Shown: in pieces, positions 1-44,568 of the stretch | Position numbering within the stretch: the stretch's first letter is position 1 | Layout of the letters: each line of letters begins with the position of its first letter | NCBI GenBank assembly: GCA_003220435.1 | Contig: QHSL01000007.1 | Span: 1-44,568 of the forward strand | Direction: 5' to 3' | Length of the DNA: 44,568 nt | DNA from: Candidatus Rokuibacteriota bacterium | Lineage (GTDB): Bacteria > Methylomirabilota > Methylomirabilia > Rokubacteriales > CSP1-6 | Position numbers and translations under genes: made by a program | Notes under the pieces: generated by a model | What the model was told of the DNA's origin: nothing | The model's database searches: none | Seen by the model: only the letters and a program-made list of their open reading frames with translations

Positions 1-17
1 CGATCCGGCGTCGGCGA

Positions 18-1295
18 TCAGGAGACGGCGGGCGCCGGGATCGGCGCCGGCCGCGAGGTCACCGGCTCTTCACGGATCGCCAGCGCCAGACCCGCCGCGA
101 TGAAGCCCATGAGCGCGGCGGACACGAACGCGATCTCGTAGCCGCCGGTCCACTCGTAGATCCAGCCCGCCAGCGCCGCGCCGAGCGCCGAGCCCACCTG
201 GTGCGAGAAGAAGATCCAGCCGGAGAGCTCGCCGACGGAGTAGCGCCCGAAGATGTTCGCGGTGAGCGTCGTCGTCGGCGGCACGGTCGAGATGTAGTTC
301 AGCCCGAAGATCGCCGCCCAGAGATGGAGTGAGGGCGCGTTCCAGACGTAGAGCAGGAACAGGAGCGAGACGCCCCGGAAGAAATAGAAGAAGGCCAGCG
401 GCCCACGCCGGCCGAACCGATCGCAGATCCAGCCCGACGAGATCGTCCCGACCACGTTCATGGCGCCCATGACCCCGAGCGCTGTCGAAGCCTGCAGCTC
501 GTTGAAATTGTGCTCGAGGGCGTGCGGCATGAAGTGCGTGAGCACCATCCCGTTGGAGGTATAGCCACACACGAAGAAGGTCGCCATCAGGAGCCAGAAC
601 TGCGGAACGTACATCGCGTCCTGGAGCCGGACGCGCTGCGACTTCTCCGCCGCCGCCAGCTGCGCCGCGGCGGCCGGCGTGCCGGTCGCGCCGTAGGGAC
701 GTAGGCCACGGTCGGCGGGGTCGTCACGGACGAAGAAGAGCGCGATCGGGAGCACAACGACGAGCAGCGCGACGCCCAGCCAGAAATAGCTCGTGCGCCA
801 CCCGAACCAGATCGTCAGCGCCGAGGCGAGGGGAATCATGACGAGCTGCCCGGCGGACATGCCCCCGGCCGAGAGGCCGATGGCCAAGCCGCGGCGGGCC
901 TCGAACCATCGTGCCGCCACGCTCGATCCGGTCGGGGTGGTCAGGCCGCCCGCGCCGAGGGCCATGAGAAAGCCGGTCGTGACGTAGACGTGCCAGAGAC
1001 TTTGCACGTAGGAACCGCCGATCGAGCCGGCGCCGAGCAGGAGCAGCGCGATGATGACGATCCGCCGGGGACCCCAGCGATCGGCGAGGCGTCCCACCAG
1101 CGGCCCGGCCGCGCCGAGCAGGAGCAGCGACACGGCCGCGGCGCCGGACAGGGCGCCGCGCCCCCAGCCGAACTCCGCTTCCATGGGCTTGATGTAGACG
1201 CCGAATCCCGACCGGATGCCGGACGCGGCCAGCATGCAGATCGTCACGGCACCCAGCACGATCCACGCCGGGTGCACGCGACGGATCGAGCTCAC
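18..1295 (-). CDS. MFS transporter, monocarboxylate/oxalate-antiporter-like
   Basis: A 425-residue inner-membrane transporter with about twelve hydrophobic segments, the first right after a short basic N-terminus. The loop between helices 2 and 3 carries the major facilitator signature GRLADRWGPRR, and a second copy (CDRFGRRGP) sits at the start of the second half, as expected for the two pseudo-repeats. The sequence style (SGIRSGFGVYIKPMEAEFGW near the start) resembles bacterial monocarboxylate transporter or oxalate:formate antiporter-like MFS proteins, so a small organic acid is the likely substrate, but this is inferred only. The start is GTG. It lies downstream of clpB on the same strand with a 114-base gap and probably has its own promoter. 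The protein appears complete. Confidence 0.85.
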   Translation of the reverse strand: MSSIRRVHPAWIVLGAVTICMLAASGIRSGFGVYIKPMEAEFGWGRGALSGAAAVSLLLLGAAGPLVGRLADRWGPRRIVIIALLLLGAGSIGGSYVQSLWHVYVTTGFLMALGAGGLTTPTGSSVAARWFEARRGLAIGLSAGGMSAGQLVMIPLASALTIWFGWRTSYFWLGVALLVVVLPIALFFVRDDPADRGLRPYGATGTPAAAAQLAAAEKSQRVRLQDAMYVPQFWLLMATFFVCGYTSNGMVLTHFMPHALEHNFNELQASTALGVMGAMNVVGTISSGWICDRFGRRGPLAFFYFFRGVSLLFLLYVWNAPSLHLWAAIFGLNYISTVPPTTTLTANIFGRYSVGELSGWIFFSHQVGSALGAALAGWIYEWTGGYEIAFVSAALMGFIAAGLALAIREEPVTSRPAPIPAPAVS

Positions 1296-1409
1296 GAGGT
1301 TAGGATACAGGCTCCCGCCGCGGGGATTCGCCGAATGAACGCGTGCCGATGCCGAGCCGGCGCCTGGCAGGGGGGCCAGGCGTCCGTCCAGGCTACGAGC
1401 GGTGAGCGA

Positions 1410-4007
<2,598 letters not shown>

Positions 4008-4019
4008 GGCTCCTTGCTC

Positions 4020-5048
4020 CTATCCCAGATACGCGCGCGGGTTGTCGCTCCGCTGCGCGTTGAGCTTCTCGTACAGATCTCGCTCTTCGGGGGTCACGTC
4101 GCTCGGCATGACGATCTTCACCGTCACCAGCTGATCCCCCGCGCCGCCGCCCTTGAGACGCGGCATCCCGTAGCCGCGGAGCCTGAAGGTGCGGCCGCTC
4201 GACGTCGCGGGCGGGATTTTCATCGAGACTTTGCCGCGCAGGGTCGGCACCTCGAGCGTCGTGCCCAGGGCGGCCTCGGGCGCCGTGATGGGCAAGGTCA
4301 GGTGCACGTCGTCGCCCTTCCGCTCGTAAAACGGATGCGACGCCACCGTGACGGTCAGGTAGAGGTCGCCGCGCGCGCCCGCCGCGCCCGCGCCCTCGCC
4401 CGAGACCCGAACCCGCTGGCCGCTCCTCACGCCCGCCGGAATTCTCACGTCGACCTGGCGGCGAGCTCGCTGCCAGCCGCCCCCGCCGCACGCCGCGCAC
4501 ACCTGGCGCTTGATGTGGCCCGCACCCTGACAGGCCGCGCACGGCTCGTCCAGATCCAGCGCGAACGTCTTCCGAGTCCCGTGGAACGCTTCGTCGAGGG
4601 AGATTTCCGCGTCCGCCTGGACATCCGCGCCCCCGGCGCTCTGGCCCCGCCCGAGGAGGTCTTCGAATCGGATGCCGCCGCCTCGAGGCCCGTGACCGGA
4701 GTGCGCGCCCAGGTCGCCGAAGATCGTCCGGAAGAAGTCCGAGAAGTCGCCGCCGCCTGGCTCTCCGCGATACTCGACCCGGAAACCACCGCCGGGTGCG
4801 CCCGGAGGCGCTTGGGCGTAGCGCTGCCAGTCGGGTCCCAGCGAGTCGTAGCGCTGGCGCTTCTCCGGATCTGAGAGAACCTCGTAGGCCTCGTTGATCT
4901 CCTTGAAGCGCTCGGTCGAGTCCTTGCCCTTGGCAACGTCCGGGTGATGCTTCCTCGCCAGCCGTCTGTAGGCGGACTTGATCGTCTTGTCGTCCGCCTT
5001 CCGCTCGACTCCGAGAATTTGGTAGTAGTCCTTGAAGTCAATGGGCAT
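4020..5048 (-). CDS. DnaJ-family co-chaperone with reduced zinc finger
   Basis: A 342-residue Hsp40. The J-domain (about 5-70) contains the HPD tripeptide (HHPDV) that stimulates DnaK ATPase activity. A Gly-rich linker with GGG and FSDFF motifs follows, then a two-lobed C-terminal substrate-binding domain. Canonical DnaJ carries four CxxCxGxG repeats; here only two are visible (CAACQGAG and CAACGGGG), so at most one zinc can be bound. Overall architecture is intermediate between DnaJ and CbpA. The start ATG lies just after an AT-rich promoter-like stretch. It is co-oriented with clpB 12 bases downstream, which argues for a role in disaggregation with ClpB. I leave the symbol blank because dnaJ versus cbpA cannot be settled from this sequence. 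Confidence 0.93.
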
Positions 5049-5066
5049 TGGTCAAATCTTATTGAA

Positions 5067-5075
5067 AGTATAGCA
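5067..5075 (-). promoter_or_regulatory. Candidate extended -10 promoter for the dnaJ-clpB operon
   Basis: The 131 bases between the HtrA stop and the dnaJ-type start are conspicuously AT-rich for this genome. On the minus strand they hold TGCTATACT, an extended -10 element about 20 bases before the start codon. I see no good -35 match. No CIRCE operator (TTAGCACTC with its inverted copy) or clear sigma-32 pair is present. An ATAGA-N5-TCTAT inverted repeat lies just upstream (about 5074-5092) and could be an operator. Confidence 0.45.
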
Positions 5076-5179
5076 GATAGATTTAGTCTATGACGCTAAT
5101 ATACGACCGATCCAAACCTGGGGACACACAGCAACATACTGAATAATAACGAATCTTCTAGGGGACCACGATCAAGAGA

Positions 5180-6661
5180 TCATCCTCGGCCGACTCTGAA
5201 CGCCACGTAGAGGGACATCTGCCCGCGCTGCAGGAGAACCGTGAGCGGGTCTCCCTCCTTCACGTCGCGAGTGAGCCGCTCGAAGTCCGGCATCGTTCGC
5301 ACCGCCTGACCGTTCAACTGCTTGATGACGTCGCCGCGCTGCACGCCGGCCTCTGCCGCCGCGCTGCCGTCCTCGACGCGAACCACCACCACCCCGTCGG
5401 TCGATCGCAGATTGAGCTGGCGCGCGATGTCGGGCGTCACCGGACGCACCTCGAGCCCGAGCATCGACCGCGCCCGGCCGCCCGGACGCTGCTGCTGGAC
5501 CTGCCGCTCCTGGGGCGCCTGGCCGACCTTGATCTCCAGGATCTTCTCGCTCTGGTCGCGCCAGACCTTCACCTTCGCGACGTGATCGGGCGAGAAGAAG
5601 CCGACCGCGCGCTGCAGGTCGCCCGTCGCCTCCATCGGGCGCCCCTCGAACTCGAGCAGGATGTCGCCGGGCTTGAGGCCGGCCTTGGCGGCGGGGCTGT
5701 CGGGCACCACTTCGTTGATGAGCACCCCTTTGGAATCCTTGGCGCCGAACGAGCGCGCCAGCTCAGGGGTGAGCTGCTGGATCGAGACGCCGAGCCAGCC
5801 GCGCGTCACGCGCCCCTTGTCGCGGAGCTCCGTGTAGATCTTGCGCGCCATGTTCGAAGGGATCGCGAAGCCGATGCCCGAGCCTCCCGCGACGATCGCG
5901 GTGTTGATCCCGACCACCTCGCCCTGCATGTTCACGAGCGGCCCGCCCGAGTTGCCCGGGTTGATCGCGGCATCCGTCTGCAGAAAGTCGTCGAAGGGCC
6001 CCTGGTCGAGCTGCCGCGCCTTGGCGCTGATGATGCCGGCGGTGACCGTCGCCTGGAGGCCGAAGGGGGAGCCGACCGCGAGCACCCAGTCTCCGACCTG
6101 CACGCGATCCGAGTCGCCGAGGCGGGCGTACTTGAAGGTGCTCTTTCCATCGTCCAGCTTGAGCACGGCGAGGTCGGTCTTCTTGTCGACGCCGATGACC
6201 TTCGCCTTGTGCTTGCCGCCGTCGAGCGTCACGACCTCGATCTCGGTCGCCCGCTCGACCACGTGAGCGTTGGTGAGCGCGATGCCCGTCGGGTCGACGA
6301 TGACCCCTGAGCCGAGGCTCCGCTGCGGAATGCGCTCGGGCACCTCGCCGAAGAAGCGGCGGAAGAACTCCTCTCCGAAGTATTCCTCGAACGGCGTGCG
6401 GCCCTGGAGCCCGGCGCCGCGGGCAACGGTGTTGATGTTGATCACCGCCGGCTTGATCGCCTCCGCAATCGCCGCGAACGTCCCGCCCTGGGGCGGCATC
6501 TGCACCGGGACGATCGGGAGCGGCGTGGCGGGCGTCTGGGCCACGGCCGGCTGGCGCCAAAGCTCGGCGCGAGTCGCCGTGAACGCGCCGAGCGCGCCAC
6601 CGGCCAACACGGCGACGACCAGCGCGGCGACGAAAGTCCTTCGGTTGAGCTGCACCATCAT
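5180..6661 (-). CDS. Periplasmic Do-like serine protease (DegP/HtrA family)
   Basis: A 493-residue envelope quality-control protease. An N-terminal hydrophobic segment (about 9-28) acts as signal peptide or anchor. The trypsin-like domain has the triad His133 (TNAHVV), Asp163 (DLAVLKL) and Ser238 (NPGNSGGP). Two PDZ domains follow (about 275-365 and 395-485), the DegP/DegQ arrangement. The region between the signal and the protease domain is Pro/Gln-rich. The first ATG overlaps the ftsH stop as ATGA, so translation is probably coupled to ftsH; a second ATG directly follows, so the start may be one codon later. Pairing with ftsH puts two protein-quality proteases, one at each face of the inner membrane, in one operon. 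Confidence 0.95.
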
Positions 6662-8568
6662 CGGGGTCCCTCCATCACGCTCTCACCGGCCAGCGCGCGC
6701 CGGAGCCGCTCGCCCTCGAGCGTCTCCGTTCGTTTCAATTCCTGAGCCGCGGCGATCAGCACCGCCTTTTTCGTCGTGAGAATCCCGCGGACGCGATCAT
6801 GGGTGCGGTCGAGAATCGCTCGCACCTCTTCATCGATGGTCCGGGCGGTCGCCTCGCTGTAGTCGCGCTCGCCGCCCATGCCGCTGCTCTTGAGGAAGAG
6901 CGGGAGGCGCTCGCCGTAGGTCGCGAGCCCCACCCGCTCTGACATGCCGTACTTGGTCACCATGAGGCGCGCGAGTTCCGTCGCGCGCTCGAGGTCGTTG
7001 TGGGCGCCCGTCGAGACCTCGCCGTAGACGAGCTCCTCCGCGACCCGTCCACCCAGCAGGACCGCCAGCCGGTCCTCCAGCTCGCTCCGGGTCATCAGGA
7101 AGCGCTCCTCGGTGGGTAGCTGGTAGGTCATCCCGAGCGCGCCGATGCCGCGCGGGATGATCGTGACCTTGTGGACCGGGTCGGCCTGCGCGACCGACGT
7201 CGCCACCAGCGCGTGCCCCATCTCGTGGTGCGCGACGATATCGCGCTCCTTCTCCGAAAGCACTCGGCTTCTCTTCTCGAGTCCAGCGACGACCCGATCA
7301 ATCGCTTCTTCGAAGTCGGACATCTCCACCGCGCTCTTTTCCTTGCGCGCGGCCAACAGCGCCGCTTCGTTGACGATGTTGGCGAGGTCCGCGCCGGCGA
7401 ATCCCGGCGTGCGGGCCGCGATCACCGCGAGATCGACCCCGCCCGCCAGGACCACCGCGCGGGCGTGCAGTCTCAAGATGGCCTCACGCCCGCGGAGATC
7501 GGGCTTGTCGACGACGACCTGGCGGTCGAAGCGGCCGGGGCGCAGGAGCGCCTGGTCGAGCACCTCCGGGCGGTTCGTCGCCGCCATGATGATCACGCCC
7601 TTCGAGGAGTCGAAGCCGTCCATCTCGGCGAGCAACTGGTTGAGCGTTTGCTCACGCTCGTCGTGGCCACCCACGAAGCCGGTGGCGCCCGCGCGCGACT
7701 TGCCGATCGCATCCAGCTCGTCGATGAAGATGATGCACGGCGCCTTGTCCTTGGCCTGCTCGAACAGGTCGCGGACGCGCGCGGCGCCGACCCCCACGAA
7801 CATCTCGACGAACTCCGAGCCGGACAGGGTGAAGAAGGGCACGTCGGCCTCGCCGGCGACGGCCCGCGCCAGCAGGGTCTTGCCGGTCCCCGGCGGCCCG
7901 ACGACCAGGACGCCCTTCGGGATGCGTCCGCCGAGCCGCTGGTACTTGCGCGGGTTTCTCAAAAAGTCGACGATCTCGACGAGCTCCGCCTTCGCCTCGT
8001 CGACGCCGGCCACGTCGCCGAACGTCGTCTTGAGCTCCTTGCGATCAAAGATCTTGTGCTTCGAGCGACCGAACGAGAGGGCCTGCGTCGGCCCGCCGCC
8101 CACCCGTCGCATCAGGACCATCCAGATCGCGACCATGATGCCGAGCGGGATGACCCAGCCGAAGAAGAGATCGCGCAGGAAGGTCGACTCGATCCGCCCC
8201 GTGAACTCGACCTTGTGCTTCTCGAGCTCCGCGATGAGCGGCGCCTCTTCCACGCCGGGGATGCGCGTGACCGTGAAGACGCGCACCTCGGCGTCGGAGC
8301 CGAGCCATTGACGGAGACGATCCCCGGCGCTGCTCGGTGCTGTGGGCAGGGCGTCGGGCTTGGCGATGCCCCGGATCTCCTTGTCGGTCAACGCGACCTT
8401 CTCGATCTTGTCGGTGCGGACGAGGTCGAGGAACTTCGACATGGGGAGCTCGACCGTCCGGGGGGCCTGCAGCCACGACTGCAGGAACAGGAGGACCATG
8501 GCCGCGACGAGCACGTAGGCCAGCGAGAACTGGATGCGCTGGTTGAGCCGCGGCTTCATCGATGCCAC
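6658..8568 (-). CDS. ftsH: ATP-dependent zinc metalloprotease FtsH
   Basis: A 636-residue membrane AAA+ protease that degrades damaged membrane and regulatory proteins. It has two N-terminal transmembrane segments (about 12-30 and 134-153) around a periplasmic domain. The AAA domain has Walker A GPPGTGKT (224-231), Walker [13 protein letters not shown] and the second region of homology ([20 protein letters not shown]). The zinc site is HEMGH (His448, Glu449, His452). The reading frame opens with GTG at 8568, but an ATG three codons later (8559) is preceded by GGGTGG at good spacing and may be the true start. A near-consensus promoter lies immediately upstream. The protease gene of the HtrA family follows with a 4-base overlap. 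Confidence 0.96.
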
Positions 8569-8577
8569 CCATTGGTC

Positions 8578-8606
8578 ATGCTAGCGTTGCGACCTCCAAG
8601 TGTCAA
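8578..8606 (-). promoter_or_regulatory. Sigma70-type promoter for ftsH
   Basis: On the minus strand TTGACA (8606-8601) is followed after exactly 17 bases by TAGCAT (8583-8578). The predicted transcription start is only a few bases before the ftsH start codon, so the leader would be very short or the message nearly leaderless if the GTG is used. Confidence 0.6.
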
Positions 8607-8625
8607 ACCCGCAACCTCTTTTCGC

Positions 8626-8654
8626 TTGACACATCAAGCCCTTTGGCCTAAAAG
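8626..8654 (+). promoter_or_regulatory. Sigma70-type promoter for the bd-like oxidase operon, with overlapping palindrome
   Basis: TTGACA (8626-8631), a 17-base spacer and TAAAAG (8649-8654) point toward the CydA-like gene. The -35 lies inside the palindrome CTTGA-CACA-TCAAG (8625-8638), which could be a repressor or activator site. Together with the opposing ftsH -35, the sequence GTGTCAA (8600-8606) and TTGACAC (8626-8632) form an inverted pair separated by 19 bases. Confidence 0.55.
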
Positions 8655-8764
8655 TTGGCGCTGACCGCACCTGTGAAACTGAGAACAAGCTCATTTCTCG
8701 CGAGGGTCGATCAACGCCTGTTCGGGTTGCTGGTTCGGGGGCCAAGTTGAGGGATTGCCGCGCG

Positions 8765-10570
8765 GTGCGCCGGCGCGCGTGGACGGCTCTGGCGGTGGTG
8801 GCGCTCCTCACACTGTTGCCTGCCCTTCCTGCCCTTGCCCAGGACGCCGCCAAGGAGCCCGCGTACCGGGCCTTTCCCCTGATCGGCTCGCGGCTCGCGG
8901 TGTGGGCCGTCGCGCAGCTCCACCTGAACTTCGCCGCGTTCATCCTCGGCGTTCCGATCTTCGCCGTGATCATCGAGATCATCGGCTGGCGGACGGGCGA
9001 CGCCCGGTACGACTGGCTTTCGCACGAGTTCGTCAAACTCACCTTCGCGGCGTTCTCCACCACCGCCCTGCTGGGCGCCCTGCTCCTCTTTCTGTTCGTC
9101 GCCTACTACCCCAAGTTTTGGACGTACATGACCTCGATCTTTTTCCCGACGTACTGGGTCTACGCGCTCCTGTTTTTCGCGGAAACCTTCACGGTCTACG
9201 TCTGGTACTACGGATGGGACTGGCTCAGCGGTCCTCGAAAGGGGATCCACGTCGGCCTGGGCGTGCTCAGCAACCTCTTCGGCACCGCGATCCTCCTGGT
9301 GGCGAACTCGTGGGTGACCTTCATGATCTCGCCCGCCGGGATCGATGAGTCGGGCGCGCTCAAGGGATCCGTCTGGGCGGCGATCAACAACTTCACCTGG
9401 ATGCCGATCAACATCCACCGGCTCATCGCGAACATCGTCTTCGGCGGCACGATCGCCGCGGCCTACGCGGCGTTCCGGTTCCTCGGCGCCAAGACCGACG
9501 AGGAGCGCGCGCGCTACGACTGGATGGGCTACATCGGCAACTTCGTGGCGCTGTCGGCGTTCATCGTGCTGCCGTTCGCGGGCTACTACCTGGGCCGCGA
9601 GATCTACGCGTTCAACCAGACCATGGGCATCACGATGATGGGCGGCTTCATGTCGTGGCTCTGGATCATCCAGGCGATCCTGATCGGTGTGCTCTTCATC
9701 GGCTCGAATTACTACCTCTGGCTCGGCATGGAGCGCATCCCCGGCTCCGAGCGGTACCGGCGCTACGTCCCGATCATGATCGGCATCCTCGCCTTCGGAT
9801 TCATGGTCTGGGCGACGCCGCGCTCCATGGTCATCACGCTCGACGAGGCGCGCGCGATGGGCGGCACGCACCACCCGGTGCTCGGCTTCCTGGGCGTCAT
9901 GTCGGCGAAGAACACCGCCGTGAACATGATGATCCTCACGACCTTTCTGTCGTTCGTCCTCTACCGGCGCGCGAATCGGATCTCGACCAAGTCGTGGGTC
10001 GCCACCGGGATGATGATCCAGTGGGCGGCGCTCGGGCTCGCCGCGGCGGTCGTCGTCTTCTACGGTGTGTACGGGTACTTCGTCGAGTCGCTCGTGCGCA
10101 TCGGGTTCTCGGTCTATCAGGTGCTTGCCGTGCTCGCGGCGATCGTCGTCGTCATGGCGATCGATATACCGATGTTCAGGGGCGCGCGCTCGACTGGGAC
10201 GATCCGTTGGGGGACGATCGCCCCGCGCTCCCAGTACGTGCTCATCCTCCTGGCGGTCACGTTCACCTGGCTGATGGGGCTGATGGGCTTCGCCCGGTCG
10301 GGCATCCGCCAGCACTGGCACGTCTACGGCGTCATGCGGGACAACTCGGTCGACGCGGTCACGCCGGCGATCGGCTACGCCGCCAACATGATCACGACGG
10401 TGACGATCGCGTTCTTCGCGCTGGTGATGTTCATCTTCTGGCTCGGCGGCCTCGGCGAGAAGGGGCGGGCGGGCGAGTCCGGCCACGCGCCCACGCCGGT
10501 GTTCGCGGGCGGGAGCGACGCGGGGTCCACGGACGAGTCGAGAGGGGGCCGGAGCCCCCGTCGCTCCTAG
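8765..10570 (+). CDS. CydA-like cytochrome bd-type oxidase subunit I without recognisable quinol motif
   Basis: A polytopic membrane protein of about 600 residues that resembles cytochrome bd ubiquinol oxidase subunit I. A signal-like N-terminus ending in PALAQ precedes the CydA-type first helix with its heme-ligand candidate (AQLHLNFAAFILG). INIHRLIAN supplies a further candidate His, and many hydrophobic helices follow. I do not find the GRQPW quinol-loop motif of true CydA, and no cydB follows. Instead three c-type cytochrome genes come directly after, so electrons may arrive from cytochrome c. The frame opens with TTG at 8747; I prefer GTG at 8765, preceded by GAGGGA. The last ten codons are built from a dispersed hairpin repeat. 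Confidence 0.82.
   Translation: MRRRAWTALAVVALLTLLPALPALAQDAAKEPAYRAFPLIGSRLAVWAVAQLHLNFAAFILGVPIFAVIIEIIGWRTGDARYDWLSHEFVKLTFAAFSTTALLGALLLFLFVAYYPKFWTYMTSIFFPTYWVYALLFFAETFTVYVWYYGWDWLSGPRKGIHVGLGVLSNLFGTAILLVANSWVTFMISPAGIDESGALKGSVWAAINNFTWMPINIHRLIANIVFGGTIAAAYAAFRFLGAKTDEERARYDWMGYIGNFVALSAFIVLPFAGYYLGREIYAFNQTMGITMMGGFMSWLWIIQAILIGVLFIGSNYYLWLGMERIPGSERYRRYVPIMIGILAFGFMVWATPRSMVITLDEARAMGGTHHPVLGFLGVMSAKNTAVNMMILTTFLSFVLYRRANRISTKSWVATGMMIQWAALGLAAAVVVFYGVYGYFVESLVRIGFSVYQVLAVLAAIVVVMAIDIPMFRGARSTGTIRWGTIAPRSQYVLILLAVTFTWLMGLMGFARSGIRQHWHVYGVMRDNSVDAVTPAIGYAANMITTVTIAFFALVMFIFWLGGLGEKGRAGESGHAPTPVFAGGSDAGSTDESRGGRSPRRS
10535..10559 (+). repeat. Dispersed hairpin repeat, single copy
   Basis: The 25 bases match the core of the tandem array at 32771-32981 (GAGTCGAGAGGGGG followed by GGAGCCCCC). 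They can fold as GGGGGC-CGGA-GCCCCC (10544-10559). The element overlaps the end of the CydA-like coding region and encodes part of its Ser/Arg/Gly C-terminus. Confidence 0.65.
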
Positions 10571-10571
10571 C

Positions 10572-11372
10572 ATGCGGGTTCCCGTCGCCGTCAAGGTCGG
10601 CGCGTTCTCGCTCGTCGTGATGGGCACCTACACGTACTACGCGAACTCGATCCCGCAGATCCAGTCGAAGCCGCCGGCCGAGCTCTCGCTCGAAGGCGGC
10701 AACGTCACGCCCGCCCAGCTCGTGAAGGCCGGCGAGGAAATCTTCAAGACGAAGGGCACGTGCGAGATCTGCCACCGGATCGGCCAGAAGGGCACCCGCG
10801 CGCCCGACCTCGCCGGCATCGGCAGTCGAGCCGCCAAGACCAAGCCCGGCCTGAGCGCCAAGCAGTACATCATCGAGTCGCTGCTCCAGCCGGGCGCGTT
10901 CGTCGTCGAAGGCTATCCCAACATCATGCCGCAGGTCGACAAGCCGCCGATCGCGCTGAACCGCTCCGAGGTCTGGGCGCTCACGGCGTTCCTCGAATCG
11001 CTCGGAGGCACCGTCGACGTCAAGCTCGACGATATTCCGAAGACCGCGGGCGCCTCCGCGGCGGGCGGCGGGGCGCCGGCCGAGCTGAAGCTGCCCGGCG
11101 ACCCGAAGGCCGGCGAGGCGATCTTCAGCGGCAAGGGCGGCTGCATCGCGTGTCACAAGGCGGGGAAGATCGGCGCGTCGCCGGTCGGACCCGATCTCTC
11201 CCAGATCGCGAAGATCCAGACTCCGGACTACCTGATGCGGAAGATCCTCGATCCGGCCGGCGCCGGCACGGTGTCGGGATTCCCCAAGGGCGTGATGCCG
11301 CCGATGTTCGGGCAGACCCTGACGGCGAAGGAGTACATGGATCTGGTCGCGTTCCTGATGACGCTCAAGTGA
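10572..11372 (+). CDS. Membrane-anchored diheme cytochrome c
   Basis: A 266-residue protein with one N-terminal transmembrane anchor (about 5-22) and two class I cytochrome c domains. Heme-attachment motifs are CEICH (about residue 66) and CIACH (about 192), joined by an Ala/Gly-rich linker. Each domain has a downstream candidate Met ligand (NIMPQ in the first; GVMPPM in the second). It begins one base after the stop of the CydA-like gene and probably is the immediate electron donor or a redox subunit of that oxidase, exposed on the periplasmic side. The partner assignment is inferred from context. Confidence 0.88.
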   Translation: MRVPVAVKVGAFSLVVMGTYTYYANSIPQIQSKPPAELSLEGGNVTPAQLVKAGEEIFKTKGTCEICHRIGQKGTRAPDLAGIGSRAAKTKPGLSAKQYIIESLLQPGAFVVEGYPNIMPQVDKPPIALNRSEVWALTAFLESLGGTVDVKLDDIPKTAGASAAGGGAPAELKLPGDPKAGEAIFSGKGGCIACHKAGKIGASPVGPDLSQIAKIQTPDYLMRKILDPAGAGTVSGFPKGVMPPMFGQTLTAKEYMDLVAFLMTLK

Positions 11373-11376
11373 GCGC

Positions 11377-12129
11377 ATGAACCTGCTCCGCTCACGCTTC
11401 GTCCAGGCGGTCCTGATCCTGGTCATCGCCTTCGTCGTCCTCCGATTCGGCATTCGGCCGGCGGCGCCGTGGAGCGTCCTGACCCTGTACATGTCGATCG
11501 TGCTCCTGGCGGTGCTCGTGTTCGTGTCGTCCGACTCCGATTCGTGGCGCGACTTCGTCAGACCGATCCGCGCCCTGGTCGTCGACCCCGACCAGCGCGT
11601 CGGCCTGCTCGTGTTCCTGATCGTCCTGCCGCTGCTCCTCGGCTACTACGCCTACACGCAGGCGGCGGCCAAGCCGCAAGCGCCGCCGGAGCTTCGGGCG
11701 GTGCATCCGGCGCCGCCGGCGTCCATCCAGTTCCGCGGCAAGGAGATCCAGATCGCCGGGCTCGACAACCCGCTGCGCAAGGACCAGGCGAGCTTCAAGA
11801 GGCACGTGGCGGCGGGGGCAGAGATCTACATCCGCAACTGCGTGTACTGTCACGGCGACAACCTCGACGGGAAGGGCCATTTCGCGCACGGGTTCAATCC
11901 GCCTCCGGCGAACTTCCAGGACCCCGGCACGATCGCGATGCTGCAGGAGGCGTTCCTCTTCTGGCGGATCGCGAAGGGCGGGCCCGGGCTGCCGAAGGAG
12001 TCGACGCCGTGGAACTCGGTCATGCCCGCCTGGGAAGACCGGTTGACCGAGGAGCAGACCTGGCAAGTCATCATGTACCTGTACGACGCGACGGGCCAGC
12101 ATCCGCGCCGGTGGGAGGAGGGGCATTGA
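11377..12129 (+). CDS. Membrane-bound monoheme cytochrome c with three transmembrane helices
   Basis: A 250-residue protein. The first third has three hydrophobic helices (about 8-25, 33-50 and 76-93), unusual for a simple c-type cytochrome. The C-terminal half is a class I cytochrome c domain with CVYCH and a Met-ligand candidate in NSVMPAW. Its start lies four bases after the previous stop, and its stop is overlapped by the TTG start of the next gene. The polytopic anchor suggests it is an integral subunit of the bd-like oxidase complex rather than a soluble carrier; this is inference. Confidence 0.85.
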   Translation: MNLLRSRFVQAVLILVIAFVVLRFGIRPAAPWSVLTLYMSIVLLAVLVFVSSDSDSWRDFVRPIRALVVDPDQRVGLLVFLIVLPLLLGYYAYTQAAAKPQAPPELRAVHPAPPASIQFRGKEIQIAGLDNPLRKDQASFKRHVAAGAEIYIRNCVYCHGDNLDGKGHFAHGFNPPPANFQDPGTIAMLQEAFLFWRIAKGGPGLPKESTPWNSVMPAWEDRLTEEQTWQVIMYLYDATGQHPRRWEEGH

Positions 12130-13583
12130 CCGCCCGGCACCTCGCCGTCGCCGCGGCCGTGGCGCTGGCGCTGAGCGGCGCGCCGTCGCGCGCCGCCGCG
12201 CAGGCGGGCGACGCCGGCGCCGGCAAGGCGGTCTACGAGCGAAAGTGCGCGGGCTGCCACGGCGAGAAGGGCGACGGCAAGGGGCCGGCCGCCGAGCTGC
12301 TCGCGCCGAAGCCCCGCGATTTCACCGCGGGCCTCTACAAGATCCGCTCGACCGCCAACAAGGTGCCGACCGATCAGGATCTCTTCCGGATCATCACGGC
12401 CGGAATGCCTGGGACCTCCATGCCGGCGTGGGCGGTGCTTCCCGAACGCGACCGCCGGAACGTGCTCGCGTACATCAAGACGTTCGCCGCCGAGAAGCTG
12501 AAGGAGGCGCCCAAGAAGGTCGAGCTGCCAAAGGAGGTCGCGTCGTCCGCGGAGTCGATCAAGCGAGGCAAGGAGATGTTCGAGGCGATCGAGTGCCACA
12601 AGTGCCACGGCACCGAGGGCCGCGCCGACGGCCCCTCCCATGCCGAGCTGAAGGACGAGTGGGGGAACCCGCTCCCGCCGGCGAACCTGACCAAGCGGTG
12701 GACCTTCCGCGGCGGCGCCGGCCGAACCGAGATCGCCATGCGCCTCGCCAACGGCGTGCTCGGCACGCCGATGCCCGCCTTCCTCGATAGCGTCGAGAAA
12801 CCCGAGGACATCTGGCACCTGACGAACTTCATCCTGTCGCTCGGTCCCGAGTCGCCCAACTACGCGACGCTCGTCACCGTCACCGCGGTGGCCGGCCCGC
12901 TCCCGGACGATCCGAACGCGGAGCTCTGGAAGAACCTCGCGCCAAACAACATCGCGCTCATGGGGCAGGTGATCGTCGACCCACGGAACTTCAACCCCTC
13001 GATCGACCTCGTGTCGGTGCGCGCCGCGTACAACGACACGGAGATCGCGTTCCACCTGACGTGGGACGATCCGACGCAGTCCGTCGACGAACCGGCCAAG
13101 AAGCTCTTCGCCGACGCGATCTCGCTCCAGTTCCCGCCGCAGATCACGGCGGGAGGTGAGCGCCCGTACTTCCTGATGGGCGACGGCTCCGACGGTGTCT
13201 ACCTGCTGCGCTGGGAGAACGGCAAGGGCGTCAGCGAGGCGACCGCGAACGGTCCGGCCAAGATCGGGGCGATCGCGGGCGGCGAGGCGCGCGGCAAAGC
13301 GGCGTACGCCAACGGTCGGTACCGGCTCGTCATCAAGCGCCCGCTCGCGTCGAAGGACGCGGCGCGCCCGACGTTCACGCCGGCGGTGTTCACGCCGATC
13401 GCGTTCCAGGCGTGGGACGGCGGAGCGGGGGAGACCGGGACCAAGATGTCCGTGACCTCGTGGTACTATCTGCGCCTGGAGGAGCCGCAGTCGAACCGCC
13501 GTTTCGTCATTCCTCCTGTCGTGGCAATCCTCACGCTGGCGGCGATGCTGCTCGTGGTGCGAATCGCCAAGGGGCGCGCATGA
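12126..13583 (+). CDS. Diheme cytochrome c fused to an ethylbenzene-dehydrogenase-gamma-like heme-binding domain
   Basis: A 485-residue exported protein. The start is TTG at 12126, which overlaps the preceding stop (TTGA) and follows a strong ribosome-binding site (GGAGGAGGGG). A signal peptide ends in SRAAAQ. Two cytochrome c domains carry CAGCH (about 40) and CHKCH (about 158). From about residue 240 to 455 the sequence resembles the heme b-binding gamma-subunit domain of ethylbenzene/DMSO-reductase-type enzymes (a beta-sandwich with motifs such as LTWDDPTQS). A C-terminal transmembrane helix (about 462-480) anchors it. No molybdenum catalytic subunit is nearby, so a role as electron-transfer subunit of the bd-like oxidase is inferred. 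Confidence 0.84.
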   Translation: MTARHLAVAAAVALALSGAPSRAAAQAGDAGAGKAVYERKCAGCHGEKGDGKGPAAELLAPKPRDFTAGLYKIRSTANKVPTDQDLFRIITAGMPGTSMPAWAVLPERDRRNVLAYIKTFAAEKLKEAPKKVELPKEVASSAESIKRGKEMFEAIECHKCHGTEGRADGPSHAELKDEWGNPLPPANLTKRWTFRGGAGRTEIAMRLANGVLGTPMPAFLDSVEKPEDIWHLTNFILSLGPESPNYATLVTVTAVAGPLPDDPNAELWKNLAPNNIALMGQVIVDPRNFNPSIDLVSVRAAYNDTEIAFHLTWDDPTQSVDEPAKKLFADAISLQFPPQITAGGERPYFLMGDGSDGVYLLRWENGKGVSEATANGPAKIGAIAGGEARGKAAYANGRYRLVIKRPLASKDAARPTFTPAVFTPIAFQAWDGGAGETGTKMSVTSWYYLRLEEPQSNRRFVIPPVVAILTLAAMLLVVRIAKGRA

Positions 13584-13620
13584 ACGTGAATTCAGCTTGA
13601 ATTCAGAAGGAGCGAGAAGA

Positions 13621-14319
13621 ATGCGCAAGGCATTGGGAGTACTGCTGGCGGTCGCCCTCGTGGCCGGCGTCGCGCTCGTCGCGTACCGCCCGGGACCGGC
13701 CGGAGCGCAGGGCGGCGGGACGATCGAGGCCGCGGTGACCTTCGCCGGCGCGCCGGTCATCGAGAAGCTCAAGGTGAACAAGGACACCGAGAAGTGCGGA
13801 ACCGAGACCGCCATCGAGAAGGTCGTCGTCGGCCCGAACAAGGGGCTCGCCAACGCGGTCGTCTCGGTCGCCGGCGCCAAGGGCGCGCCCACCGCGAAGA
13901 AGGCGACGGTCGATCAGCACGGCTGCAAGTTCGTTCCCCACGTGCTGGCGATGATGCCGGGCGAGATCGAGGTCAAGAACTCCGATGACATCCTGCACAA
14001 CATCCACACCTACTCGACGGCCAACGCCTCCATCAACAAGGCGCAGCCGAAGTTCAAGAAGGTGATGACCGAGAAGTTCGAGAAGCCCGAGATCATCAAG
14101 ATCACCTGCGACGTCCACAGCTGGATGCTCGGGTGGGTGGCCGTCATGCCCCATCCGTTCTTCGGCGTGACCGACGCGAGCGGCGCGACCAAGATCGAGA
14201 ACGTGCCGCCGGGCAAGTACACCATCGAGGTATGGCACGAGACGCTCGGCAAGCAGACGAAGGAGGTCGAGGTCAAGGCCGGGCAAACCGCGAAGGTCGC
14301 AATCGAGATGAAGAAGTAG
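13621..14319 (+). CDS. Secreted cupredoxin-like protein with carboxypeptidase-regulatory-like domain
   Basis: A 232-residue exported protein. I chose ATG 13621, preceded by AGAAGGAG, over an upstream in-frame ATG. A signal peptide ends near residue 30. The core has a possible type 1 copper set: His126 or His129 (ILHNIH), Cys163, His166 and Met169 (TCDVHSWM). Two further cysteines (Cys59, Cys102 in HGCKFVPHV) may form a disulfide. The last 55 residues resemble a carboxypeptidase-regulatory/Ig-like fold (NVPPGKYTIEVWHE). A paralogue at 21291-22073 shares all these features. Position between the cytochromes and the oxidase suggests a periplasmic copper electron carrier or a copper chaperone for CuA. 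Confidence 0.8.
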   Translation: MRKALGVLLAVALVAGVALVAYRPGPAGAQGGGTIEAAVTFAGAPVIEKLKVNKDTEKCGTETAIEKVVVGPNKGLANAVVSVAGAKGAPTAKKATVDQHGCKFVPHVLAMMPGEIEVKNSDDILHNIHTYSTANASINKAQPKFKKVMTEKFEKPEIIKITCDVHSWMLGWVAVMPHPFFGVTDASGATKIENVPPGKYTIEVWHETLGKQTKEVEVKAGQTAKVAIEMKK

Positions 14320-14340
14320 AGCCAGGAGGCTCGAACGCGC

Positions 14341-15090
14341 ATGCTTGACTGGTGGCTGCCGGAGAACGTGTCGACGTACGGCCAGGAGATCGACTGGCTC
14401 TTCCACCTCATCTACTACATCACCGGCGTGACCTTCATCCTGGTCTTCGGCACGATGCTGGCGTTCATCGTGATGTACCGGGACCGTCCAGGCCGGAAGG
14501 CGCGATACACTCACGGCAACACCACGCTGGAGATCGTGTGGACGGTGGTGCCGGCGCTGATTCTCGTGATCCTCACGCTGCTGAGCGTTCCGGCGTGGTC
14601 GAAGATCAAGATGACCATGCCCGAGACGGACTTCGCCGTGCAGGTGACCGCGAAGCAGTTCAACTGGCAAGTCACCTATCCAGGACCCGACGGCAAGTTC
14701 GGCACCGCCGACGACAAGACGCTCCTCGACGAGATGCACGTGCCGGTCAACAAAATCGTCCGGGTCCACCTGAGATCCCAGGATGTCATCCATAGCTTCT
14801 TCGTTCCGCAGTTCCGGATGAAGCAGGACGCGGTGCCGGGCCGCGAAATCAGACAATGGTTCGAGGCGACCAAGCCCGGGAAGTACGAGCTCCCGTGCGC
14901 CGAGCTGTGCGGGTTCGGCCACTCCGGAATGCGGGGCTGGATCTACGTCCACACCGCCGATGAGTACGCGAAGTGGGCGGCCGAGAATCTGACGGCGGCG
15001 GCCGCTCCGGCGGCCGAGGCCACGCCCGCGGCGAAGAATGAAGCGCCGGGCAAGGCCGAGCCCAAGAAAGAGGGGAAAGCCAAGAAATGA
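14341..15090 (+). CDS. coxB: Cytochrome c oxidase subunit II
   Basis: A 249-residue CuA-bearing subunit. Two transmembrane helices (about 25-45 and 63-82) precede the periplasmic cupredoxin domain. The CuA ligands are visible: His151 (DVIHSFFVP), Cys186, Glu188, Cys190, His194 and Met197 in CAELCGFGHSGM. The Ala/Lys/Glu-rich tail (about 218-249) is not a cytochrome c domain, so this is an aa3-like rather than a fused caa3 enzyme. The stop overlaps the coxA start (ATGA). The gene has a Shine-Dalgarno (AGGAGG) 10 bases upstream and is co-directional with the cupredoxin gene before it. Confidence 0.96.
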   Translation: MLDWWLPENVSTYGQEIDWLFHLIYYITGVTFILVFGTMLAFIVMYRDRPGRKARYTHGNTTLEIVWTVVPALILVILTLLSVPAWSKIKMTMPETDFAVQVTAKQFNWQVTYPGPDGKFGTADDKTLLDEMHVPVNKIVRVHLRSQDVIHSFFVPQFRMKQDAVPGREIRQWFEATKPGKYELPCAELCGFGHSGMRGWIYVHTADEYAKWAAENLTAAAAPAAEATPAAKNEAPGKAEPKKEGKAKK

Positions 15091-17015
15091 GCGCCACCAG
15101 CGTGACCGCTCACGCGCACGTCGACCACGCGGCCCACCACGACCTCGGATTCGTGCGCACCTACATCTTCTCGACCGACCACAAGATGATCGCCCGGCAG
15201 TTCCTGTTCCTCGGCCTGTCCATGATGATCGTCGGCGGCCTCCTCGCGCTCGTGGTCCGCTGGCAGCTGGCCTGGCCCGAGACGGCGGTGCCCGGTCTCT
15301 CCAACATCCTCAAGGAGACGGACGGGATCCTGGAGCCAAGTACCTACAACATGGCGTTCACCATGCACGCCACGATCATGATCTTCTTCGTGATCATGCC
15401 GATCCTGGCCGGGGCCTTCGGGAACTTCTGTATCCCGCTGATGATCGGGGCGCGCGACATGGCGTTCCCGTTCCTCAACATGCTGTCGTTCTGGGTGACC
15501 GGCAGCGCGGGGGTCATCATGCTCTCCGGCTTCTTCGTCGAGGGCGGCCACGCGGCGGCCGGCTGGACGTCGTACGCACCCCTCTCGGCGGTGCCCTCGT
15601 ACACCGGCGTGAACTGGGGCCAGAACATCTGGTGCATCAGCCTGTTCATCATGGGCGTCGGCTCCATGATGGGCTCGATCAACTACATCACCACGATCAT
15701 CAACATGCGGGCGCCGGGGATGAGGCTCTTCCGGATGCCGCTGGTCGTCTGGTCGCTCTTCATCACGGCGATCCTGCTCCTGCTGGCCCTGCCGGTGCTG
15801 ACCTCGGGCGTGGCCATGCTGCTGTTCGACCGCACGCTCGGCACCAACTGGTTCCGGCCGTCCGGCGGCGGCGAGCCGCTGCTGTGGCAGCACCTCTTCT
15901 GGTACTTCGGCCATCCGGAGGTGTACATCCTGATCCTGCCGGCGATGGGCATCGCCTCCGAGATCCTGCCGGTCTTCTGCCGCAAGCCGATCTTCGGGTA
16001 TCACGCGATGGCGTTCTCGATGATCGCCATCGCGTTCCTGTCCTGGGTCGTCTACGGCCACCACATGTTCGTCAGCGGCATGAGCCCGGCGCTCGGGATG
16101 GCCTTCACGGTGACGACGATGATCATCGCGGTGCCGTCGGCCATCAAGACCTTCAACTGGCTGGGAACGATGTGGGGTGCGCGCATGCAGTTCACGGTCC
16201 CGATGCTGAACGCGCTCGCCTTCGTCTCGATGTTCGTCATCGGCGGACTCTCGGGCATCTTCATGGCCTCGACGCCGGTCGACATCTACATCCAGGACAC
16301 GTACTTCATCGTGGCGCACATCCACTACGTCGTCTTCGGCGGCTCGATCTTCGGCGCGTTCGCGGCGATCTACTACTGGTTCCCGAAAATGTTCGGCCGG
16401 TTGACCAGCCCCTTCCTCGGCCACGTGCACTTCTGGGGGACGTTCGTCTTCTTCAACCTGACCTTCTTCCCGATGCACATCATCGGCGTCGGCGGCCAGA
16501 TGCGCCGGATCTACAACCCGATGCAGTACGAGTTCCTCCAGCACCAGCAGCCCTGGAACGTGCTGATCACCGCCAGCGCCCTCTGCCTCGGCCTCGTCCA
16601 GATCCCGTTCGTGCTCAACTTCTTCGCCTCGCTCTTCGGGTGGCGGGCCGGGTGGTTCCGCGTCCTCGCCCACGCCGTGGGCGCACTGGTCGCCGGCGCC
16701 ACCATCCTGGTGTTCTTCTCCTCGCTCGGCTACGGCAAGGTGCTCTTCGGCATCGTCGGCCTGGTCGTCGCGGTCGTCGTCTTCGCGGTCTCCCGTCGGG
16801 ACACCGCGGGGTGCGGGGAGAAGGCGCCGTTGAACCCGTGGAACTCGAACACCCTCGAGTGGACCGCACCGTCGCCACCCCCGCACCTGAACTGGGGCGC
16901 GACGATACCGACGGTCTACCGCGGACCGTACGAGTACAGCTCGCCGGAGTCCAAGGAAGACTTCTTGCCACAGAACGTGCCGCCGGTGGGCGCCGCGGGA
17001 GCGCGGCGGCACTGA
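15087..17015 (+). CDS. coxA: Cytochrome c oxidase subunit I (type A heme-copper oxidase)
   Basis: A 642-residue catalytic subunit that reduces oxygen to water and pumps protons. It has about 14 helices. Visible signatures are the heme a His (MHATIMIFF), the IGARDMAFPFLN loop, the CuB/Tyr site WYFGHPEVYIL (His cross-linked Tyr and the type-A Glu), the CuB His pair YGHHMFVSG and the heme pair VAHIHYVVFGG. The GHPEV glutamate marks a type A D-channel enzyme. The C-terminal 70 residues are hydrophilic and Pro-rich. The start overlaps coxB by four bases, and the heme A synthase gene follows. Confidence 0.97.
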   Translation: MSATSVTAHAHVDHAAHHDLGFVRTYIFSTDHKMIARQFLFLGLSMMIVGGLLALVVRWQLAWPETAVPGLSNILKETDGILEPSTYNMAFTMHATIMIFFVIMPILAGAFGNFCIPLMIGARDMAFPFLNMLSFWVTGSAGVIMLSGFFVEGGHAAAGWTSYAPLSAVPSYTGVNWGQNIWCISLFIMGVGSMMGSINYITTIINMRAPGMRLFRMPLVVWSLFITAILLLLALPVLTSGVAMLLFDRTLGTNWFRPSGGGEPLLWQHLFWYFGHPEVYILILPAMGIASEILPVFCRKPIFGYHAMAFSMIAIAFLSWVVYGHHMFVSGMSPALGMAFTVTTMIIAVPSAIKTFNWLGTMWGARMQFTVPMLNALAFVSMFVIGGLSGIFMASTPVDIYIQDTYFIVAHIHYVVFGGSIFGAFAAIYYWFPKMFGRLTSPFLGHVHFWGTFVFFNLTFFPMHIIGVGGQMRRIYNPMQYEFLQHQQPWNVLITASALCLGLVQIPFVLNFFASLFGWRAGWFRVLAHAVGALVAGATILVFFSSLGYGKVLFGIVGLVVAVVVFAVSRRDTAGCGEKAPLNPWNSNTLEWTAPSPPPHLNWGATIPTVYRGPYEYSSPESKEDFLPQNVPPVGAAGARRH

Positions 17016-17032
17016 TCAGGGTGGAGAGCGCG

Positions 17033-18010
17033 GTGGCGCATCGCCTCGCCCTCGCGACGCTGGTTGCGACGTGTGTGCTCATCCTCCTCGGCGGGCTGGT
17101 CACGAACACGGGCGCCGCGCTCGCGGTGCCCGACTGGCCGAGCACGTTCGGCCACAACATGTTCCTCTTCCCCTGGTCCGGAATGGTGGGCGGGATCTTC
17201 TACGAGCACAGCCACCGCCTGATCGGCGCCGTCGTCGGCTTGCTGACGCTCGGCCTGGCGGCGGCGCTCTGGCCCCTGGGCAGTCGGCTCCGCCGCCTCG
17301 GCCTCCTGGCCGCGATCGTCGTGCTCGCCCAGGGGCTGCTGGGCGGGCTCCGCGTCGTGCTCCTTCAAGACACCCTCGCGATCTTCCACGGCAGCCTGGC
17401 GCAAGCCTTCTTCGCGCTGCTGGCGGCGATCGCCTTGCTGACGACTCCACGGGGCGCCGTGGCCGGGCCCCCGGTCGAGCGTGAGCTCCAGGGGCTCACG
17501 CTCCTCGCGGCAGGGCTCGTGTACGCGCAGATCGTGTTCGGCGCGCTCCTGACTCACGCCGGGCGCGTCGACCTGCACCTGGCGGGCGCCGTCGCCGTGT
17601 TCGTCGTCGTGCCCATCGTGACCGCGCGACTCCGAAGAACGGGGGACGCCGTCGCCGTCCCGGTCTCGCGGCTGATTCTCGTCCTGCTCGGAATCCAGCT
17701 CCTGCTCGGCGTCGGCAGCTTCCTGGCGCGGTTCTCGTCGTTGTGGATTCCCGGCGAGCAGCTCACGGTCCTTCTCCTCCCGGTGGCCCATCGCCTCGTC
17801 GGCAGCCTCATCCTCGCCGCCACCGTCATCCTCGCCGTGCGGAGCGTGGCCGCGGCCGAGAAAGAGGCCGAGCAAGAAAAGAGAAGCCGCCAAGCGACTG
17901 ATCGGGCGTTGACGATCCACGACAGGGGCGATCGGACGCCGCGGAGCCACGCCGCGTCTCTCTCAGGCCACCCTCGGTACGAGCCGACCTCACGGCTCCC
18001 GCTCCAATGA
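17033..18010 (+). CDS. ctaA: Heme A synthase (CtaA/Cox15 family)
   Basis: An integral membrane oxygenase that converts heme O to heme A for the oxidase encoded next door. Eight hydrophobic helices are visible. The four family histidines occur in YEHSHRLIGA, IFHGSLAQAF, DLHLAGAVAV and VAHRLVGSL. I chose GTG 17033, preceded by GGTGGAG at 6-base spacing; an in-frame GTG at 17021 is the alternative. The last 50 residues, after helix 8, form an unusual charged, Arg/Ser/His-rich tail without family similarity. The stop is overlapped by the ctaB start (ATGA). Confidence 0.92.
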   Translation: MAHRLALATLVATCVLILLGGLVTNTGAALAVPDWPSTFGHNMFLFPWSGMVGGIFYEHSHRLIGAVVGLLTLGLAAALWPLGSRLRRLGLLAAIVVLAQGLLGGLRVVLLQDTLAIFHGSLAQAFFALLAAIALLTTPRGAVAGPPVERELQGLTLLAAGLVYAQIVFGALLTHAGRVDLHLAGAVAVFVVVPIVTARLRRTGDAVAVPVSRLILVLLGIQLLLGVGSFLARFSSLWIPGEQLTVLLLPVAHRLVGSLILAATVILAVRSVAAAEKEAEQEKRSRQATDRALTIHDRGDRTPRSHAASLSGHPRYEPTSRLPLQ

Positions 18011-18933
18011 CGCCGCCGACCCTCGATACGGCTCGCGTCTCGACCGAAGTGGTCGTGGGCGCGCTCGCCCGCGACCGGCGGCGCGTCGTCGCCGATCTCG
18101 TCGCGCTGGCGAAGCCCCGAGTCGTGCTGATGGTCATGGTGGCGACGGCCGTCGGCTACTACCTCGGGTTGACCGGCGCGCCGGACTACGCTCGGCTCGT
18201 CCACCTGCTCATCGGCACGCTCCTCGCCGCCGGCGGCACGCTCGCGCTCAACCAGTACTGGGAACGCGACGTCGACGCGCGCATGGAGCGCACCCGCGCG
18301 CGGCCGCTGCCCGACGGACGGCTGGCGCCGCTCGAGGCGCTCCTCTTCGGGGGCGCCGTCACGCTGGCCGGGCTCGCATATCTGGGCGCGTTGGTGAGCA
18401 CGCTCTCGCTGGTCGTGACCGCGCTGACGACCGCGCTGTACCTGTTTGCCTACACGCCGTTGAAGCTGAGGACGCCCCTCTGCACGATCGTCGGCGCGGT
18501 GCCGGGCGCGCTGCCGCCGGTGACGGGGTGGGTGGCGTCACGCGAGGATCTCGGCGTCGGCGCGTGGGTGCTCTTCGGGATCATGTTCCTCTGGCAGCTG
18601 CCCCACACGCTCGCGATCGCGCGCCTGTACCGTGACGACTACGCGCGCGCCGGCGTGCGCCTGCTGCCGGTGGTGGACGCCGACGGGACCAGCACCGAGC
18701 GGCAGATCGTCACGGGCTGCCTGGCCTTGCTGGCGGTGAGCTTGCTGCCCACGCTGATCGGGTTGGCCGGACCGACCTACTTCGTCGGTGCGTTCCTCCT
18801 GGGTGCGGCCTTCGTCGTGCTCGGCGCGCGCCAGGCGCTGGCGCCGTCGGCCGGCTCCGCCCGGCGAGTGCTGCTCGCCTCGCTGCTCTATCTGCCGATG
18901 CTCCTCGCCCTGCTGGCGTTCGACAAGGTATGA
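18007..18933 (+). CDS. ctaB: Protoheme IX farnesyltransferase (heme O synthase)
   Basis: A 308-residue UbiA-family prenyltransferase that adds a farnesyl group to heme B, giving heme O for CtaA. The Asp-rich prenyl-diphosphate site is NQYWERDVDARMERTRARPL, and a second Asp motif (YRDDYARAGVRLLP) follows. About nine transmembrane helices are present after a 30-residue cytosolic N-terminus. It is coupled by 4-base overlaps to ctaA upstream and to a microprotein gene downstream. Confidence 0.95.
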   Translation: MTPPTLDTARVSTEVVVGALARDRRRVVADLVALAKPRVVLMVMVATAVGYYLGLTGAPDYARLVHLLIGTLLAAGGTLALNQYWERDVDARMERTRARPLPDGRLAPLEALLFGGAVTLAGLAYLGALVSTLSLVVTALTTALYLFAYTPLKLRTPLCTIVGAVPGALPPVTGWVASREDLGVGAWVLFGIMFLWQLPHTLAIARLYRDDYARAGVRLLPVVDADGTSTERQIVTGCLALLAVSLLPTLIGLAGPTYFVGAFLLGAAFVVLGARQALAPSAGSARRVLLASLLYLPMLLALLAFDKV

Positions 18934-19028
18934 CGACCGACGCCCGCAACCGGCAGACCCTTCGCGTGATCCTCACGATCGTCGCGACGCTCGTGGTGGC
19001 GGCGTTCCTCGTCGGGATTCGCTGGTGA
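18930..19028 (+). CDS. 32-residue single-pass membrane microprotein
   Basis: A very small open frame that starts with ATG overlapping the ctaB stop (ATGA) and ends at a TGA overlapped by the GTG of the next gene. The product has a charged N-terminus (MTTDARNRQTLR), then one hydrophobic helix (VILTIVATLVVAAFLVGI) and ends RW. Exact 4-base overlaps on both sides, in a chain where every junction is of this kind, argue that it is translated. I do not recognise the family. A structural small subunit or assembly factor of the oxidase is plausible. Confidence 0.72.
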   Translation: MTTDARNRQTLRVILTIVATLVVAAFLVGIRW

Positions 19029-19696
19029 CGACCCTCACGGTCGAGCGCCCGCCCGTTCCGCGCCGGACCAACGGGAGCCTTCCGCCGGTGCCGCCCCATC
19101 GGGGCGGCGGCGACGGGCCCGATCGTGATCCGGCGCCGCATCGGCCGCCGCTCGACAACGTGCGGCTCGCGATGTTGTTCCTCATCTGCAGCGAGGTGAT
19201 GTTCTTCGGCGGCCTCGTCTCCGCGTTCCTCGTGCTGCGGGTGACCGCCGCCGTCTGGCCGCCGCCGCTCCAGCCGCGGCTGCCGGTCGGCGTGACCGCC
19301 GTGAACACGCTGGTGCTGCTCGGGTCCAGCGTCGCGATGGCGGCGGCGCTGCAGGCGCTCCGTCGCGGCGACGCGCGCGCGCTCGTGCGGCGGCTCGGGC
19401 TGGCCGCCGGGCTCGGCAGCGTGTTCCTGCTCGTGCAGGGCTACGAGTGGGCCCGTCTCGTCCGGTTCGGACTCACGCTCTCGTCGGACGCGTACGGGAC
19501 CACCTTCTACACGCTCATCGGCGCCCACGCCGTCCACGTGCTCGGCGCGCTCGTCTGGGTGGCCGTGGTGGCGCTGCTCGCGGCCCGCGGCCGGTTCACC
19601 GACGGTCGGACGGGCGCCCTGCGGGCGTGTGCGATCTACTGGCACTTCGTGGTCGCACTGTGGCCGGCCCTATTCCTCGCGGTCTATCTCGTATGA
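19025..19696 (+). CDS. Cytochrome c oxidase subunit III (first copy)
   Basis: A 223-residue heme-copper oxidase subunit III. The start is GTG 19025, overlapping the microprotein stop (GTGA). The first 45 residues are Pro/Arg-rich and cytosolic, longer than usual. Five hydrophobic helices follow. Family marks include the early Glu-bearing helix (LICSEVMFFGGL), the QGYEWARL motif and the C-terminal IYWHFVVALWPALF. It is one of two subunit III genes in this operon, separated by a short unknown gene. The two copies differ in length and sequence, so they are paralogues and not a tandem duplication of recent date. Confidence 0.9.
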   Translation: MTTLTVERPPVPRRTNGSLPPVPPHRGGGDGPDRDPAPHRPPLDNVRLAMLFLICSEVMFFGGLVSAFLVLRVTAAVWPPPLQPRLPVGVTAVNTLVLLGSSVAMAAALQALRRGDARALVRRLGLAAGLGSVFLLVQGYEWARLVRFGLTLSSDAYGTTFYTLIGAHAVHVLGALVWVAVVALLAARGRFTDGRTGALRACAIYWHFVVALWPALFLAVYLV

Positions 19697-19959
19697 GAGC
19701 GCCAGGGCTCGTCGCGCTCCTGCTCGTGCTGGCGCCGCGATCCGCCCACGCGTGCGCGACGTGTATCGCGTCGCCGTTCGGCGACCGGACCTACACGTGG
19801 CCGTACCTCGGCCTGATCCTGCTCCCGTTCCTTCTGCTCGCGGCCGCGTTCGGCATCTTCGCCCACTCCGCCGGCTATCGCCCGCACCTCCTGGCGCATC
19901 GGCTTGCGGCACGCTTCTGGGCCAAAGACGACTCTCTGATCATCAAGGAGACGACATGA
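19693..19959 (+). CDS. 88-residue exported membrane protein with CATC motif
   Basis: The ATG overlaps the first subunit III stop (ATGA), and its own stop is overlapped by the second subunit III start. A signal peptide (MRAPGLVALLLVLAPRSAHA) is followed directly by CATCIASPFGDRTYTWPY, so both cysteines would be near the mature N-terminus in the periplasm. One transmembrane helix (about 39-60) and a basic cytosolic tail follow. I do not recognise a named family. The CxxC near the membrane surface, between two oxidase subunit genes, suggests a copper- or thiol-handling assembly role, or a small structural subunit. Confidence 0.8.
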   Translation: MRAPGLVALLLVLAPRSAHACATCIASPFGDRTYTWPYLGLILLPFLLLAAAFGIFAHSAGYRPHLLAHRLAARFWAKDDSLIIKETT

Positions 19960-20573
19960 GCCAGGTAGCCTCGATGCACGGGGCGGTGGAGCCCGCCGAG
20001 TCGGCCCTCACGCCTGAAAGCTGGGGGAAGCTCGGGATGTGGATCTTCCTCGCCGGCGACGCGGTCGGGTTCGGCACACTCCTGGCCAGCTACGGCGCGA
20101 TGCGGGCGACCAGCGCCGACTGGCCGTCGCCGTTCGCAGTCCTCGGAATCAACCTGACCGCCGCGATGACCTTCCTGCTCATCTGCTCGAGCGTGACGAT
20201 GGTGAAGGGTCTCGAGTGGCTGGGGAAGGGCGACAAGGGACGCGCGAAGGCGTTCCTGTTCTTCACCGCGCTCGGCGGCGCGATCTTCGTCAGCTTGCAG
20301 GCGTACGAGTGGTCGCACCTGATCCACCGCGGCCTGCTCATCAACGGCAACCCGTGGGGAGCCTCGCTCTTCGGCACGTCGTTCTTCCTGGTGACCGGCT
20401 TCCACGGCCTGCACGTCACCGGCGGCGTCATCTACCTGCTGGCGATGGTCCGGGTCGTCGCGCACCGGCCCCAGCCGGCGGCCAGCTACAACGCGGTCGA
20501 GATCGCCGGGCTCTACTGGCACTTCGTCGACCTCGTCTGGATCATGGTGTTCACCTTCATGTATCTCCTGTAA
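19956..20573 (+). CDS. Cytochrome c oxidase subunit III (second copy)
   Basis: A 205-residue subunit III with five helices. ATG 19956 has AAGGAG six bases upstream and overlaps the preceding stop. Signatures: FLICSSVTMVKGLEW, QAYEWSHLI, FHGLHVTGGVIYL (the helix His motif) and GLYWHFVDLVWIMVF at the end. It lacks the early GSEVMFF-type Glu of the first copy (WIFLAGDAVGFG instead). It matches the canonical caa3/aa3 subunit III better than the first copy in its C-terminal half, so it may be the principal one. Subunit IV follows 12 bases later. Confidence 0.93.
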   Translation: MSQVASMHGAVEPAESALTPESWGKLGMWIFLAGDAVGFGTLLASYGAMRATSADWPSPFAVLGINLTAAMTFLLICSSVTMVKGLEWLGKGDKGRAKAFLFFTALGGAIFVSLQAYEWSHLIHRGLLINGNPWGASLFGTSFFLVTGFHGLHVTGGVIYLLAMVRVVAHRPQPAASYNAVEIAGLYWHFVDLVWIMVFTFMYLL

Positions 20574-20585
20574 GGGGTCGAAGCG

Positions 20586-20915
20586 ATGGCGACCGAAGCG
20601 CACAAGCATCCGAACTACATGGCGATCTTCTGGTTCCTGGCGATCCTCACCGTGATCGAGATCGCCCTGATCTACATGCCGCTGGCGAAGTTCACGATCG
20701 GCGTCCTGCTGTGCGCGCTGGCGCTGGGCAAGGCGGCGTTGGTCGCGATGTACTTCATGCACCTCCGGTTCGAGACGCGCACCCTCGGCATGATCGCCAT
20801 CGTGCCGCTCCTGATCGCGACGCTCCTGATCTTCGTCCTGCTGCCCGACGGCTTCGCGGTCATGAAGCGAACGGTCGGCGTCAAGCCGGCTGCGACCGAG
20901 CCCGCCAAGCACTGA
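20586..20915 (+). CDS. Cytochrome c oxidase subunit IV (prokaryotic type)
   Basis: A 109-residue small subunit with three predicted helices, matching the bacterial COX4/CyoD-like family found at the end of aa3/caa3 operons. The N-terminus (KHPNYMAIFWFLAILTVIEI) and the MYFMHLRFE motif between helices 2 and 3 are typical. It stabilises the core rather than binding cofactors. The start follows the second subunit III stop by 12 bases. Confidence 0.9.
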   Translation: MATEAHKHPNYMAIFWFLAILTVIEIALIYMPLAKFTIGVLLCALALGKAALVAMYFMHLRFETRTLGMIAIVPLLIATLLIFVLLPDGFAVMKRTVGVKPAATEPAKH

Positions 20916-20946
20916 GTGGTCCGCTCTAGGGCCGGCGGGGTGAGCG

Positions 20947-21315
20947 GTGGACTCCGGACGATTGGTCGACCGGCTCGTACCGGCCCTCCGACGGGCGGTG
21001 CGCCTGCGCTGTCCCCGCTGCGGGGGCGCCCCGCTGTTCCGCGCCTGGACCTCGATGGCCGAGGCGTGCGCGCTGTGCGGGCTTCGCTTCGAGCGGGCCC
21101 AGGGCTACTTCGTCGGGGCGATCTACATCAACTACGCGGTGACGGTGCTCGTCGCGATCGTCGGCTTCCTCTTCGTGTGGGGCGTCGCGGGCTTCTCGAC
21201 ACGAGGGCAGCTCACGGTGCTGGTGCCGCTGGTCGCCGTCTTTCCCTTGTGGTTCTTCCGCTACAGCCGGAGCTTCTGGCTCGCCGTCGAGTGGGCGATC
21301 AATCCCGAGTCCTGA
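20947..21315 (+). CDS. DUF983 zinc-ribbon membrane protein
   Basis: A 122-residue protein starting with GTG after GGGGTGAG. It has a CPRCGG knuckle (about residue 22) and a CALCG knuckle (about 41), giving a four-cysteine zinc ribbon, then two transmembrane helices. This is the DUF983 layout, a family commonly encoded beside cytochrome oxidase genes but without an assigned reaction. Its location at the end of the oxidase block fits an assembly role. The 3' end is overlapped by the second cupredoxin-like gene. Confidence 0.85.
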   Translation: MDSGRLVDRLVPALRRAVRLRCPRCGGAPLFRAWTSMAEACALCGLRFERAQGYFVGAIYINYAVTVLVAIVGFLFVWGVAGFSTRGQLTVLVPLVAVFPLWFFRYSRSFWLAVEWAINPES

Positions 21316-22073
21316 GGCCGCGCAGCGTCGGAGCGATCGTCGCGCTCGTCGGGTTCCTGCTCACGGCCTCCCCGCTCGGTGCCTACGAGGCAATCACGGT
21401 CAAGGACGGCGGCACGATCTCGGGCGTCGTTCGCTTCGCCGGCGCGCCGCCCAAGCTCGGCCCGATCCCGGTCAACAAGAACCGCGACGTCTGCGGCGAC
21501 GAGAAGCCGTCGGAGGCGCTGGTGGTGGGCGCCGGCGGCGGCGTGCGCGACAGCGTGGTGCTGATCGAGGGCGTGGCCCGCGGCAAGAAGGGCGCCGGCG
21601 ACGTGATCCTCGACAACCGCAAATGCCTGTTCGTGAGCCACGTGACCGCGGTGGCGCCCGGTGATCGCGCGCGCGTGCGCAACTCGGACCCGATCCTCCA
21701 CAACACGCACGGGTTCCTGGGCCAGCCCACGGTCTTCAACCTGGCCCTGCCGAACAAGGATCAGATGATCGACATCACGAAGCGGCTGCAGAAGCCCGGC
21801 GTGGTCCGCGTGGTGTGCGACGCGCACCCGCACATGTTCGCGTGGATGATCGTGCACGACAGCCCGTACGTGGCGGTCACGGACGACAGCGGCGCGTTCC
21901 GCATCGCCGACGTCCCGCCCGGGACGTACAAGGTCACGATGTGGCACGCCGGGTTCCGGCCCAAGGGATCGGACAAGGACGGCCGGCCGCTCTACGACGA
22001 GCCGAAGACGCTGACGAAGGAGCTGACGATCGCGCCGAAAGCCACGGTGACGGTCGAGTTCGAACTGAAATAG
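21291..22073 (+). CDS. Second secreted cupredoxin-like protein
   Basis: A paralogue of the 13621-14319 product. The start is uncertain: the signal peptide region has no ATG; GTG 21291, inside the DUF983 gene, gives a good basic-then-hydrophobic leader, whereas CTG 21312 overlaps the DUF983 stop. The possible copper ligands have the same spacing as in the first copy: His137/His140 (ILHNTH), Cys176, His179 and Met182 (CDAHPHM). Cys68 and Cys112 are the candidate disulfide. The C-terminal third is again carboxypeptidase-regulatory-like (VPPGTYKVTMWHAGF) with a longer insertion. A periplasmic copper protein for the oxidase is likely. Confidence 0.78.
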   Translation: MGDQSRVLRPRSVGAIVALVGFLLTASPLGAYEAITVKDGGTISGVVRFAGAPPKLGPIPVNKNRDVCGDEKPSEALVVGAGGGVRDSVVLIEGVARGKKGAGDVILDNRKCLFVSHVTAVAPGDRARVRNSDPILHNTHGFLGQPTVFNLALPNKDQMIDITKRLQKPGVVRVVCDAHPHMFAWMIVHDSPYVAVTDDSGAFRIADVPPGTYKVTMWHAGFRPKGSDKDGRPLYDEPKTLTKELTIAPKATVTVEFELK

Positions 22074-22084
22074 AGGGGGACGTC

Positions 22085-23995
22085 ATGTTCAAGCACATCT
22101 GCGTGCCGGTGGACAACTCGGAGCATTCGAACCGGGCGATCGACCTGGCGGTCGAGCTGGGCCGGACGGGCGGGGCGAAGCTGACCGGCGTCCACGTGTA
22201 CGCCGCGCGGCTGCACGACTACCGGTTCAAGCAGATGGAGTACACGCTGCCCGAGGAATACAAGGACGAGAACGAGCTCGAGCGCCAGCGGAAGATCCAC
22301 GACTCGCTGATCGCCATGGGGCTCCAGCTCATCTCCGAGTCGTACCTGGACGTGATGGCCCGCAAGGCCGGCGAGGCCGGGCTGGCCTTCGAGTCCAAGA
22401 TGATCGACGGCAAGCACTACAAGGTCCTGATCGACGACTGCCTCGCCGCCGACTACGACCTGGTGGTGATGGGCGCGCTCGGGATGGGCGCGGTCAAGGA
22501 CAGCCAGCTCGGCTCGGTCACCGAGCGGTTCGTCCGCCGTGTGTCGCGCGACACGCTGATCGTCCGCAACACCGACGCGCTGAAGGACCAGCAGGGTCCG
22601 ATCGTCGTCTGCCTCGACGGCTCGCCGCAGTCCTTCAACGGCCTCCAGCTCGGCATCGGGCTGGCGAAGGCGCTCGGCCGGCCGCTGCAGGCCGTCGCGG
22701 TCTACGACCCGTACCTGCACTACGCGATGTTCAACGGCATCGTCGGCGTGCTGAGCGAAAAGGCATCGAAAATCTTTCGATTCAAGGAGCAGGAGCAGCT
22801 GCACGAGGAGATCATCGATACCGGATTGGCCAAGATCTACCAGTCGCACCTCGAGATCGGCCGCAAGCTCGCCGCCGAGTCCGGGGTCGAGCTGGCCATC
22901 ACGCTCCTCGACGGCAAGTGCTTCGAGAAGATCCTGACGTTCGTCCGCAAGGAGCAGCCGTGGCTCCTCATCCTCGGTCGGGTCGGCGTGCACTCGGACG
23001 AGCACGAGGTCGATCTCGGCTCCAACACCGAGAACCTCCTGCGGCTGGCCCCGTGCAACGTCCTGCTGACCGGCGGCAAGTTCTATCCGCCGCTCGACGT
23101 GAAGGCCGAGGAGATCATCTCCTGGACCGAGGAGGCGGAGGCGCGGATGGAGCGAGTGCCGCTCCAGGTGAAGGGCGTCGCGCGTACGGCGCTGCTGCGG
23201 TACGCGATCGAGCAGGGGCACACCGTCATCACCAACAAGGTCATCGACGAGGCGATGGCGATCTTCATGCCGACGCGGATGGCCGAGCGCATGCAAATCC
23301 TCGCCGAGGACGTCGCGGTCGCCAGGCTCCGCGCCGAGTCGCAGCCGGCGACGGCCATCTGTTCCGTCTGCGGCTACACGGTCAAGGGGCCAAATCCGGT
23401 CGTGACGTGTCCGGTCTGCCGCGCCGCCGCCGACAAGTTCCAGATCATCTCGAAGGAAACGGTCGAGGCGATCGCCGCGCAAGAAGGCGGGATCGAGGAA
23501 GAGGAGTCGATGCCCGGCGTCCAGGTGAAGTGGTCGGCCGACGCGCGCGACGCCCTGCGCGAGGTGACCGACGCCTACCTCCGGCGGCGCGCCAAGGCGC
23601 GGATCGAGAAGTACGCGCGCTCGCGCCGGATCCCGGTCATCACCTGCCAGCTCGCCCTGCCGATGATCGAAGAGACCGTCGGACGCGAGAAGCTCGGCGC
23701 GGGCTGGGACACGCTCCTGGCCAAGACGAAGTTCGAGCCCGCCGAGATGCCGAGCGCCCCCGCGGCGGCCGGCGGCGGCACGGGCTTCGCGTGGACGGAG
23801 GAGGCCACCGCGCGCCTCAACCGGGTGCCGGCCGGGTTCATGCGTGACATGACGCGCGAAGAAGTAGAACGGGTCGCGGGCGGCAAGGGTGTCACGACCA
23901 TCGACCTGGCGGTGTGCGAGGAAGGCATCGGGCATGCGCGTGAGACCATGAACGAAGTCATCGCTGGGTACGTTTCGAACAAGAAACCGCGATAG
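22085..23995 (+). CDS. Tandem universal stress protein with three PCP_red-like modules and a zinc ribbon
   Basis: A 636-residue cytosolic protein with unusual architecture. Residues 1-162 and 172-330 are two Usp domains, each with a nucleotide-binding loop (G130-x2-G133-x9-G143-S; G298-x2-G301-x10-G312-S). Residues 345-396 form a module like the C-terminal domain of protochlorophyllide reductase subunit B (PCP_red: ISWTEEAEARMERVP then VITNKVI). A rubredoxin-like zinc ribbon follows (Cys426, Cys429, Cys442, Cys445). Two more PCP_red-like modules occupy 479-532 and 568-625. The downstream radical SAM gene ends in the same module. No chlorophyll genes are present, so pigment synthesis is unlikely; an iron-sulfur or tetrapyrrole role is a guess. 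ATG 22085 follows AGAGGGGGA. Confidence 0.85.
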   Translation: MFKHICVPVDNSEHSNRAIDLAVELGRTGGAKLTGVHVYAARLHDYRFKQMEYTLPEEYKDENELERQRKIHDSLIAMGLQLISESYLDVMARKAGEAGLAFESKMIDGKHYKVLIDDCLAADYDLVVMGALGMGAVKDSQLGSVTERFVRRVSRDTLIVRNTDALKDQQGPIVVCLDGSPQSFNGLQLGIGLAKALGRPLQAVAVYDPYLHYAMFNGIVGVLSEKASKIFRFKEQEQLHEEIIDTGLAKIYQSHLEIGRKLAAESGVELAITLLDGKCFEKILTFVRKEQPWLLILGRVGVHSDEHEVDLGSNTENLLRLAPCNVLLTGGKFYPPLDVKAEEIISWTEEAEARMERVPLQVKGVARTALLRYAIEQGHTVITNKVIDEAMAIFMPTRMAERMQILAEDVAVARLRAESQPATAICSVCGYTVKGPNPVVTCPVCRAAADKFQIISKETVEAIAAQEGGIEEEESMPGVQVKWSADARDALREVTDAYLRRRAKARIEKYARSRRIPVITCQLALPMIEETVGREKLGAGWDTLLAKTKFEPAEMPSAPAAAGGGTGFAWTEEATARLNRVPAGFMRDMTREEVERVAGGKGVTTIDLAVCEEGIGHARETMNEVIAGYVSNKKPR

Positions 23996-24128
23996 GCGCG
24001 GGGGAGGGGGCGGGGGGCCTCCCGGAATCCGACTGCTCTCGGTGCAGTCGGAGGATGCACATGCTTCTCGTGACTGCGACGCTGACTACACGGATTCCGG
24101 GAGGCCCCCCGCCCCCTCCCCCGCGCCT
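23994..24128 (+). repeat. 38-bp perfect inverted repeat with 59-base loop
   Basis: Bases 23994-24031 are exactly complementary to 24091-24128. The left arm has G-runs of 5, 5 and 6, and so could also form a G-quadruplex. The loop contains a second hairpin (CGACTGC at 24030-24036 with GCAGTCG at 24044-24050). The element begins at the last base pair of the Usp stop codon and ends 50 bases before the radical SAM start. There is no U-tract, so it is not a classical intrinsic terminator. Confidence 0.9.
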
Positions 24129-24178
24129 CCATGGATCCCGACGACTGCGCCTCGCGTCGCCCACACAGGTCTCCTGGC

Positions 24179-25708
24179 ATGACTGAGCGAGCATCCGATT
24201 TCACGCCGACGCCGGCCGGCGTGCCGCCTTCGGCGGCTGCCGCGCCGTCTTCGGCATCAGCCGATGGGCCGCGTTCGGCATCGGACGCGCCGCCGTCTTG
24301 GGCGTCGGCTGGCGCGCAACCGTCGCCCGCGTCGCCGGGTGCCGCGACTCCGTATACGGCGTATAGCGTGTCGTGGAATTTGACCCAGCGATGCAATCTC
24401 GAGTGCGCGCATTGCTATATGTCGGCGTTTGCCGGGGCCGATACGCGGGGTGAGCTCGGGACCGACGAGTGTCGGCGGGTGATGGACGAGATCGGGCGGG
24501 TCAACCCGCACGTGTTCTTGATATTGACCGGTGGCGAGCCGCTGCTGCGGAAGGACATCTGGGATGTCGCGGCGTACGCCGCCGAGAAGCGGTTCACGAC
24601 CGTCTTCGGCACCAACGGCCTCCTCCTGCGAGAGAAGGAGGCGGCGCGCATGCGCGAGCACGGCGTGCTCGGCGCCTCGATCAGCCTCGACTCGACCGAC
24701 CGCGTGAAGCACGACGCGTTCCGCCATCTGCCCGGCGCCTGGGACGGAGCGGTGCGGGCGACCCGCGTGCTGACCGACGCCGGCCTCGACTTCTCCCTGC
24801 ACATGTCGGTGACCGACTGGAACGTCGCCGAGGTCCCCGCGATGATCGACCTGGCGAAGGAGCTCGGCGCCAAGGTCCTGAACTTTTTCTTCCTGGTCCG
24901 GACCGGTCGCGGTCGAGACCTCACCGACATCGACGCCGCCGCGTACGAACGGATCTTGACGTACCTGGCGCGCACCCAGGGCGTTGGCACGGGACCGCCG
25001 TCGTTCGTGAAGCGCATGCTCGGGATGGGCGGCGCCGCGCCCGAGAAGTTCGAGGACCCGTGGTCGCTGCCGGTCGGGCGCGCCGACGGGCTGCTGATCC
25101 GCGCCAAGTGCGCGCCGCACTTCCGGCGCATCCTCTACCAGATGAACCCGTCGTCTCCGCTCCTCATGAACTACGCGCACGGCTCGTGTCCGGCCGGCAA
25201 GTACTATTGTCGAATCACGCCCGGGGGCGACGTCACGCCGTGCCCGTACATGCCGGTGTCGGCGGGGAACCTGCGCGAGCGGTCCTTCGACGAGCTGTGG
25301 CGCGGGGCGCCGGTGTTCGACGATCTGCGCGACCCCAAGCTCGGCGGACGGTGCGGCGCCTGCGAGTTCGCGAAGGTCTGCGGCGGCTGCCGCTGCCGCG
25401 CCTACGCGACCCACGGGGATTACCTCGCGGAGGATCCGGCCTGCGGCTATCAGCCCGGAGCGCACGGCGGCCGCCTGATCGACTTGCCGGCGTCCCTCAC
25501 GTTCGGGCTGGCCCTGGACTATCAACTGGAGTGGGCCGAGGACGCACGCGAGCGACTGCACGCGATTCCCTCGTTCGCGCGCGGCATGGTGGTCAAGGCC
25601 GTCGAGGCGTACGCGCGCGGCCGCGGCGAGATTGTCATCACCAAGGAGCTCCTCGCCGACGTCCGCGCGAAGTGGGGCGGCCGCTTCCGGCCGTCGTCGT
25701 CGCCGTGA
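24179..25708 (+). CDS. Radical SAM/SPASM protein with C-terminal PCP_red-like module
   Basis: A 509-residue enzyme. The radical SAM cluster is Cys72-x3-Cys76-x2-Cys79 (RCNLECAHCY), with the GGEP motif after it (LILTGGEPLL). A Cys-rich SPASM-type region follows (CPAGKYYC, DVTPCPY, then CGACEFAKVCGGCRC), which can bind auxiliary iron-sulfur clusters. The layout resembles NirJ/AhbD heme-pathway and peptide-modifying enzymes. The last 61 residues (LEWAEDARERLHAIPSFARG onward, then VITKELL) are a PCP_red-like module, as in the preceding Usp gene. Residues 5-55 are Ala/Pro/Ser low complexity. I chose ATG 24179 over ATG 24131 because the latter starts at the foot of the inverted repeat. Substrate unknown. 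Confidence 0.88.
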   Translation: MTERASDFTPTPAGVPPSAAAAPSSASADGPRSASDAPPSWASAGAQPSPASPGAATPYTAYSVSWNLTQRCNLECAHCYMSAFAGADTRGELGTDECRRVMDEIGRVNPHVFLILTGGEPLLRKDIWDVAAYAAEKRFTTVFGTNGLLLREKEAARMREHGVLGASISLDSTDRVKHDAFRHLPGAWDGAVRATRVLTDAGLDFSLHMSVTDWNVAEVPAMIDLAKELGAKVLNFFFLVRTGRGRDLTDIDAAAYERILTYLARTQGVGTGPPSFVKRMLGMGGAAPEKFEDPWSLPVGRADGLLIRAKCAPHFRRILYQMNPSSPLLMNYAHGSCPAGKYYCRITPGGDVTPCPYMPVSAGNLRERSFDELWRGAPVFDDLRDPKLGGRCGACEFAKVCGGCRCRAYATHGDYLAEDPACGYQPGAHGGRLIDLPASLTFGLALDYQLEWAEDARERLHAIPSFARGMVVKAVEAYARGRGEIVITKELLADVRAKWGGRFRPSSSP

Positions 25709-26151
25709 GCACGCCGGTGCCGGACGAGCACGAGGCGCGCTTTCGCCAGGCCGCGTGGACGTACCTGGGCTACGGCATCGTGTACTGGGTCACCGCGCTG
25801 TACCTGCAGCTCACCGTCTTCCCGGTGCGTGGCCCGCGCGTCTTCTGGTTCGGCGCCGGCGCCCTCATCGCGGTGGGCGTCCCGTGGCTGCTCTTCCGCC
25901 GGCGCCAGTGGTTCGAGCGCTGGGTGCTCTCGCGCCGCGACCTCACGCGCATCCTCGCGCTGCTCGTCGCGCTTCGCGCGCTGTTCGTCGCGCGCCTGGC
26001 CCTGACGGGCGCCGAGTCGATGCGGATGCCGGGCTTCGGCGGCGGCGTGCCGCCGAACGCCGGTGGCGCGTGGCTCATGGCCGCGATCGCCGCGGTGACG
26101 GCCGTGATGCTGGCTCGTGCCGCGTGGCACAGGGCGTCGTGGCAAGCATGA
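25705..26151 (+). CDS. Small polytopic membrane protein of unknown function
   Basis: A 148-residue protein with about four hydrophobic helices (around 18-38, 45-65, 78-97 and 122-140) and Arg-rich cytosolic loops (FRRRQWFERW, SRRDLTR). The GTG start overlaps the radical SAM stop (GTGA), and its stop is overlapped by the start of the Mrp-like gene (ATGA). I do not recognise the family. Strict coupling to both neighbours suggests that it works with them, for example as the membrane partner of the radical SAM protein. Confidence 0.72.
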   Translation: MSTPVPDEHEARFRQAAWTYLGYGIVYWVTALYLQLTVFPVRGPRVFWFGAGALIAVGVPWLLFRRRQWFERWVLSRRDLTRILALLVALRALFVARLALTGAESMRMPGFGGGVPPNAGGAWLMAAIAAVTAVMLARAAWHRASWQA

Positions 26152-27008
26152 AGCGCTACCGGGACATCGCCGGCGACGGCGGCTCCGACATCGCGGGCCA
26201 GGTCGAGGCGCAGCACGTCAAGCTCCGGCAGCGTCTCGCCTCCGTCGGGTCGGTCGTCGCGGTGGTCTCCGGCAAGGGCGGCGTCGGCAAGTCGACGCTC
26301 GCCGCCAACCTCGCCTGCGGCCTGGCGCTCGACGGCTGGAGCGTAGGCGTTCTGGACGCGGATCTCAACGGCCCGACGCAGGCCAAGGTGCTGGGCGTCC
26401 GCGGCCGGCGGCTGGTCGTGACCGACGGTGGCGTTGAGCCGCCGCGCGGCGCGCTCGGCGTCAAGGTGATGTCCATGGACCTGCTGCTGGCCGAGGACGC
26501 CACGCCGCTCACGTGGGACGCGCCCCGCCAGGACGAGGCTCACACCTGGCGCGGGACCGTCGAGGCGAACGCGATCCGCGAGTTCCTGGCGGACACGAAC
26601 TGGGGCGCCCTGGACGCGCTTGTCCTCGACCTGCCGCCGGGCACCGACCGGCTCCTCACGATCGCCTCGCTGGTGCCGACCCTCGCCGGCACCGTGCTCG
26701 TGACAATCCCGTCCGACGTGTCCCACCTGGTCGTGAGGAAGTCGATCACGGTGGCCGCGCAGACGAAATCACCGGTGCTCGGCCTCGTCGAGAACATGGC
26801 CGGACTCTTCCCGGGGCCGGACGCCGCCCGGCTCGCCGCGGACGGTGGGATCCCGTACCTCGGGAGCGTACCGTTCGACCCTGCGCTCGCCGTCTCCGCC
26901 GATCAGGGAGAGCCGCTGGTCGTCACGGCGCCGGAGCGCGAGTCGGCGCGTGCGCTCCAGCAGATTGCGCGCGCGATTCGCTCGGCGCTCGCACCCCGCG
27001 CGGCGTGA
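26148..27008 (+). CDS. Mrp/NBP35-like P-loop ATPase lacking the CxxC motif
   Basis: A 286-residue member of the Mrp (ApbC/NBP35) branch of the MinD/ParA ATPases, which carry and transfer iron-sulfur clusters. It has the deviant Walker A SGKGGVGKST (41-50), LDADLNGPT and DLPPGTDRLLT, all typical of Mrp. The family's C-terminal CPxC pair, which holds the bridging cluster, should lie after ENMAGLF, but the sequence there is PGPDAARLAADGG with no cysteine. It may therefore act as an ATPase partner rather than a carrier, or it binds a cluster differently. Overlaps with the membrane protein gene and a radical SAM enzyme two genes upstream fit cofactor assembly. Confidence 0.87.
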   Translation: MKRYRDIAGDGGSDIAGQVEAQHVKLRQRLASVGSVVAVVSGKGGVGKSTLAANLACGLALDGWSVGVLDADLNGPTQAKVLGVRGRRLVVTDGGVEPPRGALGVKVMSMDLLLAEDATPLTWDAPRQDEAHTWRGTVEANAIREFLADTNWGALDALVLDLPPGTDRLLTIASLVPTLAGTVLVTIPSDVSHLVVRKSITVAAQTKSPVLGLVENMAGLFPGPDAARLAADGGIPYLGSVPFDPALAVSADQGEPLVVTAPERESARALQQIARAIRSALAPRAA

Positions 27009-27136
27009 GCGAGGTTCCGCGGTATCGCCTGTGGTGCAGCCATCGGCTGGGGGCCGTCCGCGAGGCCGGCCGCGGCGTGCACGTGGAGGCTGCGAGACTA
27101 TCTCAGGGTCGACAGATCGGGATCAGGGGCAAGTAA
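27005..27136 (+). CDS. Possible 43-residue ORF after the Mrp-like gene
   Basis: A GTG overlapping the Mrp-like stop (GTGA) opens a short frame of 43 codons that ends within the 3' end of the opposite-strand gene. The product is basic, with one Cys, and resembles nothing I know. The overlap geometry is like that of the real genes here, but such overlaps also arise by chance in GC-rich DNA. It may be a small protein, a truncated remnant or non-coding. Confidence 0.25.
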   Translation: MSEVPRYRLWCSHRLGAVREAGRGVHVEAARLSQGRQIGIRGK

Positions 27137-27830
27137 CCCGGGGATCCGGCGTGTAGCCGGCGACCTTGTACGTGAGAACGAAGTCGTCCGCCCAAGCCTT
27201 GGGCTTCATGGCGCCGAGCTTGGTATCGCCGTCCCATGTCAGCACATGCACGCCGCCCGCCAGCTGCCCGATGTTGGCTCGCCCACGCAGGTAGTCCGTG
27301 GCCAATGTCTTCGGGATGAAGGTGGCTGCCGTCTCGAACACCGGTGGCTGCCCGGCTGGCGGCTCGATCTTCAGCCAGCTCACGATCACCGTGAACCCTT
27401 CGACCATCGGCTCGTTGAGCAGGTCCGGTGTCGCCATCGACCGAAGCAGGTGCGGCACGTAGCGGGAGAACATCGAGGACACCCGCTCCTGCACCGCCAG
27501 CCGCGAGAACTCCGGGCTCGGGTGCTGATCGACCACCACGTTCAGCGAGAGATAGCGGATATCCCCGTCGAGATGCTTGGGCTTGTAGAAGCCGATGCCC
27601 TCCGGCTTCACGTCGAGCCACGGCATGCAGTGATAGACCTTCGCGTTGAGGCTCTTGAGGGTCCCCTGATACCGCTGCCCGAGCGTCTTACCTCGATCGG
27701 AGGTGTATCGATCGGGCTGCAGGACCCGGTCTGCAGGGGCCTCGCCGGCCGATGCGCCGCCCGCGCTGAGCATGAGAGTTGCCGCGACTACGAAAGCCGG
27801 GAACGCTCGTCCGGGAATGTACGTTTTCAT
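27123..27830 (-). CDS. Secreted protein of unknown function
   Basis: About 235 residues with a clear signal peptide when started at ATG 27830 (MKTYIPGRAFPAFVVAATLM and cleavage after GGASAG). The mature protein has no transmembrane helix, is mixed alpha/beta in character and has two cysteines, one of which (VTCP) is three residues from the end. A longer start at 27860 is possible but would bury the leader. No family recognised. It is convergent with the Mrp-like operon, with a small tail overlap, and base composition is slightly lower in GC than its neighbours. Confidence 0.75.
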   Translation of the reverse strand: MKTYIPGRAFPAFVVAATLMLSAGGASAGEAPADRVLQPDRYTSDRGKTLGQRYQGTLKSLNAKVYHCMPWLDVKPEGIGFYKPKHLDGDIRYLSLNVVVDQHPSPEFSRLAVQERVSSMFSRYVPHLLRSMATPDLLNEPMVEGFTVIVSWLKIEPPAGQPPVFETAATFIPKTLATDYLRGRANIGQLAGGVHVLTWDGDTKLGAMKPKAWADDFVLTYKVAGYTPDPRVTCP

Positions 27831-27980
27831 GCCGGATTGACTCAGCATGCTCCATGCCAAAGACGTACGCTATAGTTCATCGGGGATCAGCCGACACCCA
27901 GGCTGCTCTATAGAGTCAAAATGACGTGATGTGGCATCAGAATCGACACACCATGGCATCGCCGCTCGACGACGAGTCGA

Positions 27981-28238
27981 CTAACGCTCGAGGATCTGCT
28001 CCTGGCTCACTGTGATGGGCCGTCCGAACCAGTTCTGCTGGCGCGCCAGCGCCAGGTCTTCGCGGGTCACCGTCGCGGCCGTGCCCTCGCGGTTCTTCAT
28101 CGAGAAGCTGAAGTGCTCGCCGGAAGCGAAATGGCTCGAGTTCGACTTCCACACGTCCCACTCTTCGCTGGAGGCGCAGCCGCCGCCGGCGAGGAGTGTG
28201 GCGCCGAGCACGAGTGAACGCCAGTGCTTGCTACGCAT
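27981..28238 (-). CDS. Small probable lipoprotein
   Basis: An 85-residue exported protein. The leader MRSKHWRSLVLGATLLAGGG ends at Cys21, the only cysteine, which would be lipidated, although GGGC is a weak lipobox. The mature part is hydrophilic (SSEEWDVWKSNSSHFASGEH) with no known motif. GGGAGG lies seven bases before the ATG, and a good promoter is 31 bases further up. No family recognised. Confidence 0.72.
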   Translation of the reverse strand: MRSKHWRSLVLGATLLAGGGCASSEEWDVWKSNSSHFASGEHFSFSMKNREGTAATVTREDLALARQQNWFGRPITVSQEQILER

Positions 28239-28268
28239 GACAGGTCCTCCCGGGAATCGCGATGGCTC

Positions 28269-28297
28269 ATGCTACAGTCGGGCCGGAGGTTGGTCAA
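28269..28297 (-). promoter_or_regulatory. Promoter for the small lipoprotein gene
   Basis: On the minus strand TTGACC (28297-28292) is followed after 17 bases by TAGCAT (28274-28269). The same -10 (TAGCAT) is used at the ftsH promoter, which supports both. Confidence 0.55.
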
Positions 28298-28317
28298 TCG
28301 GCCGTTCGTGCTAGACT
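28290..28317 (+). promoter_or_regulatory. Candidate promoter for the PAC2-M23 gene pair
   Basis: TTGGTC (28290-28295), a 16-base spacer and TAGACT (28312-28317) face the PAC2 gene. The -35 overlaps that of the divergent lipoprotein promoter; together they form the palindrome TTGGTCAA, so the two promoters may compete. Confidence 0.4.
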
Positions 28318-28351
28318 CGCCCCAAACGCCGTCGAGGAGACTGACCACCGA

Positions 28352-29236
28352 ATGGACGTCCTGAAAATCCACTCACGTCCCGAGGGTCTTCGCCGCCCGA
28401 TCCTGATCATGGCGTTCGGGGGTTGGAACGACGCGGCCGAGTCGGCGACGATCGCGGCGCGGTACCTCGCGACGTCGTTCCGCGCCGAGAAGTTCGCCGA
28501 GATCGATCCCGAGGAGTTCTACCACTTCGGCCTCTCGCGCCCCAACGTCCGCTTCAAGCCGGGCTCCGAGACCGAGCGCGAGATCATCTGGCCGGCGACC
28601 GAATTCTCGATCACCCAGTCGTCCGACCTCACGCGCGACCTCATCGTCGGCATCGCCATCGAGCCGCATCTGCAGTGGAAGACCTATTGCCAGGCGGTCG
28701 TCGACCTCGCGCGCCGCTGCGAGGTGGCGCTGGTCCTCACGCTGGGCGCGCTGCTCGCGGAGGTGCCCCATACTCGGCCGGTCCGCCTCGCCGGGAGCGC
28801 CTCAGACCCGGAGCTCGCGGTCCGTTTCGGGGTCCGCCCGTCACGGTACGAGGGGCCGACCGGGATCGTCGGCGTCCTGGGCACGTTCTGCCGCGAGCAG
28901 GGGTTCGCCACCGCGAGCCTGTGGGCCAACGTCCCGCACTACATCTCCGGGATCGAGAACCCCAAGGCGACGCTGGCGCTCGTCCGGCGGGTGCTCCCGC
29001 TCTTCGGCGCCACCCTCGACCTCAGCGACCTCGAGGAAGCCGGCAAACAGTTCGACTCGAACCTGAAAGAGATCGTCGCTCAGAACACGAAGATCGCCAA
29101 CTACATCAAGAAGCTGGAATCGCGCGACGTCGAAGAGCCGGCGCCCGCCGAGCCGGTCGGCCCGAGCGACCTCCCGCCGGCTTCGGAGCTCGTCGCCGAG
29201 ATCGAGCAGTTCCTGCGCCAGCAGCGCCCGGAGTGA
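28352..29236 (+). CDS. PAC2-family protein
   Basis: A 294-residue protein of the PAC2 (proteasome assembly chaperone 2-like) family, which in bacteria has been noted mainly in Actinobacteria and Chloroflexi-type lineages. Visible features are the N-terminal strand-turn PILIMAFGGWNDAAESAT, the long alpha/beta core and the GALLAEVPHTRPVRL segment. The C-terminal 60 residues are charged and helical. ATG 28352 is chosen over an upstream in-frame ATG because GAGGAGA lies at good spacing. The last codons overlap the M23 peptidase start (GTGA). Function in bacteria is unsettled, and no proteasome genes are in the window. Confidence 0.88.
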   Translation: MDVLKIHSRPEGLRRPILIMAFGGWNDAAESATIAARYLATSFRAEKFAEIDPEEFYHFGLSRPNVRFKPGSETEREIIWPATEFSITQSSDLTRDLIVGIAIEPHLQWKTYCQAVVDLARRCEVALVLTLGALLAEVPHTRPVRLAGSASDPELAVRFGVRPSRYEGPTGIVGVLGTFCREQGFATASLWANVPHYISGIENPKATLALVRRVLPLFGATLDLSDLEEAGKQFDSNLKEIVAQNTKIANYIKKLESRDVEEPAPAEPVGPSDLPPASELVAEIEQFLRQQRPE

Positions 29237-30105
29237 GCGGAGGCCTGGCCGGCGTCGTCGCGCTCGCGCTTCTCGTTCTCACGGCCTTCTCGAGCTCGGC
29301 CGAGCAGGCCAGCGTCACCTGGCATCCTGCCAAGCCCCGAAACGGGGACGTGGCCTGGATTCACGTGAAGAACGTCACCGAAGCGGCGACCGTCGAAGGC
29401 TCCGTGGACGGGCGCCCGCTGACCTTCTTTCCCTACGGCGGCGGCCACGCCGCGCTGTTCGGCGTCGACATCGACGCGAAGCCCGGCAGCTACGCGTGGC
29501 GGGTCGGAGTCGTCGAGAAGTCGCGCGAGCCCCTGACCGCCTGGGGAACTCTCAGGATCCAGCGGCGGGAGTTTTCCGTGGAGCGCCTGACGCTGCCGCC
29601 CGGCATGGTGGATCTCGACCCCGAGACCGAGCGGCGCGCGACCGCGGAGAGCAAGCGCCTGGCGACGGCCTACCGGATGATCACCCCCGACCGGTTCTGG
29701 CGAGGGAAGTTCACGAAGCCCGTGGGAGTGGCGGGGGAGGGCACTGGGTTCGGCGCTCGCCGGGTGATCAACGGCCAGCCCCGCTCACCTCACGGCGGCG
29801 CCGACTATTCGGCGCCGCGCGGGACGCCGGTCGTTGCCGCCAACAGCGGGCGGGTCGCTCTCGTGGCCGACTTCTTCTTCCCGGGGCGTTTGGTCGTGGT
29901 CGACCACGGGCTCGGTCTCTACACCCTGTACTTCCACCTGGACACGATCGCGGTCACCGAGGGGCAGCGCCTCGAACGCGGCCAGCCGCTCGGGACAGTA
30001 GGAGCAACGGGCCGAGCCACCGGCCCCCACCTTCACTTCGGAGCCCAGATGAGGTCAGCGCGAGTAGACCCGGCGACCCTCCTGGGCCTCGAGCTTCTCG
30101 ACTAG
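29233..30105 (+). CDS. M23-family metallopeptidase (LytM-like)
   Basis: A 290-residue exported peptidoglycan endopeptidase-like protein. GTG 29233 overlaps the PAC2 stop. A signal peptide (about 1-23) is followed by an Ig-like beta domain (about 25-110) and the C-terminal M23 domain (about 195-285). Zinc ligands are present in HGGADYSAP (HxxxD) and HLHFG (HxH), so it should be catalytically active rather than a degenerate EnvC/NlpD type. The stop TAG overlaps the stop of the opposite gene at the palindrome CTAG. Confidence 0.9.
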   Translation: MSGGLAGVVALALLVLTAFSSSAEQASVTWHPAKPRNGDVAWIHVKNVTEAATVEGSVDGRPLTFFPYGGGHAALFGVDIDAKPGSYAWRVGVVEKSREPLTAWGTLRIQRREFSVERLTLPPGMVDLDPETERRATAESKRLATAYRMITPDRFWRGKFTKPVGVAGEGTGFGARRVINGQPRSPHGGADYSAPRGTPVVAANSGRVALVADFFFPGRLVVVDHGLGLYTLYFHLDTIAVTEGQRLERGQPLGTVGATGRATGPHLHFGAQMRSARVDPATLLGLELLD

Positions 30106-30356
30106 CGGCGGCGCCGCGCCTTCGCCTTCTTCTTCTTTCCTCTCGCCTTCCCTCTGGCCTTGGCTTTGGCCCGGGCCTTCGGCCTGGCCTTCTTCTTAGC
30201 CTTCGGCTTGGGCTTGGACGCCTTTGGCGCAGGCTTCGGCGCGGGCTTCGGAGGGGCCGCCGGCGCCGCGGGGGCCGGTGGTGCCATGGGAGCGGGGGTC
30301 GGCGTCCAGGGCTGGGGCTCACCGAACATGCGTTCCATCGTCTCCTCCATTTTCAT
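30102..30356 (-). CDS. Histone H1-like Lys/Ala/Pro-rich protein
   Basis: An 84-residue protein starting at ATG 30356. The first 20 residues are acidic/neutral (MKMEETMERMFGEPQPW); residues 20-45 are Pro/Ala repeats and the rest is almost only Lys, Arg, Ala and Pro, ending in RRRR. The tail resembles histone H1 or AlgP-like bacterial DNA-binding tails, so nucleoid or nucleic-acid binding is likely but unproven. Its stop overlaps the M23 stop tail-to-tail. The low-complexity composition could also reflect biased codon drift, but a shadow origin is unlikely since nothing else occupies these bases. Confidence 0.6.
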   Translation of the reverse strand: MKMEETMERMFGEPQPWTPTPAPMAPPAPAAPAAPPKPAPKPAPKASKPKPKAKKKARPKARAKAKARGKARGKKKKAKARRRR

Positions 30357-30372
30357 AGCCGCGCCTTGGCCG

Positions 30373-30390
30373 GCGGGGCCCCGGCCCCGC
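30373..30390 (-). repeat. GC palindrome upstream of the histone-like gene
   Basis: GCGGGGCC-CC-GGCCCCGC is self-complementary and lies 17 bases before the histone-like start, between it and the squalene/phytoene synthase stop. It could be a terminator-like hairpin for the upstream gene, although no U-tract follows. The rest of this 125-base interval shows nothing else. Confidence 0.5.
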
Positions 30391-30481
30391 GACGGCTTGT
30401 AGCGCGTACCACGTGAGGGCCGTCGGACGGCTCGCGCTCGACCTACCCTGCCGTCGAAAGCCTCACGAGCGCAAGAGGAAA

Positions 30482-31501
30482 TTAGACGGCGATCCGCGCC
30501 CGCACGCGCGCGGCCTGAGCAGCGAGCGCGCGGTTGGAAAGGACCGTGAGCGTCGACTGCGCCATCAGCGCTCGCACGGCGCGGCGCGAGATCTTGATGG
30601 GCGCACCGGCGGCGAGCGGATTCGGATGCGCGGCGAGGTCGGCCAGCGTCGCGAGCCCGATCAGCAGCGGCCACGCGCACGCCAGGCGCATCCGCCACTC
30701 GAGCTGGGGAATGGCAAGCGTGTAGCCCCACGCAACGTCGTAGTGCTCGAGCGCCAGCCCCAGCAGGCGGCGGTAGAGCGGCCGCGCGCGGCCCGCGCCG
30801 GTCGGCGCCAGCAGGTCGCGGGGCCCGAGGCCCAGCGCCGCCAGCTCGCGGGCCGGCAGGTAACAGCGACCGTGCGCCAGGTCGCCGGGCACGTCGCGCA
30901 GGACGTTGGTGAGCTGCAATGCCTTGCCGAAGCTCACGCCCTGCTCGCTCATCTCGCGTAGCGCCCAATCGCCGAGGCGGGGCCGGTGCGCGATGTGGAG
31001 CACCGTCCAGAACGAACCGACGCATCCGGCCACGAGGAACGTGTAGTGGTCCAGCTCCTCGAGCGTCTCGATCGCCGCGAGCCCCCCGGCGTCCTCGCCC
31101 CGGAAACGCGTGAGGTCGAAGATCATGCCCGATGTCAGCGTCGCCAGCACCGCCCGCACCTCGTGCTGATCGGACGGCGGGAGCGCCGCGACGCGCACGA
31201 GGGCCTCCGGCACGCGCTCGAGCAGGTGGCGCTCGGGGCCGGACGCCTGCTGCGGCGCGCACGCGCGGGCCAGCGCGCCAGCGTCGGCCGGCTCCCCGGC
31301 GCACGACCGCCGCAGGGTCTCGAGGTGACCGAGCCGCTCGGCCCGCGCCACGAGCCGGGTGTCGGCGATCGTGTCGGCCGCGCGCGCCAGCAGGTACGCG
31401 AGGCCGATCGGCTCGCGCAGCGCGCGAGGGAGAACCGCGAGCGAGAGATAGAAGCTTCGGCTGACCTGCCGCAGGAGGTCACCCAGCAGGTCCGAGGACA
31501 T
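30482..31501 (-). CDS. Squalene/phytoene synthase family protein
   Basis: A 339-residue head-to-head prenyl synthase. The two Asp-rich Mg-diphosphate sites are present: DTIAD (Asp43 and Asp47) and NVLRDVPGD (Asp203 and Asp207). The SRSFYLSLAVLP start and the GRCYLP motif fit the squalene-synthase side of the family, so farnesyl diphosphate is the probable substrate, giving hopanoid or sterol precursors; phytoene synthase cannot be excluded. No hopanoid or carotenoid genes are adjacent. The zinc-ribbon gene lies one base upstream. Confidence 0.86.
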   Translation of the reverse strand: MSSDLLGDLLRQVSRSFYLSLAVLPRALREPIGLAYLLARAADTIADTRLVARAERLGHLETLRRSCAGEPADAGALARACAPQQASGPERHLLERVPEALVRVAALPPSDQHEVRAVLATLTSGMIFDLTRFRGEDAGGLAAIETLEELDHYTFLVAGCVGSFWTVLHIAHRPRLGDWALREMSEQGVSFGKALQLTNVLRDVPGDLAHGRCYLPARELAALGLGPRDLLAPTGAGRARPLYRRLLGLALEHYDVAWGYTLAIPQLEWRMRLACAWPLLIGLATLADLAAHPNPLAAGAPIKISRRAVRALMAQSTLTVLSNRALAAQAARVRARIAV

Positions 31502-31502
31502 G

Positions 31503-31799
31503 CTACTCGTAGTCGAACGGTCGCTTTGGCGGATCGGGCGAGTCCTTGGCCTTCTTCAGCCCTTCCTGGAACTTTCGGTCGAGCAGCTTGCCCTTCTCGC
31601 CTTCGGCGCGGAGCTGCTCCTTGAAGCGCTCCTCGCGCTCAGCGGACCGCGATCGGAGCTTGTCGAACGCGGCGCCCAGGTCGTCGACCGACCGGGTCGG
31701 CGGCGGCGCCTCGTGCGCGATCACCGCGCGCAGCTCCGGGTCCAGCGTCAGCTTCGCCTTACAGCAGGGGCACTCGACCGTGAACGACGGGGTCGCCAT
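31503..31799 (-). CDS. Small protein with zinc-knuckle N-terminus
   Basis: A 98-residue hydrophilic protein. The N-terminus has ECPCCKAKL, one CxCC-type knuckle, followed by a charged, probably coiled-coil helix (about 42-85) rich in Lys, Glu and Arg, and a PPKRPFDYE tail. With just one cysteine cluster it may bind zinc as a dimer. It sits one base before the squalene/phytoene synthase start, so they are likely co-transcribed. I do not recognise a characterised family. Confidence 0.72.
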   Translation of the reverse strand: MATPSFTVECPCCKAKLTLDPELRAVIAHEAPPPTRSVDDLGAAFDKLRSRSAEREERFKEQLRAEGEKGKLLDRKFQEGLKKAKDSPDPPKRPFDYE

Positions 31800-31845
31800 G
31801 CCGTCAAGCTAGCAGCGCACCCCAAGAGCGTCAAGCCGTGCGACA

Positions 31846-32769
31846 ATGCCGGCGATGGGTGAGATCGTCAACGAGTTTTCCTGGTCGCGCAGTCGAGACA
31901 ACACCTTCCAGGAGTGCCGCCGCAAGTACTTCTATCACTACTACGGCTCGTGGGGCGGCTGGGACGCGGCGGCCGCTGCCGACGTCCGCCGGCTCTACGT
32001 CCTCAAGCAGCTCGCGTCGCGCCAGCAGTGGGCGGGGCGCGTCGTGCACGACGCGATCGAGATGGCCTTCCATGTCTTCGCCGGCGGCCGCGACCTTCCG
32101 ATCGAACCGTTCATTGCCGACGTCATCGAGCGGATGCGCGGCGACTGGCGCTCGTCGAACAACGGGCGTTACAAGGACAACCCCAAGACCGCAGCGCTGT
32201 TCGAGCACGAGTACGCCGTCGACCTGAAGCCCGAGGTGTGGCAGGCGCTCTCGCGCAACGTCGCAGTCTGCCTGCGCAACTTCTTCCGTCTCCCGCTCCT
32301 GGCCGCGATCCGCAAGACGCCGACCGATCACTGGTCGATCGAGCACTGGTCCAAGGTCTTCGAGTTCGAGGGCACGGCGGTCTGGGTCGCCCCCGACTTC
32401 GGCTTCTGGACCGACGAGGGACGGCTGGCACTGGTGGACTGGAAGACTGGCGGCGCCAACCCGGAGGGCGCCGCGTTCCAGCTGGGCTGCTACGCGCTCT
32501 ACGCCGCCGAGGTGCTGGGTGTGGCGCCGTCGAAGGTTGATCTGTACGAGGCCAACCTGCGCGAGCCCGAGGTGACGCAGGTCCAGTGGAACGACGATCG
32601 GCTCGAGGCCATCAAGGAGCAGGTGCGGCTGTCGATCCGCTCGATGAAGGCATACCTCGTCGACCCCGCGGCCAACGCCGCGGCGATCGCCGACTTCGAG
32701 AAGACCGAGGAGCTGCGGATCTGCCGCTGGTGCAACTTCCGCGCGGTGTGCCGCCCGGAAATTACGTGA
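31846..32769 (+). CDS. PD-(D/E)XK nuclease with Cas4/AddB-type iron-sulfur cysteines
   Basis: A 307-residue stand-alone nuclease-like protein. The catalytic core is recognisable as PDFGFWTDEGRLALVDWKTG (Asp, then D-x-K), followed by the QLGCYALYA helix (QxxxY). Four cysteines have Cas4/AddB cluster spacing: Cys24 (FQECRRKY) and Cys293-x2-Cys296-x5-Cys302 near the C-terminus. It should therefore bind a 4Fe-4S cluster that pins the two ends of the domain. No helicase, CRISPR or recombination gene is adjacent. An ATG three codons later (31855) is an alternative start. The tandem repeat array begins immediately after the stop. Confidence 0.84.
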   Translation: MPAMGEIVNEFSWSRSRDNTFQECRRKYFYHYYGSWGGWDAAAAADVRRLYVLKQLASRQQWAGRVVHDAIEMAFHVFAGGRDLPIEPFIADVIERMRGDWRSSNNGRYKDNPKTAALFEHEYAVDLKPEVWQALSRNVAVCLRNFFRLPLLAAIRKTPTDHWSIEHWSKVFEFEGTAVWVAPDFGFWTDEGRLALVDWKTGGANPEGAAFQLGCYALYAAEVLGVAPSKVDLYEANLREPEVTQVQWNDDRLEAIKEQVRLSIRSMKAYLVDPAANAAAIADFEKTEELRICRWCNFRAVCRPEIT

Positions 32770-32770
32770 T

Positions 32771-32981
32771 CGGGGGAGTCGAGAGGGGGGCGGAGCCCAG
32801 CGCCCCGCGTGTTCGCGGGGGAGTCGAGAGGGGGGCGGGGCCCAGCGCCCCGCGTGTTCGCGGGGGAGTCGAGAGGGGGGCGGGCCCCAGCGCCCCGCGT
32901 GTTCGCGGGGGAGTCGAGAGGGGGGCGGAGCCCCAGCGCCCCGCGTGTTCGCGGGGGAGTCGAGAGGGGGGCGGAGCCCCC
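32771..32981 (+). repeat. 45-bp tandem repeat array, four units plus a partial
   Basis: Units begin at 32771, 32816, 32861, 32906 and 32952, with one single-base insertion in the fourth. Each full unit can form CCCCGCG-TGTT-CGCGGGG (first at 32803-32820), and a second GGGGGC-GGA-GCCC(CC) hairpin whose G-side is preceded by GAGTCGAGA. The partial last unit keeps only the second hairpin. Units are near identical and have no spacer, so this is not a CRISPR. The array occupies the 5' leader of the aldolase gene. A lone copy of the second hairpin occurs at 10535-10559. Confidence 0.92.
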
Positions 32982-33002
32982 TTCTCCCAAAAGGAGACCG
33001 AC

Positions 33003-33794
33003 GTGAGAGAGAACACGCTGAGGGCGATCTGGGCTCGGGGCGAGGCGGTCGTGAACGGCTGGCTGTCGATTCCGAGCTCGTTCTCCGCCGAGATCATGGC
33101 GCACCAGGGGTTCGATTCGCTCACGGTGGACATGCAGCACGGCGTGATCGACTACCAGACCGCCGTGACGATGCTCCAGGCCATCTCGACGACGCCGGCC
33201 ATCCCGCTGGCCCGCGTGCCGTGGAACGATCCGTCCCAGCTGATGAAGATCCTCGACGCGGGCGTCTACGGGGTCATCTGCCCGATGATCAACACTCGGG
33301 CCCAGGCCGAGGCGCTCGTGGCCGCGTGCAAGTACGCGCCGCGCGGCTATCGCAGCTGGGGCCCGGTGCGAGCCTCCATCTACGCCGGCCCGGACTACGG
33401 GGACCACGCCAACGACGATCTGATCGTGATGCCGATGATCGAGACCGCGGAGGCGGTGAAGAACATCGACGACATCCTCAAGGTGCCCGGGATCGACGGG
33501 GTCTACGTCGGCCCGTCGGACCTCAGCCTGACGCTCGGCTGCAAGCCGCGCCTGGACCAGACCGACGCCCCGGTGGTGGAGGCGCAGCTGAAGATCGTCG
33601 AGGCGTGCAAGCGCCACGGCGTCGCCGCCGGGATCCACAACGGGACCGCCGCCTACGCGCTGAAGATGATCGCGGCCGGCTACCAGTTCGTCACGCTCGC
33701 GAGCGAGAGCCGGTTCATGGCCGCCAAGGCGGCGGAGGAGGTCGCGGCGGTGCGCAAGACCGGCGTGAAGGCCGGCAAGCTGCCCGCGTACTAG
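33003..33794 (+). CDS. HpcH/HpaI-family aldolase
   Basis: A 263-residue metal-dependent class II aldolase of the HpcH/HpaI family (retro-aldol cleavage of 2-keto-3-deoxy acids or related compounds to pyruvate plus aldehyde). Family marks are VNGWLSIPSSFSAEIMAHQG, FDSLTVDMQHG, the metal ligands in MIETAEAV and VYVGPSDLSLTLG. I chose GTG 33003, with AAGGAG at 32990-32995. The TIM-barrel length is usual. The repeat array lies just upstream and will be in the mRNA leader unless the promoter is within it. The flavin-like gene follows with no gap. Confidence 0.9.
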   Translation: MRENTLRAIWARGEAVVNGWLSIPSSFSAEIMAHQGFDSLTVDMQHGVIDYQTAVTMLQAISTTPAIPLARVPWNDPSQLMKILDAGVYGVICPMINTRAQAEALVAACKYAPRGYRSWGPVRASIYAGPDYGDHANDDLIVMPMIETAEAVKNIDDILKVPGIDGVYVGPSDLSLTLGCKPRLDQTDAPVVEAQLKIVEACKRHGVAAGIHNGTAAYALKMIAAGYQFVTLASESRFMAAKAAEEVAAVRKTGVKAGKLPAY

Positions 33795-34208
33795 ATGGGC
33801 CTCGACGAGGCCCGCGTCCAGAGCTTCCTCGCGACGAAAGAGGTCGTCGTGCTGGCGACCGTGCAGGCCGCCGGCGCGCCGCTGGCGATGCCGATGTGGT
33901 TCCTCCACGACACGGCGGCGCTGGCGATGATCAGCGTCGACGACACCCAGAAGGTCCGCAACATCCGCCGCGACGGGCGCGTGTGCGTGGTGGCCGAGGC
34001 CGTCGGCGCCGGTGGCGAGATCCGCGGCGTGACCGTCCAGGGACGAGCCGAGCTTCTGGCCGACGGCCCCGAGCGGCGCGCGCTCGTCGGGCGCTTCCAC
34101 GAGAAGTATCGCGGCCTCGAGCGGCTCTGGGGCGGCAAGGCCATGCCGGCCAACCGCGTGATGTTCCGAATCGTCCCCTCGCGCGTGCGGAGCTGGGGGC
34201 TCGGATGA
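33795..34208 (+). CDS. PPOX-class split-barrel flavin/F420-dependent protein
   Basis: A 137-residue split beta-barrel protein of the pyridoxamine-phosphate-oxidase-like superfamily (KEVVVLATVQAAGAPLAMPM, then VRNIRRDGRVCVVAE). Members bind FMN or F420 and reduce or oxidise diverse small molecules; the substrate cannot be told. ATG directly follows the aldolase stop, so it is translationally coupled. F420 versus FMN use is not decidable here. Confidence 0.82.
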   Translation: MGLDEARVQSFLATKEVVVLATVQAAGAPLAMPMWFLHDTAALAMISVDDTQKVRNIRRDGRVCVVAEAVGAGGEIRGVTVQGRAELLADGPERRALVGRFHEKYRGLERLWGGKAMPANRVMFRIVPSRVRSWGLG

Positions 34209-34222
34209 GCGTCCGCTAAAGC

Positions 34223-34855
34223 GTGGCCGGCCACGACGGAACGTTCGACGAGGCGCTCAGGGCGCGAGTCACGGTGAACCTGGCCGGGTTCGCCCGCCAA
34301 GCGATCGCCCCCGACGGCCGCCGTCCGGCGGCGGTGGCGGCGGTGCTGCTCCCCGACGACGAAGGGCGCGCGTGCTTCCTGCTCACCCGGCGCACCGCAA
34401 CCCTGCGGGCCCACGCCCGCCAGTGGGCGCTGCCCGGCGGCCGGATCGATGCCGGCGAGAGCTCCGAAGCGGCGGCGCTCCGCGAGCTGCAAGAGGAAGT
34501 CGGCCTGGCGCTGGACGCGACGGCGGTGCTGGGGCTGCTCGACGACTACGGCACGCGGTCGGGCTTCATCATCACGCCGGTCGTCGTGTGGGCCGGTGAG
34601 AGGGTCGAGCTGGCGCCGAACCCGGCCGAGGTAGCGCACGTCTACCGGGTGCCGCTGTCGGACCTCGACAAGCCCGACGTGCCGCGTCTGATCACGATCC
34701 CCGAGAGCGATCGCCCGGTGATCCAGGTGCCGCTGCTGTCGTCGCTCATCCACGCGCCGACCGCCGCGGTGCTCTACCAGATCCGCGAGGTCGTCGTCCA
34801 CGGCCGGCCGACGCGCGTGGCTCACTTCGAGCAGCCCACCTGGGCTTGGAAGTAG
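34223..34855 (+). CDS. NUDIX hydrolase, CoA-pyrophosphatase-like
   Basis: A 210-residue NUDIX protein with an intact Nudix box, GRIDAGESSEAAALRELQEE-VG (G-x5-E-x7-REL-x-EE-x-G). The 20-residue Nudix box is flanked by QWALPGG before it and by LDDYGTRSGFIITP after it, as in CoA/NADH-pyrophosphatase relatives (CoAse type). Start GTG 34223 has no strong ribosome site, so it could be read by coupling from the previous gene 14 bases upstream. Substrate is inferred from the flanking pattern only. Confidence 0.83.
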   Translation: MAGHDGTFDEALRARVTVNLAGFARQAIAPDGRRPAAVAAVLLPDDEGRACFLLTRRTATLRAHARQWALPGGRIDAGESSEAAALRELQEEVGLALDATAVLGLLDDYGTRSGFIITPVVVWAGERVELAPNPAEVAHVYRVPLSDLDKPDVPRLITIPESDRPVIQVPLLSSLIHAPTAAVLYQIREVVVHGRPTRVAHFEQPTWAWK

Positions 34856-34925
34856 CCGCCGGTCCGGCGATGAAGTGGCCCCCAACTACAGTATTATGCT
34901 CGTCTGACGCGGGGGCGGATCGCGC

Positions 34926-34943
34926 CACCGGCAAGATCCGGTG
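34926..34943 (+). promoter_or_regulatory. Hairpin in the leader of the selenoprotein gene
   Basis: CACCGG-CAAGAT-CCGGTG is a 6-bp stem with a 6-base loop, located 25 bases before the GTG start and just upstream of the GGGAGG ribosome site. A TATTAT -10-like box lies further upstream (about 34897). I do not recognise a known riboswitch. Confidence 0.4.
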
Positions 34944-34968
34944 AGCCGAGTCCTCGGGAGGTTCGGGC

Positions 34969-35889
34969 GTGCGGAGCCCGCTACAAAACATGTTCACGAT
35001 CATCGACGATGGAGGCGCTAGCCAGGTGGACGAGCGTACCTGGACGGAGCTCGCGAAGCGAGCCGAGGTCGCCGGGCGCCCGGTGGCGATCGATGCAGCC
35101 GAGCGCGTCGCCTACCTCGGCGTGACCGCGGCCGATCGGGCCACGGCGCTCTCCTCGCTCGAGGCCCCGGACTTCACGCTGCCCGACCTCGAGGGGCGCC
35201 AGCACTCGCTCTCCCAGCACCGGGGACGCAAGGTGCTGCTGGTCGCGTACGCGTCGTGGTGAGGGTGCCGCCTCGACCTGCCGGTCTGGCAGGCGGTCCA
35301 CGAGGAGCTGCGAGGCCACGGCTTCACCGTGATCACCGTGGCGCTCGACCGGTCGGACGACGACGCGCGCCCGTGGATCGAGGCGGCCAAGCCCACGCAC
35401 CCGTCGCTGATCGACACGCGGCACGTGCTGGCCGACTTCTACAACATCGTGAACGTGCCGACGATTCTCTGGATCGACGAGGGGGGTCGGTTGGTCCGCC
35501 CGAACGACGTCGCCTTCGGCACCGACACCTTCAAGCACATCACCGGGATCGCGGCCGCGCGGCACCACGCGGCGCTCCGCGCCTGGGTCCGGGGCGAGGC
35601 GGCGGCGCTGCCGGAGGCGCGGGTGCGCGCGCTCCAGTCGTTGCCGACCGAGGCGGACCAGCAGGCGCGCGCCGAGTTCGGCCTGGGCGAGTGGCTCAGC
35701 GCCCACGGCCGGGGAGAGGCGGCCGCGCGCCACTTCGCGAGAGCCGGCGAGCTGGCGCCGCACGACTTCACGATCCGGCGCGGCACGATGCCCATGCGCG
35801 GGGTCGACCCCATGGGTCCGGAGTTCCGCACGATGCTGGGAGAGTGGGTCAAGGCAGGTAACCCTTACTATCGACCTTTACCGGAGTGA
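34969..35889 (+). CDS. Selenocysteine-containing redoxin (in-frame UGA at codon 98)
   Basis: A 306-residue thioredoxin-fold protein if the in-frame TGA at 35260-35262 is read as selenocysteine. Before it the frame has the redoxin strand APDFTLPDLEGR and KVLLVAYASW; after it GCRLDLPVW, then ALDRSDDDARPW, the cis-Pro segment NVPTILWIDEGG and a TPR-like C-terminus (about 230-290). The active site thus reads SW-U-GCR, with U98 and Cys100. GTG 34969 follows GGGAGG. Both halves share one frame, and a SECIS-like hairpin follows. The C-terminal end overlaps the SDR gene region. A nonsense mutation is the alternative. Peroxide or disulfide reduction is inferred. Confidence 0.85.
35263..35301 (+). promoter_or_regulatory. 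SECIS-like hairpin directly after the UGA
   Basis: From the base after TGA the RNA can form a lower stem CCGCC (35268-35272) with GGCGG (35292-35296), an internal loop TCGAC, an upper stem CCTGCC/CTGCC (35277-35282) with GGCAG(G) (35288-35292/3) and an apical loop GGTCT (35283-35287). The loop is 20 bases after the UGA. The E. coli fdhF SECIS has GGUCU at its apex 18 bases after its UGA. Confidence 0.8.
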
Positions 35890-35891
35890 CC

Positions 35892-36884
35892 ATGGGCATG
35901 CTCAGTGGAAAGAACGCGCTGGTGACGGGGGCGGGGCGGGGAATCGGCCGCGGGATCGCGATCGCGCTCGCCGCGGCAGGGGCGAAGGTCGTGGTCAACG
36001 ACCTCGGCGCCTCCCTGAGCGGTGAGGGCGTCGAGAACAAGCCCGCTCAAACGGTGGTCGACGAGATCGTCAAGGCCGGGGGCGCCGCGAAGCCGAACTA
36101 CGGCTCGGTGTCGGATTTCAATCAGGCGGCCGCGATGGTCCAGCAGGTCATCGACGCGTGGGGCCGGATCGACATCGTGGTGCACGTCGCCGGCATCCTG
36201 CGCGACCGGATGATCTTCAACATGACCGAGGACGAGTGGGACGCGGTGATGAACGTGCACCTCAAGGGCATGTTCAACGTGGTGCGAGCCGCGTCGGTCT
36301 CGATGCGCGAGCAGAAGGGCGGCCGCATCATCAGCATGTCGTCGGTGTCCGCGCTCGGCGCGCCGGGCCAGCCGAACTATGCCGCGGCGAAGGCCGGGAT
36401 CATCGGGCTCACCTGGTCGACCGCCAACGCGATGGCCAAGTACGGCGTGACCGTGAACGCGATCATGCCGAGCGGGGCCACCCGCATGATCGACTCCACG
36501 CCGCGCGGCCGGCAGGTGTTCGAGTCGACCGGCAAGTGGCCGAGCGAGCTGGCGGCCGGGACCGACCGCGACCCCGACAACGTCGCGCCGATCGTCGTCT
36601 ATCTCTCAAGCGACGCCGCCGCCAACGTGAATGGTCAGGTGTTCCACGCGCGGGGCTACGGCTACACACTGCTCGAGCAGCCCCACGCCGTGCGGCACAT
36701 CAAGGCCGGGCGCCGCTGGGATCCCGAGGAGCTGGTGAAGCTCTTCCCCGAGACGCTCGGCGGCAACCTCAAAGTTCCGCCCAGCATCGAGTTCGGGCAG
36801 AAGCTCGACGATCGTCCCGCCGACGAGTGGCGCGAACTCGGTGGCGGCCGGCGGTTCTGGAAGTCCCGGTACGAGGAGCCGTGA
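35892..36884 (+). CDS. Short-chain dehydrogenase/reductase (multifunctional-enzyme-like)
   Basis: A 330-residue classical SDR. The dinucleotide motif is TGAGRGIGRG, followed by NDLG at the end of strand 2, VHVAGIL (in place of NNAG), Ser in SSVSALG and the catalytic YAAAK. The C-terminal extension (last 80 residues, with GRRWDPEELV) is characteristic of the 17-beta-hydroxysteroid/3-hydroxyacyl-CoA dehydrogenase type of multifunctional enzymes, so a 3-hydroxyacyl-CoA substrate is plausible. Starts at GTG 35886 (overlapping the selenoprotein stop), ATG 35892 and ATG 35898 are all possible; ATG 35892 is best placed behind GGAG. Confidence 0.88.
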   Translation: MGMLSGKNALVTGAGRGIGRGIAIALAAAGAKVVVNDLGASLSGEGVENKPAQTVVDEIVKAGGAAKPNYGSVSDFNQAAAMVQQVIDAWGRIDIVVHVAGILRDRMIFNMTEDEWDAVMNVHLKGMFNVVRAASVSMREQKGGRIISMSSVSALGAPGQPNYAAAKAGIIGLTWSTANAMAKYGVTVNAIMPSGATRMIDSTPRGRQVFESTGKWPSELAAGTDRDPDNVAPIVVYLSSDAAANVNGQVFHARGYGYTLLEQPHAVRHIKAGRRWDPEELVKLFPETLGGNLKVPPSIEFGQKLDDRPADEWRELGGGRRFWKSRYEEP

Positions 36885-37363
36885 AAAACGTCCTCATGGT
36901 GTGCCACGCCAACACCGCCCGGAGCGTGATGGCCCAGCTGCTGCTGGAGCGTATGCTGGCGGAGCGTGGCGCCAACGGCAGCATCCGGGTGAGCTCGGGC
37001 GGGATCGCCAACTACGCGCGCGACGGCATGATCGCCTCGCTCGACGCGCGCCTGGCGCTTCGTGACGAGGGCATCCACCTCGGCGAGGCCGATTTCGCCT
37101 CGACGGATCTGAGGCGGCACCGCCACCTCCTCGCCCAGGCGGACCTGATCCTGACGATGACGGCGCTGCAGAAGCAGATGCTCGGCGCCTACGCCGAGAC
37201 GGGCGACCGGTTGGTCTTCACGCTGCGGGAGTTCAGCGGCGAGGACGGCGACATCGAGGATCCGGCCACGCAGGGCGAGGAGGTGTTCCGCGCCTGCCGC
37301 GACGAGATCAAGCGCTGTCTGGAAAAGTCCATGGGCCGCCTGCTGACCATCCTCTCCGGATGA
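36881..37363 (+). CDS. Low-molecular-weight phosphatase family protein
   Basis: A 160-residue protein with the LMW-PTP P-loop Cys8-HANTA-Arg14-Ser near the N-terminus (C-x5-R-S) and the general-acid motif Asp127-Pro128 (EDPATQG). Both catalytic elements are intact, so it should be a tyrosine phosphatase or a related arsenate reductase; the Cys pair needed for thioredoxin-coupled arsenate reduction is not evident, and other cysteines (Cys139, Cys146 region) are distal. GTG start overlaps the SDR stop (GTGA). Confidence 0.85.
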   Translation: MKNVLMVCHANTARSVMAQLLLERMLAERGANGSIRVSSGGIANYARDGMIASLDARLALRDEGIHLGEADFASTDLRRHRHLLAQADLILTMTALQKQMLGAYAETGDRLVFTLREFSGEDGDIEDPATQGEEVFRACRDEIKRCLEKSMGRLLTILSG

Positions 37364-37387
37364 TCCGGCCGGCGCCGTGAAGCTCGC

Positions 37388-40300
37388 ATGACGTCCCGCG
37401 GACGGCTGTTCCGCAAGTACGTCATCGTCTTCTCGGGGCTGGTGAGCGGTGTCCTGCTCGCGTCTGGCTGCCTCGAGATCTACTTCTCCTACCAGGAGAA
37501 CAAGGAGGCGCTCGTCGCGCTGCAGCGCGAGAAGGCGCTCAGCGTAGCGTCGCGGATCGAAGCGTTCATCACGGAGATCGAGCGGCAGATCGGCTGGACG
37601 ATCCAACCCCAGCTCGGCGCCCCAGAGGCCGCCCTGGCCCAGCGTCGGATCGACTACCTCCGGCTCCAGAAACAGGTGCCGCCCATCACCGAGGTGAGCT
37701 ATCTCGACGGCGAAGGGCGGGAGCAGCTGCGCATCTCCCGTCTGGCGATGGACGTCGTGGGAAGCCAGACCGATTTCTCGCAAGAGCCCGAGTTCCTCGA
37801 GGCCAAGGCCCGGCGAATCTATTACGGCCCGGTCGACTTCCGGAAGGAATCCGAGCCGTACATGAGGATCGCCATGGCCGGCAGCGGTAAGGGCGCCGGC
37901 GTCACCGTGGCCGCGGTCAATCTGAAGTTCATCTGGGACGTCGTGTCCAAGATCAAGATCGGTAAGGCTGGCCACGCCTTCGTCCTGGACCGCCAGGGCG
38001 TCCTGATCGCGCACCCGGACATCAGCCTCGTGCTCCAGAAGACGACCTTCGCCGGGCTCGACCAGGTCAATGCCGCGCTCGCCGGCGCGCCTTCGCCCGG
38101 CGAGCGACGCCAGCAGGTCGCGATCGCGCGCGATCTCAAGAACCGTTGGGTGATGACCGCCTACGCCACGATCACGCCCCTGGGGTGGTCGGTGTTCGTG
38201 GAGCAGCCGCTCGACGAGGCGCTCGAGGGCCTCTATGCCTCGATCCAGCGCACGATCGGCCTGCTCGTGCTCGGCGTGCTGCTGGCGATCGGCGTGAGCC
38301 TGCTCCTCGCCCGGCGCATGGTGACGCCGATCCAGGCGCTGCAGGTCGGCGCCGCCCGAATCGGCGCGGGCGAGCTCGACCAGCGGATCGACGTCCGGAC
38401 CGGCGACGAGCTGGAGGCGCTCGGCGACCAGTTCAACAGCATGGCCGCCCAGCTCAAAGAGTCGTACGCCGGCCTCGAGCGCAAGGTCGAGGAGCGCACC
38501 CACGAGCTGACCGAGTCGCTCGAGCAGCAGACGGCGACCGCCGAGATCCTGCGCGTGATCTCGAGCTCGCCGACCGACATCCAGCCCATTTTCGACGCGA
38601 TCGTGCGGAGCGCCAGCCGGCTGTGCGGCGGCGAGTACGCCATCGTCACGCGCTACGACGGCGAGCTCTTGCATCTGGCCGCCCAGCACAACCCGCGGCC
38701 CGGTACCGCCGAGTCGACCGCCCGGCTCTTCCCACAGATCCCGCGTGAGCCGTCGCTTCTCGCCCGCGCGCTCCTCGACGGCGTGGTTGTCCACGTCACG
38801 GACATCGACACCGAGGAAGTCTCGGAATCGACCCGCGAGAACTACCGACGGATCGGGCTGCGAGCTGTCGTCTGCGTGCCGATGATCCACGAGGGTCGGC
38901 CCATCGGCGTCGTCTCGGTCTCGCGCGCGACCACCGGAGCCTTCTCGAGGCGCCAGATCGATGTGCTCCAGACCTTCGCCGACCAGGCGGTCATCGCCAT
39001 CGAGAACGTGCGCCTGTTCAAGGAGCTCAAGACCCGAACGGACGAGCTGACCCGATCGGTGGGCGAGCTTCGGGCGCTCGGCGAGGTCGGGCGGGCCGTC
39101 AGCTCGTCGCTCGACCTCGAGACGGTCCTGGCCACGATCGTGTCGCGGGCCAACGAGCTCTCGAGCACCGACGGCGGGGCGATCTACGAATACGACGAGC
39201 ACACCGAAGAGTTCCACCTGCGGGCGACGCAAAACTTCGATCCCGAGTTCGTCGAAGTGCTCCGCTCCACGCCCATCCGTCGCGGGGAAGGCGTCACCGG
39301 CCGAATGGTCGAGACCCGCGAGGTGACGCAGATTCCGGACGTCCTGGAGGACATCTCGTACCAGTTCCGGTTGCGGGACACGTTGATCCGCGCCGGCTAT
39401 CGAGCCTTGCTCGCGGTGCCGCTGCTCCGCGAGGACCGGATCATCGGCGGACTCGTCGTGAACCGCAAGACGCCGGGCGAGTTCTCGCCCGAGGTCATCG
39501 AGCTGCTGCGGACCTTCGCCACCCAGTCAGCCCTGGCGATCCAGAACGCTCGCCTGTTCCAGGAGATCGAGGAGAAGGGCCGGCAGCTCGAGGTCGCCGA
39601 CCGCCACAAGTCCGAGTTCCTCGCCAGCATGTCGCACGAGCTACGGACGCCGCTCAACGCCGTGATCGGATTCTCCGAGGTGCTGCTGGAGCGGATGTTC
39701 GGCGAGATCAACGACAAGCAGGACGAGTACCTGCAAGACATCCTCAGCTCCGGGCGGCACCTGCTCTCGCTCATCAACGACATCCTCGACCTTGCCAAGA
39801 TCGAGGCCGGTCGCATGGATCTGGAGGTGGCCGACTTCCACCTGCCGCAGGCGATCGACAATGCGATCACGCTGGTGAAGGAGCGCGCCGCCCGCCGGGC
39901 GATCGTGCTCCAGGCCACCGTGGATTCGCGGCTCGGCGAGATCAAGGGCGACGAGCGCAAGGTCAAGCAGGTGCTCCTCAACCTCCTGTCGAACGCCATC
40001 AAGTTCACGCCGGAAGGCGGCCGCGTCGACGTCAGCGCCACACTCGCCGACGGCTTCGCCGAGATCGCGGTGACCGACACCGGGGTCGGCATCGCGCCCG
40101 AGGACCACGAGGCCGTCTTCGAGGAGTTCCGCCAGGTGGGGACCGACTACGCCAAGAAGCACGAGGGCACCGGCCTGGGCCTGACGCTCTCGCGGCGCTT
40201 CGTCGAGCTGCACGGCGGTCGGATCTGGGTGAAGAGCGAGCTGAACCAGGGCGCGACGTTCACCTTCACGCTCCCGGTGGGACCATGGCGAACGAGCTGA
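37388..40300 (+). CDS. Membrane sensor histidine kinase with Cache-like, HAMP and two GAF domains
   Basis: A 970-residue kinase. The N-terminus has a transmembrane segment (about 12-33), a large extracytoplasmic Cache-like sensor (about 35-285) and a second helix (about 290-312). The HAMP domain (about 313-370), two GAF domains (about 385-540 and 560-715), HisKA with phospho-acceptor His750 (SMSHELRTPLN) and HATPase_c with DTGVGIAPEDHE and GTGLGLTLSRR follow. It shows no receiver domain itself; two response regulator genes follow, the first overlapping by 16 bases. The Cache sensor points to a small extracellular ligand; GAF domains may bind cyclic nucleotides made by the cyclase two genes downstream. 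Confidence 0.93.
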   Translation: MTSRGRLFRKYVIVFSGLVSGVLLASGCLEIYFSYQENKEALVALQREKALSVASRIEAFITEIERQIGWTIQPQLGAPEAALAQRRIDYLRLQKQVPPITEVSYLDGEGREQLRISRLAMDVVGSQTDFSQEPEFLEAKARRIYYGPVDFRKESEPYMRIAMAGSGKGAGVTVAAVNLKFIWDVVSKIKIGKAGHAFVLDRQGVLIAHPDISLVLQKTTFAGLDQVNAALAGAPSPGERRQQVAIARDLKNRWVMTAYATITPLGWSVFVEQPLDEALEGLYASIQRTIGLLVLGVLLAIGVSLLLARRMVTPIQALQVGAARIGAGELDQRIDVRTGDELEALGDQFNSMAAQLKESYAGLERKVEERTHELTESLEQQTATAEILRVISSSPTDIQPIFDAIVRSASRLCGGEYAIVTRYDGELLHLAAQHNPRPGTAESTARLFPQIPREPSLLARALLDGVVVHVTDIDTEEVSESTRENYRRIGLRAVVCVPMIHEGRPIGVVSVSRATTGAFSRRQIDVLQTFADQAVIAIENVRLFKELKTRTDELTRSVGELRALGEVGRAVSSSLDLETVLATIVSRANELSSTDGGAIYEYDEHTEEFHLRATQNFDPEFVEVLRSTPIRRGEGVTGRMVETREVTQIPDVLEDISYQFRLRDTLIRAGYRALLAVPLLREDRIIGGLVVNRKTPGEFSPEVIELLRTFATQSALAIQNARLFQEIEEKGRQLEVADRHKSEFLASMSHELRTPLNAVIGFSEVLLERMFGEINDKQDEYLQDILSSGRHLLSLINDILDLAKIEAGRMDLEVADFHLPQAIDNAITLVKERAARRAIVLQATVDSRLGEIKGDERKVKQVLLNLLSNAIKFTPEGGRVDVSATLADGFAEIAVTDTGVGIAPEDHEAVFEEFRQVGTDYAKKHEGTGLGLTLSRRFVELHGGRIWVKSELNQGATFTFTLPVGPWRTS

Positions 40301-40668
40301 TCCTGATCGTCGAGGACAACGACAAAAACTTGAAATTGGTGCGCGACGTGCTCCGGCACCAGGGCTACCAGACCATCGAGGCGGGCACGGGCGAGGACGG
40401 CGTGCGGCTGGCGAAGGAACGAGGGCCCGCGCTGGTGCTCATGGACATCCAGCTGCCGGGCATCGACGGCATCACGGCCCTGGGCCAGCTTCGCGCCGAT
40501 CCGGCGACGCGCGCGATCCCGGTCCTCGCGGTGACGGCGTCGGCCATGACGCACGATCGCACGAAGATCATGGCCGCCGGGTTCGACGGCTACCAGACCA
40601 AGCCCATCCGGGTGAGGGACTTCATCGAGGCGGTGCGCGCGACGCTCGACCGCCGGGCCGGAGCGTAG
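40285..40668 (+). CDS. Single-domain response regulator
   Basis: A 127-residue stand-alone receiver domain, DivK/CheY-like. The acidic pocket is ED at residues 10-11, phospho-acceptor Asp54 (LMDIQLPGIDG), Thr/Ser switch in TASAM and Lys in TKPI. Without an output domain it must act through protein contact or as a phosphate relay. The start overlaps the end of the kinase gene, and the next response regulator begins 8 bases later, making a three-gene cascade. Confidence 0.92.
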   Translation: MANELILIVEDNDKNLKLVRDVLRHQGYQTIEAGTGEDGVRLAKERGPALVLMDIQLPGIDGITALGQLRADPATRAIPVLAVTASAMTHDRTKIMAAGFDGYQTKPIRVRDFIEAVRATLDRRAGA

Positions 40669-40676
40669 CCGCGGCC

Positions 40677-41768
40677 ATGCCCGAGAAGATCCTCGTGGTC
40701 GACGACACGGCCGTGAACGTGAAGCTGCTGGCCGACCTGCTCGCGGTGAAAGGCTACGCCGTGGTCACCGCCGCGAGCGGCCCGGAGGCGCTGGCGGCGG
40801 TGGAGAAGGAGCAGCCGGACCTCGTGCTGCTCGACGTCATGATGCCCGGGATGTCCGGCTACGACGTGTGCCGGAAGCTCCGCGCGAGCGCCGCGACCGC
40901 GGTGCTCCCGGTCGTGATGGTGACCGCGCTCGACCCCGTGCAGGAGCGCGTGAAGGGGATCGAGGCGGGCGCCGACGACTTCCTGAGCAAGCCGATCAAC
41001 CAGCCCGAGCTGCTGGCCCGGGTGAAGTCGCTGCTGAGGATCAAGCTGCTCCACGACGAGCTCGCCGAGTGGAACCGGACGCTCGAGCAGCGGGTCGAGC
41101 AGCAGCTGGCGCAGCTCGACCGCCTCGAACGGCTGAAGCGCTTCTTTTCGCCGCAACTGGCCGAGCTGATCGTGAGCGGCGACGCCGAGGATCCGCTCAA
41201 GAGCCACCGACGCGAGATCGTCGTGGTGTTCCTCGACCTGCGGGGCTTCACCGCCTTCGCCGAGACGGCCGAGCCCGAGGAGGTCATGGGCGTGCTGCGC
41301 GAGTACCACGCCGCGATGGGACAGGCGATCGTGAAGCACGAGGGGACGCTCGAGCGCTTCACCGGCGACGGGATGATGATCTTCTTCAACGACCCCCTGC
41401 CGGTGCCGGATGCCGCCGAGCGCGCGGTGCGGATGGCGCTGGCGATGCGCGAGCGAGTGGACGACCTGCTCGTGCGATGGCGCAAGCGCGGCTACGACCT
41501 CGACTTTGGCGTCGGCATCGCCCAGGGCTACGCGACGATCGGCGCGATCGGCTTCGAGGGCCGGATGGACTACGGCGCGATCGGCACCGTGACCAACATG
41601 GCGGCGCGCCTCTGCGGAGAGGCCCGGCCGCGGCAGATCCTCGTCTCGCAGCGCGTGCTCGGGGCGGTGGAGGCGCTCGTCGAGGCGGAGGAGCTGGGCG
41701 GTCTCACGCTCAAGGGCTTTTCCCGTCCGGTGCCGGCCTACAACGTCCTCCGGCTCCGAGAAGGCTGA
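40677..41768 (+). CDS. Response regulator with class III adenylate/guanylate cyclase output
   Basis: A 363-residue protein. The receiver domain (about 1-120) has Asp9-Asp10, phospho-acceptor Asp53 (LLDVMMPGMSG) and KPIN. A linker helix (about 122-165) leads to a class III nucleotide cyclase domain: metal Asp in VVVFLDLRGFTAF, then RFTGDGMMIFF (second Asp) and MDYGAIGTVTNMAARLC, the purine and transition-state region. It is likely to make cAMP (or cGMP) on phosphorylation. It completes the kinase-regulator operon. The pattern LGGLTLKGFSRPVPAYNV at the end is typical of bacterial cyclases. Confidence 0.93.
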   Translation: MPEKILVVDDTAVNVKLLADLLAVKGYAVVTAASGPEALAAVEKEQPDLVLLDVMMPGMSGYDVCRKLRASAATAVLPVVMVTALDPVQERVKGIEAGADDFLSKPINQPELLARVKSLLRIKLLHDELAEWNRTLEQRVEQQLAQLDRLERLKRFFSPQLAELIVSGDAEDPLKSHRREIVVVFLDLRGFTAFAETAEPEEVMGVLREYHAAMGQAIVKHEGTLERFTGDGMMIFFNDPLPVPDAAERAVRMALAMRERVDDLLVRWRKRGYDLDFGVGIAQGYATIGAIGFEGRMDYGAIGTVTNMAARLCGEARPRQILVSQRVLGAVEALVEAEELGGLTLKGFSRPVPAYNVLRLREG

Positions 41769-41771
41769 GCC

Positions 41772-43301
41772 TCAGATCTGCCGCTCCCGGCCCGCCCAGT
41801 GCGGGTCGCGTAGCATGCGCTTGATGAGCTTGCCGGCGGTGTCGCGCGGAAAGTCCTGGGGGAAGGAGACCTCGCGCGGCACCTTGTAGTCGGCGACGTG
41901 AGCGCGGGCGAAGGCGCGGACCTCGTCCGCGGTGAGCGCGTGCCCCGGGCGGAGCTGGATCGCCGCGTGAACCCGCTCGCCCCAGTCGTCGTCCGGGACG
42001 CCGAAGACCGCCACATCCTCGATCGCCGGATGCCGGTGGAGAGCGTCCTCGATCTCGGCCGGGTAGATATTGACCCCGGCCGAGATGATCATGTCGCGCT
42101 TGCGGTCGCAGATGTAGTAGTAGCCGTCGGCGTCCACCCGGGCCACGTCGCCCACGGAGTACCACTCGCCGCGCCGGGTCTGCGCCGTCGCCTCGGGGTT
42201 CTTGTAGTAGCCGTCGAACATGCCTTCGAACCGACGGACGTAGAGCTCGCCGGGCTCGCCCGGCGCCACCGGCTTGCCGTCGTCGTCGAGCAGCGCCATC
42301 TCGACGTTCGGAGCCGCGCGTCCGCACGAGCCCGGCTTCCGTAACACATCGGCAGGCTCCAGGATCGTGTTCACCCCGAGCTCCGTGGAGCCGTAGAACT
42401 CATAGAAGCAGGGGCCGAAGTACCGGAGCGCTTCTTCCTTGACGCGCATGGGGCAGGGCGCCGCGGCCACGACCAGGCTCTTCATCGAGGCGACGTCGTA
42501 GCGGGCGCGCACCGATTCCGGCAGGTCGAGGATGCGCTTGACCAGCGTCGGCGCCATGAACGTGCTGGTGACCCGGTGCGTGTCGATCAGGTGGAGCGCG
42601 TGCTCCGGATCGAACTTGCGCATGACGACCACCGTGCCGCCCAGCATCGTCGTGAACAGCGCGAACGATCCCGGCGCCGAGTGATAGAGCGGGCCGGCTA
42701 CGAGGTGCACCTGCGCCTCGTGGATCATGCCGAGCGCTTGCATGAGGTCCAGCGTGAGCCGCGGGTTCACGCCGGAGCGGACCGCGCCCTTCGGCTTTCC
42801 GGTGGTGCCGCCGGTGTAGATCATCGATCCGCCGAGGCCCTGGTTCGGATCGACCGCGGGCGGCTCCGGACTTCCGCGCTGCACGAGGTCGTCCACGGTG
42901 GACGCCCACGGTCGCCGCTCGGTGCCGGTGAAGATCCAGGTGCGGACCTTGGCGGCCCGGCTCCGGACCTGCTCGGCGATGGGCACGAACGGATCGCCCA
43001 CGAACACCGCTGCGGCGTCGGAGTGGTCGAGGATGTAGAGCACCTCTTCGGCGACCAGGCGGTGGTTCATCGGCACCGGCAGCGCGTTGACGGCGCGGAC
43101 CGCGCCGGACGCTAGCAGATACTCGAGCGAGTTGGGGGCGTAGACGATCGCGGTCTCGCCGCGCGCGAGGCCGAGCTTGGTCAGCGAGCTGGCGAGCCGG
43201 TTCCGCCGATCGAAGAGCTCACGCCAGGTCCAGCGGCGCGCGTCTTCGACGTACGCCACGGCGTCGGGCTTCGCCTGCGCGTGAATCGCGACGACGTCCA
43301 A
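41772..43301 (-). CDS. Acyl-CoA synthetase / AMP-dependent ligase
   Basis: A 509-residue ANL-superfamily enzyme that activates a carboxylic acid to acyl-adenylate and then acyl-CoA. Visible motifs are MIYTGGTTGKPKG (ATP phosphate loop), FYEFYGSTELG, the hinge RDMIISAGVNIYPAEIE and the catalytic Lys in DTAGKLIKRMLR near the C-terminus. The fatty-acid/aromatic specificity cannot be read from these. It is 9 bases downstream of the oligopeptide ATPase gene on the same strand, so the imported peptide or acid and the ligase may be functionally linked; the link is speculative. Confidence 0.92.
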   Translation of the reverse strand: MDVVAIHAQAKPDAVAYVEDARRWTWRELFDRRNRLASSLTKLGLARGETAIVYAPNSLEYLLASGAVRAVNALPVPMNHRLVAEEVLYILDHSDAAAVFVGDPFVPIAEQVRSRAAKVRTWIFTGTERRPWASTVDDLVQRGSPEPPAVDPNQGLGGSMIYTGGTTGKPKGAVRSGVNPRLTLDLMQALGMIHEAQVHLVAGPLYHSAPGSFALFTTMLGGTVVVMRKFDPEHALHLIDTHRVTSTFMAPTLVKRILDLPESVRARYDVASMKSLVVAAAPCPMRVKEEALRYFGPCFYEFYGSTELGVNTILEPADVLRKPGSCGRAAPNVEMALLDDDGKPVAPGEPGELYVRRFEGMFDGYYKNPEATAQTRRGEWYSVGDVARVDADGYYYICDRKRDMIISAGVNIYPAEIEDALHRHPAIEDVAVFGVPDDDWGERVHAAIQLRPGHALTADEVRAFARAHVADYKVPREVSFPQDFPRDTAGKLIKRMLRDPHWAGRERQI

Positions 43302-43310
43302 CCGAACCTT

Positions 43311-44282
<972 letters not shown>

Positions 44283-44294
44283 CGCCCTACTCGC

Positions 44295-44568
44295 TCACCT
44301 GGACCCCGGCGCCGAGAGCCAGCAGCGGCTCGTCTGCAAGTCGGCCACCCGAAACTCGGGCGGCGCCTCCGTTCGGCAGCGATCCATGACCTTGGGGCAG
44401 CGCGGGTGGAACGCGCAGCCCGCGGGCGGCGCCGACGGATCCGGCGGCTGGCCGTCGATCGCGGTGAGCCGCTTGCGACTGTCGCCGAGCCGGGGGATGG
44501 ACTCGAGGAGCGCCTGGGTGTAGGGGTGCGCGGGCGAATTCTAAATCTGCTTCACCGGGCCCGACTCG
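44295..44568 (-). pseudogene. Interrupted oligopeptide ABC transporter ATPase (DppD/OppD type), 3' part
   Basis: Translated on the minus strand, the last 274 bases give ESGPVKQI, then TAG (44543-44541), then NSPAHPYTQALLESIPRLGD and a C-terminal Cys-rich extension (GCAFHPRCPKVMDRC) ending at TGA 44297-44295. Family members have Tyr or Phe at the stop position, so a single base change (TAC or TAT to TAG) explains it. The gene runs beyond the window edge. Either the ATPase is truncated before its oligo/dipeptide domain, or this is a sequencing error near a contig end. It precedes the DppF-like gene by 12 bases. Confidence 0.7.

Follow-up and report, generated by a model that had tools for sequence, protein, structure and literature searches.

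Does a TGA codon that interrupts an otherwise open redoxin frame end a protein, or does it specify selenocysteine (Sec), and, if the latter, what kind of redox protein would result? We followed this question in a 44,568-nucleotide stretch of DNA from a Candidatus Rokuibacteriota bacterium, referred to here as the window, which is contig C11 of genome G000 (95.5% complete). A sequence-only reading of the window had described the gene as a new-looking selenoprotein with an active-site Sec and a SECIS hairpin.

A redoxin frame with one internal TGA

The features of the locus are collected in Table 1. The frame had been placed at 34969-35889; its one internal TGA and its end at 35889 stand, but its start is probably different, the ATG at 34990 being more likely than the GTG at 34969 to judge from the alignment, because eight other members of the genus align from residue 6-8 and the relative L048 has MFTVIDDG. 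The Sec is residue 98 when counted from 34969 (the numbering used here) and residue 91 from the likely ATG. As had been stated, the TGA lies in frame from 34969 and is followed by 208 sense codons before the terminal TGA is reached. The mechanical ORF list divides this frame into 34969-35262 and 35329-35889, which is the split that had been foreseen for ordinary gene callers. The Pro of the NVPT motif, which we take to be the cis-Pro position of the thioredoxin-type fold, is seen intact in the translation and is kept in 20 of 21 aligned proteins (Ser in L073). Open-frame length alone is weak evidence in this GC-rich window: comparable open flanks, with at least 97 codons before and at least 200 after, are found at 22 of the 1029 TGAs in its six frames.

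Table 1. Positions of the redoxin gene, its recoding signals and its conserved neighbours in the window
Feature	Position	Strand	Basis
Predicted selenoprotein gene, ResA/TlpA-like redoxin, 299 residues	34990-35889	+	Frame, NF041054, PF00578, AlphaFold2 model
In-frame TGA, predicted to be read as selenocysteine, motif W-U-G-C (35257-35268)	35260-35262	+	Conserved TGA; Cys in relatives
Putative bacterial SECIS hairpin: CCTGCC (35277-35282), GGTCT loop (35283-35287), GGCAGG (35288-35293)	35277-35293	+	Comparison; single-sequence folds equivocal
Pro codon (P164) of NVPT motif	35458-35460	+	Translation
Terminal TGA of redoxin gene	35887-35889	+	Frame; next gene starts at 35886 or 35892
NUDIX hydrolase, conserved upstream neighbour	34223-34855	+	PF00293
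Short-chain dehydrogenase, conserved downstream neighbour	35892-36884	+	PF13561/PF00106
Low molecular weight phosphatase, conserved downstream neighbour	36884-37363	+	PF01451

The closest named contigs for the redoxin belong to Rokubacterial MAGs, with protein identity up to 89%. Its neighbourhood was counted over 29 related loci with flanks of at most 1.5 kb: 22 have a NUDIX hydrolase upstream on the same strand, 17 have a short-chain dehydrogenase downstream (at a distance of 20 bases or less in 15), and 21 have a low molecular weight phosphatase downstream. Farther upstream in the window, a tandem array of a 45-bp unit (32771-32980, 4.6 copies, 97% match) directly follows a PD-(D/E)XK nuclease ORF. 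The array lies upstream of, and is partly in frame with, a gene that is presumably aldolase-like.

Reading of the internal TGA

We searched 95 genomes of the phylum, with matches listed strongest first. Among the matches listed, 56 reach E ≤ 3.2e-31, and 53 of these cover residue 98, the other three being fragments that stop short of it. Exactly one TGA is present in each of the 53 covering matches listed, which come from 46 genomes at 43-100% identity, and U-G-C is read at the site in every one; the recurrence of the codon in 46 genomes, among the matches listed, also answers the earlier worry that reads might carry a different base here. When 50 close loci, a set that includes the same contigs from two collections, were read codon by codon, 48 gave U-G-C and two gave C-G-C, namely L073, from a Deltaproteobacteria MAG, and L075, from Aquihabitans sp. 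G128. The Actinomycetota sample supplied another two Cys forms, L126 and L133, making four more distant Cys relatives in all. The relatives, whose residue at position 98 the sequence-only reading had proposed to inspect, thus carry either Sec (53 of 53 covering strong phylum matches listed) or Cys (four distant ones), and the in-frame UGA aligns with the Cys of homologues, as in bacterial selenoproteins.

The hairpin 3' of the TGA was compared in an alignment, A1, of 58 distinct Sec genes obtained from 80 Sec rows by removing 22 identical ones (45 sequences from Rokubacteria and 13 from the Actinomycetota sample). Standard pairs fill 99.7% of its stem cells, and three of the six pairs show double changes. 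None of 500 shuffles of A1 reaches any of five covariation measures. Kinship inflates covariation counts, and slid registers of A1, which keep kinship, give at most 62.6% pairing and zero to two double-changed pairs versus three for the true register. RNAalifold recovers the same stem independently. The five double-changed cells all lie in three of the 58 sequences (L115, L127, and L130, all actinobacterial), and the stem hardly varies within Rokubacteria. Eleven Sec rows stand outside A1 (L079, L094-L096, L113, L114, L121, L134, and L137-L139, with L138 and L139 representing one place); ten retain six pairs when G-U is counted, and L095 retains five. Only five stem pairs are likewise found in L131. 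In L130, the stem reads GGTCCC-GGTCT-GGGACC, with three pairs flipped at once, and the protein changes with it from ELPVWQ to EVPVWD; with three stem pairs and the encoded residues changed together, the alignment suggests RNA-level selection bending the protein. No selB was found at E 1e-40 in the genome of L130 (G132, Actinomycetota sample).

Codon choice in the stem was examined in 49 distinct Sec genes. Each of the three codons whose third bases lie in the stem, D103 GAC, L104 CTG, and Q108 CAG, is the same in 49 of 49, and P105, whose third base lies in the loop, is divided between CCG (27) and CCC (22). Eight other conserved Leu columns use one codon in at most 77%. Leu104 carries most of this argument, since the other conserved Asp columns are mostly GAC anyway (62-94%) and Gln offers no second conserved column for comparison. 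These comparisons argue that the SECIS hairpin is under selection. Such a hairpin is not by itself diagnostic of a Sec gene, because two of the four Cys relatives, L073 and L075 (identical with L128), keep the full six-pair stem, the other two having five and three pairs.

The geometry of the window's own hairpin agrees with the earlier proposal of a SECIS element directly after the TGA, a proposal now joined by conservation and covariation in homologues. Its loop begins 20 nt after the TGA, and the 17-nt stem-loop by itself folds at -10.0 kcal/mol, inside the limits that section 5 of PMC13188914 gives for bacterial SECIS elements (loop of 3-9 nt, stem of 4-16 bp, G at loop position 1 or 2, spacing of 16-37 nt, and MFE ≤ -7.5). 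Among homologues the loop varies, with an invariant G at its second position (column 25 of A1) and a variable first letter. The GGTCT loop of the window is, as we assume, identical to that of E. coli fdhF. The presence of a hairpin is by itself weak evidence in a GC-rich window, and hairpins of SECIS geometry with at least six Watson-Crick pairs follow 48 of the window's 1033 TGAs on the two strands. Single-sequence folding is equivocal: many shuffles fold as well as the three window stretches taken around the site (z -0.4 to -1.1), and the six-pair stem appears in the minimum-energy fold of one of six window stretches of differing length and of 23 of 33 distinct 60-nt homologue stretches. Rfam at gathering scores returned no match in the window, SECIS included.

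The genes selA, selB, selC, and selD, which the sequence-only reading had asked for in the same genome, were all found in G000. Contig C138 carries selB (351 bits, over the cut-off), selA (569 bits), and a tRNA-Sec with anticodon TCA (69.8 bits), and contig C100 carries selD (341 bits), which is likewise interrupted by one in-frame TGA (L107). Co-occurrence with selB within the phylum is uninformative because selB is nearly universal there (84 of 95 genomes); among the matches listed, 42 of the 46 genomes that have a covering match also have selB over the cut-off, versus 42 of the 49 others, leaving four of the 46 Sec-bearing Rokubacterial genomes without it. In a sample of 396 Actinomycetota genomes drawn from a larger group, 21 match an NF041054-type protein at 1e-35, 12 of them over the cut-off. 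Here 13 of 16 genomes that carry a Sec copy have selB over the cut-off, versus none of three that carry a Cys copy (Fisher p 0.021, or 0.007 with G096 added, both uncorrected for kinship). G096 is a Cys-bearing MAG that lacks selB and covers only 1.6 Mb of sequence; two genomes with an unreadable active site, G219 and G148, both with selB over the cut-off, were left out of the count. The selB genes missing from three Sec-bearing Actinomycetota and four Rokubacterial genomes were perhaps on absent contigs.

Homology and hairpin covariation settle the reading of the TGA, whereas frame, hairpin, and folding are each weak alone. With the Sec machinery added, they bear out the proposed selenoprotein, with a UGA-encoded Sec in the redoxin active site and a SECIS element under selection, and Sec incorporation at this UGA, taken alone, appears extremely likely. 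That the TGA codes for a different amino acid (Trp, for instance) or is read through independently of a SECIS is very improbable. The frame alone does not give the inserted residue, and the equivocal single-sequence folds would leave room for such a reading, but Cys stands at the site in the four relatives that lack the TGA, the redoxin gene itself terminates with TGA in 35 of 50 loci (TAG in 10, TAA in five), the genome has the Sec machinery, and the stem shows covariation; this alternative was rejected. Still less credible, and rejected likewise, is a pseudogene or a sequencing or assembly error, with the TGA a real stop or a wrong base in a broken gene, for although a lone TGA in a long frame is expected occasionally in GC-rich DNA (the 22 of 1029 window TGAs above), the same TGA recurs in 53 of 53 covering matches listed from 46 genomes at identities down to 43%, with conserved protein on both sides and a covarying hairpin 3' of it. 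For Sec incorporation, we propose that the SECIS hairpin recruits SelB and tRNA-Sec and that the UGA is decoded as Sec.

Other redox proteins of G000 also have in-frame TGAs: L018 (C112) reads WATWUPTCREELP, L024 (C57) ESTUPYCARELP, and L100 (C69) YRGYWUPFC. On these readings, G000 probably encodes additional selenoproteins; PMC13188914 cites a Methylomirabilota MAG for which 63 are predicted.

Fold and proposed chemistry of the Sec-Gly-Cys centre

An AlphaFold2 model of the protein (pLDDT 93.4) was compared with solved chains by VIA-align. The top chain was a putative DsbE, 3gl3 (Z 19.8, 140 residues, rmsd 2.0), and ResA 1st9 matched at Z 18.8 (136 residues, rmsd 2.2); these two matches lie within model residues 53-202, and the solved ResA chains extend over residues 55-204 only. 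For the C-terminal residues from about 208 on, a part that the chains compared barely test, no known fold is assigned. The protein is thus predicted to have the thioredoxin fold with cis-Pro of ResA/TlpA proteins (Z 18-20 and NVPT, the cis state itself being assigned by position only). In place of their CxxC centre, it has U-G-C, one residue shorter. The sequence-only reading had remarked on a U-x-C rather than a CxxC site, and W-U-G-C is indeed read here, U-G-C being normal for the selenoprotein family of this redoxin.

Two alignments with other solved members of the thioredoxin family set Sec98 against the first Cys of CxxC, which in ResA-like proteins is the nucleophile, and place Cys100 opposite the second across a gap of one residue. 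We suggest that Sec98 takes the place of this first Cys and Cys100 that of the second, resolving Cys, with W-C-x-x-C becoming W-U-G-C by one missing residue between the redox positions. The redoxin would then cycle between a selenol/thiol form and a Sec-Gly-Cys selenenylsulfide and would reduce or isomerise disulfides (or reduce a peroxide). For a CGC motif, a disulfide potential of -167 mV, near the -180 mV of PDI's CGHC, is cited in PMC4316792. No biochemical work on a ResA-fold protein with a Sec-Gly-Cys centre was found among open-licence PubMed Central papers.

Very probably, then, the protein is a cytosolic thiol-disulfide oxidoreductase of the ResA/TlpA fold with a Sec-Gly-Cys centre, an estimate that overlaps with that for a peroxidase. 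The cytosolic location is the most likely one, as the N-terminus, judged by eye, is not signal-like, and the redox chemistry, like any partner, is inferred. A selenoprotein that acts as a Prx-like peroxidase instead is a possible but unlikely account, and one that shares ground with the preferred one. It would fit the best Pfam match, which is AhpC-TSA (PF00578, 59.5 bits against a gathering score of 26), as well as the peroxiredoxin Q structures that match the model at Z about 15 and the name Prx-like that PMC2398784 gives to the family. However, ResA, TlpA, and StoA rank ahead of PrxQ among the NCBIfam models, the highest VIA-align chains are DsbE-like and ResA, and W-U-G-C replaces WCxxC, whereas the 2005 Sargasso paper gives Sec peroxiredoxins as TXXU (PMC1088965).

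Place among catalogued redoxins

The claim that the selenoprotein looked new did not hold, as the family is already catalogued as NCBIfam NF041054 and as the "Prx-like (UGC-containing)" entry of the 2008 ocean survey (PMC2398784). The window protein reads as a shortened member of this known kind. NF041054, "ResA-like WAxxUGC motif-containing protein", is its best model match at 217.3 bits, below the curated cut-off of 300 bits. All 21 aligned proteins, the window protein included, match NF041054 at E 1e-20 or better. By these scores, they are taken to be homologous to NF041054 and of the same kind, with the window protein outside the curated equivalog limit. The window protein reads YASWUGC rather than the WAxxUGC motif; some Rokubacterial orthologues, like the second paralogue, have WASWUGC. 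The string "WAxxUGC" gave no match in open-licence PubMed Central literature.

The resemblance to NF041054 comprises the x-A-x-W-U-G-C site, the redoxin core, and a weaker second stretch at the C-terminus (profile 234-320). The difference lies at the N-terminus, where the match of the window protein starts at profile position 48 and the C-x4-C[VI]P segment is absent from the window's clade. L048 is 43 residues longer than the window protein between MFT and AYLG and has this segment, as do 41 of 65 rows in all (L042, L077, L093, and L115 among them); the segment might be a second redox centre. It is missing throughout the window's 14-row clade (support 98/94). On the 65-row tree, the Cys-pair label needs seven changes. 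Among the "no pair" labels, those of L119, L124, L097, and L090 may be artefacts of contig ends, N runs, or frameshifts, and L124, with a branch of 4.29, is probably misread. Since seven changes are needed and several of these labels are doubtful, the tree supports only loss of the Cys pair on the window's clade. A second, more distant type with WASWUGCR[FRL]DLP groups with long actinobacterial forms (support 98/100), and G037, G061, and G091 carry both redoxin types. We raise, tentatively and as a less likely reading, that the window's Rokubacterial clade is a separate subfamily that lost the Cys pair. In the long form, electrons would pass between this pair and the Sec-Gly-Cys centre, in one direction or the other; the short form would use the selenenylsulfide alone with a different partner, probably one tied to the NUDIX, dehydrogenase, and phosphatase neighbours.

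These findings provide a well-supported selenoprotein gene from an uncultured soil phylum. They also indicate that a gene cut in two by a stop-to-stop ORF list can be recognised by initial inspection of the raw sequence. In the literature, Table 2 of PMC2398784 gives the "Prx-like (UGC-containing)" family 46 Sec and 855 Cys members in the Global Ocean Sampling survey, the 2022 and 2026 reviews relist it (PMC9312934, PMC13188914), and the 2005 Sargasso table counts one UXC among Prx-like sequences (PMC1088965). The window protein has the AhpC-TSA/TlpA domain with a Sec-Gly-Cys site that defines this family; the "UGC-containing TlpA disulfide reductase family protein" of PMC13188914 and the Prx-like UGC entry of PMC2398784 share with it the pfam00578/cd02966 domain and the UGC site. 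The UGC members of the ocean survey came from marine and non-marine water samples, and it is by domain and motif that they are likened to the window protein. ResA of Bacillus (1st9 and relatives) has the same fold but a CxxC centre and no Sec, and the solved ResA chains leave the C-terminal helices of the window protein's model unmatched.
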